Shown piece after piece: positions 1 through 64,000 of a stretch of DNA of 64,000 bases; the first letter of the stretch is position 1; each line of letters starts with the position of its first letter. Origin of the DNA: Nitrososphaerota archaeon (GTDB lineage: Archaea > Thermoproteota > Nitrososphaeria_A > Caldarchaeales > JAVZCJ01); the NCBI GenBank assembly GCA_038874475.1, contig JAVZCJ010000008.1, positions 1 to 64,000 of the forward strand. Reading direction: 5' to 3'. Position numbers and translations under genes: made by a program. A model generated the notes under the pieces. The model was given only the letters and a program-made list of their open reading frames with translations. It ran no database searches and was not told the origin of the DNA.

Positions 1-1
1 T

Positions 2-259
2 TTTCAATATTTAAGAATGATGGGAGGAATAGATACTGTAATGCCAGATAAAATTGTAAAAAAAGTAATAAATGAAATTTTAATAAAAGCTAAATTAGAA
101 CCAATAAATGATGATATAGAATTTATTAAGAAAACTGAAGAAATTGCTAAAAAATGTGGATATAAACCAATAGAGCTATGTTGGATGACTTGGCTCATTC
201 AATATGAAGGAAAAGTAATGAGAATAGAAAAATATTCAAATATTCTTTCAAAGATTTAA
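2..259 (+). CDS. C-terminal part of a hypothetical protein, cut by the left edge
   Basis: The frame is open from the first base of the window (FQYLRMMGGIDTVMPDKIVKK) and ends at 259. There is no ribosome binding site before the first in-window ATG at 17, so this is most likely the tail of a longer gene that begins outside the window. The LRMMG...DTVMPD stretch recalls the helix-rich core of helix-hairpin-helix proteins such as base-excision glycosylase relatives, but 85 residues are too few to assign a family. The function is left open. Confidence 0.5.
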   Translation, partial: FQYLRMMGGIDTVMPDKIVKKVINEILIKAKLEPINDDIEFIKKTEEIAKKCGYKPIELCWMTWLIQYEGKVMRIEKYSNILSKI

Positions 260-302
260 AGTATTTCTAAAAGGAATCAACAGTATTTTTTTTAATAAAT
301 TC

Positions 303-378
303 ATTTTTATTTCTTTAAATTCAAAATATATATAAGGTTAATTGATTAATAAAACTATTGATGAATGAAAAAGAAAAA
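303..378 (+). repeat. Promoter and start region, copy 1 of a 75-bp duplication
   Basis: Positions 303-378 match the minus-strand segment 6419-6346. The last part (340-378) is identical except for one inserted C at 355. The repeat covers a TATA-like AT run near 328-337, the stretch before the start codon and the first six codons (MNEKEK) of two unrelated genes. The distance from TATA to ATG (about 25-30 nt) implies a leaderless or nearly leaderless transcript. Confidence 0.8.
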
Positions 379-1164
379 TTAGTCAGAATCAAAAGCATTG
401 AACTTAAAGAGCTTGAAGAACTTGAGCCGCTTTTAGTCAAGAACCCTGATTTAATTGAGGAAGGAATGAAAGTGTTAGCAAGACAATTACAGACAGATAT
501 TGGACGCTTAGATATTCTAGCAGTAGATAGCGAAGGAGCTTTGGTAATTATAGAATTAAAAGATGAAATTGATGATGAACAACTCAACCAAGGAATAAGA
601 TATTATGATTGGGCTGTAAGAAATTTAGCATGGTTAGCAAGTGTATATAAAAATGTTGACCCTAAAAAATCTCCAAGATTAATCCTTATAGCACCTGGTT
701 TTTCAGAGAATTTAAAGATAATTGCTAAATACACTATATTGAATTCTGAGGATTTGCTAGAATTAAAGGAGTATCATGCTTTCGAGCTCCCAAATGGACA
801 ACGTGCAATTTATTTTTCCTCTTTGGAAATTGGTGAAATACCAGAGCGTCCAGAAATACCTACAATAGAAGATAAAGAGCAATATATCGAATCAGAAGAA
901 GTAAAGCAACTATTTCGTAAGTCAATTGAAATTCTTAAAGAGAATGGAATAGAAGTTAAGCCTATTCATGGAAGACGGATTTCTTTATGGTATAAAGAGA
1001 AAAGATTTGCTTATATTGCAACTAGACGCAATTGGTTTTTATGTAAAGTTGAGAAGCTTGATGGTTCATGGACCGAGCTCTTTAGAATAACAAATCAAGA
1101 AGAATGGAATAAAGTATTTCAAGAATATATTCTGCCTGCTATAAGAGCAATAGAACAGAAATGA
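361..1164 (+). CDS. DUF91/NucS-like PD-(D/E)XK nuclease
   Basis: This 267-residue protein carries a RecB/NucS-type nuclease core. Residues 48-67 read GRLDILAVDSEGALVIIELK, which supplies the catalytic Asp51, Glu65 and Lys67 of the PD-(D/E)XK fold. NucS of archaea cuts branched or mismatched DNA, but there this core is C-terminal. Here it is at the N-terminus and is followed by about 110 residues (from roughly 165) of a separate charged and aromatic domain, so it is a relative rather than orthologous NucS. A TTG lies directly before the ATG at 361. I chose the ATG because the duplicated promoter copy near 6363 keeps the same ATG and following codons. It stands alone beside decayed defence-type genes. 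Confidence 0.75.
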   Translation: MNEKEKLVRIKSIELKELEELEPLLVKNPDLIEEGMKVLARQLQTDIGRLDILAVDSEGALVIIELKDEIDDEQLNQGIRYYDWAVRNLAWLASVYKNVDPKKSPRLILIAPGFSENLKIIAKYTILNSEDLLELKEYHAFELPNGQRAIYFSSLEIGEIPERPEIPTIEDKEQYIESEEVKQLFRKSIEILKENGIEVKPIHGRRISLWYKEKRFAYIATRRNWFLCKVEKLDGSWTELFRITNQEEWNKVFQEYILPAIRAIEQK

Positions 1165-1302
1165 AGAAAGAAGAACAAGCAGTATTCTCCTAAAAACTAT
1201 TTAGAATTAAATTTGAAAAGATTCTTAATTTTAAAAAATAATAAAATAACTATTCCTTAAAATATATATTTCTCTATTAATTGATATTATATTAGATTTC
1301 AA

Positions 1303-1500
1303 ATGTTCATATTAAGTGATAATGTTAAAAATAGGATTAAGGATTTCTTAGATGGTTTTGAAAAATGGTTAAAAACTGAAGAAGGCCAAGAGACTTTACG
1401 GGAAGAGAAGAAAAAGAAAAGAGATTAAAGAATTTACTTGATTTAACAAACTTTGATAAATTTACTGAGTTTGAATATAAAGAAGTCATAACATTATTAT
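1303..1500 (+). pseudogene. Frameshifted N-terminal relict, possibly of a McrB-like ATPase gene
   Basis: An ATG at 1303 opens a 41-codon frame (MFILSDNVKNRIKDFLDGFE...) that stops at 1428. Protein-like sequence continues in a different frame just before the stop (LKNLLDLTNFDKFTEFEYKE) until it meets the end of the convergent GIY-YIG gene. The joined text resembles the N-terminal region that precedes some archaeal McrB-type AAA proteins, with an acidic D-K-F-T-E-x-E-[FY] motif, but this is from memory of the family. The rest of the gene is gone. It is best read as a decayed defence gene. Confidence 0.4.
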
Positions 1501-1895
1501 TGCTTCACTTTCATATTAAGAATTGGTGCTAGAATAGCTGTTGCAAAATGTTCCAATCTAATTCTTTCAATAGAATCTTCTATTTCTTTAAATTTAAAAG
1601 TACATTTTTGAATATAATTTGATATTTCATTTTCATTTTTAAAATTATGTTTTTCTTTTAAAGCTCTTCTAAATTGGCTTCCTTTAATATTCCCACTTCT
1701 ATGATTGCTTAATAAACGCCTTCTAAGATTTTTTGTTCTTCCAATATAAATTGCTTCATTATTTTCATTAAAAATTATGTAAACACCAGCTTTTTCTGGA
1801 ATTTGATTATGACTCACATTTTTAAAACTAAAACTTTGAGTTGCTAAAATTTCATTGATTTTATTAACATATTCTAAAGCTATATTTTCATACAT
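1497..1895 (-). CDS. GIY-YIG nuclease domain protein
   Basis: The 132-residue product has the GIY-YIG core: GVYIIF at residues 37-42 and AIYIGRTKNLRRRL at 48-61, including the conserved Arg (R53 or R58 region) and His65. This fold occurs in UvrC, homing endonucleases and small free-standing nucleases such as UPF0213. This one has an N-terminal helix of about 30 residues and a C-terminal helical extension ending in a hydrophobic LAPILNMK segment. It is convergent with the relict at 1303-1500. The chromosomal role (repair or mobile-element nuclease) cannot be decided from sequence. Confidence 0.8.
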   Translation of the reverse strand: MYENIALEYVNKINEILATQSFSFKNVSHNQIPEKAGVYIIFNENNEAIYIGRTKNLRRRLLSNHRSGNIKGSQFRRALKEKHNFKNENEISNYIQKCTFKFKEIEDSIERIRLEHFATAILAPILNMKVKQ

Positions 1896-2093
1896 AAATA
1901 GAAAAACCTAAGCAATCCTATTATAAAAATATTAAAAAATAATTTAAGTAAAAAAATAAAAGAGCATTTTACTATTTGCTAAAGGATTAATTGCTTATTT
2001 TACGACTTTAATACTTCTTAATTTAAGAAATAACATATCTGAAAAATACCATAAAATATTATGACTTTTATGCAAAATTGAGAAGGTTTTTTC

Positions 2094-2567
2094 TTAAACT
2101 ATTGCCTTACTAACTATGCTGCATAAGTCTCCATATCCTTTGCTTTTTACTATTATAAACCTCTCATCCCAAAGATTTTTTAGAACTTCTCGATAATGTT
2201 TTCCGGCTATAACAATGATTTTATCATAATTCTTGAGTATAAGACGCAGTTTATCTTCAACTTGAGGCTGAATTCTTTTAACATCTTCTTTTGTCCTTAA
2301 AACCATATCATATCCTTCAATAATATCATCAGGATGAAGTAAACCATATTTTGCAGATATTATTACGTAATCGAATCCCATAACTTCACAATACCTCCTT
2401 ACAGTTTTAAAAAGTCTTCCTTGATACATTTGCTTGGCCGAAGTCTTAATTGAAGAATTGTAACCAAGTTTTTTCTTTGTACATTCAGTAATCACAAGAA
2501 CTTTTTCACCCTTTTTTAAACTTGCAAGTACATTTTCTTCCCCACTTTTCTTCCTGCCAATAAGCAT
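2094..2567 (-). CDS. DUF6884-type protein
   Basis: This is a 157-residue cytosolic protein. VLVITECTKKK (residues 23-33), AKQMYQGRLF (44-53) and SAKYGLLHPDDIIEGYD (71-87) match the DUF6884 pattern found in bacteria and archaea and recalled in the archaeosine synthase ArcS core. Members are thought to have a uracil-glycosylase-like fold, but no activity is firmly known. The first 20 residues (GRKKSGEEN...) are poorly conserved and the start may lie further in, at GEKVLV. It is a single gene with no operon partners. Confidence 0.6.
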   Translation of the reverse strand: MLIGRKKSGEENVLASLKKGEKVLVITECTKKKLGYNSSIKTSAKQMYQGRLFKTVRRYCEVMGFDYVIISAKYGLLHPDDIIEGYDMVLRTKEDVKRIQPQVEDKLRLILKNYDKIIVIAGKHYREVLKNLWDERFIIVKSKGYGDLCSIVSKAIV

Positions 2568-2671
2568 AGTCCATCTTTTTAAATTATTTTTTATTAAAAT
2601 TAAGAAATTAAAATATCTTATAAAAATTTAAAACTGCTATATTCTTTTTAACAATATACGATTTTACTTAG

Positions 2672-2989
2672 TTATAATGGTTTTCCGCATTTAATACAAT
2701 TAGCACTTATAGGTGGCTGAATTGTATGACATTTCTTGCATTCTACAACTAATCTCTCTCCACATTTCTGGCAATAATCTCCAAAAAAAGTTGATTGACC
2801 ACATTTTGGACAATTGATTATAAGTGAAAGTCCACATGAATTGCATTTTGTCCAGTGTGGGTAAATTAATGCACGACATTTAGGGCATCTAGTTTCTAAT
2901 GGATTTACTTTACCGCAAATTGGACAAACATTTGAATTTGGAGGAATAAATTGACCACAATATTTACAAGGCTTTTTATAACTTGACAT
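2672..2989 (-). CDS. Small protein made of tandem zinc ribbons
   Basis: The 105-residue protein is almost entirely Cys-x2-Cys pairs (CKYCG, CPICG, CPKCR, CNSCG, CPKCG, CQKCG, CKKCH, CIKCG), enough for about four zinc sites. Such all-ribbon proteins are common in archaea and may bind nucleic acid or serve as protein scaffolds, but no specific role is known. It is divergent from the zinc-ribbon protein starting at 3098, and the 108-bp gap has TATA-like sequences for both directions. The pair may be co-regulated. Confidence 0.7.
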   Translation of the reverse strand: MSSYKKPCKYCGQFIPPNSNVCPICGKVNPLETRCPKCRALIYPHWTKCNSCGLSLIINCPKCGQSTFFGDYCQKCGERLVVECKKCHTIQPPISANCIKCGKPL

Positions 2990-3097
2990 ATGGCTTATAC
3001 ACTAATTTTAATATAAATAGCATAAAATATAAACTTATCTGATAATTCTATAGTAAACTTTATATAGGCCTAGCTATATTAATAATGGGATTAAAAG

Positions 3098-3760
3098 ATG
3101 CCTTTTATTCCATTCACAAAAAATTTTGCAGATAATAGTGTAGAGGCAGGGTTTCAATTTACTTTCTTTTGCGATATTTGTCAAGATGGCTATAAAACAA
3201 GTTTTATCGAATCAAAATCTTATAAGAAAGCAGGTTTACTAAGAGGTTTGGGTAGAGCTGCTTCTATTGCTTCATCTATGGCAGGACGTAGTATAGGATA
3301 TCACATCGAAAGTGGTACAGATGTTATTGCTGAAAGATTTAGAGGGATGTCTCCAGAATGGCATAAGGAACATGAAGAAGCTTTCAAATTAGCTCAAAAT
3401 GAAGCAATGGGGCATTTCCATAAATGTCCAAAATGTGGAAGATGGGTATGCGATATTTGTTGGAATGATGAAGTTGGGCTTTGTAAGGAGGATGCACCAA
3501 GAGCTGCAACTGAAATTGCTGCTGCAAGAGCAACAGTAATGAAAGAGCAAATATGGGAAAAGGCTAAAGAAACAAAAATTTTTAAAGGAGAAATTAAACC
3601 AACACAAACAATATGTCCAGTATGTGGAAAACCTGCTGGAACAGGAAAATTTTGCATAAACTGTGGTGCTCCACTTACATTAACAAAATGTTCTAAATGT
3701 GGAGCAGAAATTACTCCTGGTGCTAGATTTTGTCCAGAATGTGGAAATAAGCTTTTCTAA
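3098..3760 (+). CDS. Double zinc-ribbon protein with N-terminal conserved domain
   Basis: The 220-residue product starts with a conserved region containing one Cys pair (CDICQDGY, residues 25-32), then a small-residue-rich helix (GRAASIASSMAGRS). CPKCGRWVCDIC follows near residues 109-120, and two C-terminal ribbons close it (CPVCGKPAG...CINCG and CSKCGAEITPGARFCPECG). This architecture is widespread in bacteria and archaea and is often annotated only as a zinc-ribbon domain protein. The middle amphipathic segment could associate with membrane, but no clear transmembrane helix is seen. Its function is unknown. Confidence 0.7.
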   Translation: MPFIPFTKNFADNSVEAGFQFTFFCDICQDGYKTSFIESKSYKKAGLLRGLGRAASIASSMAGRSIGYHIESGTDVIAERFRGMSPEWHKEHEEAFKLAQNEAMGHFHKCPKCGRWVCDICWNDEVGLCKEDAPRAATEIAAARATVMKEQIWEKAKETKIFKGEIKPTQTICPVCGKPAGTGKFCINCGAPLTLTKCSKCGAEITPGARFCPECGNKLF

Positions 3761-3951
3761 AAAATACCAAAAAACGAGAAATAACCCTCCTCTCAAAAAG
3801 GTATTTAAAAGTAGATCAAGAACGGAATAAAAAGTACATTTTGTTTTTTGATTCAAGAATAATAGGACATATAGTTCTCAAATACATATAATGGATTTGT
3901 TAAGATTTAATATAAAAGCACTACCAGCTCTATTAAATAGAACGTTCTCCT

Positions 3952-4287
3952 ATGCTAATTCCTGCTTATGTAATAACTTTTCTAATAAAATCTGAATGTG
4001 GAAAAACAACTACTCTTATAATAATAAATGAATTATATAAATTTGGAAAAATAATTATTATAGATTTTCATGGAGAATATATTGGATTAAAAGATTTAAT
4101 AAATGCAGAAATAATTAAAGAGAACGTTCTTTCATTTGATAAAATGGAAAAATTAAAAATTGAAGATATGAAAGCATTAAATAATTTTGAGAATATCTCA
4201 ATTGAAAAAGAAAATAAATTAAAAGAATTAGGATTAATTAAATTAATAAATGGGAAAAATAATATTAACATATTAGTAGTGTATTAA
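3952..4287 (+). pseudogene. Fragment of a HerA-type (DUF87) ATPase
   Basis: The 111-codon frame contains CGKTTTLIIINELYKFGK followed by IIIIDFHGEY. These correspond to the Walker A helix and the strand-two IDPHGEY motif of HerA/DUF87 translocases. The glycine-rich half of Walker A is missing (SECGKTT instead of GxxGSGKT), the N-terminal barrel is absent, and the frame stops before Walker B. It is therefore a decayed piece of a much longer (about 500-residue) gene. HerA-type genes often belong to defence or repair modules, which fits the surrounding accessory zone. Confidence 0.55.
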
Positions 4288-4394
4288 GATAGTAAAGTTC
4301 TGTGACTATTACTAATGGAGTAAGGAATACTCTAAATGGTTGTCTATTGCATCCAAATCCATCATAAAAGTTAACTTTAGGTTATTAGTAAATT

Positions 4395-5162
4395 TTATAT
4401 TTTTGGTTTTTTCCATGCCTTCCTTATAATTACTCCTAAGATGATTGAGAAAAATATTATCACTAAAAATACAAAAATAAATAATAAGATATGATCGCTA
4501 GCAGATGTTGGAACTGTTTTTATATTTGTTGTAGTTACTGTTACTGTTTGAGTAAGAATTGCAGTTGTTGCCGAAATGCTAGTTACTGTTAGAGTAACAG
4601 TGTATGGAGTTATACTTGTAGTTACTGAATACGTCGTTTTTTCTTTAATTATGATAACTTTTGCGTGCTGAACCGCTATATCTTTTATATCCTGAAAATT
4701 CTGGTCAGCTAACCCAACTTTAGATATAACTATCTCGCATACTACTTCGTCTACATCATCACGCACTTTAAAGGTTAAAGCCAAGAATGTTCCTGGATCA
4801 GAAGGAGCTTTTGTTTCTCCTTTACGTGCAACCGCATAATTCACAAAACCTCTTAGTTTATCAATCATTTGAAATCCAATAAGTGGATCCGGACCGAAAA
4901 GCCCCCCAATCTTAACATCTATAAGATCAAAAACTTGTGAATTAAAAGTTACGTTAACATCTCCAGCGCTAATACCATAAGAGCCGGGATTAATCTTCAC
5001 TAAAATAGTAAAAGTTTCTCCAGCTTGAGTTTCAATAGATTGAGGCTCTATGTATACTTCTACAGAGCCAGTTGCTTCTACCGTACATAAGTAAGCTGTC
5101 AATATTAATTGAGATAAAATAACTAGCATTAATATATGTTTGAATCTAGCTTGAGCGACCAT
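4395..5162 (-). CDS. Exported membrane-anchored cohesin-type domain protein
   Basis: This roughly 255-residue protein has an N-terminal signal peptide (ILMLVILSQLILTAYLC). A beta-rich domain follows with the cohesin pattern (VEVYIEPQSIETQAGETFTI near residue 33, VTFNSQVFDLIDV, GTFLALTFKV). Then come a Thr/Val-rich stalk and a C-terminal membrane helix (LLFIFVFLVIIFFSIILGVI) with a basic tail, so it is held on the outer cell face. The ATG at 5162 is preferred over the GTG at 5171 because AGGTG lies six bases before it. It overlaps the upstream gene by 17 bases, which indicates translational coupling. The domain is homologous to the one in its neighbour. Its binding partner is inferred, not shown. 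Confidence 0.75.
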   Translation of the reverse strand: MVAQARFKHILMLVILSQLILTAYLCTVEATGSVEVYIEPQSIETQAGETFTILVKINPGSYGISAGDVNVTFNSQVFDLIDVKIGGLFGPDPLIGFQMIDKLRGFVNYAVARKGETKAPSDPGTFLALTFKVRDDVDEVVCEIVISKVGLADQNFQDIKDIAVQHAKVIIIKEKTTYSVTTSITPYTVTLTVTSISATTAILTQTVTVTTTNIKTVPTSASDHILLFIFVFLVIIFFSIILGVIIRKAWKKPKI

Positions 5163-6363
5163 AATTTGCACCTAATATTGCTAGGTCTCTATAATCTATT
5201 ATTCCATCATTATTTAAGTCGGCTTCTTGTCTATATCCTCCCTCCCCTCTTGACTTACCATAACATGAACCTAATATTGCTAAATCCATGTAATTAACTG
5301 TACCATCACCATTAATATCACCTAGGATACCTGCAATAACATATACTTCTCCTCCCCTAACCTCTATGTTTATTATTTTTTCATAATTCTCATTAGCAAA
5401 TTCGATTGATAACTCTAGTTTGTAGTATCCTGGTGTAGCGCCTCTTTTCACTTCAAAAGTTATAGTTGCAAATGTGCCATTAGGAGTTGGAACAGGCGTC
5501 GGACCAACTCTAGCTATTGCATATTTTATCATTCCATTAATATTATCTATTTGTCTCATTCCTTCCAGTGGATTATCTCCTAAAAGATTTCCTCGAGATA
5601 TTTCAATTGCTTGTAATATACTTGGATTGAATCTTAAAATCATTTCACCACTACTAATTCCAAAATCTTTAGGATCAACTTTGATCTCTATGTTGAATCG
5701 CTTGGGTGCTTCAACTCTCATTATTGAAGGGTGAATAAATGCCGTGAGATTTTTAATTGGAATCCATTGATAAGTCTTTGTAGTATTAAAAGAAGTCTTA
5801 AGAGTGGTAGTAATTGTTGTGTAGATAGGAGTAGTTACTACAGTATATGTTGTTACGGTTGGAACGGTAGTAATTACTGTTGTAGGAGAGGTTGTAGTTA
5901 CTATGGAGGTTATATTTGTTAAGTTGTACTCAAGCCAATATAACTTTTCAACCCATTTATATAATCTTGCAGGGCCAAGAGTTGGAGTCATAACAATTAT
6001 GTAATAATTATCTGTGTACTGAATAGGATACCAAAGTTGCCCGGATTGACCTGTTTTTGAGACTCTCCAGCTAGTTAGAGTGAAGCCAAGTAGTCTGTTT
6101 CTCCAATCAATTTCATTTAAAATATATACATTCACTAATCGATCAGCTTCCCATTCTATAGCTAAGTATTTACCTGAATTAATATAATATGGGCCTGAGT
6201 AACGGTATCCTAAGTTAGGTATGTCTAAATTTTCACCAGAGAAAAGCACAACTTCTCTCCAAATTTGCCCTTGAACTCCATGTAAACTAAAAGTAAAACC
6301 TGCCATTAAGATTGTAAAGAATAAAGCACTTAAAGCTAGATGAGGTTTTTCTTTTTCATTCAT
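5146..6363 (-). CDS. Exported protein with cohesin-type domain and C-terminal dockerin
   Basis: This is a roughly 405-residue exported protein. A signal peptide (LALSALFFTILMAGFTFSLHG) leads into an aromatic-rich N-terminal domain, a Thr/Val-rich linker and a cohesin-type beta domain (FNIEIKVDPKDFGISSGEM onward). It ends in a type I dockerin: two EF-hand-like loops, GDINGDGTVNYMDLAILG and ADLNNDGIIDYRDLAILG, with the Asp/Asn ligands intact. Dockerins bind cohesins in bacterial cellulosomes, and archaeal examples are known but poorly understood. The ATG at 6363 is chosen over the upstream TTG because the duplicated promoter copy keeps this ATG. No glycosidase domain is seen, so a surface-layer or adhesion role is as likely as polymer degradation. 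Confidence 0.8.
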   Translation of the reverse strand: MNEKEKPHLALSALFFTILMAGFTFSLHGVQGQIWREVVLFSGENLDIPNLGYRYSGPYYINSGKYLAIEWEADRLVNVYILNEIDWRNRLLGFTLTSWRVSKTGQSGQLWYPIQYTDNYYIIVMTPTLGPARLYKWVEKLYWLEYNLTNITSIVTTTSPTTVITTVPTVTTYTVVTTPIYTTITTTLKTSFNTTKTYQWIPIKNLTAFIHPSIMRVEAPKRFNIEIKVDPKDFGISSGEMILRFNPSILQAIEISRGNLLGDNPLEGMRQIDNINGMIKYAIARVGPTPVPTPNGTFATITFEVKRGATPGYYKLELSIEFANENYEKIINIEVRGGEVYVIAGILGDINGDGTVNYMDLAILGSCYGKSRGEGGYRQEADLNNDGIIDYRDLAILGANYGRSS

Positions 6364-6419
6364 CAATATTTTATTAATCAATTGATCTATATATCTTTTA
6401 AATTCAAAGAAGTAAAAAT
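6346..6419 (-). repeat. Promoter and start region, copy 2 of a 75-bp duplication
   Basis: The minus-strand sequence from 6419 to 6346 aligns to 303-378. The inner 38 bases (6383-6346) are identical apart from one base missing here. It contains the AT-rich TATA region and the start codon of the dockerin gene. The genes downstream diverge completely after codon six, so the copied unit is a promoter plus translation start rather than a gene. Confidence 0.8.
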
Positions 6420-6504
6420 TAATGTTTATTAAAGTTCTAAAAAGTTCAAGAAAGTTTATTTATTATGTGAAAAAATAAAGAATAATCTTCTTAAGCTCTT
6501 TAAA

Positions 6505-6533
6505 GGTTTGGTCTAATAAACGACCATAAAACC
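6505..6533. other. Bulged hairpin in the gap after the restriction gene
   Basis: GGTTTGGTC (6505-6513) can pair with GACCA (6522-6526) and AAACC (6529-6533), leaving a small bulge. It sits between the end of the DpnII-type gene and the promoter of the dockerin gene, both on the minus strand. It may affect the 3' end of the restriction mRNA. Archaeal terminators usually need only T-runs, so its role is uncertain. Confidence 0.3.
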
Positions 6534-6544
6534 TAATTAAAATG

Positions 6545-7420
6545 TTAGAGTAGTTTTAATATTAACTCATTTATTTTTTCATTAGCTATAGTATAATTCA
6601 TTGGAAAATCTATTTCTTTAAAACTTTGAATAATTGTTTCTTTCATTTTATTCCATGCAGGCCCATCTGTTATCCATATGAAAAAAGTACCTTTCTTCTC
6701 ATAAATTTTATGCTGTAAATCTATGTATGCATTGGCTGTTTCTATTGGTTTACTTCCACTTACATTATAGAAGTTACACTCAATTATTATTTTAGGAACA
6801 TTCTCTTTATATATTACAAAGTCCGCTTTCTTTCTTCTTATTGTTCTTATGCTTGAATCTTCAGATTTTATTTCTATATTCACATTTTCTAGCTTTCTTT
6901 TTAAAAGTAATTCTACAAATTTTTGAAATATTTTTCCACTTCTATTTTTTCTTGCATTTGAATCTAATCCAACTTCTACTCCTAATAAATATGCGTATAA
7001 ATCATTAATTTCTCCAAAAAGTTGAATTATACCTGTTTTTTCACAAAAATCTACAAGGTCTTTTACTTCATTTTCTTCAAGCTTTCTTTCAGAAAAATTA
7101 AATGTTTTATATAATGTTTTTTCCCAAATTTCTAAAAGAGTAATGTTTTTCTCTCTTACAGCAATAATTGATGGAATGATAGGTATTGTCTCTGGATATT
7201 TTATAAATATTTCTTCTAATTCTTTCTTCCTTTTTTCAGGTTCTATTTTAGTTAATGAATTTAAGAGACTAATCTCTTTAACATATTTTTCAATTTTCTC
7301 TTTAACTTTTTTCCAATCTACAAAATATTCATAAGTTTGATTTGTTTTTAAAAGTGTTTTAAAGAAGTAGTCTAGATATTCATTTTCACTTTTAAATCCT
7401 AAAGCTTCATATTTTACCAA
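6545..7420 (-). CDS. DpnII/MboI-family type II restriction endonuclease
   Basis: The 291-residue protein matches the DpnII family throughout: YFVDWKKV (residues 32-39), SLLNSLTK (51-58), LLGVEVGLDSNARKNRSG (145-162), KKADFVIY (197-204) and IIIECNFYNVSGSKPIETA (211-229). Asp200 and Glu214 with Asn216 form the nuclease site. Known members cut GATC in unmethylated DNA. The length is typical and the gene appears intact. A methyltransferase gene is divergent across a 132-bp gap, completing a restriction-modification pair. GATC specificity is inferred from the family only. Confidence 0.85.
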   Translation of the reverse strand: MVKYEALGFKSENEYLDYFFKTLLKTNQTYEYFVDWKKVKEKIEKYVKEISLLNSLTKIEPEKRKKELEEIFIKYPETIPIIPSIIAVREKNITLLEIWEKTLYKTFNFSERKLEENEVKDLVDFCEKTGIIQLFGEINDLYAYLLGVEVGLDSNARKNRSGKIFQKFVELLLKRKLENVNIEIKSEDSSIRTIRRKKADFVIYKENVPKIIIECNFYNVSGSKPIETANAYIDLQHKIYEKKGTFFIWITDGPAWNKMKETIIQSFKEIDFPMNYTIANEKINELILKLL

Positions 7421-7552
7421 AATTTATCCCCCAACTTTCTATTGTTTTTAACTATAAAATATTAAATAGAAAATATAAAGTTTCAAATAATTTATAAAAA
7501 TTTAAAAGAAACAATAATGAGATTATAAGTGAAAATGGTTAGGGCTTAAATA

Positions 7553-8539
7553 ATGTCTAAAAAATATATTGATATGAAAGAAATAACAGAAGAAGATTAT
7601 AAAAAATTTATAAAAGAAAATAAAGAAATAATTATTGAAAATACTAAAATAAAAATTGGGCAACCTAAAAAAATAGAAGAACTTCAACCAAAATTTTTTG
7701 AACTTGAAAGAACAAATGTTTGGTCTTATCCAGAAAGAGGGAAATGGGCTACTCATCAAGGAAATTTTAGAGGAAATTGGCCTCCTCAAATGGCAAGAAA
7801 CATAATTCTTAGATATTCTAAACCTGGAGAATGGGTTCTAGACCAAATGTGTGGTTCAGGAACAACCTTAATTGAATGTAAACTTTTAGGAAGAAATGGT
7901 ATAGGTGTAGATATAAATTTAGATTGTATAATGCTTACACGAGATAGATTAAATTTTGATTATACTCCACTTGATCCTAATTATAAAAAGCCCATAATAA
8001 AAACATACGTAGGTGATGCTAGAAATTTAAATTTAATTAAAGATGAATCTATTGATTTAATTGCAACTCATCCACCATATGCAACTATTATTCCATATTC
8101 CAGAAAAGGGAAAATTCAAGGAGATTTATCAGCAGTGCACAGCATTGATGAATATATTGAAGGAATGAAAGAAATAGCTAAAGAAAGCTATAGAGTATTA
8201 AAGCCGGGAAGATTTTGTGGAATACTTGTTGGAGATACTAGAAAGCATAGACATCATGTTCCAATAGCTTTTAGAGTTATGCAAGCATTTTTAGAAGCTG
8301 GTTTTATTCTTAGAGAAGATATAATAAAACATCAATGGCAAACAAAAACAACTAGAGAAAAATGGGAAGGATTGTCTAAAGTTGCAGATGAATGCTGGGT
8401 AGATATTCCTAAAGAGAAAGTTGGTAAAGGGAAATATACGGATTTTTATTTATTGTATCATGAACATTTATTCATTTTTAGAAAACCTGGAAAAGATGAA
8501 GACATAGAAAAATATAAAGAAAGTATGAAATGGTGGTAA
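7553..8539 (+). CDS. N6-adenine/N4-cytosine DNA methyltransferase, partner of the DpnII-type enzyme
   Basis: This 328-residue AdoMet-dependent DNA methyltransferase has motif I (LDQMCGSGTTLIE, residues 96-108), motif II (GIGVDIN, 116-122) and catalytic motif IV as THPPYA (172-177). The N-terminal WSYPERGKWATHQGNFRGNW block is typical of a family of stand-alone archaeal and bacterial methylases with motif I before motif IV. Classical DpnII systems use Dam-like alpha-class enzymes with DPPY after a target domain, so this pairing is atypical. The ATG at 7553 is the first good start. Divergent placement suggests it protects DNA from the neighbouring endonuclease. Confidence 0.8.
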   Translation: MSKKYIDMKEITEEDYKKFIKENKEIIIENTKIKIGQPKKIEELQPKFFELERTNVWSYPERGKWATHQGNFRGNWPPQMARNIILRYSKPGEWVLDQMCGSGTTLIECKLLGRNGIGVDINLDCIMLTRDRLNFDYTPLDPNYKKPIIKTYVGDARNLNLIKDESIDLIATHPPYATIIPYSRKGKIQGDLSAVHSIDEYIEGMKEIAKESYRVLKPGRFCGILVGDTRKHRHHVPIAFRVMQAFLEAGFILREDIIKHQWQTKTTREKWEGLSKVADECWVDIPKEKVGKGKYTDFYLLYHEHLFIFRKPGKDEDIEKYKESMKWW

Positions 8540-8547
8540 GTTTTTAA

Positions 8548-8745
8548 ATTACTCCGCGTCCCTTTTTACTGGAAGAACATCAATATTGGCTCTAATAAAG
8601 GCATCAACAGGATGCACATACCAAAGCTATATTACAAAATAAAGATACATCTAGAAGAAAACCCTATATTAATCATCGGTATGTAGCTACTCTCCTTAAC
8701 CAATCACGATAAGCTCTCCAGTTCCTTATTCATTTCATTGTAACT
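8548..8745 (-). pseudogene. Decayed coding remnant in the 468-bp gap before tRNA-Trp
   Basis: On the minus strand, short protein-like stretches lie in different frames: near 8745-8690 a helical piece (RAYRDWLRRVATYR, preceded by MNKELE in another frame), and at the other end HPVDAFIRANIDVLPVKRDAE with a stop at 8548-8550. The pieces could be the ends of one small gene broken by frameshifts. I do not recognise the family. The remaining part of the gap (8750-9007) is very AT-rich and shows nothing I can name. Confidence 0.35.
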
Positions 8746-9007
8746 TAGTAATTGTTATCTCATTATAATATCACAATAGGAATATCTATCTTCTCATATT
8801 TTTCATTATATAAAGCTCATTTTCAATATAAAATATTTTTAAAAAAATAATCTTTATTTATTTTTTAATTCTAAGAAGATGATAAAAATGGAAATGTATT
8901 TGTTATTATAAATGTTTGAAACTTATATTTTTAAATATTAAAATAATGCTTTATTTTGAAAAAATGTAATAAAAATTTTTATTTAACTCTTTAAGGAAAA
9001 AAATTTA

Positions 9008-9155
9008 GGGGGCGTAGCCTAGCCAGGTCAAGGCACCGGGCTCCAGTAATAAATGTAAATTAGAAAATTCTGACAAAAAGGATGAAGAATTACTGGAGCT
9101 GGCGAAAAAAAGCCGCTATACCCGGCGTTCGTGGGTTCGAATCCCACCGCTCCCA
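9008..9155 (+). tRNA. tRNA-Trp (CCA) with a long intron
   Basis: The acceptor stem is GGGGGCG (9008-9014) with CGCTCCC (9148-9154), the D stem GCC/GGC, the anticodon stem CCGGG (9036-9040) with CCCGG (9121-9125), the T arm GTGGG-TTCGAAT-CCCAC, and the discriminator A at 9155. CCA is not encoded. The anticodon CCA is at 9043-9045. The intron runs from about 9047 to 9119 (73 nt) at the usual 37/38 site. CTCCAGTAAT (9041-9050) pairs perfectly with ATTACTGGAG (9089-9098), supplying the exon-intron helix. A second hairpin (9097-9117) lies between that helix and the 3' splice site, which is not standard. Archaeal tRNA-Trp introns sometimes encode a box C/D guide, but the boxes here are incomplete. 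Confidence 0.92.
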
Positions 9156-9183
9156 CTTTTTTATAAATATGCAAAATATTTTT

Positions 9184-9588
9184 TTACTCTTCTGTGCCTT
9201 CCTCCTCTTTCTTTTCTTGAAATTGCTTCATAACATCTTTCTTTGTTATTATTCCTGCTTCTATAAGATTAACTAAAGCATTCAATGAAGCTTCTCCACT
9301 AAGTCTTCCCATTCTACCAGCAATTTGTCTCCATTTTAATTTTGTATTTCCACTTTTAGATGCATAAAGTATTCCTAGCACATCATTCACTTTAACAAAT
9401 TGTATCCCTCTTATTTTTTTCAAATTTATTTTTGATGAACATTCTATATATATTGTTCCAGCATCTTCTCTTTCAGGAAAAATAGTAGAATCTTTTAAAT
9501 ACCCTTTAGGAATAAAAGACCTACAAGTACTATATATCAAGAATTTCCTAAATTTCTCCAATGTAGTAGTAGTTTCTATATTAACCAA
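9184..9588 (-). CDS. Hypothetical archaeal protein
   Basis: This is a 134-residue protein I do not recognise. It starts with a helical segment (TTTLEKFRKFLIY), has a beta-rich centre with an AGTIYIECSSKINLKKIRGI stretch, then a helical C-terminal half (LSGEASLNALVNLIEAGIITKKDVM), and ends in a Glu/Lys-rich tail. It has no signal peptide or membrane helix. It is convergent with tRNA-Trp (28 bp apart). The LNALVNLIEAGIITKKD part looks like a helix-turn-helix or dimerisation motif, but that is only an impression. Confidence 0.6.
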   Translation of the reverse strand: MVNIETTTTLEKFRKFLIYSTCRSFIPKGYLKDSTIFPEREDAGTIYIECSSKINLKKIRGIQFVKVNDVLGILYASKSGNTKLKWRQIAGRMGRLSGEASLNALVNLIEAGIITKKDVMKQFQEKKEEEGTEE

Positions 9589-9764
9589 TTTCTATTTTCC
9601 TTTTTTTAATTAAAAGTTCTTGCTTTATAAATCTTGCTTTTTTAATTTATGAAATAAGGAGGAAAATAAAAAGTTCAAAAAATATTATAAAAAATAACCG
9701 CTATAAATATTCTAAAAAAATTATAAACATATTAATTACTTCCATTTTTATTTTATTTATTAAA

Positions 9765-9959
9765 ATGAGTACAACTATAAGTATTCGTATTCCTAAAAAA
9801 TTAAAAGAAAAACTTGAAGAATTAGATACAGATTGGCGTTCTGAAATAAGGAATTACTTAGAGAATCTTATTAGAAAAAATATGAAAACTAAAATCTTGA
9901 AAGAAGCATATGAAATAAGAAAAAAAATGGTAAAGAAACAACTCCAGCTTGGAAAATAA
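9765..9959 (+). CDS. VapB-type ribbon-helix-helix antitoxin without adjacent toxin
   Basis: The 64-residue protein begins TTISIRIPKKLKEKLEELDTD, the beta strand and first helix of a MetJ/Arc-type DNA-binding domain. It continues with WRSEIRNYLENLIRK, the second helix seen in archaeal VapB proteins, then a basic toxin-binding-like tail. VapB normally neutralises a VapC PIN ribonuclease encoded directly downstream. Here only 75 bp follow before a convergent permease gene, so no partner is present. It could be a solitary regulator or the remainder of a lost module. A TATA-like run precedes the ATG closely. Confidence 0.65.
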   Translation: MSTTISIRIPKKLKEKLEELDTDWRSEIRNYLENLIRKNMKTKILKEAYEIRKKMVKKQLQLGK

Positions 9960-10034
9960 TAAGAGAAAATAGAGCATAAATCTTTTATTCAATATTCTTA
10001 AAATTTTTTTAAAAAAAGAAAATAAAAATTATTT

Positions 10035-10994
10035 TTAAATTGCTCCAGACCTAATTTCTTGTTTCATAAATAAGATATAAGAAAATGCAAAGCATATGAA
10101 AATCATTATTATCAAAATCATTAAATATGGCAATGCAATTATTATACTTTGATCTATTGGCAATGGATTTGGTATTATTCTACTTGTTTCTATTCCAATG
10201 ATTGGAGAAATTGCTCTAATCGTTGGTGTAAGAATAACTATTGTAACAATCTCAAACAATTGCTCTGGAGAGAATTGTAAAATCATTTGTTGCAATTCTT
10301 GTCTTTTTGCTAAAAATTCTTCATTAAATAAAAGCGAAGGATCAGTAATTGGAAAAGCTATATTAACAATAAAATTGGCAATCATGAAAATGAAAAAAGT
10401 AAAGAAAAGCCATATAGCAACTGAAGCTAAAGCAGAGGTAGCTACCTTCTTAAAAATTATTGAAAACAATATTCCAATATTCATCCAAAAAACAGTATAC
10501 AATATACACAATCCTATAAAACATAAAATCCTTAAAAATTCATCTAAAGATGGAGGCCCACCAAAATAATATATTCCTACTCCAATTAAAATTCCAGTTA
10601 TACTTCCATAAATAATAGAAATTGTAATCAATCCAGCTAAAAATTTTCCATTTATGAAAGAATCTCTATGAATTGGTTGTGATAAAACTTTTGTTAATGT
10701 TCCACTTAAAAGTTCAGAATTTATTGCATCAAATCCAAATAATATTCCTATTATTGGTCCAAAATAGCTTACAAAGAAAATGAAAGCAGGAAGTAATCCA
10801 GTTGTAGAAGTAAATATTCTTAAAAATAAGAAAGATTCTGCAGATAAACTATATGCTGCACTTGCAATTGCTTGTATTGAAAGAGTTGCTGTTGAAATCC
10901 CTACTAAATATATTAAAAGGAAAACTATTATAAACCTTTTACTTAAAAAATTGTCTTTCAATTCTTTTATACAAACTGTAATTAAACCAACCAT
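10035..10994 (-). CDS. ABC-2 type exporter permease
   Basis: This 319-residue membrane protein has about six transmembrane segments (IIVFLLIYLVGIST, FIFFVSYFGPIIGILFG, ITISIIYGSITGILIGVG, LCFIGLCILYTVFWMNIGILF, ASVAIWLFFTFFIFMIANF, LPYLMILIIMIFICFAFSYIL). The motif SELLSGTLTKVLSQPIHR after the second segment is characteristic of ABC-2 permeases of the CcmB/NosY/GldF type. It lies one base after the ATPase gene and forms the membrane part of the exporter. The substrate is unknown. The linked NEW3-domain protein suggests a cell-surface role. Confidence 0.85.
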   Translation of the reverse strand: MVGLITVCIKELKDNFLSKRFIIVFLLIYLVGISTATLSIQAIASAAYSLSAESFLFLRIFTSTTGLLPAFIFFVSYFGPIIGILFGFDAINSELLSGTLTKVLSQPIHRDSFINGKFLAGLITISIIYGSITGILIGVGIYYFGGPPSLDEFLRILCFIGLCILYTVFWMNIGILFSIIFKKVATSALASVAIWLFFTFFIFMIANFIVNIAFPITDPSLLFNEEFLAKRQELQQMILQFSPEQLFEIVTIVILTPTIRAISPIIGIETSRIIPNPLPIDQSIIIALPYLMILIIMIFICFAFSYILFMKQEIRSGAI

Positions 10995-10995
10995 C

Positions 10996-11925
10996 TTATT
11001 TTACCTCAAAATATTGCTTATAAATTTCATCAAGAGTATATTCTCTTAATCTTAAATGCAATATTGAGAAATTTTCTTCAATAAGTCTTTTTGCAATTTT
11101 AGGTCTAATATCACTTTCTGCTTTAATTATTAATAAATCATCTTTCATTTCAACATCTTTTACTTCATCAATTTTCTTTATAATTTCTAAAGCTTCTTCT
11201 CCTTTTTCAAGAACTTTAACTTCAATAGTGAAAAAATCTTCCTTCAATCTTTCTTTTCCAAGCCTATCTATTGTTCCTTCAGCTAATAGCTTTCCTTTAA
11301 CAAATATTCCAACTCTTTTACATACTCTTTGAACTTGATGTAACAAATGAGAAGATAAAAATATCGTTATCCCTTTCTCTTTATTTATTTTCTCTATTAA
11401 ATTTAGCACAAGCTCAGTTGCTTCAGGATCTAAACCAAGAGTAGGTTCATCTAAGAAAATAAGCTTAGGATCTTTTAATAATACTTCAGCAATTCCTAAT
11501 CTTTGCTTCATTCCTCGAGAATATTCTCCTACTTTTCTATCCATTTCTTGAGATAATCCTACAATTTCTAATAATTCTCTAATTCTTTTAGAATATATGT
11601 TAGATGGTATTCCATTCAATTTTGCAACATATTCTAAATTTTGTTTTGCAGTTAAATCTTCATAAAATCCAATATTTTCTGGAAGATAGCTTACAATTCT
11701 CCTTACTTTTAAAGCATCTTTTAAAGGATTTAAATTAAATACTTTTGCTTCTCCTGAAGTAGGTTCAGTAAGGCCCATGAACATTAATATTGTAGTTGTT
11801 TTTCCACTTCCATTAGGACCAAGAAAACCAAATATTTCTCCTTCTTCGATTGATAAATTTAAATTATCTACTGCTGTTATTTCTCCATATCTTTTTGTAA
11901 GATTTATAGCTTCTATAGCTGCCAT
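10996..11925 (-). CDS. ABC exporter ATPase subunit
   Basis: The roughly 309-residue ATPase contains Walker A (GPNGSGKTTTI), the signature YSRGMKQRLGIAEVLL, Walker B (LIFLDEPTLGLDPE) and the switch histidine (SSHLLHQ). A C-terminal extension of about 80 residues (FFTIEVKVLEKGEEAL...) is typical of exporters of the NatA/CcmA group. The longer frame upstream is rejected because GGAG lies six bases before the ATG at 11925. It is the middle gene of a three-gene operon, with one base separating it from the neighbour on each side. It powers the ABC-2 permease. Confidence 0.88.
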   Translation of the reverse strand: MAAIEAINLTKRYGEITAVDNLNLSIEEGEIFGFLGPNGSGKTTTILMFMGLTEPTSGEAKVFNLNPLKDALKVRRIVSYLPENIGFYEDLTAKQNLEYVAKLNGIPSNIYSKRIRELLEIVGLSQEMDRKVGEYSRGMKQRLGIAEVLLKDPKLIFLDEPTLGLDPEATELVLNLIEKINKEKGITIFLSSHLLHQVQRVCKRVGIFVKGKLLAEGTIDRLGKERLKEDFFTIEVKVLEKGEEALEIIKKIDEVKDVEMKDDLLIIKAESDIRPKIAKRLIEENFSILHLRLREYTLDEIYKQYFEVK

Positions 11926-11926
11926 C

Positions 11927-13135
11927 TCATCTCCTTCCAAATTTAAAGAAAATGAATAATAATCCTGCAATTATTGCAATTACTATTCCTATTCCAATCC
12001 ATCCCCATAATGGAGGAGATGAAACTGTTACTCTAATATCTAATTCTTTTGCTCCATATTCATAATTTGCTCTTAAAGTTATTGAATAATCTCCAGGTAT
12101 AGTATTGCTTGAAGAAATTATTTCTACAGATACTTCTCTACTTTCTCCAGGAGCTAAATTGTTTACTTCATCTGGATCGAAAACTATTTTCCATGCTTCG
12201 GGTTTAATAGATGAAAAAGTTACTCTCTTAATATTTGCTGTTCCTTCATTTTTAATTATAAGTGATAAATAGCTTTTTTCTCCAGCAATTGTTCCAATAT
12301 TCAATCTTCCAGTTGAAGTTTGCATGCTTATTTTATATGTTCCAATTATTACAACTTTTAAGTCTATAGAATTACCAATATTTTCTGAATATGCAGAAAA
12401 TCTTATCGTATAATTCCCTTCTTTTGTAATTTCAGGAGCAGTAACACTTATTTCCAAATCTCTACTACTATATCCACTTAATTGTATACTTGATATTTTC
12501 TTTGTTTCATATGCTGGTCTAATTTCTGTAATCCATCCAGGAGGAGCATTTGCTACTAAATTGAATATTCTTTCTTCACTTCCATCATAACTTAATGTAA
12601 CTCTAAATTGAAAAGTTGATCCAGCTGTTCCTTCAAGTACTGGATATAAAGTTGAAAGCTTTACTTCACCAGCTTTAGTTGCAACTACTTCTTTAGCTTT
12701 TAAATCTATTGAAATTTTAATTTCCTTTTTTATTTTCCCATCAATTGTAGAAGCTAATAAAACATATTCATAATTTCCTTGAGAAGCATTTGCTGGTGCT
12801 GTAAAGCTAAAATCTATAGATATTGTTTCTTTAGGCAATAAATATATGCTTTTTAATACATATCCTTTATATTTAAATTTCGCATCCCAATTTGGACCTG
12901 AAGCTATTGAAAAGGCAATATTCAAAGTTCCATTCATGTTATTTGTAACAATCAATGGTATAGTAACACTGCTTCCAGCTTCTAAAATTAAGCCGCTATA
13001 TGTAGAATGGAAAACAAATTCTTCATTTTCTTCATTTAAAATTATTGTATTTTGGTTTTTTAATAATCCATTTCCAAAAATTGTAAAAGGCAATATTAAA
13101 ATGAGAGCAATAGTTATGAAATTTGTTGCCCTCAT
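11927..13135 (-). CDS. Exported NEW3-domain protein anchored at the C-terminus
   Basis: The 402-residue protein has a signal peptide (FITIALILILPFTIFGNG) and three to four immunoglobulin-like beta domains. It ends in a membrane helix (WIGIGIVIAIIAGLLFIFF) with a short basic tail. Phrases such as VTAPEITKEGNYTIRFSA and LAPGESREVSVEIISSSNTIPGDYSI match the NEW3 (NPCBM-associated) domain. Such proteins often precede ABC-2 exporter genes in archaea. It is first in the operon and probably transcribed from the AT-rich gap 13136-13338. Its partner or cargo is unknown. Confidence 0.8.
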   Translation of the reverse strand: MRATNFITIALILILPFTIFGNGLLKNQNTIILNEENEEFVFHSTYSGLILEAGSSVTIPLIVTNNMNGTLNIAFSIASGPNWDAKFKYKGYVLKSIYLLPKETISIDFSFTAPANASQGNYEYVLLASTIDGKIKKEIKISIDLKAKEVVATKAGEVKLSTLYPVLEGTAGSTFQFRVTLSYDGSEERIFNLVANAPPGWITEIRPAYETKKISSIQLSGYSSRDLEISVTAPEITKEGNYTIRFSAYSENIGNSIDLKVVIIGTYKISMQTSTGRLNIGTIAGEKSYLSLIIKNEGTANIKRVTFSSIKPEAWKIVFDPDEVNNLAPGESREVSVEIISSSNTIPGDYSITLRANYEYGAKELDIRVTVSSPPLWGWIGIGIVIAIIAGLLFIFFKFGRR

Positions 13136-13338
13136 TTTCTATCTAATTTTTTATTTTTTTTAAAAAAAGGAGTTTATAAATTTTAAAAATAAAAAATTAT
13201 ATAAATTAAAGAATAATCTTAAAACATTTTATTTTTTCTTAAGCTAAATAGAGTAAACATATAAAATGCATTATATAAAAAATAAACAATTACAAAAAAT
13301 TTTTATACTTAAATTTTTCAAAAAATATAGAATTTGAT

Positions 13339-13611
13339 ATGAGGAAATTAATTGTAAAAGTAAAAGAGATCAAAGGAAAATGCGATATAATGAAAATAGG
13401 AGATTATTTTATATTAGATGGGGGCAAACTTATAATTCCAGAAAAGAATAAGCATGTATGCATATATGCTTTATCAAGCCTTTTACCTTTATTACCAGCT
13501 AAACAAAGGAATATAGTTGAACCTGAAGATTGGCTTCCAAGAACAAGCCTTGTTGAATGTCCTGACCCTAATGGAAGAGTCATATGGGAAATATCTTATT
13601 TAGAAGAATAA
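13339..13611 (+). CDS. TIGR04076 family protein
   Basis: This 90-residue protein has KVKEIKGKCDIMKIGDYFIL at residues 6-25 and further conserved elements (ALSSLLPLLPAKQR, LVECPDPNGRVIWEI). The order of a Cys near residue 15, a central helix and C-P-D-P near the end matches the TIGR04076 family of small anaerobe proteins, whose function is unknown. Some members sit beside oxidoreductases. The gene ends inside the last 16 bases of the convergent livF-like gene. A TATA-like stretch lies about 30 bases before the ATG, which suggests a leaderless transcript. Confidence 0.7.
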   Translation: MRKLIVKVKEIKGKCDIMKIGDYFILDGGKLIIPEKNKHVCIYALSSLLPLLPAKQRNIVEPEDWLPRTSLVECPDPNGRVIWEISYLEE

Positions 13612-14327
13612 TTTATACTTCTTCTTAAGAATACTTCCTTTATATTTTCTTCTTTTATTTCTCCTTTTTCTGCTTTAAATACACATTTTCCAGAAACTAA
13701 TACATATATTCTTGAAGCTATTTCTAAAGCTTTTCTCACATTTTGTTCAACTATAAGAAAAGAAATATCATACTTTTCATTTAATTCGATTATTTTATTA
13801 TAAAAATCTTTTAAAATCTTTGGTGCTAAATTAGCTGTAGGTTCATCCAATATTAATAATTTTGGCTCAATAATCATTGCTCTTGCAAGTGCAAGCATTT
13901 GCCTTTCCCCTCCACTTAATGTTTCTACTTTCTTGTTTCTTAAATTGCTTAATTCTGGAAAAATATCAAACACATTGTTTAATAAATCTTCAAATTTTTT
14001 CCTATCTTTTAAAATATATGCTCCAATTTCTAAATTTTCCTTTACTGTTAAATCTGTGAATACATTATCCAATTGAGGCACATAACCAATCCCTTCTTTT
14101 ATAATTCTATTTAAACTAATATTTGTTATATTTTTCCCATTAAAGAAAATTTCTCCATTAAATATTTTAGCTATTCCAACAATGCTTTTTATTAATGTAG
14201 TTTTTCCTGCTCCATTTGGTCCAAGAAGAAATACTATTTCCCCTTTACAAACATTTATTGAAATATTTTCTATTACTATTATTTCTTCATATCCTGCTGA
14301 AATATTTATTGTTTTTAGTATTTCCAT
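13596..14327 (-). CDS. livF: Branched-chain-type ABC importer ATPase, LivF-like
   Basis: The 243-residue ATPase has Walker A GPNGAGKTTLI, signature LSGGERQMLALARAM, Walker B LLILDEPTANLAP and switch H-region FLIVEQNVRKAL. The VEQN form and the short length identify LivF of the HAAT family. It is the last gene of the five-gene operon that starts at 18136. With LivG it energises uptake through the LivH/LivM channel. The substrate could be leucine, isoleucine and valine but also amides or urea, since paralogues differ. Confidence 0.88.
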   Translation of the reverse strand: MEILKTINISAGYEEIIVIENISINVCKGEIVFLLGPNGAGKTTLIKSIVGIAKIFNGEIFFNGKNITNISLNRIIKEGIGYVPQLDNVFTDLTVKENLEIGAYILKDRKKFEDLLNNVFDIFPELSNLRNKKVETLSGGERQMLALARAMIIEPKLLILDEPTANLAPKILKDFYNKIIELNEKYDISFLIVEQNVRKALEIASRIYVLVSGKCVFKAEKGEIKEENIKEVFLRRSINYSSK

Positions 14328-14337
14328 TAAAAAACAC

Positions 14338-15099
14338 CTATTTTTCTCCTAAATATGCTTCTAATACTCTTTCATTATTTATTATTTCTTTAGGAGTACC
14401 TTCAGCAATTATTTCTCCTTTATCCATAACAAAAATATATTCAGCAAAATCGAATAAAAATTCTATTCTATGTTCTATTATAAAGAAAGTAATATTGAAC
14501 ATATTTCTTAAATCAATTATTTTTCTAAATATTTTTTCAGCTAATAATGGATTTATACCTGCAACCAATTCATCTAATAAAAGCATTCTAGGATTGCACA
14601 TTAAAGCTCTTCCAATTTCAAGAAGTTTTAATTGTCCTCCAGAAATTTTCGTTGGTAAAGAATTCTTCAATTCTTTTAATTCTAAAAATTCAAGTATATT
14701 CAGTGCTTTCTTTATATTTTCTTCTTCTATTTTAATCCAATTATTCTTATTAAAAACATTTGATATTTTTTCTCCTTTAATATTTTCAGCAGCTATTAGC
14801 ATATTTTCAAGTATGGTTAATCTTTTAAATATACGTGGAATTTGGAAGCTTTTAATAATCCCTTTATTAGATATTTCATATGGTTTTAAATTATCTATCC
14901 TTTCTCCATTAAAGAAAATTTTTCCATTATCAATTTTATAAATTCCTGAAATAAGATTGAATAAAGTTGTTTTTCCACTTCCATTTGGTCCTATTAAACC
15001 AGTAATTGTTTTTTCTTTAATTTTAAGAGATACATTTCTCACTACTTTTAATCCATTAAAGCTTTTATGCACATTTTCTAAAATTAATATATTTTTCAT
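14338..15099 (-). CDS. livG: Branched-chain-type ABC importer ATPase, LivG-like
   Basis: The 253-residue ATPase has Walker A GPNGSGKTTLFNLISG, signature ISGGQLKLLEIGRALM, Walker B MLLLDELVAGINP and IIEHRIEF. The LVAGI wording after Walker B and the extra sequence between Walker A and signature (PRIFKRLTILENMLI) are typical of LivG. It lies ten bases before livF and four bases after livM, within one transcription unit. It pairs with LivF to hydrolyse ATP on the cytoplasmic face. Confidence 0.88.
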   Translation of the reverse strand: MKNILILENVHKSFNGLKVVRNVSLKIKEKTITGLIGPNGSGKTTLFNLISGIYKIDNGKIFFNGERIDNLKPYEISNKGIIKSFQIPRIFKRLTILENMLIAAENIKGEKISNVFNKNNWIKIEEENIKKALNILEFLELKELKNSLPTKISGGQLKLLEIGRALMCNPRMLLLDELVAGINPLLAEKIFRKIIDLRNMFNITFFIIEHRIEFLFDFAEYIFVMDKGEIIAEGTPKEIINNERVLEAYLGEK

Positions 15100-15102
15100 T
15101 AT

Positions 15103-15993
15103 TTATTCAACCTTCATTCTTTTCTCTTTCATTATGCCTTCAGGCTTATGCATAATGAATAGAACCATTAAAATACCTGTTATTATAAACATAAAATTAT
15201 TTGGGTCGATTGGTATATTTGTATAATCTTTCAATATTCTCGTTCCTCTCTCAATTCCTCTCATAATAAAAGCTCCGATTATAGCTCCATTAATATTTGA
15301 TGGTCCACCTATGATACACATTATCCATATAGTGAAAGTTGTAGTTGATAAAAATAAGTCTGTGCTTATATATCCAACATATTGTGATAAAAAGCTACCA
15401 GCAGCTCCTGCCATAGCAGAACCTATTATAAATATCTGAGCTTTATACTTGAATGTATTTTTACCAAGAATTTGAGTTAATGTTTCATCTTCTCTTATTG
15501 CTTTCAATATACGTCCATAAGGTGAATTTGTTAATATTTTTACAATTAAATGAAAAGATAATAATATTCCAATTACTAAGAATAAATTTAAGATTAAGAA
15601 TATTTCATAGCTTAAATTTTTTAATGGAAAAGCTGATGGAATATTTTTTAAACCTATTGGTCCTCCAGCAATCCAATATTCATTTTTTAATATTATTCTA
15701 ATACATTCGCTTAAAGCTAATGTTATAATAGCAAAATAATCTTCTTTAACTTTAATCATTGGAATAGATGATATTAAACCTATTAAAGCTGAAAATAAAA
15801 TAGCAAATAATAATCCTATAAAATAATTTAATCCATTCAATGTTACAATGGCTGAAACATATGCTCCAATCATGAAAAATAATGCTTTGCCAAAATTGAC
15901 TATTCCAGTAAAACCATACTCAATACTTAAGCTAAGAGCTAAAATAGAATATAAAGCAATCCATATAAAAGTATCTAAAAGGAAAGCAATCAT
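15103..15993 (-). CDS. livM: Branched-chain-type ABC importer permease, LivM-like
   Basis: The 296-residue membrane protein has about eight to nine hydrophobic segments. The family signature reads LSIEYGFTGIVNFGKALFF near the N-terminus, and the cytoplasmic coupling loop is SPYGRILKAIREDETLTQILG. IGGPSNINGAIIGAF near residue 240 is the expected GG-x-G loop. It forms the channel with LivH, which ends 11 bases upstream. The length matches archaeal LivM proteins. Confidence 0.87.
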   Translation of the reverse strand: MIAFLLDTFIWIALYSILALSLSIEYGFTGIVNFGKALFFMIGAYVSAIVTLNGLNYFIGLLFAILFSALIGLISSIPMIKVKEDYFAIITLALSECIRIILKNEYWIAGGPIGLKNIPSAFPLKNLSYEIFLILNLFLVIGILLSFHLIVKILTNSPYGRILKAIREDETLTQILGKNTFKYKAQIFIIGSAMAGAAGSFLSQYVGYISTDLFLSTTTFTIWIMCIIGGPSNINGAIIGAFIMRGIERGTRILKDYTNIPIDPNNFMFIITGILMVLFIMHKPEGIMKEKRMKVE

Positions 15994-16004
15994 ATAACAT
16001 CCCT

Positions 16005-16898
16005 CTATTTTCCAGTTTTTGTAATTAATCCATATGGCTTGAAAAGAAGTATAGCTATCAAGATTATAAAAGCTATTATAACTTTATATTCAGTTGATAA
16101 ACTGAACATTGTCAATAATATTATTGAAAAATTTTCTACTAAACCTATAATATAAGCTGAAGCTATTATAGCATATAGATTTTTTATTCCACCTAAAATA
16201 ACTACTGCAAAAATTGGAATCATCAAATCCCATCCAAGAATAGGAGTTATTCTAGTATCTCCAGCTCTAAAAACTCCTCCAATTCCTGCCAATCCAGCTC
16301 CAATAAACCATACAAGCAATAAAATTTTCTCTTTATCTATTCCGCAAACCATTGCTAAAATTTGATTATTTGATAATGCTCTCATTGCTTTCCCAATTAA
16401 TGTTTTTTTCAAAAATAAATGTAATGAAAATACAAGGATTAAAGATGTTGCTATTGTTAAAATCCATAAAGATGTCACACGTAACGGACCTATATTAAAA
16501 GCATTAAACCATATTTTATATGTTAATGATTCTCTTCCATAAATTTGATACATTGAATATCTAAGGAATAAGCCATATCCTAAAGAAGCAATTGCAAGAT
16601 GCATTGAAGTACCCTTTCTTTTAGATAATGGTTTAAAAACAATCAAATATGAGAATATTCCAAGCAAACCTGTTAAGATAAAAGCTACTATAATTGCTAG
16701 AAGAAAATTATTTCCAATCAATTCAAGAGAAATATATGCAGCATATGCTCCAAATGCAAGAAATTCTGCATGTGAAATATTTGGAAAATTAAGCAAGCTA
16801 TATGTTAAAGAAAGTCCTAAAGCAGCTAAAAAGTATATGCTTCCAGTTATCAATCCATTAAAAAAAATTTGTAGGAAGTTTATCGATGCTATATCCAT
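16005..16898 (-). CDS. livH: Branched-chain-type ABC importer permease, LivH-like
   Basis: The 297-residue membrane protein opens with FFNGLITGSIYFLAALGLSL and LLNFPNISHAEFLAFGAYAA, the LivH signature. A coupling loop (TLIGKAMRALSNNQILAMVCG) follows around residue 180, then FAVVILGGIKNLYAI. Eight or so transmembrane helices are visible. It follows the binding-protein gene by 14 bases and precedes livM by 11, so translation is probably coordinated across the operon. Confidence 0.87.
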   Translation of the reverse strand: MDIASINFLQIFFNGLITGSIYFLAALGLSLTYSLLNFPNISHAEFLAFGAYAAYISLELIGNNFLLAIIVAFILTGLLGIFSYLIVFKPLSKRKGTSMHLAIASLGYGLFLRYSMYQIYGRESLTYKIWFNAFNIGPLRVTSLWILTIATSLILVFSLHLFLKKTLIGKAMRALSNNQILAMVCGIDKEKILLLVWFIGAGLAGIGGVFRAGDTRITPILGWDLMIPIFAVVILGGIKNLYAIIASAYIIGLVENFSIILLTMFSLSTEYKVIIAFIILIAILLFKPYGLITKTGK

Positions 16899-16912
16899 TT
16901 AAGATTTCCCAC

Positions 16913-18136
16913 CTATCCCTTTTTCATCATCAATCCTTGTACAATGTTCCATGAGCCAATTGTATCAAAAGAATATTTTCCATCAATCTTAGAAACTCTC
17001 CATATTTCATAGTCTACAAGAATTACATCTCCATTTTCATCAAATGCTTTATGTCCAGTAGCACCTACATAATATTTTGATACAACTTCTAAAGCTTTCT
17101 TGATTTCATATCCATTATAAGCACTTGCTTTAGCAATAGACAATGCTGCAAGCATTGTAGCATCATAAGTATAATCGCAGAATAAACTAGGTTCTTCTTT
17201 AAAGTATTTCTTATATTCTTCATAGAATATACTATATCCAAGTGTTCCTTTAGGAGAAGAAGGCTTAGTTCCCATTAAACCAGTTTTTAAAATATATTCA
17301 GCAGCTTTTTCATCTTCAAAGAAAGCTACATCAGCCATTCCTTCACCTCCAAGTGTAGGTATATTTTCTAAACCCATATCAAGAGCTTGTTTGAAAACAA
17401 TTTTCCCACTCTCAACCCATAAAGCATAGAAAATTGCTTCGGGATTAATTGAAGCTACTTGCATTAATTCTGTTCTATAATCTCCTTTTGCTGGATCATA
17501 TCTAATATTTAATGCAATTCTTTCTCCAAGCAATTTTTTCAATCCTTCTTCAAGACCTATGCCATAATCATTTGCAACAACAAATGTTACAATCTTTTTA
17601 TATCCTTTCTCTTCTATTATGCTTGCTATTGCTTTAGTTTGTAGAATATCACTTGCAACAACTCTAAATACATAATCATTTCCAAGTTCGCTTATTTTTG
17701 CAGCTGTAGCAGACATTGAAATTAATACTACTTCTCTATCATTAACATATTTTGAAATAGCTAATACTTCAGTACTTGTTGCAGGACCAACTATTACTTT
17801 TACTCCTTCTATTTCTATAAGCTTTTTAGCTGCTTCTATTGCTTTTTCTGGAAGAGCTAAAGTATCTTCTGCAACTATTTTAATGAATTTCCCATTTATT
17901 CCTCCTGTATCATTTATTATTTTAGCTGCTAATATTGCTCCATTAAGCATTTTGCTTCCAATAGGTCCAAGTTCACCACTTAATGGAAGCATTACACCTA
18001 TCTTTATTTCTCCAATTTCCTTAGGTAAAACATATGTGGTTTGCTGTAAAATAGCATAGTATCCTACTAAAATTCCTAGTATAAAGAAAATCAAAGCAAT
18101 TGCTAATATTTTTATATTTTCTTTTCTAGAAAACAT
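16913..18136 (-). CDS. livK: Branched-chain-type ABC importer substrate-binding protein, membrane-anchored
   Basis: The roughly 407-residue protein begins with a hydrophobic anchor (ILAIALIFFILGILVGYYAI) and no lipobox cysteine. The periplasmic-binding-protein fold of the LivJ/LivK type follows: IKIGVMLPLSGELGPIG, AAKLINDTGGINGK-like text, VKVIVGPATSTEVLA and YDATMLAALSIAKAS. ATG 18136 is chosen over the upstream TTG because the strong GGAGGTGGG ribosome site (18149-18141) lies directly before it. It is the first gene of the operon, placed 3' of a long structured leader. It catches the substrate outside the membrane, but the ligand cannot be read from sequence. Confidence 0.87.
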   Translation of the reverse strand: MFSRKENIKILAIALIFFILGILVGYYAILQQTTYVLPKEIGEIKIGVMLPLSGELGPIGSKMLNGAILAAKIINDTGGINGKFIKIVAEDTLALPEKAIEAAKKLIEIEGVKVIVGPATSTEVLAISKYVNDREVVLISMSATAAKISELGNDYVFRVVASDILQTKAIASIIEEKGYKKIVTFVVANDYGIGLEEGLKKLLGERIALNIRYDPAKGDYRTELMQVASINPEAIFYALWVESGKIVFKQALDMGLENIPTLGGEGMADVAFFEDEKAAEYILKTGLMGTKPSSPKGTLGYSIFYEEYKKYFKEEPSLFCDYTYDATMLAALSIAKASAYNGYEIKKALEVVSKYYVGATGHKAFDENGDVILVDYEIWRVSKIDGKYSFDTIGSWNIVQGLMMKKG

Positions 18137-18138
18137 TT

Positions 18139-18330
18139 TTCCCACCTCCAAAAAATAATAAGTTTAGAGGGATAGCCCTAAATGGATTACTTATTTTATA
18201 TTCTAGAAATATTCTCTGAATGAAACTCACTTGGGGGAATAAATCATTGAAATACTTAATGCTATAGAGGTTATATTGGCTTAATGCTTGTCCAAACTAA
18301 ATCCCCCAATTGTTTCACCTCTAAACTATT
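18139..18330 (-). promoter_or_regulatory. Long structured leader of the importer operon (riboswitch-like)
   Basis: On the minus strand a TATA box (TTTTAAATAC, 18360-18351) with GAAAG just upstream predicts a transcript start near 18330. The leader then forms nested helices: AGTTTAGAGG (18327-18318) with CCTCTAAACT (18170-18161), TGAAAC (18317-18312) with GTTTCA (18226-18221), and TTGGGGGA (18309-18302) with TCCCCCAA (18238-18231). The 3' strand of the outer helix can instead fold locally, TTTAGGG (18182-18176) with CCC..TAAA (18171-18163), followed by a T-rich run (18162-18150) and then the ribosome site. AGCATTAAG occurs twice inside the apical region. The mutually exclusive folds are seen in sequence. 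Control of expression is inferred. Confidence 0.7.
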
Positions 18331-18442
18331 TTTTAGGAATGAAGAGAAAAGTATTTAAAACTTTCGTTTTTCTAATTTTAGAATAATGATAATTTTTAAT
18401 AATATTAAGAAATTTAATAATGAATAAATAAAGTGGTTTTTA

Positions 18443-18937
18443 ATGAAGAAAATATTTATTGATGCGTTTAAGTGTGCTGGTTGCAAATATTGTGAACTTT
18501 CATGCTCTTTTTATCATGAAGGAAAATTTAATCCAAAATTATCAAGAATAAGAATTTTTAAAGAAGATGAATATGGAATAGATAATCCAATTTTATGTAG
18601 TTTATGCTCATATTGTCCATGTATAAATATTTGCCCAACAAATGCTTTTTATAGAAATGAAAAAGGTTTTATGGAAATAAATATTGAAAAATGTATAAAA
18701 TGCTATAAATGTATTGAATCATGCTTTTTTGGAGCAGTTTTCCTTCATATAGAGAAAAACATTCCAATTGTATGCAATTTATGCAATGGAGATCCACAAT
18801 GTGTTAAAAAATGTCCTACAAAAGCAATTGTTTTTTTAGAACCTAATGAATTTGCTAAAAAGAAAAATTATGAATATTCAAGAATTGTTTATCAAGATTT
18901 CCTTAATAAACATGGAATAAAGATTAAAAGTGATTAA
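18443..18937 (+). CDS. Polyferredoxin-type electron carrier for the aldehyde oxidoreductase
   Basis: The 164-residue protein has four cysteine clusters: CAGCKYCELSC (residues 12-22), CSLCSYCPCINICP (54-67), CIKCYKCIESC (near 85-95) and CNLCNGDPQCVKKCP (near 112-126). It resembles the HycB/DmsB-like four-cluster ferredoxins. Proteins of this type are encoded next to tungsten aldehyde oxidoreductases and pass electrons to or from them. It ends one base before the oxidoreductase start, so the pair is coupled. It is cytoplasmic, with no signal. Confidence 0.85.
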   Translation: MKKIFIDAFKCAGCKYCELSCSFYHEGKFNPKLSRIRIFKEDEYGIDNPILCSLCSYCPCINICPTNAFYRNEKGFMEINIEKCIKCYKCIESCFFGAVFLHIEKNIPIVCNLCNGDPQCVKKCPTKAIVFLEPNEFAKKKNYEYSRIVYQDFLNKHGIKIKSD

Positions 18938-18938
18938 A

Positions 18939-20837
18939 ATGAAATATTATGGATATGCAGGAAAAATTCTTAGAATAAATTTAACAAAAAGAGATTTTTC
19001 AATAAAAAATTTAGAAAAAGATTTAATGATAAATTTTTTAGGTGGTAGAGGTTTTAATTCTAAAAGGTTATTCGATGAAATCCCTCCAAAAATTGATCCT
19101 TTAAGTCCTGAGAATAAATTAATTTTTTCTACTGGACCACTTGTTGGAACAATGTTTCCTACAGCTTCCAGATTTAATGTAAGTGCAAAATCTCCTCAAA
19201 CGAATATTTTAGGAGATTCAAATGCAGGTGGACATTTTGCATCTGAAATGAAATATGCTGGATATGATCAAATTATTTTAGAAGGGAGAAGCAAAGAGCC
19301 AATATATTTATACATAAATGATGATAGTATAGAATTTTTAGATGCAAAACATTTATGGGGAAAAGATGTTTATGAATGTGATAGAATTATAAAAAAAGAC
19401 CTTGGAGATAAGAGTATTCAAACAGTTATTATTGGTCCTGCTGCTGAAAATGGAGTAAAATTTGCTGGAATATTTGCAAATTTAATGAGAGCTGCTGCTA
19501 GAACTGGAATGGGTACTGTAATGGCTTCTAAAAATTTAAAAGCTATAGCTATAAAAGGAAGTAAATCTATCGAAGTAGCAAATCCTAAAAAATTTGAAAA
19601 AATTATTGAGGAAATAGAAGAAGAAATTTATAATCATCCACAATATTGGCCAAGAAGAAAAATGGGTACTACTAGAATTCTTCTTCCAGTAAATGCAATG
19701 GGCTTTCTTCCAACTAGGCATTTTACTTCAACTGTTTTTGAATTTGCAGAAAATGTAAGTGGAGAAAAACTTGCAGAAGAATATAATATTAAAGTTAGAG
19801 GATGTTTTTCATGCATTCTTCCATGTAGTAGATTCTATATTATAAAAGAAGGTAAATATGCTGGTTTATATGGTGAAGGGCCAGAGTATGAACCTTTAAG
19901 TTCTTTTACTGCACGTGTAGGAAATGGAAATTTACAAGTTGCTTTAAAAGCAATAGATATGGTAAATAAACTTGGTTTAGATGCAATAACAACAGCTGAA
20001 TGTATTTCATGGGCAATGGAATGTTACGAAAAAGGATGGCTTAAGAAAAATGATGTGGATGGATTAGATTTAACATGGGGAAATGAAGAAGCTATTTTAA
20101 AACTTATAGAAAAAATTAGTAAAAGAGAAGGGTTTGGAGATATTTTAGCAGATGGAGTAAAAAAAGCTGCGGAAAAACTTGGAATAGGGAAAGAAATAGC
20201 TATGCATGTTAAAGGTTTAGAAATTATACAAGCAGATCCAAGAGGAGCAAAAGGTTATGGATTAGGATATGTTGTAGCAAGTAGAGGAGCAGACCATCTT
20301 AGGTCAGAACCATTCATGGAATTAAGTGATGATCCAAAGAAAGGAGAAAAACTTTTTGGTATTCCTGAAGCAACAATAAGATTAGAATATAAAGGTAAAG
20401 GGAAACTTGTAAGTTATTGTGAAGATTGGTGTGCAATTGTAGATTCTCTTGAAGTATGTAAAAATGTAGCTGAAAATATGGAAATACTGCCTTTTGATAA
20501 AGCTGCAGAAGTTATAGAAGCAGCTACTGGTTTAAAATTAAATGGAAATGATGTTAGAAAAATAGGAGAAAGGATAATAAATATTGAAAGAGCATTTCTT
20601 ATTAGAGAAGGGATAAGAAAAGAGCATGATACTTTACCTAAAAGATTTTTAGAAGAACCTATTCCAAGTGGAGTATCTAAAGGATCAATATTTGAACTTG
20701 AAAAAATGTTAAACGAATATTATGAAGAAAGGGAATGGAGTAAAAAAACAGGAATTCCATATAGAGAAAAATTAAAAGAATTAAATTTAGAAAATGTAAT
20801 AGAACAATTTGAGAAAATTGGAATAGAAATGGAATAA
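18939..20837 (+). CDS. aor: Tungsten-containing aldehyde:ferredoxin oxidoreductase
   Basis: The roughly 632-residue enzyme starts KYYGYAGKILRINLTKRDFS, the AOR N-terminal domain. It has LGGRGFNSKRLF and GPLVGTMFPTASRFNVSAKSP, which bind the tungsto-bispterin cofactor, and CFSCILPCSRF (near residue 290) supplies three cysteines of the 4Fe-4S cluster. The fourth Cys lies in the C-terminal half (VSYCEDWC or LEVCKN). Members oxidise aldehydes to acids with ferredoxin. The family also includes enzymes for formaldehyde, glyceraldehyde-3-phosphate and aromatic acids, so the substrate is open. ATG 18939 is preferred to a GTG at 18930. The ferredoxin partner is immediately upstream. Confidence 0.88.
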   Translation: MKYYGYAGKILRINLTKRDFSIKNLEKDLMINFLGGRGFNSKRLFDEIPPKIDPLSPENKLIFSTGPLVGTMFPTASRFNVSAKSPQTNILGDSNAGGHFASEMKYAGYDQIILEGRSKEPIYLYINDDSIEFLDAKHLWGKDVYECDRIIKKDLGDKSIQTVIIGPAAENGVKFAGIFANLMRAAARTGMGTVMASKNLKAIAIKGSKSIEVANPKKFEKIIEEIEEEIYNHPQYWPRRKMGTTRILLPVNAMGFLPTRHFTSTVFEFAENVSGEKLAEEYNIKVRGCFSCILPCSRFYIIKEGKYAGLYGEGPEYEPLSSFTARVGNGNLQVALKAIDMVNKLGLDAITTAECISWAMECYEKGWLKKNDVDGLDLTWGNEEAILKLIEKISKREGFGDILADGVKKAAEKLGIGKEIAMHVKGLEIIQADPRGAKGYGLGYVVASRGADHLRSEPFMELSDDPKKGEKLFGIPEATIRLEYKGKGKLVSYCEDWCAIVDSLEVCKNVAENMEILPFDKAAEVIEAATGLKLNGNDVRKIGERIINIERAFLIREGIRKEHDTLPKRFLEEPIPSGVSKGSIFELEKMLNEYYEEREWSKKTGIPYREKLKELNLENVIEQFEKIGIEME

Positions 20838-20840
20838 TTT

Positions 20841-22031
20841 TTATTTGATATATGGTTTGAATTCCCATTCTCCTATATTAAATATTATTTTTCTTAAAAT
20901 TTCTTCTGCTTTCTCTTTAGGTAATAAAAGGAATAATTTCCCTAAATGTTTACAAAACATTTTAGATTGCGAAACTCTACTCCAATCAGCACAATCATGA
21001 AGTAAAACTTTTTTATTAAGATCTATTGTAACATGATATTCTTTTACTAAAGCTTCTATCGCTTCATTTTCCATACGCAATATTTTAACATCTTCATCCA
21101 TTATTTCACTTATTTTTTTCATTCTAGCTTTATCTATTAATATTCCTAATAATTCATTAAATTTCATTTTTTCTAAATCTTCTTTAGAAAAAGCAGAAGT
21201 AAAAGAAGTTATTTTAGGCACATAAATTTCTTCTTTTTTAATTTCTAAATATTTATCAAGTTTTTCCTTTAATTCTTTTTGTTTAGATGTCGAGATATTT
21301 AGCATTCCTAGCATTTGTAAACAATTATGAACAGCATATCCATGAAAATGATTATTAAAGAAACCATATACTTTTTCAACTTTTCCTTGCAACTCTTTTA
21401 TTTTTGGAACCCAATCTTTCAATTCTTCTTCTTTATAATGATAATTGTACCACGGCTTTTTTCCTCTACCATGCCATCTAATATAAGTAAAATCTGTAGT
21501 AACTTTTATTATAGGAGGTAAAAGTGGCTCGTCTACAATAGTATAAGCAATATCATAATCACTTAAAATTTTAAAAACTTCATCTTTTAAAAATTTTTCA
21601 CTTCTAAATTCTATAGCATATCTAAAATCTTTAGGCAATATTTTAAGGAATTTCTCAAATTTATCTAAATTTAAATCAAGCTTTGGAGGAAGTTGAAAAA
21701 GTAAGCAACCTAATTTTTCAGATTTTTGAAGAGTTTTCATTAAATCACAAAATTTTAATAAATCTTCCTCAATACCTTGATTTATATCCAATTTCTTTTT
21801 ATGAGTTATAATTTTAGGGATTTTTGCAGTAAAAATAAAATCTTCTCTTGTATAATTATTAAGATATTTAATAACTCTTTCAGAAGGATAAGAATAAAAA
21901 GTAGAATCTATTTCTGCAGTATCAAATATTGAACTATATTTTAAAAGTTTATTTTCATTATCATTCTCATATAAAATTCCAATCCAATCTTTATAACTCC
22001 ATCCTGAAGTACCAAATAAGAATCTAGTCAT
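20841..22031 (-). CDS. DUF72 protein with C-terminal zinc-finger-like domain
   Basis: Residues 1-240 form the DUF72 TIM barrel: FLFGTSGWSYKDWIG, FDTAEIDSTFYSYPSE, LLFQLPPKLD, YAIEFRS, TYIRWHGRG and YGFFNNHFHGYAVHNCLQM. Residues 250-396 are an added helical region ending in LLHDCADWSRVSQSKMFCKHLGKLFL. Its C-x-D-W...F-C-K-H-L order looks like a SWIM-type zinc finger. DUF72 proteins are widespread and their function is unproven. The fusion to a putative nucleic-acid-binding finger suggests a DNA or RNA role. The C-terminus lies four bases from the convergent AOR gene. Confidence 0.7.
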   Translation of the reverse strand: MTRFLFGTSGWSYKDWIGILYENDNENKLLKYSSIFDTAEIDSTFYSYPSERVIKYLNNYTREDFIFTAKIPKIITHKKKLDINQGIEEDLLKFCDLMKTLQKSEKLGCLLFQLPPKLDLNLDKFEKFLKILPKDFRYAIEFRSEKFLKDEVFKILSDYDIAYTIVDEPLLPPIIKVTTDFTYIRWHGRGKKPWYNYHYKEEELKDWVPKIKELQGKVEKVYGFFNNHFHGYAVHNCLQMLGMLNISTSKQKELKEKLDKYLEIKKEEIYVPKITSFTSAFSKEDLEKMKFNELLGILIDKARMKKISEIMDEDVKILRMENEAIEALVKEYHVTIDLNKKVLLHDCADWSRVSQSKMFCKHLGKLFLLLPKEKAEEILRKIIFNIGEWEFKPYIK

Positions 22032-22072
22032 ACAAAATTAAGTAATATATAGTTTTATTTTAACATTTATAA

Positions 22073-22192
22073 TTATTTTTGCTTATTTAATTTTATAATA
22101 TAACAAAATAATTCTTTTTTGCTTATTATAATATTTGGCTTATCAAAAATTGCCTTTGCAGGACTATCATATTTCCATCGCTTCTTTATTTT
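22073..22192 (-). other. Coding-like stretch without a clear start
   Basis: In the 237-bp gap, a minus-strand frame ending at 22073 reads KRWKYDSPAKAIFDKPN... with better amino-acid balance and higher G+C than the rest of the gap. It has no ATG, GTG or TTG at its head, and a stop lies just upstream. It could be the tail of a lost gene or a small protein with an unusual start. I have low confidence in either. Confidence 0.2.
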
Positions 22193-22268
22193 TTATAGTT
22201 TAAAAATATCAATTTTAAATAATAAAATTTTTAATTAAGTTTAGAAAAAAGATAAGTTAAAAAGATGA

Positions 22269-23246
22269 GTGAATTATTTGAGTGTCCTTTATAACCATGG
22301 CTTAATCATTAAAAATAATGAATATAAAATAGCTTTTGATTTAAAGAAGACAAATAATTATAAATATGATTATATTTTTGTAAGTCATGCTCATAGTGAT
22401 CATATTCAAGCAATTAAGAAAAATAAATGTTACATGACTGAAGAAACACGTAGATTAGCTGAAACCTATGTTGGATGGATATGGAATTATAATAAGATAA
22501 AATTTGGAGAAAAAATAAAAATAAACGATAAAGTAAGAATTAAAATATTCGATGCAGGACATATTTTAGGTTCTGCTCAATTCCTTTTAGAAACGCCTGA
22601 AGAAACAATCTTATATACAGGAGATATAAATGTTTACGATACAATTATAAGTAAAAGTGCTGAAACAATCGAGGCAGATACATTAATAATAGATTCTACT
22701 TATGGAAATGAAAAATATATCTTTCCAAATAGACAACTTATATATGCTAAAATAATCAATTGGATTAAAGAAATTATTAATAATGGAGCAATGCCTGCTT
22801 TTAATGTTTATCCTGTTGGAAAATCTCAAGAAATAATTTCTTTAATAAATGAATGTATGAATGTGCCTGTAATAGTTAGCAAGCATGTTTTTGAGGCTTC
22901 AAAAATATATGGAAATTTTCTTAAAAAAATTGATTGTATAAATATTTCTTCTAAAGAAGGGAAAGAAATATTAAAAAATGGAGAAATAGTTCTTATAAGT
23001 GAGAAAATACTTAATCCTAATATTAATAGAAAAATTTTTTGGGCAAAAGCAACAGGATGGGCTTTAAAATATAAATTTAAAAAATATAATATATCTTTTC
23101 CATTAAGCAGTCATTCAGATTATAAAGGGCTAATGTATTATATAGAAAACGTTAAACCTAAGAAGATATATACAATTTATGGTTATAGCGATTATTTTTC
23201 ACGTATTTTAAATAGATTAGGATATTTTGCTAAATCAATTTATTAG
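22269..23246 (+). CDS. Metallo-beta-lactamase fold protein, beta-CASP nuclease-like
   Basis: The 325-residue protein has the metal-binding motif SHAHSDH (near residue 39), FDAGHILGSAQF (near 95), YTGDIN and IDSTYGNE. A C-terminal HSDYKGLMYYI supplies the beta-CASP histidine (SSHSDY). This arrangement is that of YSH1/CPSF-like and DNA-ligase-associated exonucleases. Many archaea carry this short version, which lacks KH domains. Probable substrates are RNA or DNA ends. The GTG at 22269 has no good ribosome site and the alternative TTG at 22278 is close, so the start is uncertain. Its 3' end overlaps the AbrB-ACT gene by a few bases. Confidence 0.75.
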   Translation: MNYLSVLYNHGLIIKNNEYKIAFDLKKTNNYKYDYIFVSHAHSDHIQAIKKNKCYMTEETRRLAETYVGWIWNYNKIKFGEKIKINDKVRIKIFDAGHILGSAQFLLETPEETILYTGDINVYDTIISKSAETIEADTLIIDSTYGNEKYIFPNRQLIYAKIINWIKEIINNGAMPAFNVYPVGKSQEIISLINECMNVPVIVSKHVFEASKIYGNFLKKIDCINISSKEGKEILKNGEIVLISEKILNPNINRKIFWAKATGWALKYKFKKYNISFPLSSHSDYKGLMYYIENVKPKKIYTIYGYSDYFSRILNRLGYFAKSIY

Positions 23247-23650
23247 GAAAACTTTTGTATTTTCACATCTTTTACAATTTTTTCTTTTGCTATTCTTTCT
23301 TTAATTTTTTCTATATTATTTTTACATTTTGATATATCTGCTATAGCATGCCATTCAGCTAGTTCTCCTCTTCTTAATGTTCTAGATTCTGAAGAAATTA
23401 AATCAACTCCACATTCTGCTAATATAGATGCAATTTTTGCAAGAGAACCAGGAACATCTGATATTTCTATTTGAAATTCAGCTAATTTAGCTTCTGGATC
23501 TGCTATTGGAATTAATCTTACTTGTCTTTGCTCAATATCTGCTATAGCCATTAAACTCATCCCTTCTCTTAAGCCAATTGCTTCACGTATGTTTAAAGGT
23601 ATAATTACTCTCCCCCTTGAATCTAATTGAACTAATTTATATATTCTCAT
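23243..23650 (-). CDS. AbrB-type DNA-binding domain fused to an ACT domain
   Basis: The 135-residue protein begins MRIYKLVQLDSRGRVIIPLNIREAIGL, a SpoVT/AbrB swapped-hairpin DNA-binding domain. An ACT domain follows from about residue 58 (FQIEISDVPGSLAKIASILAE). ACT domains commonly bind amino acids, so this is a plausible amino-acid-responsive transcription factor. It is divergent from the histidine operon across 110 bp that carry two palindromes, making it the obvious candidate regulator. ATG 23650 follows a GAGG ribosome site. A second ATG nine bases upstream is possible, and longer frames upstream are rejected because they cross the promoter. Confidence 0.82.
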   Translation of the reverse strand: MRIYKLVQLDSRGRVIIPLNIREAIGLREGMSLMAIADIEQRQVRLIPIADPEAKLAEFQIEISDVPGSLAKIASILAECGVDLISSESRTLRRGELAEWHAIADISKCKNNIEKIKERIAKEKIVKDVKIQKFS

Positions 23651-23665
23651 TTTCCTCATTAAAAA

Positions 23666-23685
23666 TATATAAGGGGCCTTATATA
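23666..23685. promoter_or_regulatory. 20-bp palindrome over the AbrB-ACT gene promoter, candidate operator
   Basis: TATATAAGG (23666-23674) and CCTTATATA (23677-23685) are perfect inverted arms around GG. The left arm overlaps the AT-rich TATA-like region that would serve the minus-strand AbrB-ACT gene, whose ATG is about 15-20 bases away. A dimeric regulator bound here would block that promoter. Binding by the neighbouring protein is an inference. Confidence 0.55.
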
Positions 23686-23695
23686 GGTTTAAACC
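23686..23695. promoter_or_regulatory. GGTTTAAACC palindrome next to the first operator
   Basis: A perfect 10-bp palindrome directly abuts the 20-bp palindrome and lies 66 bases before the hisG start. It may be a second half-site for the same regulator or simply contain a TATA-like element for the rightward operon. The evidence is positional only. Confidence 0.4.
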
Positions 23696-23760
23696 CACAA
23701 TTTGCCCACAAGAATTAATGGAGGGATAAAAAATCAAAATTATAATATTAGAAAATATGG

Positions 23761-24753
23761 GTGTTTATATTGGCTAAAGTAAGGTTTGCAATACCTAAAG
23801 GTTCTCTTGAAGCTGGAACTTATAAAATTCTTGAAAGAGCAGGATATGAAATATCTGGAAGTGAAAGAACTTATAAACCTACTATTAATGACCCGAATAT
23901 TTCAGTGAAAATACTTAGACCGCAAGAAATACCAATACTTGTTTCTGAAGGAATTATAGATATTGGTATAACTGGCGAGGATTGGATTCTTGAAACTGAA
24001 ACAAATGTTGAAATTTTACTAAAATTAGGATATGGAAAAGTTGATATTGCATTAATTGTTCCTAAATCTTGGAATAGAATAAATTCTCTATCAGATTTAA
24101 TAATGAATTTTTATAATGAAAGAAAAAATATTAGAATTTCAACAGAATATCTTAATATAGCTTCAAAATTCATTTCAGAAAATGAAACTTATAAAAAAAT
24201 TTTTAGAAAAGAAAAACCTACAATAATAACTCCTTGGTGGAAGAAAGGAAATAATAAAAATGTAACTATTTTATTATCTTTTGGAGCAACTGAAGCTAAG
24301 CCTCCTGAAGATGCTGATGCAATAATTGATGCTGTTGAAACAGGAATTACAATTGAGAAAAATAATTTAAAGATTATTGAAAAAATAATGGAATCTCAAG
24401 CAGTATTAATAGCTAGTAAAAATTCTCTTAAAAATAATGAAAAAAGAGAGAAAATTTATGATGTATTAACACTTCTTAAAGGTGTAGTTGAAGGAAAACA
24501 GAAATTACATATATTTGTGAATGTTAAAGAAGAAAATTTACCTATTTTATTAAAAAGCTTGCCTGCACTTAAAAGTCCAACAATTTCAAAACTTTCTATT
24601 AAAGGATGGTATGCTGTTAATACTGTTATAGATAAATCATTATTTATTGAAATACTTCCAAAAATAAGAAAAATAGCTCAAGGGCTTGTTATACATGAAC
24701 CAAAACAAGTTCTTTCATTAGATGAAATATATGAAAAGAAGAGTGAAGAATAG
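23761..24753 (+). CDS. hisG: ATP phosphoribosyltransferase, long form
   Basis: This enzyme makes phosphoribosyl-ATP from PRPP and ATP, the first and feedback-controlled step of histidine synthesis. VRFAIPKGSLE opens the catalytic domain, and IGITGEDWI and SFGATEAKPPEDADAIIDAVETG are the substrate-binding blocks. Residues from about 245 (KQKLHIFVNVKEENLPILLKSL) form the ACT-like histidine-binding domain of long HisG, so no HisZ is needed. At 330 residues it is slightly longer than usual. The GTG at 23761 is used; a TTG at 23770 just before AKVRFA is an alternative. First gene of the operon. Confidence 0.88.
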   Translation: MFILAKVRFAIPKGSLEAGTYKILERAGYEISGSERTYKPTINDPNISVKILRPQEIPILVSEGIIDIGITGEDWILETETNVEILLKLGYGKVDIALIVPKSWNRINSLSDLIMNFYNERKNIRISTEYLNIASKFISENETYKKIFRKEKPTIITPWWKKGNNKNVTILLSFGATEAKPPEDADAIIDAVETGITIEKNNLKIIEKIMESQAVLIASKNSLKNNEKREKIYDVLTLLKGVVEGKQKLHIFVNVKEENLPILLKSLPALKSPTISKLSIKGWYAVNTVIDKSLFIEILPKIRKIAQGLVIHEPKQVLSLDEIYEKKSEE

Positions 24754-24754
24754 C

Positions 24755-26050
24755 ATGAATAAAAGAAATGTTAAAATAATAAATTTTGAAGAAGCATTAA
24801 AAATTTTTTCAAAAAGAAAAAAGAAATTCATAAATAAGAAAATAGTTAAATATGTTAATAGGATCATTTCTGAAGTTAAGGAAAAAGGAGATTCTGCTTT
24901 AATAAAATATATGAAGAAAATAGATAATGTTGAATTGAATAAAGAAAAATTAATAGTTTCAAAAGATGATATTAAAAAAGCTTATAATAAAATTAATAAT
25001 GAACAAATCAAAGCTTTAAATTTTTTAAAAGAAAGGATAGAGAAAATTGAGAAACAAATTCTTTCAAGGATTTGCTTTGAGTATTTAGATGATGAATATG
25101 GATTAAAAATAAAATATACTTATAAACCTATTGAAAGCATAGGTTGTTATATTCCAGGTGGAAAAGCAGCTTATCCAAGTACTGTTTTAATGACTGTAAT
25201 TCCAGCTAAAATAGCCGGTGTCCCTAGGATTGTATTATGTTCTCCTCCTAAATGGAATAATGAAATAAACCCTATGATTCTTGTTGCAGCAGATATATGT
25301 GGCGTGAATGAAATTTATAGAATTGGTGGAGCTCAAGCAATAGCTGCTTTAGCATATGGAACAGAAACGATAAAACCTGTTAATAAAATAGTTGGTCCTG
25401 GTAATATATATGTTACAATTGCAAAAATGCTTGTTTCAAATGATGTATCAATAGATTTACCAGCAGGGCCAAGTGAAATAGTTATTTTAGCAGATGAAAA
25501 AGCTAATCCTAAATATATAGCTTTAGATTTATTATCCCAAGCTGAACATGATGTTAATTCTATCTCATTACTTGTAACAACTTCAAAGCTTTTAGCTGAA
25601 AAAGTTTCATATGAAATAGAAAATGCAATGCAATCGATAGATAACTTTAAAATTGTTAAAAAATCTATTTCTAAAAGTTATATAATTGTTTGTAGAAATA
25701 TTGATGAAGCATTATTATTTATAAATAATTTTGCACCAGAGCATTTGGAAATTATTTTAGAAAAATCTGAAGAAGTAATAGAGCGTATATTAAATGCTGG
25801 AATAATATTAGTAGGAGAGAATACTCCTGTTTCTTTAACAGATTATTGTGTAGGAACTAACCATGTATTGCCAACAGGAGGATATGGAAAAACATACTCT
25901 GGATTATCAGTTTTAGATTATATTAAAAGATTTTGCGTAGTTGAATGTTCAAAGAATAGTATTGAAAAATTTAAATCTATTGCAAAAATTTTAGCTGAAA
26001 GTGAAAAACTTAAAAATCATTATTTAGCAATAGAAGGTAGATTAAAATGA
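24755..26050 (+). CDS. hisD: Histidinol dehydrogenase
   Basis: The 431-residue enzyme oxidises histidinol to histidine in two NAD-dependent steps. Recognisable parts are SIGCYIPGGKAAYPSTVLMT, RIGGAQAIAALAYGT, KIVGPGNIYVTIAK, DLPAGPSEIVILAD, LSQAEHDVNS (zinc-site region) and NFAPEHLEII near the C-terminus. The ATG at 24755 lies right after the hisG stop codon. Frames starting further upstream would run into hisG. The last codons overlap hisC by four bases, showing translational coupling. Confidence 0.9.
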   Translation: MNKRNVKIINFEEALKIFSKRKKKFINKKIVKYVNRIISEVKEKGDSALIKYMKKIDNVELNKEKLIVSKDDIKKAYNKINNEQIKALNFLKERIEKIEKQILSRICFEYLDDEYGLKIKYTYKPIESIGCYIPGGKAAYPSTVLMTVIPAKIAGVPRIVLCSPPKWNNEINPMILVAADICGVNEIYRIGGAQAIAALAYGTETIKPVNKIVGPGNIYVTIAKMLVSNDVSIDLPAGPSEIVILADEKANPKYIALDLLSQAEHDVNSISLLVTTSKLLAEKVSYEIENAMQSIDNFKIVKKSISKSYIIVCRNIDEALLFINNFAPEHLEIILEKSEEVIERILNAGIILVGENTPVSLTDYCVGTNHVLPTGGYGKTYSGLSVLDYIKRFCVVECSKNSIEKFKSIAKILAESEKLKNHYLAIEGRLK

Positions 26051-27156
26051 AAATTTCAGAAGAAGTTTTAAATATTCTTAAAGATTTAGAAAAATTAGAT
26101 ACATACCCTATCCCTTCTTTAAGTGAAATATCAAAAAAATATAATATACCCAGATCTGAAATAATTAGATTAAATGCTAATGAAAATTTCTTTATTCCAA
26201 AATCATTATTAAGAGAAATTGCTATAGAAGCAATCAATGATATAAATTTAAATATTTATCCAGAAAATGAGCTTTATATTTCGTTAAAGAATTCTATTAG
26301 TGATTATCTTCAATTAAAAAATGAATATATTGCTTTAGGTAATGGAAGTGATGATTTAATAAACTTACTTATTCAAATATTTGTTAATAATAAATGTAAA
26401 GTTTTATCAATTACCCCAACTTTCTCAATGTATAAATGGTTTACTATTAGAAAAGGCGGAGAAATAATAGAAGTACCTTTAAATAAAGAAGATTTCTCTC
26501 TTAATGTTCCATTATTTTTATCAAAAATTTCAAAAGAAACAAAAATTTGCTTTATTTGTTCACCGAATAATCCAACTGGAAATCAATTTAAGATCGATGA
26601 AATTTTAAGGATTATAGAAGAATTCCCTGGAATTGTTGTTATAGATGAAGCATATGTAGAATATGCAGATTATTCATTAACTAAAATGGTTAATGAATAT
26701 GATAATTTAATAATTTTAAGAACTTTTTCAAAAGCTTTTGGATTAGCTTCTATTAGATTAGGGTACGCTATTTCTAATCCATATATTATAAAAATTATTA
26801 ATAAATTTATTCCACCATTTCATTTAAATTCATTTACTTTAGCAATTGCTCTTAAAGCACTATCACGTATTGAAACAATTAAAAAATACATTAAAGAAAC
26901 TATTATAGAAAGAGAATTTCTAATAAATAATCTTAAAGAATTTAAGAATGTTAAAACATTTGATTCAAAAACAAACTTTGTTTTAATTAGAATTAATGAT
27001 AATATTGATAAAATATTTGAATCCATTTTAAGAAAAGGGATTATTGTTAGAAATTTAAGTTATGAAAATTTGCTATCAAATTGTTTAAGAGTAACCGTTG
27101 GCACAAGAGAAATGAATGAAAAATTCATATCAACTCTTAAAGAAGTGATCGAATAA
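26047..27156 (+). CDS. hisC: Histidinol-phosphate aminotransferase
   Basis: This 369-residue class I/II PLP enzyme converts imidazole-acetol phosphate to histidinol phosphate. RLNANENFF, FICSPNNPTGNQF, VVIDEAYVEYAD and the PLP lysine block TFSKAFGLASIRLGYA are present, and RVTVGTREMNEKFI contains the C-terminal substrate arginine. It overlaps hisD by four bases and its stop shares a base with the next start, so the operon is tightly packed. The length is normal for the family. Confidence 0.9.
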   Translation: MKISEEVLNILKDLEKLDTYPIPSLSEISKKYNIPRSEIIRLNANENFFIPKSLLREIAIEAINDINLNIYPENELYISLKNSISDYLQLKNEYIALGNGSDDLINLLIQIFVNNKCKVLSITPTFSMYKWFTIRKGGEIIEVPLNKEDFSLNVPLFLSKISKETKICFICSPNNPTGNQFKIDEILRIIEEFPGIVVIDEAYVEYADYSLTKMVNEYDNLIILRTFSKAFGLASIRLGYAISNPYIIKIINKFIPPFHLNSFTLAIALKALSRIETIKKYIKETIIEREFLINNLKEFKNVKTFDSKTNFVLIRINDNIDKIFESILRKGIIVRNLSYENLLSNCLRVTVGTREMNEKFISTLKEVIE

Positions 27157-28325
27157 TGAAATTTTATGAAGAATATCTAAAATTTAAAAATGGCAATGAT
27201 ATAATCTTAATTAGGAAAAATATTTTAAAAAGAGTAACAAATATAGACGCTATAATATTTGATTGCGATGGAGTGCTTATAGATGTTAAACAATCCTATT
27301 ATAAAGCAACAATAGAAACAGTAAAATATGTTATAAATAATTTAACAAATTCAAATATTGAAAATTTGCTATCAAATGAAATAATTCATTTATTTAAAAG
27401 GAGTGGTGGTTATAATAATGAGTGGGACATATCATATGCTATTACTTTATTCATACTATTGAAATTTCCAAAGGAAGTCTTAAAAGAAATATCTTTAACA
27501 GTAAATTCTAAACTTTTTAAAGAAGCATCTTTATGCGAACGTTTAAACATTGTTAAAAATAGATTGTGCAAATATCAACCAATAAAAATTCAAAAATCAA
27601 TTAAAAACGAATTAAAGGAACTTGCTAGAAGAATGGATTATTTAGGAATAGCTTCAATAGATAAAATTTTAAGAAAATATTTTAAAATAGATAATGATAT
27701 TTTAAAAAGTGTAAAAAAGTTTTTATCTTATCCTGGAAATGTTAAAGAAAGCATTATTACAAGAGTATTTGAAGAAATTTTTTGCGGTTATAGATTTTTC
27801 AATAGAGTATATAATATTAAGCCATGCTTCTATTTTGGAAAAGGATTGATAGAAAATGAAAAATTGATAGTTTCAAATAAATTATTGAATGAGATTTTAT
27901 TAAAAAATAGAGTAAAACTTGGAATAGTTTCTGGTAGGCCTTTCATTATTGCAAGATATTCTTTAAATGGAATAATTAAAAAATTTGATGAAGAATCATT
28001 AATATTTTTAGATAGAATTAAAGCAAATCGTAAAAAAATTAAAATAAGTAAACCAAATCCATTAATGCTTTTTGAATGCGCAAAAAGATTAGAACCGTTT
28101 TGTTTAGCACTATATGTTGGCGATTCTGTTGAAGATGCTATAATGATTAAATTAGCAAATAAAAAAGAAAATAAATTTCTATTTGCAAGTGTTTACAAGC
28201 ATACTCTTATACCTAAAGAAACAATTTCAGAATTTTTAAGATTGAAAGCTGATTTAATTCTTCCATCAATTTTAGAAATTCCATTAATAATTAATAAATT
28301 TAAAAGGAGTGATTCAATTGCGTAA
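27156..28325 (+). CDS. HAD-superfamily phosphatase, probable histidinol-phosphate phosphatase
   Basis: This 389-residue HAD-IA protein has motif I AIIFDCDGVL (residues 32-41, nucleophile Asp36), motif II LGIVSGRP and motifs III/IV KPNP...LYVGDSVEDAIM. The sequence style fits the TIGR01548 group, members of which are elsewhere fused to or next to imidazoleglycerol-phosphate dehydratase. Placed between hisC and hisB with base-level overlaps, it fills the otherwise missing histidinol-phosphatase step. A large helical insert (residues about 90-230) exceeds ordinary HAD caps and its role is unknown. The assignment to the pathway is inferred from context. Confidence 0.7.
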   Translation: MKFYEEYLKFKNGNDIILIRKNILKRVTNIDAIIFDCDGVLIDVKQSYYKATIETVKYVINNLTNSNIENLLSNEIIHLFKRSGGYNNEWDISYAITLFILLKFPKEVLKEISLTVNSKLFKEASLCERLNIVKNRLCKYQPIKIQKSIKNELKELARRMDYLGIASIDKILRKYFKIDNDILKSVKKFLSYPGNVKESIITRVFEEIFCGYRFFNRVYNIKPCFYFGKGLIENEKLIVSNKLLNEILLKNRVKLGIVSGRPFIIARYSLNGIIKKFDEESLIFLDRIKANRKKIKISKPNPLMLFECAKRLEPFCLALYVGDSVEDAIMIKLANKKENKFLFASVYKHTLIPKETISEFLRLKADLILPSILEIPLIINKFKRSDSIA

Positions 28326-28893
28326 AGCTGAAATTACAAGAGAAACAAAAGAAACAAAAATAATATTAAGTTTAAATATTGATGGGGAAGGGAAATCTGA
28401 AATCGAAACTCCAATAACATTTTTAAATCATTTACTTAAAACTTTTTCAACCCATAGTTTAATCGATTTAAAAATTTCAGCTGAAGGAGATTTATCACAT
28501 CATATAATAGAAGATATAGCAATATGCTTAGGTAAAGCAATAGATTTAGCTTTAAAAGATAGAGATAATTTAATAAGGTTTGGTTACGCTATTGTTCCAA
28601 TGGATGATTCATTAGCTATAGCTGCAATAGATTTAGTTAAGAGACCTTATGCAAAAATTGATTTAAATATATCGAATGAGAACGTCGAAGGAGTTAATTG
28701 TGAAGATATAAAGCATTTCTTAGAAACATTAGCTTTTTCCATACCAGCTACAATTCACATAAATGTTAAATATGGAATTAATAATCATCATAAAATTGAA
28801 GCTTCTTTTAAAGCATTAGCTCTTTCAATAAGAAAAGCAATCGAAAGAGATTATAAGAGGAAAGAAATTCCAAGTACAAAAGGGACAATGTGA
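28318..28893 (+). CDS. hisB: Imidazoleglycerol-phosphate dehydratase
   Basis: The 191-residue enzyme dehydrates imidazoleglycerol phosphate to imidazole-acetol phosphate. Metal ligands are in FLNHLLKTFSTHS, LSHHIIEDIAICLG and NNHHKIEASFKALA. I chose the TTG at 28318 because GGAGTG lies six bases before it. The GTG at 28309 would be inside that ribosome site. It overlaps the HAD gene by eight bases and its TGA shares a base with the hisH ATG. Confidence 0.88.
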   Translation: MRKAEITRETKETKIILSLNIDGEGKSEIETPITFLNHLLKTFSTHSLIDLKISAEGDLSHHIIEDIAICLGKAIDLALKDRDNLIRFGYAIVPMDDSLAIAAIDLVKRPYAKIDLNISNENVEGVNCEDIKHFLETLAFSIPATIHINVKYGINNHHKIEASFKALALSIRKAIERDYKRKEIPSTKGTM

Positions 28894-29501
28894 TGATTAG
28901 AGTACTAATAATCGATTATGGTGTAGGAAATTTATTTAGTATAGAAGCTTCTTTTAAAAAATTTAATAATGTTGATGTATTGATATCTTCTAAAATAAGA
29001 AAAATTGAAAATTTCGATATTGCAATTCTTCCAGGTGTGGGAAATTTCTCAGAAGCTTCAAGAAAAATAAAATATTTTAAAGATAATCTTAAAGAAGCTA
29101 TAGAAAATGGATCAATATTATTTGGAATATGTTTAGGAATGCATCTTTTATTTTCTAAAAGTGAAGAAGGGCCAGGAAAAGGTTTAGAAATATTGAATGG
29201 AAAAGTTGTTAAATTATCTTCTAAATCAAAATTGCCACACATTGGTTGGAATACAATAAAAATAATTAAAAAAAATGAAATAATTCAAAATATTCAAAAC
29301 AATTCATTTTTCTATTTTGCACATTCATATCATCCAATCCCAGAAGATGATAATGTGATTATTGCTAAAACTCTTTATGGAAAAATTTTTCCATCAATCA
29401 TAGCTTATAGAAACATTTATGGTACTCAATTCCATCCAGAGAAATCTAGTATAAATGGTTTGAAAATTTTAGAAAATTTATTAAAAATTGCTAAAAGGTG
29501 A
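28893..29501 (+). CDS. hisH: Imidazole glycerol phosphate synthase, glutaminase subunit
   Basis: The 202-residue class I glutamine amidotransferase supplies ammonia to HisF. The nucleophile is in FGICLGMHLLF, the catalytic His and Glu in TQFHPEKSS, and the oxyanion region in LPGVGNF. The ATG at 28893 overlaps the hisB stop by one base. HisH and HisF form a heterodimer, and hisA lies between their genes here, a common arrangement. Confidence 0.9.
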   Translation: MIRVLIIDYGVGNLFSIEASFKKFNNVDVLISSKIRKIENFDIAILPGVGNFSEASRKIKYFKDNLKEAIENGSILFGICLGMHLLFSKSEEGPGKGLEILNGKVVKLSSKSKLPHIGWNTIKIIKKNEIIQNIQNNSFFYFAHSYHPIPEDDNVIIAKTLYGKIFPSIIAYRNIYGTQFHPEKSSINGLKILENLLKIAKR

Positions 29502-29506
29502 TTTTA

Positions 29507-30229
29507 ATGAAAGTTTTTCCATCAATAGATATATTTAATGGGAAAGTTGCTAAGCTTAAACAAGGAAAAATTGAAACAGTAAAATTTTATGAAGAATTTA
29601 ATTCTCCTATGGAAGCTGCTAAAAAATGGGAATCATTAGGAGCAGATGCACTTCATGTTATTGATATAAATGCAGCTTTTAATATTGGAAATAATAGGGA
29701 ATACATTTATGAAATAATTAAATCTGTTAATATTCCAATTCAAGTTGGTGGTGGTATTAGAAGCATAAAAGATATAGAATATTTTTTAAATATTGGTGCT
29801 AAAAGAGTTATAATTGGATCGCTTGCTTTTTCTTCAAATAAAATTGTTAAAGAAATTTTAAAAGAATTTAATGAAGAAAGTTTGATTATAGCATTGGATC
29901 ACGTAAATGGAATAGTTATGATCAATGGATGGCGTTCTTCTACTGGAATGCGTATAGAAGAAGCTATTAGAAAATTCAAAGAAAATGGATTTAAATTGTT
30001 TTTAGTCACATCAATATTAAAAGATGGTTTGATTAATGGAACTGATTTTAATATTTTAAGGAAAATATGTAATATTGAAGGAATTGAAATTTTTGCAGCA
30101 GGAGGAATAGCAACAATGAATGATATAATCTCATTAAAAAATATTGGCATTTCTGCTATTGTGATTGGAAGTGCTTTATATGAAGGTTTTCTAAATATTA
30201 ATGAAATAATAAAGCAAATTAGAGAGTGA
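29507..30229 (+). CDS. hisA: ProFAR isomerase
   Basis: The roughly 240-residue TIM-barrel enzyme opens the ribose of ProFAR. It has two phosphate-binding repeats, IQVGGGIRSIKD and IFAAGGIATMNDI, with catalytic Asp residues in PSIDIFNGK (Asp at residue 7 region) and ILKDGLINGTD. GGTGA lies six bases before the ATG at 29507, which decides the start over an upstream frame. It is a half-barrel-duplicated homologue of the neighbouring hisF. Confidence 0.88.
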   Translation: MKVFPSIDIFNGKVAKLKQGKIETVKFYEEFNSPMEAAKKWESLGADALHVIDINAAFNIGNNREYIYEIIKSVNIPIQVGGGIRSIKDIEYFLNIGAKRVIIGSLAFSSNKIVKEILKEFNEESLIIALDHVNGIVMINGWRSSTGMRIEEAIRKFKENGFKLFLVTSILKDGLINGTDFNILRKICNIEGIEIFAAGGIATMNDIISLKNIGISAIVIGSALYEGFLNINEIIKQIRE

Positions 30230-30235
30230 TGCGGT

Positions 30236-31042
30236 TTGACATTGACTAAAAGGATAATTCCATGTTTAGATACATATCGTGGTAGAGTTGTAAAAGGCAT
30301 ACATTTTAAAAATTTAAAAGATGCTGGAGATCCTGCAGAATTAGCAAGATATTATTGTAATGAAAGTGCTGATGAAATAGTTTTTTTAGATATAACAGCA
30401 TCAGTTGAGAAAAGAAAAATTTTAAAAAATATGGTTCGAAAAGTTGCATATGAATTAACAATTCCATTTACTGTTGGAGGTGGAATTCGTAATATAGAAG
30501 ATGCTAGAACAGTTTTATGCAATGGAGCTGATAAAGTTTCAATAAATACCGCAGCTATTGAAAATCCAAAAATTATTTCAAAACTTTCAAAAATTTTTGG
30601 TAAACAATGCATTGTTATTGCGATAGATGCAAAAAGAAGGTATGATCTTAATAAAGGGAAAACAATTATTAAAACTAATGAAGGAAGATGCTGGTTTGAA
30701 GTTTATATTTATGGTGGTCGTAAACCAACAGGAATAGATGCTATTAAATGGGCTGAAAAGGTTTCAAAGCTTGGTGCAGGAGAATTGCTTGTCACATCGA
30801 TTGATAGAGATGGGACTAAGATGGGATATGATTTGGATCTTATTAAAGCAATAACTAAAAGAGTTAATATTCCAGTAATAGCTAGTGGTGGAGCTGGAAA
30901 AATTGAGCATATTCTTGAAGCTTTTACTATTGCTAAAGCTGATGCAGCTCTTGCAGCATCAATTTTTCATTATGGGATATATAGAATAAAAGATGTTAAA
31001 GAATTTTTATTAAAAAGAGGTGTAAAAGTTCGTCTTGAATGA
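30236..31042 (+). CDS. hisF: Imidazole glycerol phosphate synthase, cyclase subunit
   Basis: The 268-residue TIM-barrel enzyme uses HisH-derived ammonia to make imidazoleglycerol phosphate and [22 protein letters not shown] holds the catalytic Asp near residue 11, [13 protein letters not shown] and [13 protein letters not shown] bind phosphate, and [14 protein letters not shown] holds the second Asp. The start is a TTG (30236 or 30242) and the SD is weak, so it probably depends on coupling to hisA six bases upstream. The end overlaps the next gene by eight bases. Confidence 0.9.
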
Positions 31043-32015
31043 AATTAAAATAAATGATTTAGATTTTAAAAAGAATAATGGATTAATTCCAGTAATAGTT
31101 CAAGATTTTAAAACTAGAAAAGTATTAATGCTTGCATACATGAATGAAATAGCTCTTAGAAAAACATTAGAAACTGGATATGCTTTTTATTGGAGTAGAT
31201 CTAGAAAGAAGATATGGATGAAGGGAGAAACATCAGGTAACATCCAAAAAGTAAAAAGAATATTTGCTGATTGTGATAATGATGCTATTTTATTAATTGT
31301 TGAACAAATAGGAAATGCTTGTCATAAAAATAAAAAATCTTGTTTCCATAATAAAATTTCTGAAGCAAAATTTTTTGAAGAGAAAATTAATAAAGAATTT
31401 TTTGAAAGAATTATAGAATATTATAAAAATGCATATATTGTCAAAATGCCTTGGGCTGGTAAAGATAAAGAGAAAAAATACATGTACATAGTTAATCCAA
31501 TAACTGAACACATTCCTCCACCTGAACCTGAAATATTAGAATTGATAGCTGAAATAATAGATAAAATTACACCTGACGATTTTGATAAAGTTCTTACAAT
31601 TGAAGCTTTAGGAATACCTATAGCTACTCTTGTAGCTAATAGAAAAGGAAAACCTTTAGCTATAATAAGAAAAAGAGTATTTCATGAATCTAATATGGAA
31701 ATTCCATCGATTGAATATACTTCTGGATTTGAATCTGGAAAATATTATTTATATGGTGTAAAAAAAGGGGAAAGCGTATTATTAATAGATGATATGGTTT
31801 CAACAGGCGGAACTCTTATAGCATTAATTAAGCTTTTAACTAATTTAGGAATAAAAATAGTAGATGCTGTATGTGCTATTGAAAAGCCTGATTATGGAGG
31901 AAGCGAAGCTGTTAAGAAAGAAACTGGAGTAAGTATTAAAACCATATTTCAAGTTTTCATTAAAAATGGAAAAACATATGCAAGATTAAATCCTATGATT
32001 GAAAATTTAATTTAG
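31035..32015 (+). CDS. hisI: Phosphoribosyl-AMP cyclohydrolase fused to an Hpt-type purine phosphoribosyltransferase
   Basis: Residues 1-110 are His[38 protein letters not shown], the metal-binding DCDND (79-83), and Cys96 and Cys103. Residues about 145-326 are a type I phosphoribosyltransferase of the archaeal Hpt style: [16 protein letters not shown] (151-166), IEALGIP (189-195) and the PRPP-binding [13 protein letters not shown] (248-260). The frame is continuous with a roughly 35-residue helical linker. HisI opens the purine ring of phosphoribosyl-AMP. The PRTase would salvage a purine base using PRPP. The start is a TTG overlapping hisF. No separate hisE is present in the window. Confidence 0.85.
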
Positions 32016-32149
32016 ATATTCTATATTTTTTAAAAGAATAAAGGGAAAGGCAAAAATTGTAAATATAACTTATGTAATAAAAAATTTTTTAGATTTTTAA
32101 TTCATTTACTTAAATATCTCTTTTAATATTTTAAAAATAGTGATTAAAG

Positions 32150-33538
32150 GTGGATTATGAAGATATAAAAAAATTTTATTCTCAATCTATTGTAAGAAAG
32201 GAAATAGTTAGCTATTGTAAAAATAGATGGATTGCTATTGAAGGTATGGCAAGTGAAGGTAAAAGAATTTTTATTAGATATTGGAAAAAAGAGAATAAAC
32301 CTCTCTCTATTAATAATGAAGAAGATATTGATAAAATTTTTAAAAGTTTCTTTTTTATAAAACCAAGAACTTTTTATGGTTCAATAAATATTTATTCAAA
32401 AATATCTTCTAAAGAAGATTTAGAAGATTCTGGAAATATTATTTATGCTTCACCTATTTGGGATATAGATAGTTCTCCAGAATATTGGAAAACAACAATA
32501 AAAATTGCAGAAATAATATTAGACTCATTAGAAAAAGAAGGGATTGACAAATCTGTTTTTTTGAAATGGAGTGGAAAAGGGTGTCATATTCATTTACATG
32601 AAAGAAGTTTTTCAAAAGAAATACTTAAAAAGTATAATCCATTAGATATTGCATATTCAATAGTTGAATACATTTGTCGTCAAGTAAAAGACAAATTTTT
32701 AGAAATAGCTTCAAAAATTGATGATAAATCTATTTTAAAACTTGAAAATAAAATAGATATTAAAAGAGTTTTTACAGCTCCACTTTCTCTTCATAGACAA
32801 TTAGACGTTTGTTGTGTATGTTTTAAACCAAACGAATTATATAATTTTAACCTTGATTGGACAAATCCAAATAATATAAAGCATAATCAAGATTGGAAAA
32901 TATATGAAGAAGGGGAAGCAGATCAATTAGCTGAAAAAGCTTTTAAAAAGATAGGTGGATATTATTTTGTTAAAGCTACAAGCGAAGGAAAAATTCAAAC
33001 TATTATAGGGAATTCTGAAAGAAAGAGAGCACCTTCTAAAAAAATCAAAATTCAAGCTAAGCTTGGAAGATTTCAAGTAATGGCTTTACTTCAAGCAGCA
33101 AGATACTTTATTTTAACAAACGATTTAGAAAAAGCTAAATCATTTGGTTTAAATAGAGCAATTTTTTATGCATGGGCTAAACATCGTGGAATAAGTAAAC
33201 CACCTTCAAGAAGAAAAATTGAAATAGGGAAAGAGATAGCACAATTAAAACAAAAAGAAGAAACTCTTGTTTATATAGGAAATGAAGGAGCATACCTTTC
33301 TAAAAATGGATGGTTTAAAATAGGTGAGGAGGAACAAAAACCAATCGATTATGATAGACAAATAGTGTCAAAAATTGAATCAGTAATTCCATATGATAAA
33401 GCATGGAATGCTGCAATAAAATACCTTAAAAAATTTCCAAAAGATGCTTTGCTTAACCAACAAAATTTCTTTAGTGAAGTTTATAAACCTATAAGAGATA
33501 GCTTTATAGAAGAAATTTATTCAAAATATACTTCTTAA
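32150..33538 (+). CDS. Archaeo-eukaryotic primase-like protein (PriS-related)
   Basis: The 462-residue protein shows the three AEP catalytic motifs: the metal-binding WDIDSSPEYW (near residue 103), FLKWSGKGCHIHLHE (near 138-152) and KRVFTAPLSLHRQLD (near 205-219). Residues 220-462 are helical and basic with no recognisable domain. It lacks the zinc stem of canonical PriS and differs widely from it, so it is likely an accessory primase/polymerase rather than the replicative one. The GTG at 32150 is the first usable start, about 40 bases after a TATA-like AAATAT. It is convergent with speE at a six-base distance. Confidence 0.7.
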   Translation: MDYEDIKKFYSQSIVRKEIVSYCKNRWIAIEGMASEGKRIFIRYWKKENKPLSINNEEDIDKIFKSFFFIKPRTFYGSINIYSKISSKEDLEDSGNIIYASPIWDIDSSPEYWKTTIKIAEIILDSLEKEGIDKSVFLKWSGKGCHIHLHERSFSKEILKKYNPLDIAYSIVEYICRQVKDKFLEIASKIDDKSILKLENKIDIKRVFTAPLSLHRQLDVCCVCFKPNELYNFNLDWTNPNNIKHNQDWKIYEEGEADQLAEKAFKKIGGYYFVKATSEGKIQTIIGNSERKRAPSKKIKIQAKLGRFQVMALLQAARYFILTNDLEKAKSFGLNRAIFYAWAKHRGISKPPSRRKIEIGKEIAQLKQKEETLVYIGNEGAYLSKNGWFKIGEEEQKPIDYDRQIVSKIESVIPYDKAWNAAIKYLKKFPKDALLNQQNFFSEVYKPIRDSFIEEIYSKYTS

Positions 33539-33544
33539 AAAAAA

Positions 33545-34465
33545 TCATGCAGGCATAATTGGAGGATTATCATCTGTGGATAATTTTTCTTCTTTTTCAA
33601 GAAATTCTTTAAGTTCAGGAGGAAGAGAAAATAGTGCATAATGCATTTTTTCATTATAAAAGCGAAGATTACCATTTATTCTATTTTTTATTAAAATACT
33701 TAATTCTTTAATATCAATTTTTAATGGATCATAAACATTTGAGCCGATAACAAAGCCCCAACAAGAATTGTATGATGGGATCCATGCATAATATGCCCTT
33801 GCTATTTTAAAAACTTTCCTTATCGTATTAAAAATTATTGAAAAAACATTTTTACTATAAAATATTGAACTAGCTTGGGTAACAATCAAACCATCTTCTT
33901 TTAAGCGTGATTTAGCTAATTCATAAAATTCTTTTGTATAAAGAAGTTGAGATGGCCCTGCTTCAATAGGATCTGTTACATCTACTATTATCACATCATA
34001 AGTTTTCTCTTTACTCTTCTTAAGAAATTCTCTTCCATCATTAAATTCTAGAATTACTCTTTCATCAAAAAATGAATTTTTATGTATTTCTGGAATGTAT
34101 TTCTTACATAATTCTACAACTTCTTTATCCAAATCAACCATTGTAACTTTTTTTATATTATGTTTTAATACTTCTCTTATTGTTGTACCTTCTCCTCCAC
34201 CTATAACTAAAACTTCTTTTGGATTTGGGTGAGTTATTAATGCTGGATGTACCAAAGATTCGTGATAAATATATTCATCAATAATAGAAGATTGAATTTT
34301 TCCATCTAGTATTAAACAAATTCCAAAAGGGTCAATTTCAACAATTTCAATTTTTTGATATTTTGTATATCCACTATATATAACATTTTTTATCTTATGC
34401 ATCACAGCTAATTCAGGTGTTTGCCATTCTATAAACCATATCCAACTCTCTTTATTTTCTCCCAT
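33545..34465 (-). CDS. speE: Polyamine aminopropyltransferase (spermidine synthase)
   Basis: The 306-residue enzyme transfers aminopropyl from decarboxylated AdoMet to a diamine or agmatine. It shows YQKIEIVEIDPFGICLILDG, YHESLVHPALITHPNPKEVLVIGGGEG, VDLDKEVVELCKKY and the active-site block DVIIVDVTDPIEAGPSQLLY. It lies 26 bases after the AdoMet decarboxylase gene on the same strand, so the two enzymes of the pathway are co-transcribed. Archaeal homologues often use agmatine, which cannot be told here. Confidence 0.9.
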   Translation of the reverse strand: MGENKESWIWFIEWQTPELAVMHKIKNVIYSGYTKYQKIEIVEIDPFGICLILDGKIQSSIIDEYIYHESLVHPALITHPNPKEVLVIGGGEGTTIREVLKHNIKKVTMVDLDKEVVELCKKYIPEIHKNSFFDERVILEFNDGREFLKKSKEKTYDVIIVDVTDPIEAGPSQLLYTKEFYELAKSRLKEDGLIVTQASSIFYSKNVFSIIFNTIRKVFKIARAYYAWIPSYNSCWGFVIGSNVYDPLKIDIKELSILIKNRINGNLRFYNEKMHYALFSLPPELKEFLEKEEKLSTDDNPPIMPA

Positions 34466-34491
34466 TTTTTAACACCTTAATTAATATTTTA

Positions 34492-35814
34492 TTATTCACT
34501 CTCATCTAAATTTAAACATACAATTCTTTTATCTTCTACTTTTACTATATTATGCTTTTTAAGTAGTCTTAATATTCTTAAACCTTCATTATAAGGAAAT
34601 TCAAAATCATTAAAAATGCTTGATACAGAAATTTTCTTATTCTTTAAAAGGAAATTAATTATTTTATAATATTCTGTATTGAATTGATACATAGATTTTT
34701 GTTTCATGGAAATATTTATTTCAAAAAGCGATAATGGAAAAATTTTATTAATAGAAGTAATAATTTGCATTCTAATAAAATTGTCATATGTTAGCTTTAT
34801 TCTTATACCATAACATTTTTTCTTTCCTAATTTCTTAATAACTATTCCATTAGTTTTTATGAATATTTCATTTAATGTTTTTTCTATATTTTTTATAAAA
34901 TCTTTTGAATTTTCATTTAAAGGACTTTTAATCAATAAAACTATATCATGAGAATCATTCTTTTCATTTTCAAAATTATAAATTCCTTTTACATTATCAA
35001 ATGCTTTCAATAATAAAGGTGATAAGAAAATAGCTTTAATTTGTTCTTCTTCATTTTTTAGCCATGATGGAAATTCTAATATTCTATTATTTTCAGAATC
35101 CTTTGGTGCGCCAAGTATATAAAGCAATTTACATAAATTTTTATCATTAACATATAGTTCAAATATTTTATTTCCTTTCTTATTTATTTTTGGTTTTATT
35201 ATCGCATTTACTTTTAATAAATTTATTTTTTTCTTTAAAATTTCCAGTATGTATTTATTTTTATGATAAATATGGAAACATTTTAAACCGTTATGTAAAT
35301 AACCATTTGCAATAATAAAACCAATTAAATTTACTAAAATTAAAAATTTCTCATTTGTATTAATTAATGGAAGCAAATTTCTTTTTTTCATCCATTCATT
35401 TAATTCTTTATCAATATCATTTTCACTTAAAATAATTCTTGATTGAAAAACATCATCTTTTAAATTCCTTGGTAAAAATGTGATTTCAAATTTTTTTGGT
35501 TTAAACATTTTAATAAATTCATATATAGAATTTATAGGATATCCTGTACAACTATAAATATCAAGTAAAAGAGAATAATTTTCTGGAAAAGTATTAACAA
35601 TTATATGAGAATCTGCAATGAGAGCAACAATTGTAATCCCTTTTCCTCCATCTTCAAATTTTTTATAAAAAAGTTTAATTAATTTCATTCTTCCTTGAAT
35701 AATAGAAGAAATCAAAGTTGAAAGAATGAAATTTTCATCTTCTAAAAGTTTTGGATCACAACCTGTTAGAGTTGCATAAATTGATACGTGTGTATTAAAG
35801 CCTATTTTTTTCAT
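34492..35814 (-). CDS. speD: S-adenosylmethionine decarboxylase fused to LAGLIDADG-like and winged-helix regions
   Basis: Residues 1-115 are a small AdoMet decarboxylase: LTGCDPKLLEDENFI, IADSHIIVNTFPE with Ser69-His70 as the self-cleavage site that forms pyruvoyl, and YSCTG with Cys89. Residues about 155-370 resemble LAGLIDADG nucleases: LIGFIIANGYLHNGLKCFHI (163-182) followed by YVNDKNLCKLLYILGAPKDS. The usual catalytic acid is Asn170, so cutting activity is doubtful. Residues 378-432 look like a winged helix. The family enzyme is normally only about 120-130 residues. The fusion is in one frame and directly upstream of speE. Confidence 0.75.
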   Translation of the reverse strand: MKKIGFNTHVSIYATLTGCDPKLLEDENFILSTLISSIIQGRMKLIKLFYKKFEDGGKGITIVALIADSHIIVNTFPENYSLLLDIYSCTGYPINSIYEFIKMFKPKKFEITFLPRNLKDDVFQSRIILSENDIDKELNEWMKKRNLLPLINTNEKFLILVNLIGFIIANGYLHNGLKCFHIYHKNKYILEILKKKINLLKVNAIIKPKINKKGNKIFELYVNDKNLCKLLYILGAPKDSENNRILEFPSWLKNEEEQIKAIFLSPLLLKAFDNVKGIYNFENEKNDSHDIVLLIKSPLNENSKDFIKNIEKTLNEIFIKTNGIVIKKLGKKKCYGIRIKLTYDNFIRMQIITSINKIFPLSLFEINISMKQKSMYQFNTEYYKIINFLLKNKKISVSSIFNDFEFPYNEGLRILRLLKKHNIVKVEDKRIVCLNLDESE

Positions 35815-36001
35815 GGAAAATCGCCTCTAGTATATTAATAAAATTTATGTAAAAAAAGTAAAATTTTTGAAAAAAAATAATTAATAAAAAATATTTATAG
35901 CTAGAAAATAATTTTTTTATTAAGTTTGAAAAAAATCTTTTAAATATTTCAGGGGCAAAATCGTGAAAAAACACGATTAAATGTATCCCCAATTTTATCA
36001 T
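35795..36001 (-). CDS. Possible small upstream reading frame overlapping the AdoMet decarboxylase start
   Basis: An ATG at 36001 is preceded by AGGTGG five bases upstream and opens a 68-codon frame beginning MIKLGIHLIVFFHDFAPEIF. It ends at 35795, 20 bases inside the AdoMet decarboxylase gene. The composition is extremely Phe/Ile/Lys-rich, as expected from chance translation of AT-rich DNA, so the ribosome site is the only strong sign. If real, it would be a hydrophobic small protein or a regulatory uORF. Confidence 0.3.
   Translation of the reverse strand: MIKLGIHLIVFFHDFAPEIFKRFFSNLIKKLFSSYKYFLLIIFFQKFYFFYINFINILEAIFHEKNRL
35952..35990. other. Nested hairpin in the 650-bp gap upstream of AdoMet decarboxylase
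   Basis: AATCGTG (35959-35965) pairs with CACGATT (35972-35978) across an A6 loop. GGGG (35952-35955) and CCCC (35987-35990) can close an outer helix. It stands out in an otherwise A/T-only gap and would lie in the 5' leader of the speD-speE transcript. The remaining gap to 36190 shows only AT-rich sequence with one GGAGG on the minus strand near 36050. Confidence 0.4.
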
Positions 36002-36192
36002 TTTAACCACCTTAATTATATTTTGACATTTTTCCCTGATTCTCAACCTCCTTCTATCATTTTTGTAGCATATTTTTCTTAAAAAATCAAAAATTTAAGT
36101 TTTTAATTAAAAATTTGCTATTTTTACTTATCTAAATTCCTAATAATTAAAAAAATAAAATATAATTTAAAAAAATTAATAAAATGATTAAT

Positions 36193-36400
36193 TCATTCAG
36201 AAAATTCTTCTAAAACTTTTCCTTTTGTCTCAATTCCTAAAAATATAACACTTAAAGAAGCTATTATATGTACTAAAGTAAATATAATAAATGAAAATAT
36301 ATTTTCCAATAGAATATGTATTAGTTAATGGAGAAATAGTAATAGAGAAAAAGAGAATATACTGGAGCAATACCAAAAATTCTAAAACTATTGGAAAAAA
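36193..36400 (-). pseudogene. C-terminal relict of an MFS sugar-type transporter
   Basis: The minus strand carries a final transmembrane helix and tail, ENIFSFIIFTLVHIIASLSV then FLGIETKGKVLEEFSE with a stop at 36193. The ETKGKxLEE ending is the hallmark of sugar-porter MFS proteins. Upstream pieces (to about 36400) remain hydrophobic but are broken by stops and frame changes, and the first ten or so helices are missing. The gene is dead. The gap 35815-36466 therefore contains a transporter relict and the hairpin listed separately. Confidence 0.6.
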
Positions 36401-36466
36401 TAACTTTAAATATTCGTTATAATCATTGTAATAAATTTAACTTGTAAACGATATAAGTGGAAATAA

Positions 36467-37312
36467 ATGCATGAAAAAATAAAGAGAGTAGCTATTCAAG
36501 GAGAAAAAGGAAGCTATAGTGAAGAAGCTGTTTTTAAATATTTTAAAAATAATAAGGATATAAAAATACTACATTGTACTTCTTTTGAAGATGCATTTAA
36601 AAATGTTAAAAATAGAAAAGCCAATTCTGCTTTAATACCTATCGAGAATTCTTGGACAGGAAGTATAAATGAAGTATATGATTTATTATTAAAATACAAT
36701 ATGTTTATAATTGGAGAATATATTCTCAAAATAGAACATTGCTTAATAGCTTTAAAGAAATATAATTTAAATGAAATAAGTAAAATTTTTTCTCATCCTC
36801 AAGCAATTGAACAATGTAAAAATTTTTTAAAGAAATATGATTGGGAAATAATTCCATTTTATGATACTGCTGGAAGCGCTAAAATGATTAAAGAAGAAAA
36901 AATAGAATATGCAGCTTCTATTGCTAGTAAAAGAGCTGCTAAAGCATATAATTTAAAAATAATTAAAGAAAATATACAAGATACAGAAAATAATTATACA
37001 AGATTTATAGAAATTTCAAATAAAAAAATTATTCCATTTTCTAAAAAAAGCAAAACATCATTAATATTTGCTACAAGGCATGTTCCAGGAGCATTATATA
37101 AAGCTTTAGAACCTTTTGCAAAAAGAAAAATAAATTTAACAAAGCTTGAATCTAGACCAGATAAACAAAAAGCTTGGCAATACAATTTTTATTTAGATTT
37201 TGAAGGAAATATAAAAGATAAAAAAGTCATAGAAGCTATTAAAGAAATGAAAGAAAGAACAAAATTCATAAAGTTTTTAGGTAGCTATAAAAAAGCAAGG
37301 CATATTTATTAA
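36467..37312 (+). CDS. pheA: Prephenate dehydratase
   Basis: The 281-residue enzyme converts prephenate to phenylpyruvate. VAIQGEKGSYSEEAV, NSALIPIENSWTGSINEVYDLL and the catalytic DTENNYTRFIEIS (Thr-Arg-Phe) form the dehydratase domain. From residue about 195, LIFATRHVPGALYKALEPFA and LTKLESRPDKQKAWQYNFYLD form the ACT domain with the ESRP motif that senses phenylalanine. It stands alone, without other aromatic genes. The ATG at 36467 agrees with the family start. Confidence 0.9.
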   Translation: MHEKIKRVAIQGEKGSYSEEAVFKYFKNNKDIKILHCTSFEDAFKNVKNRKANSALIPIENSWTGSINEVYDLLLKYNMFIIGEYILKIEHCLIALKKYNLNEISKIFSHPQAIEQCKNFLKKYDWEIIPFYDTAGSAKMIKEEKIEYAASIASKRAAKAYNLKIIKENIQDTENNYTRFIEISNKKIIPFSKKSKTSLIFATRHVPGALYKALEPFAKRKINLTKLESRPDKQKAWQYNFYLDFEGNIKDKKVIEAIKEMKERTKFIKFLGSYKKARHIY

Positions 37313-37451
37313 ATCAGCATATGATAAAATTTCAACTCTTGTTTTTTAAAAAGAAATTTCGCTAATTTTTATTCTTTTTAATAAAAAGATTTTTGTAGTT
37401 TATCATTTTATAGAGTACAATGGAATATTAATCTAAGTTTTAATTAAATTT

Positions 37452-38006
37452 TTAGTACTCCATATTATTGTTAGAAGAATGTATCTTTCTTCCAAATTCT
37501 TCAAAACTAACAATTTCTTCTAATTTCTTTCTTTTTCGAAAAATATGTAAAATTTTTCCTTGAATATCAAATTTTTCACGTGGATAACCAATTGCTAATA
37601 ATGCAACAATTTTATATTCTTCAGGTATTTTTAATAGCTCTTTAACTTCTTTTTCATTAAAACTTCCAACCCAACATGTTCCTAAACCAAGCTCGGTTGC
37701 TTCTAAAACCATATGTTCCATCGCTATAGAAACATCAACAATATGCCACTTAGGAGATGATTTTGTGTTCCCACAACCAACTATTACAACAGGAGCCTCA
37801 GCTAAAAATTTTGCAAACATTCCTTGAGCTAATTTTTCTCTTTTTTCTTTATCTTTAACTACAATAAAATGCCAAGGTTGAATATTTCCTGCTGAAGGAG
37901 CTAATCTTGCTGCTTCAAGAATTTTATTTATTTTTTCATCTGGAATTGGAGTTGGCTCATAAGCTCTAATGGATTTTCTTTTACAAATAGCTTCAAATAC
38001 ATCCAT
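37452..38006 (-). CDS. Nitroreductase-family FMN oxidoreductase
   Basis: The 184-residue protein has the family pattern CKRKSIRAYEPTPIPDEKI, ARLAPSAGNIQPWHFIVV, LEATELGLGTCWVGSFNEKEVKELL and VALLAIGYPREK, which bind FMN and NAD(P)H. Reactions of the family range from nitro and flavin reduction to dehalogenation, so no substrate is given. It is a single gene on the minus strand, 65 bp from the corrinoid protein. Confidence 0.82.
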   Translation of the reverse strand: MDVFEAICKRKSIRAYEPTPIPDEKINKILEAARLAPSAGNIQPWHFIVVKDKEKREKLAQGMFAKFLAEAPVVIVGCGNTKSSPKWHIVDVSIAMEHMVLEATELGLGTCWVGSFNEKEVKELLKIPEEYKIVALLAIGYPREKFDIQGKILHIFRKRKKLEEIVSFEEFGRKIHSSNNNMEY

Positions 38007-38071
38007 TTTTTATCTATTAAAAAAATATTTTAATTCTTTAAATTTTTTACTCAATTAATTTATAAATGATA

Positions 38072-38707
38072 TTAACTTACCCATTTTCTACAAATATTTA
38101 CTCCAGTTACTGCATCTATTGCATATGCATCTGCTCCAATCTTTTTAGAAAATTCTTCATTCAATGGTGCTCCTCCAACAATTACTTTTACATTTTTCCT
38201 TAAGCTACTTTTCTCCAATTCTTTTATTACATTTTCCATTTCAATCATTGTAGTTGTTAATAGTGCAGACATTCCTAAAATATTTGGTTTATATTCTCTT
38301 ACTGCTTCTATGAATTTTTCAGGTGGTACATCTATTCCAAGATCAATAACATCAAAACCTGCAGCAGTTAATAAAGTAGCTACAATATTTTTTCCAATAT
38401 CATGTAAATCTCCTCTAACTGTTCCAATAACAACTTTTCCAATCTTCTTAATTTCACTTTCTTTCAAATATGGTTTAATTACTTCCATTGCTTCTTTCAT
38501 TGTTTCTCCTGCCATTATAAGATCTGATAAAAAGAATTCTCCTTCTTCATATTTCTTACCAACAATGTCCATTCCTTTAGATAATGAATTTATTATTTTA
38601 AGAGGTGATATTCCTTTATCAATTGCTTCTTTACATTTTTTCTTTAAATTTTCAATATCAAAGTTTATAAGATAATTTTTTATTTCTTCTAATATTTCTT
38701 CTTTCAT
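38072..38707 (-). CDS. Corrinoid (B12-binding) methyl-carrier protein
   Basis: The 211-residue protein has an N-terminal helical cap (GMDIVGKKYEEGEFFLSDLIMAGE). A cobalamin domain follows, with the histidine motif GDLHDIGKNIVATLL and VIDLGIDVPPEKFIEAV, SALLTTTM and VIVGGAPLNEEF. This is the MtaC/MtbC/MtmC-type carrier that shuttles methyl groups. No methyltransferase or reactivase gene lies nearby. A longer frame upstream is rejected because the ATG at 38707 follows a GTGG site. The methyl donor is unknown. Confidence 0.85.
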   Translation of the reverse strand: MKEEILEEIKNYLINFDIENLKKKCKEAIDKGISPLKIINSLSKGMDIVGKKYEEGEFFLSDLIMAGETMKEAMEVIKPYLKESEIKKIGKVVIGTVRGDLHDIGKNIVATLLTAAGFDVIDLGIDVPPEKFIEAVREYKPNILGMSALLTTTMIEMENVIKELEKSSLRKNVKVIVGGAPLNEEFSKKIGADAYAIDAVTGVNICRKWVS

Positions 38708-38744
38708 ATTAACCACTTTTTTAAATATAGAAAATAATCGCATT

Positions 38745-39449
38745 TTATAAATTTTTATAATACACTTCATTTTCTAATGCAGATAATATTCTGGATGTTA
38801 TAACCCATGTTTCTAAAGATTCTGGATAAATGCTATAAATATTTTCTCCAATAATGCTTTTTGTATTATTGCTATATTCTCCTTTTGGAAATGCACCTAT
38901 TATTATTGCTGGCTTAGAACATTCTAAAACTATTTCTGAAAATTTTTTTGGAGAAATGAAATATCCTTTCTCATCCATTCCGAAAATTTTATCTGGTTTT
39001 ATTTCATTAATTATTTGAGATAGATTTTTTTTCTCGATTTTAAGCAAGATTTTATCATTTGCTTTTATTTCTTTTATATTATATAACTGTTCTATAAGAC
39101 CTAAAAATCTATTATATACTCTAGGCAATCGTGTTTCAGGATTTACGTATATTACATAATCATCTATTGTATGAACATACACTTCTAATTTTTTAATTTT
39201 GCATAATATCGAACCTAGTGCTTCAAGTAAACAAAAATGGATTATATCTGGTCTACCTCTTTTATAAGATTCTTTAAGATTTTTCATTGCACTATGATGA
39301 TAAGACCTATCTAAGAGTATTTCAGAAGGTTTCTTTTTTCTTTTCTTTGCAGAAGACACTATTGCTGGATGATTCCATATTTCCATAGGAACGATTTCTA
39401 AAGCACTTTCAGCGAATATAAGAAATACTTTTTCAATCATACATTTCAT
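38745..39449 (-). CDS. nep1: 16S rRNA pseudouridine N1-methyltransferase Nep1
   Basis: The 234-residue SPOUT-family protein corresponds to Nep1/Emg1. It shows LIFAESALEIVP, LLDRSYHHSAMKNL, GRPDIIHFCLLEALGS, VYVHTIDDYVIYVNPETRLPRVYNRF and a knotted C-terminal part, AIIIGAFPKGEYSN. It methylates the hypermodified pseudouridine of the small-subunit decoding region and assists 40S/30S assembly. An inner ATG at 39440 (MIEKVF) is a possible start. It is divergent from the RNase P subunit gene. Confidence 0.88.
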   Translation of the reverse strand: MKCMIEKVFLIFAESALEIVPMEIWNHPAIVSSAKKRKKKPSEILLDRSYHHSAMKNLKESYKRGRPDIIHFCLLEALGSILCKIKKLEVYVHTIDDYVIYVNPETRLPRVYNRFLGLIEQLYNIKEIKANDKILLKIEKKNLSQIINEIKPDKIFGMDEKGYFISPKKFSEIVLECSKPAIIIGAFPKGEYSNNTKSIIGENIYSIYPESLETWVITSRILSALENEVYYKNL

Positions 39450-39508
39450 TTTAAATATTTATTTCTCCCGATTTAAATACAATTTATTTAAATTTGAAGG
39501 TAAAATTA

Positions 39509-39814
39509 ATGGATAATAAATATATTAAAAGACTAGCAGCTACAAGAATTAAAATTTTATTTGATTTTGCTTTAAAACAAATTGGAAAAGATATGGAAAT
39601 TTCAAAAGAAGCAATTTCTATTGCTAGAAGAATTAGTTCTAAAGCAAAAGTTAGAATTCCAAGAAAATATAGAATTTTATATTGCCATAAATGTGGTTCT
39701 CCTTTTCTTTCATCTGAATTATTTAGATTTAGAATAAAAAGTAGAAGACAATCGTATATAGTTTTATTTTGTAAAAAATGTAAAGCTTATCGTAGAATAA
39801 TAATTAAGAAATAA
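39509..39814 (+). CDS. rnp4: RNase P protein component 4 (Rpp21/Rpr2)
   Basis: The roughly 101-residue protein has an N-terminal helical pair (AATRIKILFDFALKQIG...YISLARRIS-like text) and a zinc ribbon (LYCHKCGSPFL...LFCKKCKAYRR), which together define Rpp21. It assists RNase P RNA in 5' tRNA maturation. The ATG at 39509 is preferred over a TTG at 39494. It begins a run of translation and ribosome genes on the plus strand. Confidence 0.88.
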   Translation: MDNKYIKRLAATRIKILFDFALKQIGKDMEISKEAISIARRISSKAKVRIPRKYRILYCHKCGSPFLSSELFRFRIKSRRQSYIVLFCKKCKAYRRIIIKK

Positions 39815-39938
39815 ACTTTTTTTATTATAGATTTTGATCTATTAAATATTTATAAAAAAGGCTTTTAAAAGAAAAATTATATTAAAAGAGTTTTTATATG
39901 AGTATAAAAGTTTTCTCAATTAATGCTTGGGGATGATT

Positions 39939-40382
39939 ATGGTAACAATTTTTGACGTCCCTTCAAAGGAATTGATTAATAGAATAGCAAATTATCTTAA
40001 AGAAAATAAAATTATCGAACCCCCTTCATGGGCTTTATATGTAAAAACTGGTGTTCATAAAGAAAGGCCTCCAACAAATCCTGATTGGTGGTATGTTAGA
40101 TGTGCTTCAATACTTAGAAAACTTTATCTTCATGGCCCTATAGGGGTTTCTCGCTTAAGAAAAATGTATGGGGGAAGAAGAAGACATGGTTTAAAACCCC
40201 CTCATTTTTGGAAAGGAAGTGGAAGCATCGTTAGAAAGGCTCTACAACAATTAGAAAAAGCAGGATTAGTTGAAAAAATTAATAAAAAAGGTAGAGTATT
40301 ATCTTCTAAAGGGAGAAGTTTCTTAGATAATATGGCTCAAATAATTATTAAAGAATCAAAAAGGAGGGTAAAAAGTGTCTGA
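39939..40382 (+). CDS. rps19e: Small-subunit ribosomal protein S19e
   Basis: The roughly 147-residue protein carries the S19e signatures VTIFDVPSKELINRIANYL, PPSWALYVKTGVHKERPPTNPDWWYVR, RKLYLHGPIGVSRLRKMYGG and GSIVRKALQQLEKAGLVE. It is needed for 30S assembly. The start could be the ATG at 39933 or 39939; the latter matches the family length. It overlaps the PDCD5-like gene by eight bases and begins the conserved rps19e-pdcd5-rpl39e-rpl31e-eif6 cluster. Confidence 0.92.
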   Translation: MVTIFDVPSKELINRIANYLKENKIIEPPSWALYVKTGVHKERPPTNPDWWYVRCASILRKLYLHGPIGVSRLRKMYGGRRRHGLKPPHFWKGSGSIVRKALQQLEKAGLVEKINKKGRVLSSKGRSFLDNMAQIIIKESKRRVKSV

Positions 40383-40695
40383 AGATGAAGAACTTGAAAA
40401 AATCAGACAAAAGAAATTGTTAGAATTGCAACAAAGATTAGCTGAAGAAGAAGAAAAAAGAAAAGAAAGAATCGAGAGAAGTAATTTACTTAGAGTTATT
40501 TTATCTCCCGAAGCTAGACAAAGATTAGCTAATATGAGACTTGTAAAACCTGAATTAGTTGATAAAATAGAGATTTATCTTATTCAATTAGCTCAAGCAG
40601 GAAAAATACCTACTCCTTTATCTGATGATCAATTAAAGAGTATATTGAATAAATTAATTCCATCAAAAAAGGAAATAAGAATTGAGAGGAGATGA
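40375..40695 (+). CDS. PDCD5-family DNA/ribosome-associated protein
   Basis: The 106-residue protein is mostly helical. An acidic-basic coiled N-terminus (ELEKIRQKKLLELQQRL) leads into the PDCD5 core, LLRVILSPEARQRLANMRLVKPELVDKIE and QAGKIPTPLSDDQLKSIL. Archaeal PDCD5 homologues sit in this ribosomal cluster, bind DNA weakly in vitro and may act in translation. The start is a GTG at 40375 inside the end of rps19e, after AGGAGG. Confidence 0.9.
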   Translation: MSEDEELEKIRQKKLLELQQRLAEEEEKRKERIERSNLLRVILSPEARQRLANMRLVKPELVDKIEIYLIQLAQAGKIPTPLSDDQLKSILNKLIPSKKEIRIERR

Positions 40696-40698
40696 TAT

Positions 40699-40851
40699 AT
40701 GGGTAAAACTCCTTTAGCTATTAAAAAACGTCTTGCTTCAGCTTTAAAACGTAGTTGGCCTGTTCCTGCATGGGTTATAGCTAAAACTCATGGAAAGTTT
40801 AGATTTCATAAAAAAAGAAGACATTGGAGAAGAAGTAAAATAAAACCTTAG
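40699..40851 (+). CDS. rpl39e: Large-subunit ribosomal protein L39e
   Basis: This 50-residue basic protein reads MGKTPLAIKKRLASALKRSW, then PVPAWVIAKT and a run of Arg/Lys/Trp (KKRRHWRRSKIKP). These match L39e, which lines the peptide exit tunnel. It lies three bases after the PDCD5 gene, and GAGGAGAT precedes the ATG. The gene is short and easily missed. Confidence 0.93.
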   Translation: MGKTPLAIKKRLASALKRSWPVPAWVIAKTHGKFRFHKKRRHWRRSKIKP

Positions 40852-40866
40852 TAAAGATGATATGGA

Positions 40867-41160
40867 ATGAGTGAAAAAGAAGAAATTGTTCTTGAAAGAG
40901 AATATACTATTCCATTAAGAGATGTTTGGGAAGCACCAAAGAAGAAAAGAGCTGAAAAAGCTATAAGGATTATTAAAAATTTTGCAAAAAGACATATGAA
41001 AGCTGAAGAAGTAAAAATATCTGAAAAAGTTAATGAATTAATATGGTCTAAAGGTATTGAGAAACCTCCTAGAAGAATAAAAGTTATAATGAAAAAAGAT
41101 AAAGATAATATCGTTAAAGTAGAAATGATTGGAGAATCTAAAGAAGAAAAAGAGGAATAA
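40867..41160 (+). CDS. rpl31e: Large-subunit ribosomal protein L31e
   Basis: The 97-residue protein has EREYTIPLRDVWEAPKKKRAEKAIRIIKNF and MKAEEVKISEKVNELIWSKG, the L31e core, then IEKPPRRIKVIM and an acidic tail. It surrounds the tunnel exit near SRP and chaperones. It follows rpl39e by 15 bases and precedes eif6 by six, in the standard archaeal order. Confidence 0.92.
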   Translation: MSEKEEIVLEREYTIPLRDVWEAPKKKRAEKAIRIIKNFAKRHMKAEEVKISEKVNELIWSKGIEKPPRRIKVIMKKDKDNIVKVEMIGESKEEKEE

Positions 41161-41166
41161 TATTTA

Positions 41167-41838
41167 ATGGGAATTATTCTTGATGATCTCTTTGGAAGTG
41201 CTGAAATAGGGCTTTTTTGTATTGCTACAAAAAATTTTATGATAGTTCCTACTGGAATAAAGAATAGTAAACGTTTAAAATGGGAAAAAGAGTTGGGAGT
41301 AGAGAGTATATCTACAACTATTTATGGGAGTCAACTTATTGGGATATTTATTGCTGCAAATTCTAATGGAATAGTTATTCCTCATATTATTTATGATGAA
41401 GAAATAGATAGAATATCAAAAATTTTGCATGATATCAATATTTTAAAAATTAAATCAAAACTTACTGCTATAGGAAATTTAATACTTGCAAACGATTACG
41501 GAGCAATAATAAGTCCTGAATTTACAAAAAAGGAATTAAAAGAAATTAGTGATGTTTTAGGAGTAGAAACAATAAAATCTACTATTGCTGGTAGAAATTA
41601 TGTAGGTTCAATTGCGATTGCAACAAATTTAGGTGCTTTAACTCATATAGATATAACAAATGATGAAAAGAAGAATATTAATGAAATATTAAAAGTTGAT
41701 TCTCTTGAAGGAACAGTAAATGGTGGAGTAACATATGTAAGAAGCGGAATAATAGCAAATGAAAAAGGAGCAATAATTGGTAGTAGGACTGTCGGACCTG
41801 AAGCATTAGCTATTTCTCAAGCTTTACATATTATTTAA
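41167..41838 (+). CDS. eif6: Translation initiation factor aIF6
   Basis: The 223-residue protein is a pentein built from five repeats. Each has a strand and an exposed alanine/asparagine-rich turn (GIFIAANSNGIVIP, GNLILANDYGAIISP, GSIAIATNLGALTHID, SGIIANEKGAIIG). aIF6 binds the 50S subunit and prevents premature joining. The length agrees with the family. It is normally followed by rpl18a (LX) and prefoldin; LX is absent here, and a 59-bp gap with a TATA-like run separates it from pfdA. Confidence 0.92.
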   Translation: MGIILDDLFGSAEIGLFCIATKNFMIVPTGIKNSKRLKWEKELGVESISTTIYGSQLIGIFIAANSNGIVIPHIIYDEEIDRISKILHDINILKIKSKLTAIGNLILANDYGAIISPEFTKKELKEISDVLGVETIKSTIAGRNYVGSIAIATNLGALTHIDITNDEKKNINEILKVDSLEGTVNGGVTYVRSGIIANEKGAIIGSRTVGPEALAISQALHII

Positions 41839-41897
41839 AATATTTTAATGTTTATAAGGTTGAAATTTCTATATTTATTCTATTTGGTGAAATAAAA

Positions 41898-42314
41898 ATG
41901 GCTGCTAAGAAGGAAAATAAAATAAGCGAGAGAGAAAGAGCTGCTTTAGAATTGCGCTTAATAGAACAAGCTATTGCAGATTTACAAGTTAGAATAGCTA
42001 CATTAGATAATGCTATAGAAGAACATGAAAATGCTTTGTCTTTAATAGAAGAACTTTCGAAATTGAATGATGTAGCTAATGTTCTAATTCCTATAGGTGG
42101 TGGAAATTTTATAGCTGGGCAAATACCTAAATTAAATAAAATAAATGTTTCAGTAGGCGCAGGAGTAGTTATTGAAAAAACTCTTGAAGAAGGTAAAGAA
42201 ATAATAACACAAAGGAAAAATTCTATTGAGAAACTTAGAACAAATTATCAGCAAAGAATTAGAGAATATCTTGCAAGAGCAAGTGAAATAAGAGCCTCGC
42301 TTGAGAGAGAATAA
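41898..42314 (+). CDS. pfdA: Prefoldin subunit alpha
   Basis: The 138-residue protein is two long coiled-coil helices (LELRLIEQAIADLQVRIATL and EIITQRKNSIEKLRTNYQQR) joined by the beta-hairpin block ANVLIPIGGGNFIAGQI, which defines prefoldin alpha. Two alpha and four beta subunits form the jellyfish chaperone that delivers unfolded proteins to the thermosome. It lies one base before ftsY. Confidence 0.9.
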   Translation: MAAKKENKISERERAALELRLIEQAIADLQVRIATLDNAIEEHENALSLIEELSKLNDVANVLIPIGGGNFIAGQIPKLNKINVSVGAGVVIEKTLEEGKEIITQRKNSIEKLRTNYQQRIREYLARASEIRASLERE

Positions 42315-42315
42315 A

Positions 42316-43230
42316 ATGTTTAATGGATTAAAGAAATCCTTTAATTTTTTAACTGAAAAATTTTTATTAAGTGAAATATCAGAAGATTATGCAAGAAAAT
42401 ATTTAGAAGAATTTAAGCTTTATTTAATAGAAAATGAAGTTGCTGTTGAAGCTGCAGATAAAATAATTGAAGAAACTTTTTTAACTTTAAAGAAGACAAA
42501 AGTAAAGAGATTTTCTTCTAAAAAAGAAATATTGGAAAATGTTTTGAAAGAAATAATTAGAAGTTTTATTATTAAGCCTGAAGAGTCAAAAACTATTAAG
42601 AAAATAATAGAAAATAATATTAAATCTGGAAAAACTACAATAATATTATTCGTTGGACCGAATGGTGGAGGGAAAACATTAACAGTTGTAAAAATAGCTA
42701 ATTATCTTTTAAAGAATGGTTTTGAATCAGTTATAGCATGTAGCGATACTTTTAGAGCTGGAGCAATAGAGCAGCTTAAAAAACTTGCAAATGAAATAAA
42801 AATTAAAGTTATTGCTAGAGGTTATGGTCATGATTCTGCATCTGTTGCTGTAGATGCAATTAATAGTGCAAAAGCAAATAAAATACCAGTAGTTTTAATA
42901 GATACTGCTGGAAGAACTGAAATAGATAGGAATCTACTTGAAGAAATGAAAAAAATAAAGAGAGTAACCAATCCAGATTTAACAATATATGTAGGTGATT
43001 CTCTTTCAGGAAATGCTATTATACAACAAATAAAAGAATTTGATAAATATGTTGGAGTAGATGGAATAATTTTAACTAAAATAGATGCAGATGTGAAGGG
43101 GGGAACAATAATATCTGTTGGTTATGCAGCTAAGAAACCAATTATGTTTTTAGGAAATGGTCAAGAATTAAATGATATAATGGAATTTAATGAAGAAAAT
43201 GTTTTTAAGAAAATTTTAAATTGGGTATGA
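42316..43230 (+). CDS. ftsY: Signal recognition particle receptor FtsY
   Basis: The roughly 304-residue GTPase has an N domain and the G motifs FVGPNGGGKTLTVVKIANYL (G1), DTFRAGAIEQLK (G2), VVLIDTAGRTEIDRNLLEEM (G3), LTKIDADVKGG (G4) and a closing helix. It docks SRP-ribosome complexes on the membrane and activates SRP54. There is no acidic A domain, as usual in archaea. The ATG at 42316 is preferred to a frame starting inside pfdA. Confidence 0.92.
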   Translation: MFNGLKKSFNFLTEKFLLSEISEDYARKYLEEFKLYLIENEVAVEAADKIIEETFLTLKKTKVKRFSSKKEILENVLKEIIRSFIIKPEESKTIKKIIENNIKSGKTTIILFVGPNGGGKTLTVVKIANYLLKNGFESVIACSDTFRAGAIEQLKKLANEIKIKVIARGYGHDSASVAVDAINSAKANKIPVVLIDTAGRTEIDRNLLEEMKKIKRVTNPDLTIYVGDSLSGNAIIQQIKEFDKYVGVDGIILTKIDADVKGGTIISVGYAAKKPIMFLGNGQELNDIMEFNEENVFKKILNWV

Positions 43231-43279
43231 TTATTATTTTTAATCAGTATATTTTCAAATAGTAAAAAAGTGAAAGAAA

Positions 43280-44197
43280 ATGAAGAGGGATTTTCTAAGT
43301 TTAATTGATTATAGCAAAGAAGAAATAATGGAAATAATTAATTTAGCTTTAAAAATAAAAAAAGATGGTTTTCCTAAAGATTTGCCTTTAAGAGATAAAT
43401 ATATTGTTTTATTATTTCAAAAACCATCGACTAGAACTAGAGCTTCATTTGAAGTAGCTATTAATAAACTCGGAGGTAAATCTTTTAGTTATGATTGGGG
43501 GCAACTTCAAACTTCTAGAGGAGAGACAATAAGTGATACAGCTAAAGTTTTATCATCTTATTTTGATGCTATAATAGCTAGAGTTTTTGAGCATGATACA
43601 TTAATCGAATTAGCTAAGTATAGCTCAATTCCTGTAATAAATGCTTTAAGTAATTTATTGCATCCATGTCAAGCTTTAGCAGATGCAATGACTATTTTAG
43701 AAACCAAAGGAAAGCTTTCTGGATTAAAATTATCATACATTGGTGATGGAAATAATGTTTGCAATTCTTTATTAATAATGGCTAGTAAATTTGGAATGAA
43801 TATTTCTATAGCTTGTCCAAAAGAATATGAGCCAAATAAATCAATTTTAGAAATTGCAAAAAAAGAAGCATTAAAAACAGGATCAATAATAGAAATTTTA
43901 AGAGAGCCTGAAGAAGCAATTCATGAAGCTGATATAGTATATACAGATACTTTTGTTTCAATGGGTGAAGAAAAAGAAGCTAGTAAAAAATTGTCAATTT
44001 TCTTACCTAAGTATCAAGTAAACATGGAGCTTTTCAAAAAATCAAAAAAAGATTCAATATTTATGCATTGTCTTCCTGCTCATAGAGAACAAGAAGTTAC
44101 TTCAGATGTAATAGATAGTGAGAGGTCTGTTGTTTTCATTCAAGCAGAAAATAGGCTTTATACAGAAGCTGCTTTATTAATTAAACTCCTTTCATAA
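43280..44197 (+). CDS. argF: Ornithine carbamoyltransferase
   Basis: The 305-residue enzyme makes citrulline from ornithine and carbamoyl phosphate. The carbamoyl-phosphate site is FQKPSTRTRASFEVAI, HPCQALADAMTILE is the second signature, YIGDGNNVCNSL follows, and MHCLPAHREQEVTSDV carries the HCLP ornithine loop. No other arginine gene is close. Transcription starts from the short gap after ftsY, which ends in an AT-rich box. Confidence 0.92.
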   Translation: MKRDFLSLIDYSKEEIMEIINLALKIKKDGFPKDLPLRDKYIVLLFQKPSTRTRASFEVAINKLGGKSFSYDWGQLQTSRGETISDTAKVLSSYFDAIIARVFEHDTLIELAKYSSIPVINALSNLLHPCQALADAMTILETKGKLSGLKLSYIGDGNNVCNSLLIMASKFGMNISIACPKEYEPNKSILEIAKKEALKTGSIIEILREPEEAIHEADIVYTDTFVSMGEEKEASKKLSIFLPKYQVNMELFKKSKKDSIFMHCLPAHREQEVTSDVIDSERSVVFIQAENRLYTEAALLIKLLS

Positions 44198-44270
44198 AAT
44201 AATTCTCACTTTCTTTAGTATTTTTAATAAAAAGTAAAAACTAATATAGTATTTTATTTTCTTTAAAAAT

Positions 44271-44957
44271 ATGAGTATGAAGTTTAAAAAGGAATTAGAT
44301 AGAATTAAAGAAAAAGGATTAATACCTGTAGTAGTTATTGAAGATCCAGAAAAAGCTATTCCTCTTGGTAAAGCATTCCTTGATGCTGGCTTAGATATTA
44401 TTGAAATTACCATGCGTACAGAAAAAGCAATGGAAGCTATAAAAATTTTAAAAAAGAATCTTCCAGAAATGTTGATTGGAGCTGGTACAGTTTTTTCATT
44501 GAATGTTGCAAAAGAAGCATTAAAAAATGGTGCAAGATTTATAGTTTCTCCTCATTTAGATGAAAGAATAGTTTCATATTGTGTTAGAAATAATATCATT
44601 GTATGCCCAGGTGTTTATACACCAACAGAAATTAATAATGCTATACAAATAGCAATTAAAGCTAAAGGAAGAAGATCTATAGATATAGAAGATTTACCAC
44701 TTTTATTAAAAATTTTCCCAGCTTCTTCAGGTGGACCAGAACATATTAAAGCTTTAAAAGCTGTATTTCCAAAAGCTAGATTTATTCCATTAGGAGGAGT
44801 TAATGCAGGAAATTTAGCAGAATACATTAAAGCTGGATCATGGGCCATAGGTGGAACATGGGTTTGCAAGAAAGAATTAATAGATAAAGGAGAAATGATG
44901 AAAATAACTGAATTAACAAAAGAAGCTCTTAGAATTATTAATGAAGCTAGAAAATAA
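44271..44957 (+). CDS. eda: KDPG/KHG aldolase
   Basis: The 228-residue class I aldolase has IPVVVIEDPEKAIPLGKAFLDAGLDIIEITMRT with the catalytic Glu, IGAGTVFSLNVAKEALKNGARFIVSPH, and LLKIFPASSGGPEHIKAL. The latter contains the Schiff-base lysine (K-I-F-P-A). It also has FIPLGGVNAGNLAEYIKAGSWAIGG. It splits 2-keto-3-deoxy-6-phosphogluconate or 4-hydroxy-2-oxoglutarate. Other Entner-Doudoroff genes are not in view. It is followed by a cyclase gene 64 bp on. Confidence 0.85.
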   Translation: MSMKFKKELDRIKEKGLIPVVVIEDPEKAIPLGKAFLDAGLDIIEITMRTEKAMEAIKILKKNLPEMLIGAGTVFSLNVAKEALKNGARFIVSPHLDERIVSYCVRNNIIVCPGVYTPTEINNAIQIAIKAKGRRSIDIEDLPLLLKIFPASSGGPEHIKALKAVFPKARFIPLGGVNAGNLAEYIKAGSWAIGGTWVCKKELIDKGEMMKITELTKEALRIINEARK

Positions 44958-45021
44958 ATGCAATATACTTCTTAAAGAACATTCTTTATAAAATTCCTCT
45001 TATATTATTTTTGTGATTTTT

Positions 45022-45732
45022 ATGAGTAGAAAATATAAGATTATTGATTTAAGTCATGAATTATTTCCAGATATGCCTTCATATCCAGGTTTACCACTTT
45101 TTAAAATTGAAAAAATAAGAGATTCTATTAAAAATGGAAGTACTATTAATTTAATTACAAGCATGCATACACATTTAGGGACTCATATTGATTTCCCTCT
45201 CCACATATTACCAAATTCTAAATCTTTAGATGATTATAGTATAGTAGATTTATCTGGAGATGGAATTGTAATAGATTTGACTTATAAAAATGAAGCAGAA
45301 GAAATACTAGATGAAGATCTAAAGAAATATGATGATCATATTAATAAAAAAGATATATTATTTATATTTACAGGTTGGTCTAAGAAAAGAAGTAATAATC
45401 CAGAATATTTATTTAAGTGGCCATATATAGGAGAAAGTGCAGTTAATTATTTAATAAAGAAAAAAATTAAGATAATTGGAATAGATACACTTAGTATTGG
45501 CGGCTATAGTAAAAAAGTGAGTGATAAATGGCCATTACCTAAAGTTCCATCACGTAAAATACATGAAATGCTACTTAATGAGGGAATACTTATAGTTGAA
45601 GAAGTTGCAAATTTAGATAAAGTTTTAATTGAAGAAAAATTTGTTAGGGGCTTCTTTATCATAGCTCCTCTTAGAATTAAAGGGATTGAAGCATCTCCTT
45701 GCAAAGTTATTTTTATTTCTTTAAATTTTTAA
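45022..45732 (+). CDS. Cyclase-family hydrolase (kynurenine formamidase-like)
   Basis: The roughly 236-residue metal-dependent hydrolase has the signature MHTHLGTHIDFPLHI near residue 50 (HxGTHxDxPxH), IDLSHELFPDMPSYPG at the N-terminus and IKIIGIDTLSIGGY in the middle. Family members cleave amides such as N-formylkynurenine or act on cyclic imides. The substrate here is unknown. The 3' end overlaps the convergent F420 oxidoreductase gene by 20 bases. Confidence 0.82.
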   Translation: MSRKYKIIDLSHELFPDMPSYPGLPLFKIEKIRDSIKNGSTINLITSMHTHLGTHIDFPLHILPNSKSLDDYSIVDLSGDGIVIDLTYKNEAEEILDEDLKKYDDHINKKDILFIFTGWSKKRSNNPEYLFKWPYIGESAVNYLIKKKIKIIGIDTLSIGGYSKKVSDKWPLPKVPSRKIHEMLLNEGILIVEEVANLDKVLIEEKFVRGFFIIAPLRIKGIEASPCKVIFISLNF

Positions 45733-46714
45733 AATAAGGGAATACTTTCTTTCCAAAAAATTCAATAAATTTATTTTGATCAGGACTTGTGCTTAAAAAT
45801 TCGATTTCTGATACACCAAATTTTAAATAAAATTCTATTTTCTTTATAGCTTCTTCTTCGGAAGTTATAATAAAGCGTCTTTTTATTATATCTTCTCTTT
45901 TTATCATTTTAGCTTTTTCTTCTATTTCTCTAGGATCATATACTTCAGCATCAAATATTCCAGGAATCATAGTAGCATTCCAAAATTTACAACTTTCAAC
46001 TGCTTTATCAAAATCTTCATCATAAGATGTTATTATATGAACAATCTTCTTAATTTCTTCAGGATTTCTACCAACATCTTTAGCACCTTTATTTAAAGCA
46101 GGTAAAATTTCTGATTCAAATTTTTCTTCAAAAACTCTTCCACTTGTTAATAAACCATTAGCATATTTTCCTGCAACATATGCGGTAGATGAGCCATTAG
46201 CTGCTACATATAATGGAATATTAGTTTTAGGTTTAGTATACAAATTTGCTTTTCTTAAAAAATAGTACTTTCCATTAAAATCTACAAAATCTTCTTTCCA
46301 TAATTTCTTAATTATAATTATAGCTTCTTTAAGTCTAGCCAATCTTTCTTTATATTTAGGCCATTTTAATCCTAATGGAGATTCATTCATAGATTCTCCT
46401 GTAGCTAAGCATAAGAATATTCTACCTGGATATAAGAAATCTAAAGTTGCAAATGCTTGAGCTACTACTCCAGGATGATATCTTAAAAGTGGAGGTGTAA
46501 CTGAACCAATAGATACTTTCTTAGTTCTTTCAGCAATAGAAGCCAACCATACCCAAGCAAAACCTGAATTTGCATTAGTATGAGCCCATGGATGAAAATG
46601 ATCACTACTCCATATAGTATCAAAGCCATATTTTTCAGCTTTAATAGCAAAATTTAATAACTCATTTGGATTATATTGTTCATGTGCTGCGTAAAAACCA
46701 AATTTACAAATCAT
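45713..46714 (-). CDS. F420-dependent LLM-class oxidoreductase
   Basis: The 333-residue TIM-barrel flavin-like enzyme begins KFGFYAAHEQYNPNELLNFA and has WSSDHFHPWAHTNANSGFAWVWLASIAERT, KVSIGSVTPPLLRYHP and CLATGESMNESPLG. These patterns match the F420-binding TIGR03557/glucose-6-phosphate dehydrogenase-like branch of the luciferase superfamily. It implies coenzyme F420 in this organism. The substrate may be a sugar phosphate or alcohol, but F420-LLM enzymes are diverse. Confidence 0.82.
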   Translation of the reverse strand: MICKFGFYAAHEQYNPNELLNFAIKAEKYGFDTIWSSDHFHPWAHTNANSGFAWVWLASIAERTKKVSIGSVTPPLLRYHPGVVAQAFATLDFLYPGRIFLCLATGESMNESPLGLKWPKYKERLARLKEAIIIIKKLWKEDFVDFNGKYYFLRKANLYTKPKTNIPLYVAANGSSTAYVAGKYANGLLTSGRVFEEKFESEILPALNKGAKDVGRNPEEIKKIVHIITSYDEDFDKAVESCKFWNATMIPGIFDAEVYDPREIEEKAKMIKREDIIKRRFIITSEEEAIKKIEFYLKFGVSEIEFLSTSPDQNKFIEFFGKKVFPYFKNLKK

Positions 46715-46961
46715 AAATTTTCACTTATCCCATACATTTAGAAATAGAATGCAATTATTAAAAACTTTTATAAATCCTTTTTTTAAAAAATTTCAAATGA
46801 AGTATACAAGTTCTTTAAAATATACTTTCCTAGGTTAAGCCTAACAATAAAAAACTTTATTAAAATCTATTTTTCAAAGCTTTTATTAATTTCATTATTT
46901 TTTAATAAATATTTATTAATTTCCATTTTTTATTAGCAAAAGTATATTTAGGAGAATAGGT

Positions 46962-47132
46962 ATGGGTCTTAGAGAATTTATTAATTCAACAATAGCAACT
47001 TTAAGACTTGCTATAAAACCTACTAGAGAAGAATTTATGAAATCCTTAAAAATAACTCTATTAGGGATTATTATAATTGGATTAATAACTTTTGTTTTAA
47101 GATTTATAGCGCTTGCATTACAATCTTTTTAA
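46962..47132 (+). CDS. secE: Protein translocase subunit SecE (Sec61 gamma)
   Basis: The 56-residue protein has an amphipathic N-terminal helix (LREFINSTIATLRLAIKPTREEF) and one membrane helix (LLGIIIIGLITFVLRFIALAL). This is the layout of archaeal SecE/Sec61 gamma, including the KPTREEF motif that lies on SecY. It lies 17 bases before spt5, the usual order, and AGGAG precedes the ATG. The gene is short and easily missed. Confidence 0.9.
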   Translation: MGLREFINSTIATLRLAIKPTREEFMKSLKITLLGIIIIGLITFVLRFIALALQSF

Positions 47133-47149
47133 AAAAAAGTGAATAAAAA

Positions 47150-47611
47150 ATGAGTATAAGTAAAAAAATATTTGTTTTAAAAACAACAGCTGGACAAGAA
47201 AAAAATGTAGCAAAAATTCTTACTAAAAGAATTGAAGCTTTAAATCCTCAAGTTTATTCAATTACAGTTCTTCCAAATATTAAAGGTTATATTTTTATTG
47301 AAGCTGAAAATAAGGAAGATTTATCTAAAATTTCTCATGGTGTAAGACATTTAAGAGGAAGGCTTCCAGCACCTATTTCTATAAATGAAGTTACTCCACA
47401 TTTAGAAAAACCTACAATAGATATAATTTCCGTGGGAGATATAGTTGAAATAATAGCTGGTCCACTTAAAGGTTTAAGTGGAAAAGTAACTAGAGTGGAT
47501 AAACCAAAAAAAGAAGTTATGATAGAAGTTTCAGAATCAGCTTTTGTATTACCTATTTCAATACCAATAGATTATGTTAAGATAGTTTCAAAAAAAGTTG
47601 AAAAAACATGA
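47150..47611 (+). CDS. spt5: Transcription elongation factor Spt5
   Basis: The 153-residue NusG/Spt5 protein has an NGN domain (IFVLKTTAGQEKNVAKILTKR...YIFIEAENKEDL) and a KOW domain (VGDIVEIIAGPLKGLSGKVTRVDKPKKEVMI). With Spt4 it clamps RNA polymerase and links transcription to ribosomes. Its stop codon overlaps the rpl11 start by four bases, coupling it to the ribosomal stalk operon. Confidence 0.93.
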   Translation: MSISKKIFVLKTTAGQEKNVAKILTKRIEALNPQVYSITVLPNIKGYIFIEAENKEDLSKISHGVRHLRGRLPAPISINEVTPHLEKPTIDIISVGDIVEIIAGPLKGLSGKVTRVDKPKKEVMIEVSESAFVLPISIPIDYVKIVSKKVEKT

Positions 47612-48087
47612 AGAAAATAAATAAATTTATTATTGAGGGAGGAAAAGCAACTGCAGGTCCACCTATAGGTCCTGCATTAGGGCCGCTAGGAGTAAATGTT
47701 TTAGCAATAGTTGAAAAAATAAATGAATTAACATCTAGTTTTATGGGTATGAGAGTTCCTGTCGAAGTAATCATTGATACAGATACGAAAGATTTTGAAG
47801 TAAATGTAGGTATTCCAAGCACAGCTGCTTTAATAATGCAAGAAATTAAAAAAGAAAAAGGAGCTGCAATGCCTGGAAAAGAAACTCTAGGAGATATTTC
47901 ATTTCAAAAAATAATTGAAATAGCTAAAATTAAAATGAAGCATTTACAAGCAAAAACATTAAAATCTGCTGTAAAACAAATTGTAGGAACTTGTGTTAGT
48001 ATGGGAGTTACGATCGATAAAAAGAATCCAAAAGAAGTTATTAAAGCTATTGAAAAAGGTGAATATAATAAATATTTAGGAGAATGA
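47608..48087 (+). CDS. rpl11: Large-subunit ribosomal protein L11
   Basis: The 159-residue protein has IEGGKATAGPPIGPALGPLGVNV, the L11 N-terminal signature, and the RNA-binding C-terminal part MKHLQAKTLKSAVKQIVGTCVSMGVTID. It forms the base of the factor-binding stalk on 23S rRNA. It overlaps spt5 by four bases and lies six bases before rpl1. Confidence 0.94.
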   Translation: MKKINKFIIEGGKATAGPPIGPALGPLGVNVLAIVEKINELTSSFMGMRVPVEVIIDTDTKDFEVNVGIPSTAALIMQEIKKEKGAAMPGKETLGDISFQKIIEIAKIKMKHLQAKTLKSAVKQIVGTCVSMGVTIDKKNPKEVIKAIEKGEYNKYLGE

Positions 48088-48093
48088 TAAAAA

Positions 48094-48753
48094 ATGAGTA
48101 TCCCTAATATAGAAGAAGCAATAGCAAATGCAAGAAAAAATAGTGTGAAAAAAAATTTTAAACAATCTTTTGAATTAATTATTAATTTAAAAGATGTAAA
48201 TCTTGAAAAACCAGAATCTAGAATATATGAAATTGTTGAATTGCCAAATGGTTTATCTAACAAAAAGAGGAAAATATGTGTTATAGCTTCAGGAGATTTA
48301 GCTTTAAGAGCAAGTAAAACCGATGGAATTAATAAAGTTTTTCAAAGAAATGATATAGAAGCAATAATAGGTAATAAGAAAATGGCTAGAAAAATTGCAG
48401 AAAGTTATGATTTCTTTTTAGTAGAATCTTCCTTAATTGGAATAGTAGCAAAAGCTTTAGGTGCTGCTTTAGGTGGAAGAGGTAAAAGGCCTATACCTAT
48501 TTCTTCTAATCAAAATTTAGAAGAATTAGTTTCAAAATATTCTAAAAGTGTTATTTTAAATACTAGAAAAAATCCTGAAATAAAATGCATAATAGGTACA
48601 GAAGATATGAGTGATAAAGAAATAAAGGAAAATGCTGAAGCAGTTATAAAACATTTAATAAGTAAGCTTGAAAAGGAAGTAAAAAATATTAAATCAATAT
48701 ATATTAAATTAACAATGGGCAAGCCAATTAAATTAAGTTTAGGTGCTAAATAA
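48094..48753 (+). CDS. rpl1: Large-subunit ribosomal protein L1
   Basis: The 219-residue L1 protein shows RKNSVKKNFKQSFELIINLKDVN, FFLVESSLIGIVAKALGAALGGRGKRPIPI and the L1-type C-terminal strand KSIYIKLTMGKPIKLSLG. It binds the mobile L1 stalk and in archaea can repress its own operon by binding its mRNA. No obvious L1-binding mimic was identified near the start. Its stop codon shares a base with rpl10. Confidence 0.93.
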   Translation: MSIPNIEEAIANARKNSVKKNFKQSFELIINLKDVNLEKPESRIYEIVELPNGLSNKKRKICVIASGDLALRASKTDGINKVFQRNDIEAIIGNKKMARKIAESYDFFLVESSLIGIVAKALGAALGGRGKRPIPISSNQNLEELVSKYSKSVILNTRKNPEIKCIIGTEDMSDKEIKENAEAVIKHLISKLEKEVKNIKSIYIKLTMGKPIKLSLGAK

Positions 48754-49607
48754 TGTCATTAATACAAAAATCTAAAAAATCTAAAAAAAATGAATTATTT
48801 GAAAAATTAGATAAATTAATTCAAAAATATAAAGTAATAGCTATTTTTGATTTATTTAAAGTTAGAGCTAATTTAATTCATCAATTAAGAAGTAAACTTA
48901 GAGGAGAAGCTGAAATAATCATAGTTAAAAAATCTATTCTTGAAAAAGTTTTAGAAAAGAATAATAAAAAAATGCTTATAGAATTTTTATCAAATATGAA
49001 GCACCCTGTAGGGGTAATATTTACAAACATGAGTGCTTTTAAACTTTCATTAATACTTGAAAAAAGTAGAGTTTTAATGCATGCTAAAGGTGGAGAAAAA
49101 GCTGATATTGATGTAATAGTTCCAGAATGCAATACAGGTCTTCAGCCAGGACCAGTATTAAGCGATTTTGGAAAAATGAAAATTCCTACAAGAATAGAAG
49201 GGGGAAATATATGGATTGCAAAAGATACATTAGTAGCTAGAAAAGGAGAAGAAATATCTCAAATGCTTGCAAGCTTATTAGTTAAATTAGATATTAAATC
49301 TGTTCTTAGAGGAATAGATTTAATTCTTGCTTATGAAGATGGATTAATCATTGAAGGAGAAAAATTAAAAATAAATCTAGAAGATTATAAAATAAATATT
49401 TCAAAAGCATTTGAAAATGCTCTTAAATTAAGCATAGAAGCTCAATATATAACTAAAGAAAATATTCCTTATTTAATTAATAAAGCAATATTGCAAGCAA
49501 AGAATTTAGGAATTCATATAGGATATCCATCAAAGGATCTAATTAAAGAAATAATAATTAAAGCATATATGAATGCAGAGAAAATAAAAGAAATATCTAA
49601 AACATGA
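48753..49607 (+). CDS. rpl10: Large-subunit ribosomal protein L10 (P0), lacking the usual acidic tail
   Basis: The 284-residue P0 protein has the rRNA-binding region (KYKVIAIFDLFKVRANLIHQLRSKLRGEAEIIIVKKSILEKVLE), TNMSAFKLSLILEKSR and LQPGPVLSDFGKMKIPTRIEGG. Helices that hold P1 dimers follow. It ends at AEKIKEISKT, without the charged hinge and the GLxxLFG peptide that most archaeal P0 proteins carry. The following 56 bases to rpl12 do not encode one in another frame. The core is intact. Confidence 0.9.
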   Translation: MSLIQKSKKSKKNELFEKLDKLIQKYKVIAIFDLFKVRANLIHQLRSKLRGEAEIIIVKKSILEKVLEKNNKKMLIEFLSNMKHPVGVIFTNMSAFKLSLILEKSRVLMHAKGGEKADIDVIVPECNTGLQPGPVLSDFGKMKIPTRIEGGNIWIAKDTLVARKGEEISQMLASLLVKLDIKSVLRGIDLILAYEDGLIIEGEKLKINLEDYKINISKAFENALKLSIEAQYITKENIPYLINKAILQAKNLGIHIGYPSKDLIKEIIIKAYMNAEKIKEISKT

Positions 49608-49663
49608 AAAAGCTTTATGAATAACCTTATATTTTTAATTCAAATATAGTAAGGGGGATAGAA

Positions 49664-49975
49664 ATGATCTATATTTATGCAGCTTTATTATTGCATGGTG
49701 CTGGAAAATCGATTACAGAAGAAAATATAAGAAATATTGTGAAAGCTGCTGGAATAGAGCCTGAAGAAACTCAAATAAAAGCATTAGTAGCAGCATTATC
49801 AGGAGTGAATATTGATGAAGTTTTAAAAACAGCTTCTTTAACACCTATTGCAGCTCAACCAATTGCAACTCCTCAAGCTGCACCAGAACCTAAAAAAGAA
49901 GAAAAGAAGAAAGAAGAAGTTGAAGAAAAGAAAGAAGAAGAAGCATTAGCTGGTTTAAGCGCATTATTTGGTTAA
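49664..49975 (+). CDS. rpl12: Large-subunit ribosomal protein P1 (L12)
   Basis: The 103-residue stalk protein has an N-terminal dimer domain ([22 protein letters not shown]), an Ala/Pro-rich hinge, a Glu/Lys-rich segment and the factor-binding tail [10 protein letters not shown]. Several P1 dimers bind P0 and recruit elongation factors. A separate AT-rich box and AGGGGG precede the ATG, so it may be made in excess of P0. Confidence 0.94.
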
Positions 49976-50082
49976 TGGAAAATAATTAATAAAAATTTAT
50001 AGAAATTTATTTAAAGATATATTCATTATCCTTTATGTAATAAAATAGAGGATAAATACTACTAGCAGAGGCTATAAAAAAT

Positions 50083-52842
50083 ATGAGTAAAAGAATTTTT
50101 CCTCCCGAATTTTATAAACTTAATTTTTTCTTAAAGAATGGTTTTAAAAGAAAAGAATGCCCTATTTGTAAAGAATTTTATTGGACTATCAATGAAGATC
50201 AAGAAACATGCAATGAAGCTCCTTGCGTTCCATATAGTTTTATAGGAAATCCACCATCTTCTAAAAAATTTTCTTTAAGAGAAACAAGAGAAAAATTTCT
50301 TAATTTTTTTAAGAAAAAAGAACATGAAATTATTAATCCATATCCTGTAGTTGCGAGATGGAGAACAGATTTATTCTTAACAGATGCAAGTATAGTAGAT
50401 TTTCAACCATTTGTAACTAATGGAATTTCTCCCCCTCCAGCAAATCCACTTGTAATAAGTCAGCCATGCATAAGATTAGTTGATATAGATAAAGTTGGCT
50501 TAACTTTTGGTAGACATTTAACTATATTTGAAATGGGAGGGCATCATGCTTTCAATTATCCAGATAAAAATATTTATTGGAAAGAAGAAACTGTTCAATA
50601 TTGTCAAGAATTTATTAAAGAAGAATTTGGTATTAACCCTGAATATGTAACTTATAAAGAAGGGATATGGTCTGGTGGAGGGAATGCAGGTCCTTGCTTC
50701 GAAGTAATTGTAGGAGGTTTAGAAGTAGCTACATTAGTTTTTATGCAATATAAAACTATTGATACAGAATTAATAGAATTACCAATAAGAACAGTTGATA
50801 CAGGTTATGGAATGGAACGTTTTTCATGGCTTAGTAATGGCTCTTATAGTTGCTTTAATGTAATCTATGGAGAGATTTATCCTTTAATATCTAAAATAAT
50901 AGATATCCCTAAAATAGAAGAAGGAATATTGAATAAATATGCAGCATACACTGCAATGATGGCTTCTAAAAGGAGTATTTCTGAAATAAGAGAAGAAATA
51001 TCTAAAATGACAGGGATTCCAATTGAAATAATAAATAATAAAATTCCTTTATTGGAGAAAATTTATGCTGCATTAGATTATACAAAATCTATTGTTTTTA
51101 TTATTTCTGAAGGAGTAGTCCCATCAAATGTTAAAGTTGGTTATTTAGCAAGATTATTAATTAGAAGAGCATATAATACTTTATCTGAAATTAATTGTGA
51201 AGATAAACTTTTAGATTTAATAGAATTTCAAATTGATTATTGGAGTAAAGATTTTCCACATTTATTAGATTCGAAAAATGAAATTCTTGAAATAATCGAA
51301 GCAGAAATAAAAAAATTTGAAGAAACCATTAAAAAAGGAAGAGAATTTCTTAAAAGAGAAATTTCAAATATCTCAAAGAAAGGCATAAAACATGTTCCAA
51401 AAGACTTTTTAATTAGATTTTATGATGAAAAAGGGTTAACTCCTAATATTGTTAAACAAATCGCTTCACAATTTAATATTACTTTAGAGATTCCAGAAAA
51501 CTTTTATGAAGAAGTAGCTTCTAAACATTTAAGATCAACGATTAAAATAGAAGAAGATACGATAATGCGTTTAAAAGATAAAGTATCTGGTTTTCAAGCT
51601 ACTGAAAAACTTTATTATAAGAATCCTTTTCAAAAAAATTTTGAAGCAAAAGTTTTAGGAATAATTGAAAATGCCATTATTCTTGATAAAACATTATTCT
51701 ATCCAGAAAGTGGAGGACAAATGTACGATTCTGGAATAATAGTTTCTTCTAAAGGTATTGCAAAAGTTAAAGATGTGCAAATCATTGATGATGTAATTTT
51801 GCATTTTATAGATGGCCCAATCCCAGATATAAGTGAGAAAATTTCAGGAGAAATAGATATTGATAGAAGAATGGCATTAATGAGGCATCATTCAGCAACT
51901 CATATTTTAATGGGTGCTGCTATGCGTGTTTTAGGAAAACATGTATGGCAAGCTGGTGCAAAGAAAGAGCCTGAAAGAGCTAGATTGGATATTTCTCATC
52001 ATAAAAGGCTATCACTTGAAGAAATACAAAAAATTGAAGAACTAGCAAATGAAATAATAGCTAAAAGGATTCCTATAAAGATTCAATTAATGAATAGGAA
52101 TAAAGCTGAAAAAGAATTTGGTTTTAGATTATATCAAGGAGGAGAAGTCCCATTAGGAGAAATAAGAGTAGTTGAAATTCCAGGATGGGATGCACAAGCA
52201 TGTGGAGGTTTACATTGTGAAAATACAGAAGATGTAGGTTTAATAAAAATAATTAAAACTGAAAGAATTCAAGATGGTGTTGAAAGGATAATTTTCTCAG
52301 CAGGACCAGCTGCTTTAAAATATATTCAAGAAATTGAAGAAAGAATTTTTGATATTTCAAATAATATAAAAACTCCAATTGAAGAAATTAATAAAAAAGT
52401 ATATGAAATATTTACTGAACTTAAAGATTCTAAAAAAACAATAAAGAAACTTTATGAAAAAATAGTTAAATTAAAAGTAAATGAATTATTGAATAAAGCC
52501 TCTAAAATTGAAGATGTTTTAATAATAAAATCTTATGAAGAAATAGATGATCAAGAATACCTTTTACAATTAGCTGTAAGTTTAACTACTTCTAAAGAAG
52601 CTAGAATTGCTATTTTATTAGCTGGAGAAGAGAAAATTAAAATAATTGTTCTTGCTAATGAAGAAGCTTTAAAGAAAGGATATGATGCAAGCAATATATG
52701 CCGTAAAATAGCTAATGAATTGGGTGGAAGTGGAGGAGGGAAGAAAGATTTGGGTCAAGGAGGAGCTCCATACTCAATTGATAAAATAAATAATGTTTTA
52801 GAAAAACTTGAAACAAATCCAGAATTTTTCTTAAAAAGTTAA
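50083..52842 (+). CDS. alaS: Alanyl-tRNA synthetase
   Basis: The 919-residue class II enzyme is of archaeal type. It has an N-terminal zinc-rich extension (CPICKEFYWTINEDQETCNEAPC) and the catalytic domain (ARWRTDLFLTDASIVDFQPF, GRHLTIFEMGGHHAFNY, GGNAGPCFEVIVGG). The editing domain supplies HHSATHILMGA and CGGLHC, and the glycine-rich C-terminal domain ends GGSGGGKKDLGQGG. It charges tRNA-Ala and clears Ser/Gly errors. It is downstream of rpl12, from which it is separated by 107 bp with its own AT-rich promoter. Confidence 0.95.
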   Translation: MSKRIFPPEFYKLNFFLKNGFKRKECPICKEFYWTINEDQETCNEAPCVPYSFIGNPPSSKKFSLRETREKFLNFFKKKEHEIINPYPVVARWRTDLFLTDASIVDFQPFVTNGISPPPANPLVISQPCIRLVDIDKVGLTFGRHLTIFEMGGHHAFNYPDKNIYWKEETVQYCQEFIKEEFGINPEYVTYKEGIWSGGGNAGPCFEVIVGGLEVATLVFMQYKTIDTELIELPIRTVDTGYGMERFSWLSNGSYSCFNVIYGEIYPLISKIIDIPKIEEGILNKYAAYTAMMASKRSISEIREEISKMTGIPIEIINNKIPLLEKIYAALDYTKSIVFIISEGVVPSNVKVGYLARLLIRRAYNTLSEINCEDKLLDLIEFQIDYWSKDFPHLLDSKNEILEIIEAEIKKFEETIKKGREFLKREISNISKKGIKHVPKDFLIRFYDEKGLTPNIVKQIASQFNITLEIPENFYEEVASKHLRSTIKIEEDTIMRLKDKVSGFQATEKLYYKNPFQKNFEAKVLGIIENAIILDKTLFYPESGGQMYDSGIIVSSKGIAKVKDVQIIDDVILHFIDGPIPDISEKISGEIDIDRRMALMRHHSATHILMGAAMRVLGKHVWQAGAKKEPERARLDISHHKRLSLEEIQKIEELANEIIAKRIPIKIQLMNRNKAEKEFGFRLYQGGEVPLGEIRVVEIPGWDAQACGGLHCENTEDVGLIKIIKTERIQDGVERIIFSAGPAALKYIQEIEERIFDISNNIKTPIEEINKKVYEIFTELKDSKKTIKKLYEKIVKLKVNELLNKASKIEDVLIIKSYEEIDDQEYLLQLAVSLTTSKEARIAILLAGEEKIKIIVLANEEALKKGYDASNICRKIANELGGSGGGKKDLGQGGAPYSIDKINNVLEKLETNPEFFLKS

Positions 52843-52966
52843 TGAATTCAGAAAAAGTATCAAATGAGTTAGCAATAAAGACTTATTTTTTGTTGCAATT
52901 ATTTTTAAAATTTAAAGTAATACCAAAAAAGCGAGTTGAACGATTCCATTATTTCTACTTCAGTGT

Positions 52967-53160
52967 AAGTGAAAATTCCTTTATGTTTTTCTCTAATTCA
53001 TCTAAATCATGTTTTGGCAGGGACTCAACTTTTGTTAACGAAATATCTGGCATATCGGATACTCATCAAAAGTAAGTGTTTGTAGTAGTTAAAAATTTAT
53101 CGATTAGAACTGTAAAGACATCAACATTGTGCTGCTGAAACATAGGTCTGAATCCATATC
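52967..53160 (-). pseudogene. Short coding relicts between alaS and the transporter gene
   Basis: The 320-bp gap 52843-53162 holds two minus-strand protein-like pieces. One reads YGFRPMFQQHNVDVFTVLID... and stops near 53075. The other starts MPDISLTKVESLPKHDLDEL and stops near 52961. Both have better G+C and amino-acid balance than the surrounding gap and look like the end of one gene and a piece of a second. Their families are not recognised. They mark the left side of a segment with foreign composition. Confidence 0.35.
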
Positions 53161-53162
53161 TT

Positions 53163-53582
53163 TTAAATTGCAAGCAATAGAACCCCAATGAAAATGAGGA
53201 CTCCAGCCATTGCCGTTTTAAGTGTTATTTTTTCGCCTAGAATAAGGGCAGATAAAACTAACACGAATAATACGCTGGCTCTGTCTATTGGCGCAACTTT
53301 CGAAGCGTCAGTCAATTTTAAAGCGGCAAAATAGAGCAGCCAAGATATGGCACCAGCCACTCCGGAAAGCACTATGAAAAGCACATCCTTACTAGTTAGT
53401 TGCGTTAGTTGAGAACCTTTGCCAATCGCTATTACGAAGCCTAGTGTGAAAACCATCATAACAATGGTTCTTACGGCAGTTGCAACGTTGGAATCAACGC
53501 CTTGTAACCCAACTTTTGCAAAAATCGCAACAAGTGCAGCAAAAAATGCATCTAGAATTGCTAAAACAAACCAATTCATCAC
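53163..53582 (-). CDS. Small DMT/EamA-type membrane transporter
   Basis: The 139-residue protein has four to five transmembrane helices (FVLAILDAFFAALVAIFAKVG, IVMMVFTLGFVIAIG, VLFIVLSGVAGAISWLLYFAAL, SVLFVLVLSALILG, AMAGVLIFIGVLLLAI) and the YFAALKLTDASKVAPIDRAS segment of half-size EamA/EmrE-like proteins. It probably works as a dimer to move a small metabolite or cation. Its G+C is visibly higher than that of neighbours, suggesting transfer. The start may be either of two adjacent ATGs. Confidence 0.78.
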   Translation of the reverse strand: MMNWFVLAILDAFFAALVAIFAKVGLQGVDSNVATAVRTIVMMVFTLGFVIAIGKGSQLTQLTSKDVLFIVLSGVAGAISWLLYFAALKLTDASKVAPIDRASVLFVLVLSALILGEKITLKTAMAGVLIFIGVLLLAI

Positions 53583-53695
53583 TTATCACTAATCCTAAAT
53601 TGCATGCGCACTATATATATTTATCCAAAGCTTACGGAGAGAGATGCAAACCTTTTTGTAGCTATAATTTAATAAATGAAAGGCAGGTTTTAATA

Positions 53696-53932
53696 TGAAA
53701 TTTGGAACATGGTATTCTGTTTAACTAATCAGTCTAGAAGAGAATGGTGAATTCTATCAACATATGAAAGCGGATTTCTACTTTCGTAGAAAGTTTGGTG
53801 ACAGTAGAGCGGTAGCAAATGTCAGATGAATCGTCAGGAGTGGATGCGTTATACCTTTAACTACGATGATGGATATAATTTTGCTAAGAAAAAACTCCGC
53901 AAACAAAGAGATAGTTATTGGACAAGTTTTTA
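53696..53932 (+). pseudogene. Degraded gene of unknown family
   Basis: Within the 450-bp gap 53583-54032, an ATG at 53696 opens MKFGTWYSV, then a stop. Protein-like text continues in shifting frames: EENGEFYQHMKADFYFRRKF, then QMNRQEWMRYTFNYDDGYNF and KKKLRKQRDSYWTSF with a stop near 53932. At least two disruptions are needed to join them. The family is unknown. The rest of the gap shows only AT-rich promoter-like DNA for the transporter on the left. Confidence 0.45.
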
Positions 53933-54032
53933 AAACTTTTTGGTAATATATTTTAATATTCTTTATTGAAGAAAAAAAGATGGTGGCAGAGCAGAGTTAC
54001 TTATCATGTTTCGCCTTTTTCTTCGCCTAATC

Positions 54033-56453
54033 TCAAAGCTGGAATTTTTTAAAGACTAAATATTTTAAAGGATCTACTATTCCAAGGGTGAATAATGCTG
54101 AAAAGCCTAAAGCAAAAAGAACTTGATCTAGTGAAAGTGAAGGAATTATTATGCCATATATGCCCAACAACATGAATCCAATTATTACTGCTGTAATTGA
54201 TGCAATCAATCCCTTGCCAGGCTTTGAAGACCAGAAGTGCCTTCTTTCTCTTACAATGTATACTCTAAATTGACTATTAAAGACAAGTATCAGCATTATA
54301 AAAGTGCGCAATTTTTCCCATTCTAGTTGAAAATAATTTTTTCCTATTACCATCGCAATTACGCCTTCGACAACTAACAGTAAACCAACTACGAGAGATG
54401 CTAATGTAATGTTTTTAACATTCCACTTATTTGGGTTACTTGTATGTTTTACGTTATCAGTTGCTAATGATATTGTTAAAAAATCGTTTGTAAAAATTAG
54501 CAACGTCATGCCTAGTAGGCTGAGAACAATGTTGTGCAACCAAAAAAATCCAATAGTTAATAAAGTGACAAATTCTATTACTTTAGCAACCTTATTTATA
54601 ACCCATGTTAGCATTCGTTGATATATTTGTCTGCTTATTTTTATTGCGCTGACAATCACTTTCACGCCTTGTTCAGTTAAAACCACGCTAGCTGAAGCCT
54701 TCGCGACGTCTGTCGAGTTGCTTACAGCTATTCCCATTTCCGCTTGTTTAAGTGCAGGTGCATCATTGACTCCGTCTCCAGTCATTCCCACCATATGTCC
54801 ATTTAATTGCAAAAGTTTTACTACCTCATATTTATCTTCAGGATATACCTCGGCAAAACCATCGTATTTCTCAATAATTTTTGCTCTTTCTGCTTCGCTT
54901 AAGGCTTTAAGTTCAGTTATTGGAATAATCCTATTGCCGATTGAGGCTTGAGAAGCTATCTCTTTAGCAATACTAATATTATCACCTGTAAGCATCATTG
55001 GCTTTATGCCAAGCGCTTTAATCTTTTCTATCATTATTTTTGAATCTGGTCTTATAGGGTCAGCTAAAGCTAAGAGTCCCATAAACATGAGCTTATCTAA
55101 ATCTTCACCTTCTGATTTAGCTACTGCTAAAGTTCGGTATCCTTTATGAGATAACTCTTCTAGCATTTTGCTTACTTCTTGTTGGATTTCATCTGTGTTT
55201 TTGCAGAGGTTCAAGATTATTTGTGGTGCACCTTTAACGGCTTTAAAACGTATTCCTTTGCTCTCAATAATGGCTTCGGATCTTTTAATGGTTGGATTGA
55301 AAGGCATGTAAGAGACTCGTTTATATAAGTTGAAATCAATGCCTAGAGATTTTGCGTGGTTTATAATCGCTAAATCTATTATATCTCCGCCTTCTTCTTC
55401 AGATGCCAAACTTGCTATTAACATTATATCTTCTTTTGTATAATTGAAAAATGGTATAACTTCAGCAATTGAGAGTTTGTTCTGCGTTATTGTACCTGTT
55501 TTATCTAAACAGACTATGTCTATGGAAGCTGCATCTTCAATAGAGTCGAGACGAGTTACTAGAACTCCTTCTTTTGCAAGTTCCATAGCACCAACAGCTT
55601 GAACTATAGTGAGCACTGCTGGCAATGCAACTGGAATAGCACCCATTAGAAAGATAACTGCAAACGTCAATATCGATAGGATACCCGTATTTAAAAGTAA
55701 TGCATATGCGGAAGTTAAAATTAATGCCACTATACCAACGTACATCATATACTTAGTAATAGACATCATTATCTCTTCTTGATGAGATTTCGGTTTAGCC
55801 GTTTTAACCAACTCAGCGGTTCTTCCAAAATATGTATTTACTCCAGTATTAACCACAACACATTTGGCTTCGCCCCTCGTCACTATGGAACTTGAATAGA
55901 GAATTTCTGAAGAGCTTAAATTCACTGGTAAAGATTCTCCTGTTAAAGCTGATTGATCAACGGAAAGTTCACCGCTCACTATTTTGACATCTGCAGGCAC
56001 CAAGTCGCCAAGTCCTACAAGTATAATGTCTCCTGGAACAATTTCTTTAGCGTCTTTCACCATCCATTTTCCTTCACGCAAAACCTTCGCTTTTATCGCT
56101 AGTCTCTTTTTTAAAAACTCCAGTACCTTTTGCGAGCGATGCGAATGTATGAAGCCTATGACAACATTTATGGTGAGTAACACAAAAATTATGATTGCCT
56201 CAAGATAATGACCGAGAATACACGAGAGGATAATAGCCAGTTCCAATAACCATGGCATGGGACCCCAATAACGTTTAAAAAAATCTATGAAGGGATTCTT
56301 CTTTTCTTCCATTATTTCATTATACCCAAACTTTTCTATTCGATTTTTTGCTTCAGCCTCTGTAAGCCCTTGCATAGATGTCTTTAATATATTGAAAGTT
56401 TCCTCAATAGAAAGTTGCTTAAACTCAGATGTGCTCCTTATCTTAGTAGTCAT
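54033..56453 (-). CDS. P-type ATPase, plasma-membrane proton-pump type
   Basis: The 806-residue pump has a cytosolic N-terminus (GLTEAEAKNRIEKFGYNEI), actuator TGES in DQSALTGESLPVN and phosphorylation site CLDKTGTITQNKL. The ATP-binding KGAP and hinge MTGDGVNDAPALKQAEMGIAVSNSTDVAKASASVVL follow, and about ten membrane helices are visible. The lack of the CPx metal motif and the P3A-like phrases (GAIPVALPAVLTIVQAVGAMELA) fit H+-ATPases as in yeast Pma1 and archaeal relatives. It exports protons at ATP cost. Higher G+C than the flanks suggests lateral acquisition. Confidence 0.88.
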   Translation of the reverse strand: MTTKIRSTSEFKQLSIEETFNILKTSMQGLTEAEAKNRIEKFGYNEIMEEKKNPFIDFFKRYWGPMPWLLELAIILSCILGHYLEAIIIFVLLTINVVIGFIHSHRSQKVLEFLKKRLAIKAKVLREGKWMVKDAKEIVPGDIILVGLGDLVPADVKIVSGELSVDQSALTGESLPVNLSSSEILYSSSIVTRGEAKCVVVNTGVNTYFGRTAELVKTAKPKSHQEEIMMSITKYMMYVGIVALILTSAYALLLNTGILSILTFAVIFLMGAIPVALPAVLTIVQAVGAMELAKEGVLVTRLDSIEDAASIDIVCLDKTGTITQNKLSIAEVIPFFNYTKEDIMLIASLASEEEGGDIIDLAIINHAKSLGIDFNLYKRVSYMPFNPTIKRSEAIIESKGIRFKAVKGAPQIILNLCKNTDEIQQEVSKMLEELSHKGYRTLAVAKSEGEDLDKLMFMGLLALADPIRPDSKIMIEKIKALGIKPMMLTGDNISIAKEIASQASIGNRIIPITELKALSEAERAKIIEKYDGFAEVYPEDKYEVVKLLQLNGHMVGMTGDGVNDAPALKQAEMGIAVSNSTDVAKASASVVLTEQGVKVIVSAIKISRQIYQRMLTWVINKVAKVIEFVTLLTIGFFWLHNIVLSLLGMTLLIFTNDFLTISLATDNVKHTSNPNKWNVKNITLASLVVGLLLVVEGVIAMVIGKNYFQLEWEKLRTFIMLILVFNSQFRVYIVRERRHFWSSKPGKGLIASITAVIIGFMLLGIYGIIIPSLSLDQVLFALGFSALFTLGIVDPLKYLVFKKFQL

Positions 56454-56590
56454 ATTCTCTGAAATCGGTAAGCGATAGTTGCGTATAAACTTTTGACGTC
56501 TCTTATCTGTGAAAGATTATTCTCCTATGATTCATTAGCTTATAGAAATATTTAGATATACGTTTACAATTGTATATTTCCTATTTTCTT

Positions 56591-56842
56591 CTATGAATTA
56601 TTTAGAAATATCTGGAGACATATGTACGTATTCCTCTTCTTCCGATGAATTTTAAAATCACAACTTAATTCGCATATTAGATTATAGAAGAAACTTCTAT
56701 ATTCATAACTTATTTTCCAAAAACCATTTTTTAGTTTTATTTCTAACCATCCACTTCCGCCTTGATAATCTTCACTATAGGTTAATTCTACTTCATTATC
56801 TATTTTCATGTATTTTCCAGGAACATTTTTTTCTTGAACAAG
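56591..56842 (-). pseudogene. Fragment of an unrecognised gene
   Basis: A minus-strand frame from about 56842 reads ILVQEKNVPGKYMKIDNEVE and continues LTYSEDYQGGSGWLEIKLKN up to about SYEY, with good amino-acid balance. It then becomes irregular and stops at 56591. An ATG occurs inside the good part (56809) without a ribosome site. It is probably the middle of a gene whose ends are lost. The gap 56454-57069 otherwise holds the small frame at 56991. Confidence 0.35.
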
Positions 56843-56990
56843 TATCGATTATTCTTAAATATATTTTTTGCTAAAAAGCTACTAATTATAATTAAGAAGA
56901 ATTAAAAGAAGTTATGTAAATTTTTTATTTAAAAGAATGCTGGAAGATAAAAGTTTTTAATATTGAAAGTTTTTAATAAAGATAATTATT

Positions 56991-57077
56991 ATGGTAAAAG
57001 GAAAAAGCATTATAAGAAATAGAAACATAATAAATCGGAGAAAAAAACAAAGTTTAATATCTTTAAGAGGTGGATAA
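56991..57077 (+). CDS. Possible 28-residue basic leader peptide before leuS
   Basis: The ATG at 56991 opens a short frame (MVKGKSIIRNRNIINRRKKQ then SLISLRGG) ending at 57077, one base before the leuS GTG. A TATA-like TTTTTAATA lies about 25-30 bases before it, as expected for a leaderless mRNA. The leuS ribosome site is inside its last codons, so its translation would cover or open that site. The sequence is strongly basic with no leucine run. It could be a coupling peptide or chance. Confidence 0.35.
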   Translation: MVKGKSIIRNRNIINRRKKQSLISLRGG

Positions 57078-57078
57078 A

Positions 57079-59973
57079 GTGCCATCTTTAGAAGAAAAAT
57101 GGGTTAGGAAATGGAAAGAAGCTAAAATTTTTGAAGCAGATCCAGATCCAAAAAGAGAAAAATTATTTGTAACATTTCCATACATGTATTGTAACTCTGG
57201 CATGCATTTAGGACATGTTTTTACCGCTTCTCATGTAGATGTTTATGCACGTTTTAAACGTATGCAAGGATACAATGTGCTATTTCCTTGGGCATGGCAC
57301 TGGACAGGCACTACGATAGTTGGAGTTGCTGAAAGATTAAAGAGAGGTGATATGAATCAATATAGAATATTTAAAGATATGGATGAAGTCCCAGAAGATA
57401 TTTTATCAAAATTCATAGACCCACATGTTATAGCTGAGTATTTCACTAATGAGAATAGAGAAACAGTTAATTTAATTGGATTCAGTATAGATTGGAGACG
57501 TGAATTTACTACCGTTGATCCATATTATAAGAAATTTATTGAATGGCAATATTTAACATTAAAGCGTTTAGGATATGTTGTTAAAGGTACTCATCCAGTT
57601 GTATGGTGTGTAAATTGTTCAAGTCCAACTGGAGATCATGATCGTTTAATTGGTGAAGGTGTAAGCCCAGAAGAATATTATGTAGTTTTATTCAAATGTG
57701 GAGAATATTATTTAGCTGCAGCTACATTTAGACCTGAGACAATTTTTGGAGCTACAAACGTATGGATAAATCCAGATATAGAATATGTTATTGTTTCTTA
57801 TGAAGATAAAAAAATAATTGTTAGTAAAGAAACAGTAGAAAAACTTTCTTTACAAAAAAAGGATGTAAGAATAACAGGTAAGATTTCTGCATTAGAATTT
57901 ATAGGTAAAAAATGCATAGTTCCAATTATTAATAATGAGATAATAATTTTGCCAGCTAGTTTTGTTAAAGCGGATATAGGAACAGGAATTGTTTATAGCG
58001 TACCAGCTCATGCACCTTATGATTTAGCAGCTTTAAATGATTTAAAAAAGGAAGCAAATGAAATATCTAAAAAATATAAAATAAACATAGAGGAAATATT
58101 ATCAATAGAGCCTATATCTATAATTTATACTCCAGGTTTTAGCGATTTCCCAGCAGAAGAAATAAATTCAAAGCTCGGAGTAAAAAATCAAAATGATATA
58201 GCAAAACTTGAAGAAGCGACAAAAACAATTTATATGAAAGAATTTTATGAAGGAATTACAAAAAGCAATTGTGGAGAATTTAGTAATTTAAGCGTTAAAG
58301 AAGCTAAAGAGAGAATTAAAGATAAATTATCTAAAATTGGATTAGGTTTATGCATGTACGATTTACCTGAAACTGTTATTTGTAGATGTGGAACAAAGTG
58401 CGTTGTTAAAATATTAGAAGACCAATGGTTCTTAAATTATTCTAATGAAGATTGGAAAAATAAAGTTAAAGACCTTTTATACAATATGAAAATTTATCCA
58501 GAAGAAGCTAGACAATGGTTTTTAAATGTTGTTGATTGGCTTCATGATTGGCCTTGTGCACGCAAATCTGGTTTAGGTACTCCATTGCCATGGGATAAAT
58601 CATGGATTGTTGAAACTTTAAGCGATTCAACAATTTATATGGCTTTTTATACGATTAGGAAATATTTAAATGAAAAAGGAGCAATTCCAATCGATAAAAT
58701 TGATTATAGATTTTTTGATTATGTATTTTTAGGAATTGGAGATGTCAATCGATTAGCTAAAGAAATTAATGTTAATCCTGAATCAATTAAGAAAATTAGA
58801 GAAGAATTTTTATATTGGTATCCAGTAGATTTAAGAGATTCTGCTAAAGAGCTTTTGCCAAATCATCTTACATTCTATTTATTCCATCATGTAGCTATTT
58901 TCCCTAAAGAGCTTTGGCCTAAAACAATTGTAGTAAACGGAATGATAACTCTTGAAGGGAAAAAAATGTCTAAAAGTAAAGGAATTTTCTATTTAGCAAA
59001 AAAAGCTATTGAAAATTTTGGTGCAGATGCAACTAGATGTGCATTATTAATTGCAGCTGAAGATATGAATGATGCTGATTGGCGTGAGAAAAATGCTATT
59101 GATATTAAAAAAACTTTAGAAAACTTTCTCGAATTAGTTAAAGATTTTTCTAATAAAGAAATCGATGAAAAAATTGATGAAAATGATATATGGCTTTCAT
59201 CTAGGCTACAAAGGAAAATTAAGCAAATTACTGAACTTTTAGAAAGAGTTAAAACTAAAACTGCTTTAGAAATAGCTTTATATGAAATGTTAAATGATTG
59301 GAAATGGTATATTAGAAAGAAGAAGAGTGAAGAATCTTCAATTTATACGATTTCTTCTAAAGAATTTATTAAAACATGGATAAAGCTTCTTGCACCTTTT
59401 GCACCATTCACGTGTGAAGAAGCATGGAGTATAATAGGAGAGAAAGGATTTGCATCGTTAGCTGAATGGCCTAAAGTTGATGAAGAAAAAATAAATGAGA
59501 AAATAGAATTCGAAGAAAAATACATTTCTATAATTTTAGAAGATATATGGAATATAAAGAAAGTTTTAAAAGAAGTACCTAAGAAGATTTATTTCTATTG
59601 TCCATCTAAATGGAAGAAAGAATTAGCTAAATTCTTAATTGATTATGGATTATCAAAAGCAATTGCAAATTCTAAAAATTTAATTAAAGATACAATAAAA
59701 GTTTTTCCCGAAAGAAGAAATGAGATCCCAAAAATATTGAAAAAAGTTATTGATACATTATCTTCTTATAATATTGAAGAAAATATTGATGTATGGAAAA
59801 AGATAATAGATTCGGAAAAAGAAATATTAAAGAAAAATTTAAAATTTTTAGAAAACGAATTAAAATGCCAAGTGATAATATTTTCGGAAGAAGATAAAGA
59901 TATATATGACCCAGCAAAAAGAGCTAGTGCTTCACTTCCATTAAAACCTGGAATATATTTCAGTTTTGCTTAA
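57079..59973 (+). CDS. leuS: Leucyl-tRNA synthetase
   Basis: The roughly 964-residue class I enzyme is of archaeal/eukaryotic type. It shows the HIGH-like motif SGMHLGHVFTASH, WAWHWTGTTIVG, the editing insert with ATFRPETIFGATNVWINP, KMSKS as GKKMSKSKGIFYLAKKA, an anticodon-binding domain and the C-terminal DPAKRASASLPLKPGIYF tail. It charges tRNA-Leu and edits norvaline or isoleucine. The GTG at 57079 is chosen because AGGTGG lies five bases before it. The upstream GTG at 57070 is inside that site. Confidence 0.94.
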   Translation: MPSLEEKWVRKWKEAKIFEADPDPKREKLFVTFPYMYCNSGMHLGHVFTASHVDVYARFKRMQGYNVLFPWAWHWTGTTIVGVAERLKRGDMNQYRIFKDMDEVPEDILSKFIDPHVIAEYFTNENRETVNLIGFSIDWRREFTTVDPYYKKFIEWQYLTLKRLGYVVKGTHPVVWCVNCSSPTGDHDRLIGEGVSPEEYYVVLFKCGEYYLAAATFRPETIFGATNVWINPDIEYVIVSYEDKKIIVSKETVEKLSLQKKDVRITGKISALEFIGKKCIVPIINNEIIILPASFVKADIGTGIVYSVPAHAPYDLAALNDLKKEANEISKKYKINIEEILSIEPISIIYTPGFSDFPAEEINSKLGVKNQNDIAKLEEATKTIYMKEFYEGITKSNCGEFSNLSVKEAKERIKDKLSKIGLGLCMYDLPETVICRCGTKCVVKILEDQWFLNYSNEDWKNKVKDLLYNMKIYPEEARQWFLNVVDWLHDWPCARKSGLGTPLPWDKSWIVETLSDSTIYMAFYTIRKYLNEKGAIPIDKIDYRFFDYVFLGIGDVNRLAKEINVNPESIKKIREEFLYWYPVDLRDSAKELLPNHLTFYLFHHVAIFPKELWPKTIVVNGMITLEGKKMSKSKGIFYLAKKAIENFGADATRCALLIAAEDMNDADWREKNAIDIKKTLENFLELVKDFSNKEIDEKIDENDIWLSSRLQRKIKQITELLERVKTKTALEIALYEMLNDWKWYIRKKKSEESSIYTISSKEFIKTWIKLLAPFAPFTCEEAWSIIGEKGFASLAEWPKVDEEKINEKIEFEEKYISIILEDIWNIKKVLKEVPKKIYFYCPSKWKKELAKFLIDYGLSKAIANSKNLIKDTIKVFPERRNEIPKILKKVIDTLSSYNIEENIDVWKKIIDSEKEILKKNLKFLENELKCQVIIFSEEDKDIYDPAKRASASLPLKPGIYFSFA

Positions 59974-60023
59974 ATAACCTAATATTACAAAGAAATTTTT
60001 AATAAAACTATGGGAAATAAGAG

Positions 60024-60260
60024 TTGGGCCTCTTTTAAGCTTCAAAATGAATAAAAAAGATAGAAGCTTGGAAGGAGAAGGTTTAGGAACTCGCCCCAAA
60101 ACACTCCTTCAAGTACGATAAACATAATGAAGGATGGCGAAAGCCAACTGGAGCAATTGAAGGATGCTGAGCGAACGTAGCTATAAGGATAAATCATTAG
60201 CATTGAAAGAGGAGCTAGAGTTAGAGATGAGTTCGAAGTTACTTATACTTTAAGTTTAGA
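60024..60260 (+). other. G+C-elevated segment with inverted repeats in a 444-bp gap
   Basis: This stretch after leuS has clearly more G and C than other gaps. Complementary arms are CCTCTTT (near 60037-60043) with AAAGAGG (near 60208-60214), AAGCTTC with GAAGCTT (near 60040-60072), AAGGAG with CTCCTT (near 60074-60110), and a GGC-GAAA-GCC hairpin (near 60138). Short coding-like frames also appear (MNKKDRSLEGEGLG..., MKDGESQLEQLKDAERT). It is therefore either a structured RNA gene or a decayed insertion element. I could not match RNase P, SRP or 5S RNA signatures. Positions 60265-60417 show nothing further. Confidence 0.35.
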
Positions 60261-60417
60261 TTAAAATATAGGCTTTATTCTCTATTGGGAAATACTCACT
60301 TTTCCAGAACATAGGTATTCTAAAAGGTTCAAAGATAGCGATTCTTTAAATTCTTAAAAATTGAGTGCTTCATTATTTTTAATAAATTTTATAAGATTAT
60401 TGTAGATGAGATAAAAG

Positions 60418-60684
60418 ATGCCAGCACCAGGAGTTAAAGCTAGGATCGATAGATTTTGGAGAGCAATAATAAAGCTTCAAAAAATTACAAATGTAGATAT
60501 AGAGAAATTTATAGAAAATGAAAATTTAGTAGATGCAGGTGAACGTAATTTACAAGTGGCAATAGAGGCTACGATAGACATTAGTGAGGCTCTTATTGCA
60601 TATATGAAATGGAGAATACCAAAATCGTATAGAGATATTAGTTCAATACTATATGGAAGAAAAGAAAATAGATCCATAAAATAG
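60418..60684 (+). pseudogene. Truncated HepT-like HEPN protein
   Basis: The 88-codon frame reads KARIDRFWRAIIKLQKITNVD, then AGERNLQVAIEATIDISEALIAYMKWRIPKSYRDISSILYG, the first two helices of the HEPN/HepT (DUF86) family. It then ends in an unrelated KENRSIK. The normal protein has about 130-145 residues with the catalytic R-x4-H-x-Y motif in the missing last third, so RNase activity is not expected. The MntA nucleotidyltransferase antitoxin is also absent. It is best treated as a toxin-antitoxin remnant. Confidence 0.65.
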
Positions 60685-60810
60685 TATGAGATTTTTTCTT
60701 CACTCATTTTTATCTATAAATTTTTATATCATTTTGCTTTAATTATTAAGAGAGTATAAGAAGTAAAAATAAACAGAATATAAAAATATTAAATGGAGTT
60801 TGAAGATTAA

Positions 60811-61473
60811 ATGTTAAATATAGATTTTAAAAAAATTAAGGAAGCAGCATATGATTTAAGATTTTTATTAAATAGAGATTATAGAAAAGAATTTGCAATA
60901 GATTTTATTTCAAAAAAATATTCTCTTAATAAATTTGAACGTTCAATTCTTTATAGAGGAGTTTTAAAAGAAGATGAAGCAAAATTTATAAAATCTAAAA
61001 AAGTAAATGTAGAGCAACTTGTTAATGAAAAGGTTGTTATTGATGGATACAATGTTTTAAATACTATAAAAAATATTCAAGCAAATCAATTAGTAATCTA
61101 TTGTGATGATGGTGTAATTAGAGATATTTCTGAAATTCATTATGGATTTAAATTAGATGAAGATTCTATAAAAGCATTGAATAAAATTGTTAAAATACTT
61201 AATGAGTTGTTAATAAAAGAAGCTATTTTTTATTATGATTCAATGATTAGTAAAAGTGGAGAATTGGCAGCATTAACTAGAAAAATTATGGAAAAAGGAA
61301 AAATTAATGGAAATGCTATAGCTGAAAAAAGTGTTGATAGTAAAATAATTAAAGAGAAAGGAATAGTTTTAAGTAGCGACTCAATAATATTATTAAAAAT
61401 AGAGAAATTCTTTGATCTTCCAGAATATGTATTAAAAATTGAGAAAAGAGAGAATCAAATTTTATCGCTTTAA
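60811..61473 (+). CDS. DUF434 protein
   Basis: The 220-residue archaeal protein matches DUF434/COG2454. It has a helical N-terminal part (AAYDLRFLLNRDYRKEFAIDFISKKYSLNKFERSILYRGV) and a core with VVIDGYNVLNTI, YCDDGVIRDISEIHYGFKL and YYDSMISKSGELA, and it ends in VLSSDSIIL. The acidic residues in IDGYN, CDDG and YDSMIS and the final SSDS recall a PIN-like nuclease site, so nuclease activity is conceivable. It is alone between the HEPN fragment and tRNA-Arg. Confidence 0.75.
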   Translation: MLNIDFKKIKEAAYDLRFLLNRDYRKEFAIDFISKKYSLNKFERSILYRGVLKEDEAKFIKSKKVNVEQLVNEKVVIDGYNVLNTIKNIQANQLVIYCDDGVIRDISEIHYGFKLDEDSIKALNKIVKILNELLIKEAIFYYDSMISKSGELAALTRKIMEKGKINGNAIAEKSVDSKIIKEKGIVLSSDSIILLKIEKFFDLPEYVLKIEKRENQILSL

Positions 61474-61533
61474 TATTTTTCATAAAAAAATAAATATATC
61501 TATATTTAAGTTAAAATTGGAAAAAATAATGAT

Positions 61534-61638
61534 GGGCCCGTGGCCTAGTATGGACAAATTTGTCCTTTTTGGACAAATTATAAAAAAGGCGTCGGCCTTC
61601 TAAGCCGGAGATCCCGGGTTCAAATCCCGGCGGGCCCG
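61534..61638 (+). tRNA. tRNA-Arg (TCT) with an intron in the D-loop
   Basis: The acceptor stem is GGGCCCG (61534-61540) with CGGGCCC (61631-61637), the D stem GCC (61543-61545) with GGC (61588-61590), the anticodon stem TCGGC with GCCGG and the loop CTTCTAA. The anticodon TCT is at 61599-61601, the T arm is CCGGG-TTCAAAT-CCCGG, and the discriminator is G. The D-loop is 42 nt, about 30 longer than normal. It contains a perfect 9-bp hairpin, AATTTGTCC (61557-61565) with GGACAAATT (61571-61579), around T5. I read this as a non-canonical intron; the exact cut sites are not decided. CCA is not encoded. Confidence 0.93.
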
Positions 61639-61647
61639 TTGTGCTAT

Positions 61648-61995
61648 TTTATAGTCGAAACTTATAGAGCTACTAAAAAAGGAATAAAAATTAAAAGAAT
61701 AAAAAACACCTGATGATTGAATATTGATTATGAATATTATCTTCCATTAGAAGAATATAGAAAATATCGTGATGCTACATTAGAAGAAAGGGATAAATTT
61801 AAGGAAAAAATTAAGCCTCCAGAAAATACTATTAATGAATTTATTTCAATTATTAAATATTTAGAAATATTTATAACGAAAAAATATTGATATGAACATG
61901 AAAAATTAAGATAAATATTACAATCTTTAAAACATTTTGAAACTGTTACGGTAAGAAATTGAGAAATTGAAGTATATCGGAGAATAATTTACTAA
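61648..61995 (+). pseudogene. Coding frame interrupted by five in-frame stops
   Basis: One reading frame from 61648 to 61995 keeps protein-like text: VETYRATKKGIKIKRIKNT, then YEYYLPLEEYRKYRDATLEE and IKPPENTINEFISIIKYLEI, and later YEHEKLR, ILQSLKHFETVTVRN and EIEVYRRIIY. Stops fall at 61711, 61714, 61888, 61912 and 61960; four are TGA and one is TAA. There are no frameshifts. I do not recognise the family. Four of the stops could be former Trp codons. It fills the 505-bp gap between two tRNA genes, whose last 140 bases show nothing else. Confidence 0.45.
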
Positions 61996-62143
61996 AGTTC
62001 ATATTGAAAATCCAAATAATTAATAAAAGTGATTATAAGTATTTTTTATCCAATTTCCTTATTTCTTAAAAATGAGAAAAAATAAAATTTTTAGATATAA
62101 GATTCAAATATTTATATAGAAATTTTTTAAAAGAAAATAGGAA

Positions 62144-62243
62144 GGGCTGGTGGTCTAGCCTGGTGGGACAAAAAATTACCAAAGCCACCCTTACGAATCA
62201 TTAAGATAGGTGGAAGTCGCCAGTTCAAATCTGGCCCAGCCCA
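62144..62243 (+). tRNA. tRNA-Val (TAC) with two probable introns
   Basis: The acceptor stem is GGGCTGG (62144-62150) with CCAGCCC (62236-62242), the D stem GTC/GAC and the anticodon stem CCACC (62185-62189) with GGTGG (62209-62213). The anticodon TAC is at 62192-62194, the T arm GCCAG-TTCAAAT-CTGGC and the discriminator A. The gene is 100 nt against about 74 for a mature tRNA. Twelve extra bases lie in the anticodon loop (62196-62207), where CTTA and TAAG can form the exon-intron helix. About 14 extra bases (62170-62183) lie between the D stem and the anticodon stem, where an ACC pairs with GGT of the D-loop. Both lengths together account for the excess. Confidence 0.9.
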
Positions 62244-62411
62244 CTAAAATTTTTTTATCTTTTTTCTTGATTCTGTAATGATAATGAGATGAAAGTGAAG
62301 GAAAGCCAGAGGAGGATCTGATGAAATTAAATGATGTAACTTTTAATATTTAATTAGCTAACTCTTTTTGTATTCTAGTTACAAATTGTAAATTTTATAC
62401 CATGGCAGCAA

Positions 62412-62777
62412 TTAGTTGCGCTTAAGGTAAAGGATTATAATCGATATTATTGGTATGATGAAACCAATAGCTGCTGTAAATTGAATTGTTAATCCCCATA
62501 TATCAAAAAATATGGTTGCAATACTAACTAATATTGTACTCAAAAATCCCCACTTACGTCTTGTTAAAAGAGCGAAAGCAGCAATAAATCCAAAAACTCC
62601 TAATAATATAAACATCACAAAAAGTATAAGGGATGTTGTATATGAAATAGAGACATCTAAAAACTGTCCCATTCCTGCAGGTCCGCCCAATATTGCAAAA
62701 GAAAGCCTGCCAATAGATTGAAGAATCCATAGAAAGCTCACAAAAATGACCCCTTTAGTTATTTTTTCATATGTCAT
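62412..62777 (-). CDS. Four-helix membrane protein of unknown function
   Basis: The 121-residue protein has four hydrophobic helices (ITKGVIFVSFLWILQSIGRL, TTSLILFVMFILLGVFGFIAAFALL, WGFLSTILVSIATIFFDIWGL and IGFIIPIISIIILYL) with short polar loops and KRN at the end. It resembles small DUF-type membrane proteins encoded next to ABC-2 exporters, but I cannot assign a family. It follows the flavodoxin gene by six bases in the same operon. Confidence 0.6.
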   Translation of the reverse strand: MTYEKITKGVIFVSFLWILQSIGRLSFAILGGPAGMGQFLDVSISYTTSLILFVMFILLGVFGFIAAFALLTRRKWGFLSTILVSIATIFFDIWGLTIQFTAAIGFIIPIISIIILYLKRN

Positions 62778-62783
62778 CTTTTA

Positions 62784-63248
62784 TCAACTCTTTCTAAGTT
62801 GGATTGCTATATTCTTTCCAAATTCTTTGCATTTGGGAATTTCATCTTTTACAATAGGGCCTTTCATTCCTTGAACTTTTATGGATAAGCCAGATGTTAT
62901 CTGCTTCAATCCTGGAACTCTTTCGCTAATTCGTTTCTCCATTTTCTCTACAGCTTTTTTGAAATCTTTTCCCATGTATGTGTCAAAAACAGCAAATTTT
63001 TTCCCCTCCAACTTTAGCTCACCAAGTTTGTCGATGAAGCTTTTAATTCCCCTTGTGGGTCCACCCATATGATTTGGAGAGCCGATTATGATTAAATCAT
63101 AATCAGTGATAGTTTTAAGATCTACTTCTTTAAGTTCTTTAAGAGAAACTTCTATTCCATCAATCTCATTTATTCCTTCGATTATCTTCTCTGCTACACG
63201 TTTTGTGTTGCCATATTTTGATTCATAAATCACAATTATCTTTACCAT
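62784..63248 (-). CDS. Flavodoxin-family protein
   Basis: The 154-residue FMN protein has the phosphate loop IYESKYGNTKRVAEKI (residues 8-23), YDLIIIGSPNHMGGPTRGIKSFI with the isoalloxazine loop and FAVFDTYMGKDFKKAVEKME. Members act as low-potential electron carriers or FMN-dependent oxidases/reductases. The gene lies between an ABC-2 permease gene and a membrane protein gene on the same strand, so its role may be tied to the exporter or to stress response. The ATG at 63248 fits the family. Confidence 0.85.
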   Translation of the reverse strand: MVKIIVIYESKYGNTKRVAEKIIEGINEIDGIEVSLKELKEVDLKTITDYDLIIIGSPNHMGGPTRGIKSFIDKLGELKLEGKKFAVFDTYMGKDFKKAVEKMEKRISERVPGLKQITSGLSIKVQGMKGPIVKDEIPKCKEFGKNIAIQLRKS

Positions 63249-63342
63249 TACAATCTATCTCCTTTTTTAATAATTATGTTTTTAAAACATTTCAGAACCT
63301 TATACAATTATACTCCAACCTTAACGATCCCATATATAGCCT

Positions 63343-64000
63343 TCAGATTTTGTAATATTTTGCATAAAGAATTATACCTACTACTAAGATAGCTACGCAT
63401 GAAATGGAAACAATTGCAAAATCCAACAGTATGGTTGGACTGGTGAGAGTAGCTTCTCTTAGAAAGAGCGAGGTTAAAGCATCAGTAACATAATAACTTG
63501 GTACAAATTTACTAGCTATTTGAGATGCGGAAGAGAGTGAGGCTCCGACAAAAGTACCTAAGAAGAGTTGGGGAAGTACAAAAAGAAATGATAGCCCAGT
63601 GGCTGCACCAGATGTTTTAGCGATCGTAGCTGTGATTAAGCCAAAACCTACGTTGGATAAAGAGAAGATTAACACAAGTATAAAGGCTAGTACGTATACC
63701 AAAAAGTCTACGTTTGGTTTGAAACCTATAAGATATGCTGTGATGAAGACGAAAATTGCTTGAATTAAGGCTATAAGCATGTAAGATAAAACTTGGCTTG
63801 TTATGAACTCTGTTGAAGTTGTAGGAGTTGTTCGCATTCTTTTCATCATACCATTTTCGCGGTCTTGAGTGAAGGATTGTGCAACCATCATTATTATGAA
63901 GATTGAGGCGAAAGTAAACATACCAGGTGCCATAAACTCAAAAGTGGATAGCTGCTTTGTTTCTATAAATGATGAAATCTCTAGAATTATAGGAGTTGAA
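63343..64000 (-). CDS. ABC-2 type exporter permease, N-terminus beyond the window
   Basis: The visible C-terminal part (over 210 residues, open to the right edge) contains FASIFIIMMVAQSFTQDRENGMMKRMRTTPTTSTEFITSQVLSY, the family motif with the conserved Glu-Asn-Gly. Membrane helices (LIALIQAIFVFITAYLIG, LVYVLAFILVLIFSLSNVGFGLI, LSFLFVLPQLFLGTFVG, LLDFAIVSISCVAILVVGIILY) follow. This is the DrrB/NodJ-like ABC-2 type. The internal ATG at 63933 is not the start because the frame continues upstream. The ATPase gene is presumably further right. Confidence 0.82.
   Translation of the reverse strand, partial: STPIILEISSFIETKQLSTFEFMAPGMFTFASIFIIMMVAQSFTQDRENGMMKRMRTTPTTSTEFITSQVLSYMLIALIQAIFVFITAYLIGFKPNVDFLVYVLAFILVLIFSLSNVGFGLITATIAKTSGAATGLSFLFVLPQLFLGTFVGASLSSASQIASKFVPSYYVTDALTSLFLREATLTSPTILLDFAIVSISCVAILVVGIILYAKYYKI

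Follow-up and report, generated by a model that had tools for sequence, protein, structure and literature searches.

The window, by which we mean the whole stretch of 64,000 nucleotides analysed here, belongs to an AT-rich archaeal genome (27% GC in the window, 58% in the 16S). Its minus strand carries LivK-, LivH-, LivM-, LivG- and LivF-like genes, separated by gaps of a few bases to about 15 nt (Table 1). By profile matches these genes are an importer of the branched-chain amino acid/amide (HAAT) type, and the nearest solved relatives of the LivK-like protein are annotated mostly as amino-acid-binding proteins. The ABC importer operon named in a preliminary description of this DNA is in place, its amino-acid cargo being putative, as none of the Liv proteins reaches a curated NCBIfam cut-off. 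Divergently from the operon, starting at 18443, lie genes for a ferredoxin-like protein and an AOR-family oxidoreductase. These genes (18443-20837, plus strand; AOR of the tungsten type) share the intergenic region with the importer, and a link to its cargo is possible.

Upstream of livK, the sequence at 18366-18351, CGAAAGTTTTAAATAC, is consistent with a BRE followed by a TATA box of the archaeal type. The TATA box itself, TTTAAATA at 18359-18352 with CGAAAG just before it, is well positioned and has the same letters in a relative from the same genus. Judged from the TATA position only, the RNA plausibly starts near 18330, directly at the first helix of the leader (P1), and the leader length of ~190 nt is a prediction from the conserved BRE/TATA box. 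At its 3' tail, the 16S of the same genome reads ...GGATCACCTCCTA, the complement of AGGAGGTGATC.

Table 1. Features of the predicted leader and of the importer operon, in 5' to 3' order of the minus strand ("relative" is the same-genus genome)
Feature	Coordinates	Strand	Basis or remark
Predicted archaeal promoter BRE/TATA, CGAAAG TTTTAAATAC	18351..18366	-	sequence; identical in relative
P1 5' arm AGUUUAGAGG, also bearing the Shine-Dalgarno of the upstream frame	18318..18327	-	unchanged in relative
Shine-Dalgarno 1, GAGGUGA	18315..18321	-	7 nt complementary to own 16S 3' tail ...GGATCACCTCCTA
P2 core 5' arm; 6 bp here, 4 bp including one G-U in relative	18314..18317	-	
P3 5' arm and extension, covering the start codon of the upstream frame	18302..18312	-	core unchanged in relative
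Putative upstream reading frame TTG...TAA, MGDLVWTSIKPI	18271..18309	-	kept as MGDLVWTSIKTI in relative
P3 3' arm and extension	18228..18238	-	
P2 core 3' arm	18221..18224	-	
Local hairpin 5' arm UUUAGGG, terminator-like; UUUAGAG in relative	18176..18182	-	
Exchange strand CCUCUAAA, partners P1 5' arm, local hairpin or main RBS	18163..18170	-	
P1 3' arm	18161..18170	-	sequence, two-species comparison
U-rich tract after local hairpin	18150..18161	-	sequence; unchanged in relative
Main RBS UUUGGAGG, target of sequestering helix	18145..18152	-	
Main Shine-Dalgarno GGAGGUG	18143..18149	-	
LivK-like substrate-binding protein, first operon gene	16913..18136	-	Pfam Peripla_BP_6 4e-42; PDB 4gnr and others
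LivH-, LivM-, LivG-, LivF-like importer genes	13596..16898	-	profile matches; close spacing

The minus-strand RNA had been proposed to fold into three nested helices, and all three are found in the sequence with perfect Watson-Crick arms. P1 joins AGTTTAGAGG to CCTCTAAACT (18327-18318 with 18170-18161, 10 bp), P2 joins TGAAAC to GTTTCA (18317-18312 with 18226-18221, 6 bp), and P3 joins TTGGGGGA to TCCCCCAA (18309-18302 with 18238-18231, 8 bp). The minimum free energy (MFE) structure of 18330-18137 includes P1, P3 and five of the six P2 pairs. A nested perfect chain of this kind (24 bp, gaps of at most 3 nt on the 5' side) was reached in 19 of 20,000 dinucleotide shuffles, and an equally long one occurs in 50 of 6,382 overlapping slices of the real window (0.8%), some of them over a predicted tRNA at 9.0 kb. 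The folding energy of the leader as a whole is ordinary (z = -0.80; 40 of 200 shuffles at least as stable). A further suggested pairing, between ACCTC (18272-18266) and the importer's ribosome-binding site (RBS), is weak and is not kept in the relative, which has ACTTC at this place; we dropped it from the leader.

The 3' arm of P1 contains a strand that the preliminary description did not single out. This strand, CCUCUAAA, has three possible partners: UUUAGAGG in the P1 5' arm, the local UUUAGRG (18182-18176), and UUUGGAGG (18152-18145), in which the Shine-Dalgarno core of the importer lies. P1 and the RBS-covering helix are mutually exclusive, as both use CCUCUAAA, and both are kept in the two species; helices that alternately cover and free the RBS are thus predicted in each. 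Folds constrained to one or the other differ little in energy. At 37 C they come to -45.7 versus -41.8 kcal/mol in this species (a gap of 3.9) and to -44.6 versus -45.2 kcal/mol in the relative (a gap of 0.6), and at 60 C the gap between P1 and the RBS helix is 0.7 kcal/mol here and 0.3 in the relative. The favoured fold flips with transcript length, that is, with the amount of coding sequence included. The hairpin at 18182-18163, the T-rich run and the GGAGGTGGG ribosome site are all present as first described; hairpin and run give the layout of an intrinsic terminator (UUUAGRG/CUCUAAA followed by UUAUUAUUUUUU), whose predicted pairing is kept in the relative through a change from G-U to A-U.

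How unusual is such an exclusive pair? With the RBS held fixed and the rest of the leader shuffled, an RBS helix of at least 8 bp together with a same-strand competitor of at least 9 bp arose in 4 of 20,000 shuffles, and in none of 3,452 real window slices; the criterion was chosen after the structure had been seen, and these figures therefore flatter the case. In addition, two Shine-Dalgarno-like strands must compete for any anti-Shine-Dalgarno strand, which makes the coincidence partly automatic and counts against reading it as a bistable leader.

The second of these Shine-Dalgarno-like strands lies at the 5' end of the leader, where the P1 arm runs into the strong site GAGGUGA. It precedes a short reading frame of 12 codons (TTG GGG GAT TTA GTT TGG ACA AGC ATT AAG CCA ATA TAA), and the spacing is the same 6 nt from GAGGTG to the TTG of this frame and from GAGGTG to the ATG of the importer. 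GAGGTG-type sites are scarce in the window, yet the leader holds two with a start codon 6 nt on. A short upstream frame with its own Shine-Dalgarno, the layout of a leader-peptide attenuator, is found in both species. The frame is open in each and differs by two base changes, one of them synonymous, which is too few to show coding selection and weakens the case for the frame as a sensor. By inspection, L, V, I and I are among the 12 peptide residues, so that branched-chain residues account for 4/12, with no clear enrichment. The preliminary description had overlooked this frame, whose Shine-Dalgarno sits inside the P1 arm and which offers a sensor without an aptamer.

The leader was found in one relative only, that of the same genus, where the pairing options and the frame are retained. 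Substitutions separate the two leaders at 21 positions out of 194, and there is also a 15-nt insertion. Substitutions are absent from the 36 positions of the P1 and P3 arms, against 21 elsewhere in the leader (P = 0.01), and their absence from the 3' arms alone has P = 0.037; the RBS-covering helix is also unchanged. P3 is longer in the relative, with C-G to U-A at 19-103 and A.G to U-A at 21-101, and P2 keeps 4 bp there with a G-C to G-U change and loses the A18-U106 pair. Covariation across related genomes had been named as a check on the helices; the two available sequences contain one double compensatory change, a level reached by 245 of 500 shuffles and thus not significant. The promoter region flanking the leader is more conserved than the leader itself, and few nearby stretches are as poorly conserved as the leader middle. 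A 21-nt stretch after P3, TTTAGTTTGGACAAGCATTAA, is unchanged, and most of the remaining P3 loop varies. Elsewhere, the segments 21501-21600 and 15501-15600 match the relative at 88%, within genes whose remaining parts are ~96% identical.

We favour the reading that the leader is a bistable cis-regulatory RNA controlling translation of the importer operon, and give it a probability of roughly 0.5. It would act as a lineage-specific RBS-exchange attenuator, possibly worked by the upstream frame. In the ON state, CCUCUAAA would be paired with the RNA 5' end in P1, leaving GGAGGUG free. If P1 were unable to form, CCUCUAAA would cover UUUGGAGG of the importer and turn it OFF; alternatively, CCUCUAAA could first join the local UUUAGRG hairpin before the U tract, in which case termination could also be favoured.

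The upstream frame would be the simplest sensor, since the strand that competes is its own Shine-Dalgarno, and we advance it tentatively in this role. As the most likely trigger, it would act through the ribosome: held at the upstream Shine-Dalgarno, a ribosome would break P1, free CCUCUAAA and shut the importer; if it stalled further along, for example at Leu, Val, Trp or Ile codons in starvation, P1 would form again behind it and the importer would open. The more specific proposal that the Shine-Dalgarno sites of the leader peptide and of the importer compete for a single anti-Shine-Dalgarno strand, with occupancy of the frame setting importer expression, is slightly more doubtful. We infer where the transcript starts, that the frame is translated, in which sense the leader controls the importer and what signal it answers to. 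Protein binding is a further possibility.

That the pairings arose by chance in a long leader that is unremarkable and mostly neutral, with the RBS used as it stands, is an unlikely explanation, although several observations agree with it: the unremarkable MFE z of -0.8, the many inverted repeats expected of AT-rich sequence (an equal chain in 0.8% of window slices) and the poorly conserved leader middle. The rarity of the mutually exclusive pair in shuffles and real slices argues against chance, as does the survival of both helices through 21 substitutions and a 15-nt insertion.

We regard as improbable a metabolite riboswitch of an undescribed class, in which P2 and P3 would form the aptamer and a ligand would stabilise P1 and free the RBS, or the reverse. 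A P1-closed domain beside an RBS-exchange platform is the classic riboswitch layout, and the unchanged 21 nt of TTTAGTTTGGACAAGCATTAA could belong to an aptamer; the same stretch is explained equally well as the upstream frame, and most of the other P3 loop varies between the two sequences. The preliminary description could match the leader to no known riboswitch class, and Rfam bears this out: scans at gathering thresholds gave no leader match and only two tRNAs in the whole window, and under relaxed settings the best match in the leader region, the PrfA thermoregulator, scored 18.9 bits where the cut-off is 88; this was also the sole Rfam hint of an RNA thermometer. Riboswitch classes usually recur, whereas this leader is present once per genome and has no homologue outside the genus among the genomes searched. 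A DNA search of its own genome returned a single match and no second copy, and one that also took in 60 related genomes turned up just the copy in the same genus. A covariance model recovered only the same-genus pair and weak matches, both from 44 genomes within the order and from 398 within the phylum; an aptamer recurring at several loci or species was thus not found among the 398 phylum genomes. Two of the weak matches were read and set aside: one in G009 (E 0.012) has no matching leader, and one in G246 (E 0.003 per genome) is at chance level over 398 genomes and lies over an unrelated gene start. No such leader precedes the LivK orthologues (~41-55% identity) whose 5' ends were read, these being the best-matching ones; they seem leaderless or short-leadered, and in several of them a TATA-like box lies near the start codon.

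As to tRNAs in the window, an Rfam match at 9008-9155 (plus strand) spans 148 nt and is probably an intron-containing archaeal tRNA, for which ARAGORN in its bacterial-code setting reports none. A weak match at 61570-61630 (plus strand; 29.4 bits, model positions 8-63) is borderline and could be a divergent or partial tRNA.

The suggestion that the leader is a regulatory RNA sensing the transported compound therefore divides into two parts. Its first half is strengthened by the exclusive helices, their retention in the relative and the leaderless-looking orthologues; its second half, ligand sensing, has no direct support, as the searches above gave no Rfam class, no second copy and no homologue outside the genus, and covariation between the two sequences does not exceed that of shuffles. 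As a prediction from two genomes, a regulatory leader is probable; that it binds a ligand as a riboswitch is a possibility that lacks support.

A promoter closer to the gene, TATAAAATAA (18200-18191), is very unlikely to be the one in use. This TATA-like box would start the RNA near 18172 and give a short mRNA without P1, with a Shine-Dalgarno-bearing leader of ~35 nt, the long leader being absent or minor; the box is altered to TATAGAAGAA in the relative, where the upstream BRE/TATA is unaltered.

Hardly credible is a DNA operator in which the TTTAGAGG/CCTCTAAA repeats bind a transcription factor, perhaps one common to the divergent ferredoxin-AOR promoter: there are three TTTAGRG-type sites, one of them in a palindrome at 18182-18163, in an intergenic region common to the divergent genes, but the predicted start is upstream of the sites, and an operator would not account for the fit to the RBS. 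Nor is a regulon visible, because each of the two genomes has the palindrome at only one further place, with differing matched sequences, and we rejected the operator palindrome for this lack of a regulon. A mobile element (MITE or transposon) whose terminal repeats would be P1 was rejected as well, the genome having a single copy only. A +1 frame of 56 codons (18296-18129, minus strand) is open through the leader into the gene start in both species; as the remnant of a protein gene it was rejected, since the 21 substitutions have no third-position bias and no relative encodes it; a weak match in the same genome (G000, contig C5) lies on the strand opposite an ABC ATPase-like gene.

The bistable leader favoured here resembles the leader-peptide translational attenuators of the ermC/cat type. 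In these bacterial systems, a short upstream frame with its own Shine-Dalgarno is combined with an anti-Shine-Dalgarno strand that has alternative partners, and the RBS of the main gene is masked in one state. The present leader shares these features and differs in that its leader Shine-Dalgarno itself pairs with the anti-Shine-Dalgarno strand, so that initiation on the leader would shut the main gene; in addition, the host is an archaeon, and no stalling signal is known. With trp/his-type transcription attenuators, it has in common a small frame, some codons of which specify amino acids that may be transported, and an alternative hairpin with a U tract after it, whereas it lacks a run of any one regulatory codon and its terminator is predicted only. 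We know of no demonstrated natural case of leader-peptide attenuation in archaea, nor, to our knowledge, is there an established natural archaeal case of trp/his-type attenuation.

Long leaders are not in themselves surprising in archaea, since leaders of 50-300 nt precede about 20% of the mRNAs of T. kodakarensis, including those of 20 transporter genes (PMC4247193), and since crcB is a riboswitch candidate common to bacteria and archaea and TPP another class present in more than one domain (PMC2864571). According to the same transcriptome study, no direct in vivo support for attenuators or riboswitches in archaea existed in 2014 (PMC4247193). Cis-regulatory leaders remain poorly documented there, and two explicit states with defined point mutations would provide a concrete handle, here in an organism known from a genome assembly alone. 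Like translational riboswitches with Shine-Dalgarno/anti-Shine-Dalgarno exchange (TPP, preQ1, SAM), the leader has a P1 that competes with an RBS-sequestering helix; unlike them, it matches no Rfam family, has no recurring aptamer and occupies one locus in two genomes. The archaeal candidates for fluoride (crcB), TPP and the preQ1-like sRk28 (PMC3124441, PMC4247193, PMC2864571) are likewise structured archaeal 5' leaders, but of other sequence and structure, and each is found in more than one species or locus. In archaea, an explicit two-state RBS exchange coupled to a leader frame would be surprising and, if true, would be an archaeal counterpart of leader-peptide attenuation.

What the first reader, a model, noticed from the sequence alone, without database searches (positions are those of the whole stretch)
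34492..35814. AdoMet decarboxylase fused to a LAGLIDADG-like region with a lost catalytic acid and to a winged helix
Seen: residues 1-115 form a full small AdoMet decarboxylase with the Ser-His cleavage site. Residues about 155-370 look like a homing-endonuclease fold (LIGFIIANGYL) with Asn in place of the acid, and the end looks like a winged helix. Known: SpeD/SpeH enzymes are about 120-130 residues. LAGLIDADG proteins can be domesticated as DNA-binding regulators. Inferred: the fused region may sense or control polyamine gene expression, or the gene was invaded at its 3' end and the nuclease was retired. Co-transcription with speE supports a real spermidine role.
Basis: partly seen in the sequence, partly recalled or inferred. 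Interest (0 to 1): 0.7.

Follow-up and report, generated by a model that had tools for sequence, protein, structure and literature searches.

The report
Polyamine gene fused to dead endonuclease
In one genus of hot-spring archaea the only chromosomal gene for the polyamine enzyme SpeD is fused to a disarmed DNA-cutting domain of the kind that sits inside the RtcB intein (a selfish, self-splicing protein insert), and the enzyme half has also lost a key residue, so the protein probably binds DNA rather than cutting it.

Summary
The ORF is real, on the minus strand (34495-35814, 440 codons). It is kept in frame, at 90% identity and upstream of speE, in a second MAG of the same genus, and is absent from the 42 other genomes held of its class (probably Caldarchaeales). 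Residues 12-116 are a divergent SpeD. Residues about 118-375 are the LAGLIDADG endonuclease module of the RtcB intein: NF038162 E=1.4e-15, and nearly every relative found elsewhere is an RtcB intein. The predicted fold matches an intein endonuclease (Z 18.4). Both catalytic acids are gone (N170, A271) and there are no splicing domains. A weakly supported winged helix ends the chain. The genus shows no conventional chromosomal SpeD, has the arginine decarboxylase PdaD that six sampled class members lack, and retains spermidine synthase. The tail is under purifying selection (omega 0.24). Best reading: an intein-derived endonuclease captured by speD, disarmed and retained as a DNA-binding module, WhiA-like. 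The regulatory role is inferred, not shown.

The parts
34495..35814 (-). whole fused ORF, 440 aa (stop codon 34492-34494), ATG start with a Shine-Dalgarno-like GAGGCGAT
   Evidence: same frame in G001
35467..35781 (-). SpeD / AdoMet decarboxylase domain, residues 12-116; divergent
   Evidence: PF02675 E=2.2e-17; TIGR03330 below cut-off
35605..35613 (-). cleavage-site residues D68-S69-H70 (E-S-H in every other SpeD compared)
35593..35595 (-). codon 74, Asn in place of the invariant His (position of T. maritima His68, numbering from memory)
34690..35463 (-). linker plus two-repeat LAGLIDADG domain, residues about 118-375, homologous to the endonuclease module of the RtcB intein
   Evidence: NF038162 positions 202-478, E=1.4e-15; alignments; model and fold match
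35305..35307 (-). codon 170, Asn for the first catalytic Asp
   Evidence: D in 24 of 25 aligned RtcB inteins
35002..35004 (-). codon 271, Ala for the second catalytic Glu
   Evidence: E in 22 of 25 aligned RtcB inteins
34495..34689 (-). C-terminal winged-helix-like region, residues 376-440 (weak)
   Evidence: PF09397 FtsK_gamma E=7e-4, below cut-off; low-pLDDT helices and strands
33545..34465 (-). speE, spermidine synthase, 26 nt downstream of the stop codon, same strand
   Evidence: NF002010 297 bits, cut-off 260; linkage also in G001
35960..35977 (.). inverted repeat ATCGTG-N6-CACGAT about 150 bp upstream; candidate operator only
   Evidence: one site in each of G000 and G001, both upstream of this gene; backwards control 0

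Best explanation
Shown by sequence: the gene is a divergent SpeD joined in frame to the LAGLIDADG homing-endonuclease module otherwise seen inside the RtcB intein, without the intein's splicing domains, with both catalytic acids replaced and with a winged-helix-like C-terminus. Inferred: the endonuclease reached speD as an intein-derived homing element, lost nuclease activity, and was kept as a DNA-binding module. The most likely present role is a WhiA-like DNA-binding protein, probably acting on its own speD-speE operon. The SpeD half then either still works as a slow, atypical AdoMet decarboxylase or has become a sensor for AdoMet or polyamines. Steps shown: homology, loss of catalytic residues, conservation, operon-like arrangement. 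Steps inferred: DNA binding, autoregulation, ligand sensing.
For: Residues 125-400 match the RtcB-intein model, E=1.4e-15. In 398 Thermoproteota genomes, 27 of 28 hits outside the genus are reading frames of RtcB-intein size, about 790-1000 aa. Of 40 named relatives found among 84,980 species, 39 are RtcB inteins by their flanking motifs and length, and one is a LonB intein. Co-linearity includes the pre-LAGLIDADG linker ELKKRGLLPL. AF2 core pLDDT above 90. Z 18.4 to the TliVMA intein, 15.6 to I-DmoI, 14.2 to WhiA in an RNA polymerase complex. Both acids lost. No Hint or intein-splicing domain in the Pfam scan. Tail omega 0.24, bootstrap 0.14-0.41; residues 117-260 0.11, against SpeD 0.09. Domain pI about 9.6, net charge +16. 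One inverted repeat per genome, upstream of this gene. WhiA is a HEN-plus-HTH transcription factor that lacks nuclease activity (PMC11701221).
Against: No DNA-binding or expression data. Only two genomes of one genus carry it, so conservation is measured over a short span (dS about 0.2-0.3), and for residues 261-375 and 376-440 the omega interval reaches 1. The winged helix is weakly supported. The RNA fold of the upstream region is no better than shuffles. A single inverted repeat is a thin basis for an operator. The positive charge is shared by all the intein endonucleases and so does not point to a new role.
Confidence: 0.45

Rival explanations
1. Retired passenger: the SpeD half remains the working AdoMet decarboxylase despite Asn74, and the endonuclease tail is a remnant of a homing element, tolerated at the 3' end or kept only for folding or stability.
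For: The gene sits in the normal speD position before speE. SpeE is intact and conserved (omega 0.10) and needs decarboxylated AdoMet. Two deoxyhypusine-synthase homologues are present, which implies a need for a polyamine. No other chromosomal SpeD was found. Loss of both nuclease acids is what decay would give. The C-terminal half of the tail evolves faster (omega 0.3-0.46).
Against: Residues 117-260 are as constrained as SpeD (omega 0.11). No stop or indel in either genome over 324 extra codons. The SpeD half itself lacks an otherwise invariant residue.
Confidence: 0.33
2. WHO-like homing allele: an intein-derived endonuclease travelled with a recoded, cleavage-resistant speD copy and replaced the resident speD by gene conversion, as yeast WHO elements do at FBA1; it has since lost activity. 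This concerns origin and is compatible with either present-day role.
For: WHO elements resemble inteins, home without protein splicing and replace the 3' end of FBA1 (PMC7282813). Here the SpeD domain has a very long branch (5.5-9.5 changes per column) and the genus shows no conventional SpeD of its own. The one RtcB seen in the genus has an empty intein site.
Against: No active copy or intermediate is known. The nearest active relatives are inteins, not speD-linked elements. The donor SpeD is unidentified; its placement with either paralogue group is not resolved (AU p=0.12 for the AdoMetDC-like group).
Confidence: 0.3
3. Pseudoenzyme only: the whole protein has lost decarboxylase activity and acts purely as a sensor or scaffold; the aminopropyl donor comes from another route or SpeE has another use.
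For: His to Asn at the processing position in both genomes. [quoted passage not shown] that human H243 corresponds to this position is from my own knowledge. The genus has PdaD arginine decarboxylase, absent from six sampled relatives.
Against: SpeE is conserved and needs decarboxylated AdoMet, and no other enzyme known to make it was found. The cleavage Ser and the Cys of the YSC motif are retained. Asn in place of His has not been tested.
Confidence: 0.2
4. Assembly or frame artefact joining two genes.
For: Only MAG assemblies carry it.
Against: Two assemblies, different upstream flanks, the same 440-codon frame at 90% identity with no indel.
Confidence: 0.01

Closest known systems
RtcB intein homing-endonuclease module (NF038162, RtcB_rel_intein)
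   Same: Co-linear linker, LAGLIDADG repeats and spacing; about 19-32% identity; same predicted fold
   Different: Not inside RtcB, no Hint splicing blocks, both catalytic acids lost, different C-terminal helix region
Class 1b AdoMet decarboxylase SpeD (PF02675, TIGR03330)
   Same: Domain match, cleavage Ser, speE linkage
   Different: Glu to Asp before Ser, invariant His to Asn, below the equivalog cut-off, 324 extra residues
WhiA (DUF199), LAGLIDADG plus HTH transcription factor
   Same: Nuclease-dead LAGLIDADG fold followed by a helix-turn-helix; Z 14.2 to WhiA in 8dy7
   Different: No WhiA family match by sequence in Pfam; fused to an enzyme domain; archaeal; nearest relatives are RtcB inteins
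WHO elements and HO endonuclease of yeasts
   Same: Intein-like endonuclease attached to a metabolic host gene; domestication precedent (PMC7282813)
   Different: Eukaryotic zinc-finger fusion proteins with an active nuclease; here inactive and archaeal
SpeD-SpeD fusions (Li et al. 2023)
   Same: SpeD as part of a fusion upstream of speE (PMC10407285)
   Different: Partner there is a second SpeD; that paper reports no SpeD fusion in extant archaea

Membership tests
Class 1b AdoMet decarboxylase (SpeD) | PF02675 domain above gathering score | tested here: met
   63.8 bits, cut-off 25
Class 1b AdoMet decarboxylase (SpeD) | TIGR03330 equivalog cut-off | tested here: not met
   59.2 and 63 bits, cut-off 75.65
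Class 1b AdoMet decarboxylase (SpeD) | Cleavage-site Ser that becomes pyruvoyl | tested here: met
   Ser69 aligned with T. maritima and Aquifex Ser
Class 1b AdoMet decarboxylase (SpeD) | Invariant His five residues after the cleavage Ser | tested here: not met
   Asn74 in both genomes; His in 28 distinct other SpeDs and 80 viral ones
Class 1b AdoMet decarboxylase (SpeD) | Self-processing and AdoMet decarboxylation | not testable with these tools
   needs the purified protein
LAGLIDADG homing endonuclease | Two-repeat LAGLIDADG fold | tested here: met
   AF2 model; Z 18.4 to 7qss, 15.6 to I-DmoI
LAGLIDADG homing endonuclease | Acidic residue at the end of each LAGLIDADG helix | tested here: not met
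   N170 and A271
RtcB intein | Homologous endonuclease module | tested here: met
RtcB intein | Hint splicing domain around the endonuclease, inserted in RtcB | tested here: not met
   No Hint or intein Pfam match; residues 1-116 are SpeD; alignment starts after the Hint N part
WhiA (DUF199) | Sequence membership of the WhiA family | tested here: not met
   No WhiA model reported at E<=1
WhiA (DUF199) | LAGLIDADG fold plus HTH, nuclease dead | tested here: inconclusive
   Fold and lost acids met; HTH only weak
WhiA (DUF199) | Sequence-specific DNA binding | not testable with these tools
   needs EMSA or ChIP

The most novel reading that the evidence does not exclude
An archaeal one-component regulator made from a metabolic enzyme and a disarmed intein endonuclease: a SpeD-derived AdoMet or polyamine sensor that controls its own speD-speE operon through a captured LAGLIDADG DNA-binding domain, in a lineage where this protein also replaced the normal enzyme through WHO-like homing.
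Probability: 0.2. Interest if true: 0.8.

Novelty: new variant of a known kind. Interest (0 to 1): 0.55.

Why it matters
Intein endonucleases are usually treated as parasites of their host gene. Here one is found outside its intein, disarmed, joined to an unrelated metabolic gene and under purifying selection. It would be a second LAGLIDADG-to-DNA-binding capture besides WhiA, and an archaeal case. It also makes a direct question testable: can SpeD form its pyruvoyl group with Asn at the processing His, in a lineage that seems to have no other SpeD?

Tried and rejected
(1) SpeD-remnant idea: the conserved upstream mini-ORF (MIKLGIHLIVFF...) looked like an old SpeD start, but a profile of 28 SpeDs did not find it above noise; dropped. 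(2) Structured RNA or riboswitch upstream of speD: Rfam gave only sub-threshold chance matches and the fold z-score is 0.15. (3) Repeat family upstream: no other strong copy in the genome. (4) Aligning SpeD rows and endonuclease rows together with the full length misaligned them; the parts were aligned apart. (5) The full-length AF2 model folded SpeD poorly, as it had no SpeD rows; not used. (6) Scans with the whole protein in genome contigs and viral contigs found no further fusion. The tail had no match in phages, and plasmids gave only the SpeD domain. (7) A hit to the winged helix in G215 (L070) has in-frame stops and lies among unrelated genes; treated as chance. (8) SpeD tree: whether the head is closer to the ArgDC-like or the AdoMetDC-like paralogues is unresolved because of the long branch. 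(9) Tree of endonuclease modules: the fusion's branch is too long to say which intein lineage it came from.

Full report
OBSERVATION. The ORF lies on the minus strand, 34495-35814, 440 codons, stop at 34492-34494. Its ATG follows GAGGCGAT in the window's genome (G000) and AGGTGAT in a relative (G001), both plausible archaeal Shine-Dalgarno sequences. speE begins 26 nt after the stop codon on the same strand and also carries GGTGTT before its ATG. Pfam finds AdoMet_dc in residues 13-116 at E=2.2e-17 and weak LAGLIDADG_3 and FtsK_gamma matches. NCBIfam finds the RtcB_rel_intein model over residues 125-400 at E=1.4e-15, model positions 202-478 of 961.

REALITY AND SPREAD. A second MAG of the same genus (G001) has the full 440-codon frame at 90% identity with no indel, again upstream of speE. 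All 44 genomes held for the class were searched: only these two carry the fusion, the other SpeDs being separate short genes. Named records that coincide with same-order genomes include Caldarchaeum, Calditenuis and Terraquivivens, so the order is probably Caldarchaeales; that name is inferred. An assembly artefact is therefore very unlikely.

WHAT THE TAIL IS. Among 398 Thermoproteota genomes, 27 of the 28 matches to residues 116-440 outside the genus lie in frames of about 790-1000 aa, the size of intein-bearing RtcB; the 28th is a short match with stops, judged chance. A scan of one genome per species (84,980 species) returned 40 relatives: 39 are RtcB with an intein, judged by flanking RtcB motifs and length, and one sits in what looks like a LonB intein of a Woesearchaeote. 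That scan starts from two short peptide patterns, so it can miss relatives. The alignment is co-linear from a linker (ELKKRGLLPL) through both LAGLIDADG helices. AlphaFold2 on 26 sequences gives a confident LAGLIDADG core (144 residues at pLDDT 90 or more) and a poorly defined C-terminus. Structural comparison gives Z 18.4 to the TliVMA intein (191 residues, 2.5 A), 15.6 to I-DmoI, and 14.2 to WhiA in an RNA polymerase complex. The Asp of the first motif is Asn170, where 24 of 25 aligned inteins have Asp; the Glu of the second is Ala271, where 22 of 25 have Glu. One Caldivirga intein (L100) has also lost both, so such decay happens inside inteins too. No Hint splicing domain is reported by Pfam. 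In G001, RtcB is uninterrupted at the intein site GVGYDIN/CGVRL; RtcB is not found in the G000 assembly.

WHAT THE HEAD IS. The SpeD domain retains the cleavage Ser69 and Cys89, but Glu before the Ser is Asp68 and the His five residues after it is Asn74. The other SpeDs compared (30 rows, 28 distinct: mostly this order, two from elsewhere in the phylum, one from the virus-like contig) and all 80 viral SpeD loci have E and H there; both selections used patterns that also allowed D and N. The 80 viral loci are the best-scoring of a larger set. The equivalog cut-off for AdoMet decarboxylase is missed. In the human enzyme, the H243A mutant is cleaved but does not turn Ser68 into pyruvoyl (PMC5377238); equating human H243 with this position rests on my own knowledge. 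Relatives in the class usually carry two SpeD paralogues, one next to speE and one not. This genus shows neither on a chromosome-like contig: the only other SpeD in G000 is on an 11.5-kb virus-like contig and G001 has none. It does have PdaD-type arginine decarboxylase, which six sampled class members lack. The paralogue from which the head derives is unresolved; the tree leans to the ArgDC-like group, but the branch is extreme and the alternative is not rejected (AU p=0.12).

SELECTION. Between G000 and G001, omega is 0.09 for SpeD, 0.24 for the tail (bootstrap 0.14-0.41), 0.11 for residues 117-260, 0.46 for 261-375 and 0.30 for 376-440; the last two intervals reach 1. The tail as a whole is constrained. 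SpeE has omega 0.10.

MECHANISM. I think an intein-derived homing endonuclease reached speD, lost cutting activity and was kept for DNA binding. WhiA is a precedent for a nuclease-dead LAGLIDADG protein with an HTH acting as a transcription factor (PMC11701221). Yeast WHO elements are a precedent for intein-like endonucleases that home into a metabolic gene and replace part of it (PMC7282813). The target is unknown. One conserved inverted repeat, ATCGTG-N6-CACGA, occurs once in each genome, about 150 bp upstream of this gene, with its 6-nt spacer reading TTTTTT in one and AAAAAA in the other; it is a candidate operator and nothing more. The main rival is that the tail is a remnant on a still-working enzyme; conserved speE and two deoxyhypusine-synthase homologues argue that the genus needs a polyamine.

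NOVELTY. I found no report of this fusion. Li et al. 2023 describe SpeD-SpeD fusions and say no SpeD fusion was detected in extant archaea (PMC10407285). The paper library is open-access only, so absence there is weak evidence. Each part is a known kind; the combination, and the loss of key residues in both halves, is new to me.

LIMITS. Two MAGs, one genus, no experimental data. MAG completeness is 97-98%, so a missing conventional SpeD remains possible. Contig C22 may be a contaminant or a virus of this host.

Noticed in passing
G000:C22 = L089, 1-11525: Virus-like contig binned with the window's genome carries a conventional SpeD (ESHISIHTFP, 673-1101 minus) beside portal-like, SbcC/Mre11-like and QueE-like ORFs (names by eye).
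   Followed up: partly
window 35930-36110 and L039 5860-6100: Intergenic block well conserved between the two species, with an inverted repeat whose 6-nt spacer is inverted (T6 against A6); a mini-ORF there is unexplained.
   Followed up: partly
window about 36193-36300, minus strand: Remnant of the C-terminus of an MFS-like transporter gene that is intact upstream of the fusion in G001 (L039 4398-5717; name by eye).
   Followed up: partly
L129 (Woesearchaeota, about 3501-3845): A LonB-like protein's intein carries the same linker plus endonuclease module as RtcB inteins, suggesting module exchange between inteins.
   Followed up: partly
L042 1243-2727; L043 85-2109: Other inteins in the window's genome: in a LigD-phosphoesterase-like protein and a 2-oxoacid:ferredoxin oxidoreductase beta subunit (names by eye).
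   Followed up: no
G000:C3:131847-132377; G001:C34:4069-4599: PdaD-type arginine decarboxylase present in this genus, absent from six sampled class members, most of which carry two SpeD paralogues.
   Followed up: partly
G000 assembly; G001:C3:91223-92482 (L080): RtcB not found in G000 and lies at a contig end in G001; probably an assembly gap.
   Followed up: partly
L100 (Caldivirga sp. RSNS23): RtcB intein whose endonuclease has GNG and Lys in place of the two acids: a decayed intein endonuclease still inside RtcB.
   Followed up: no
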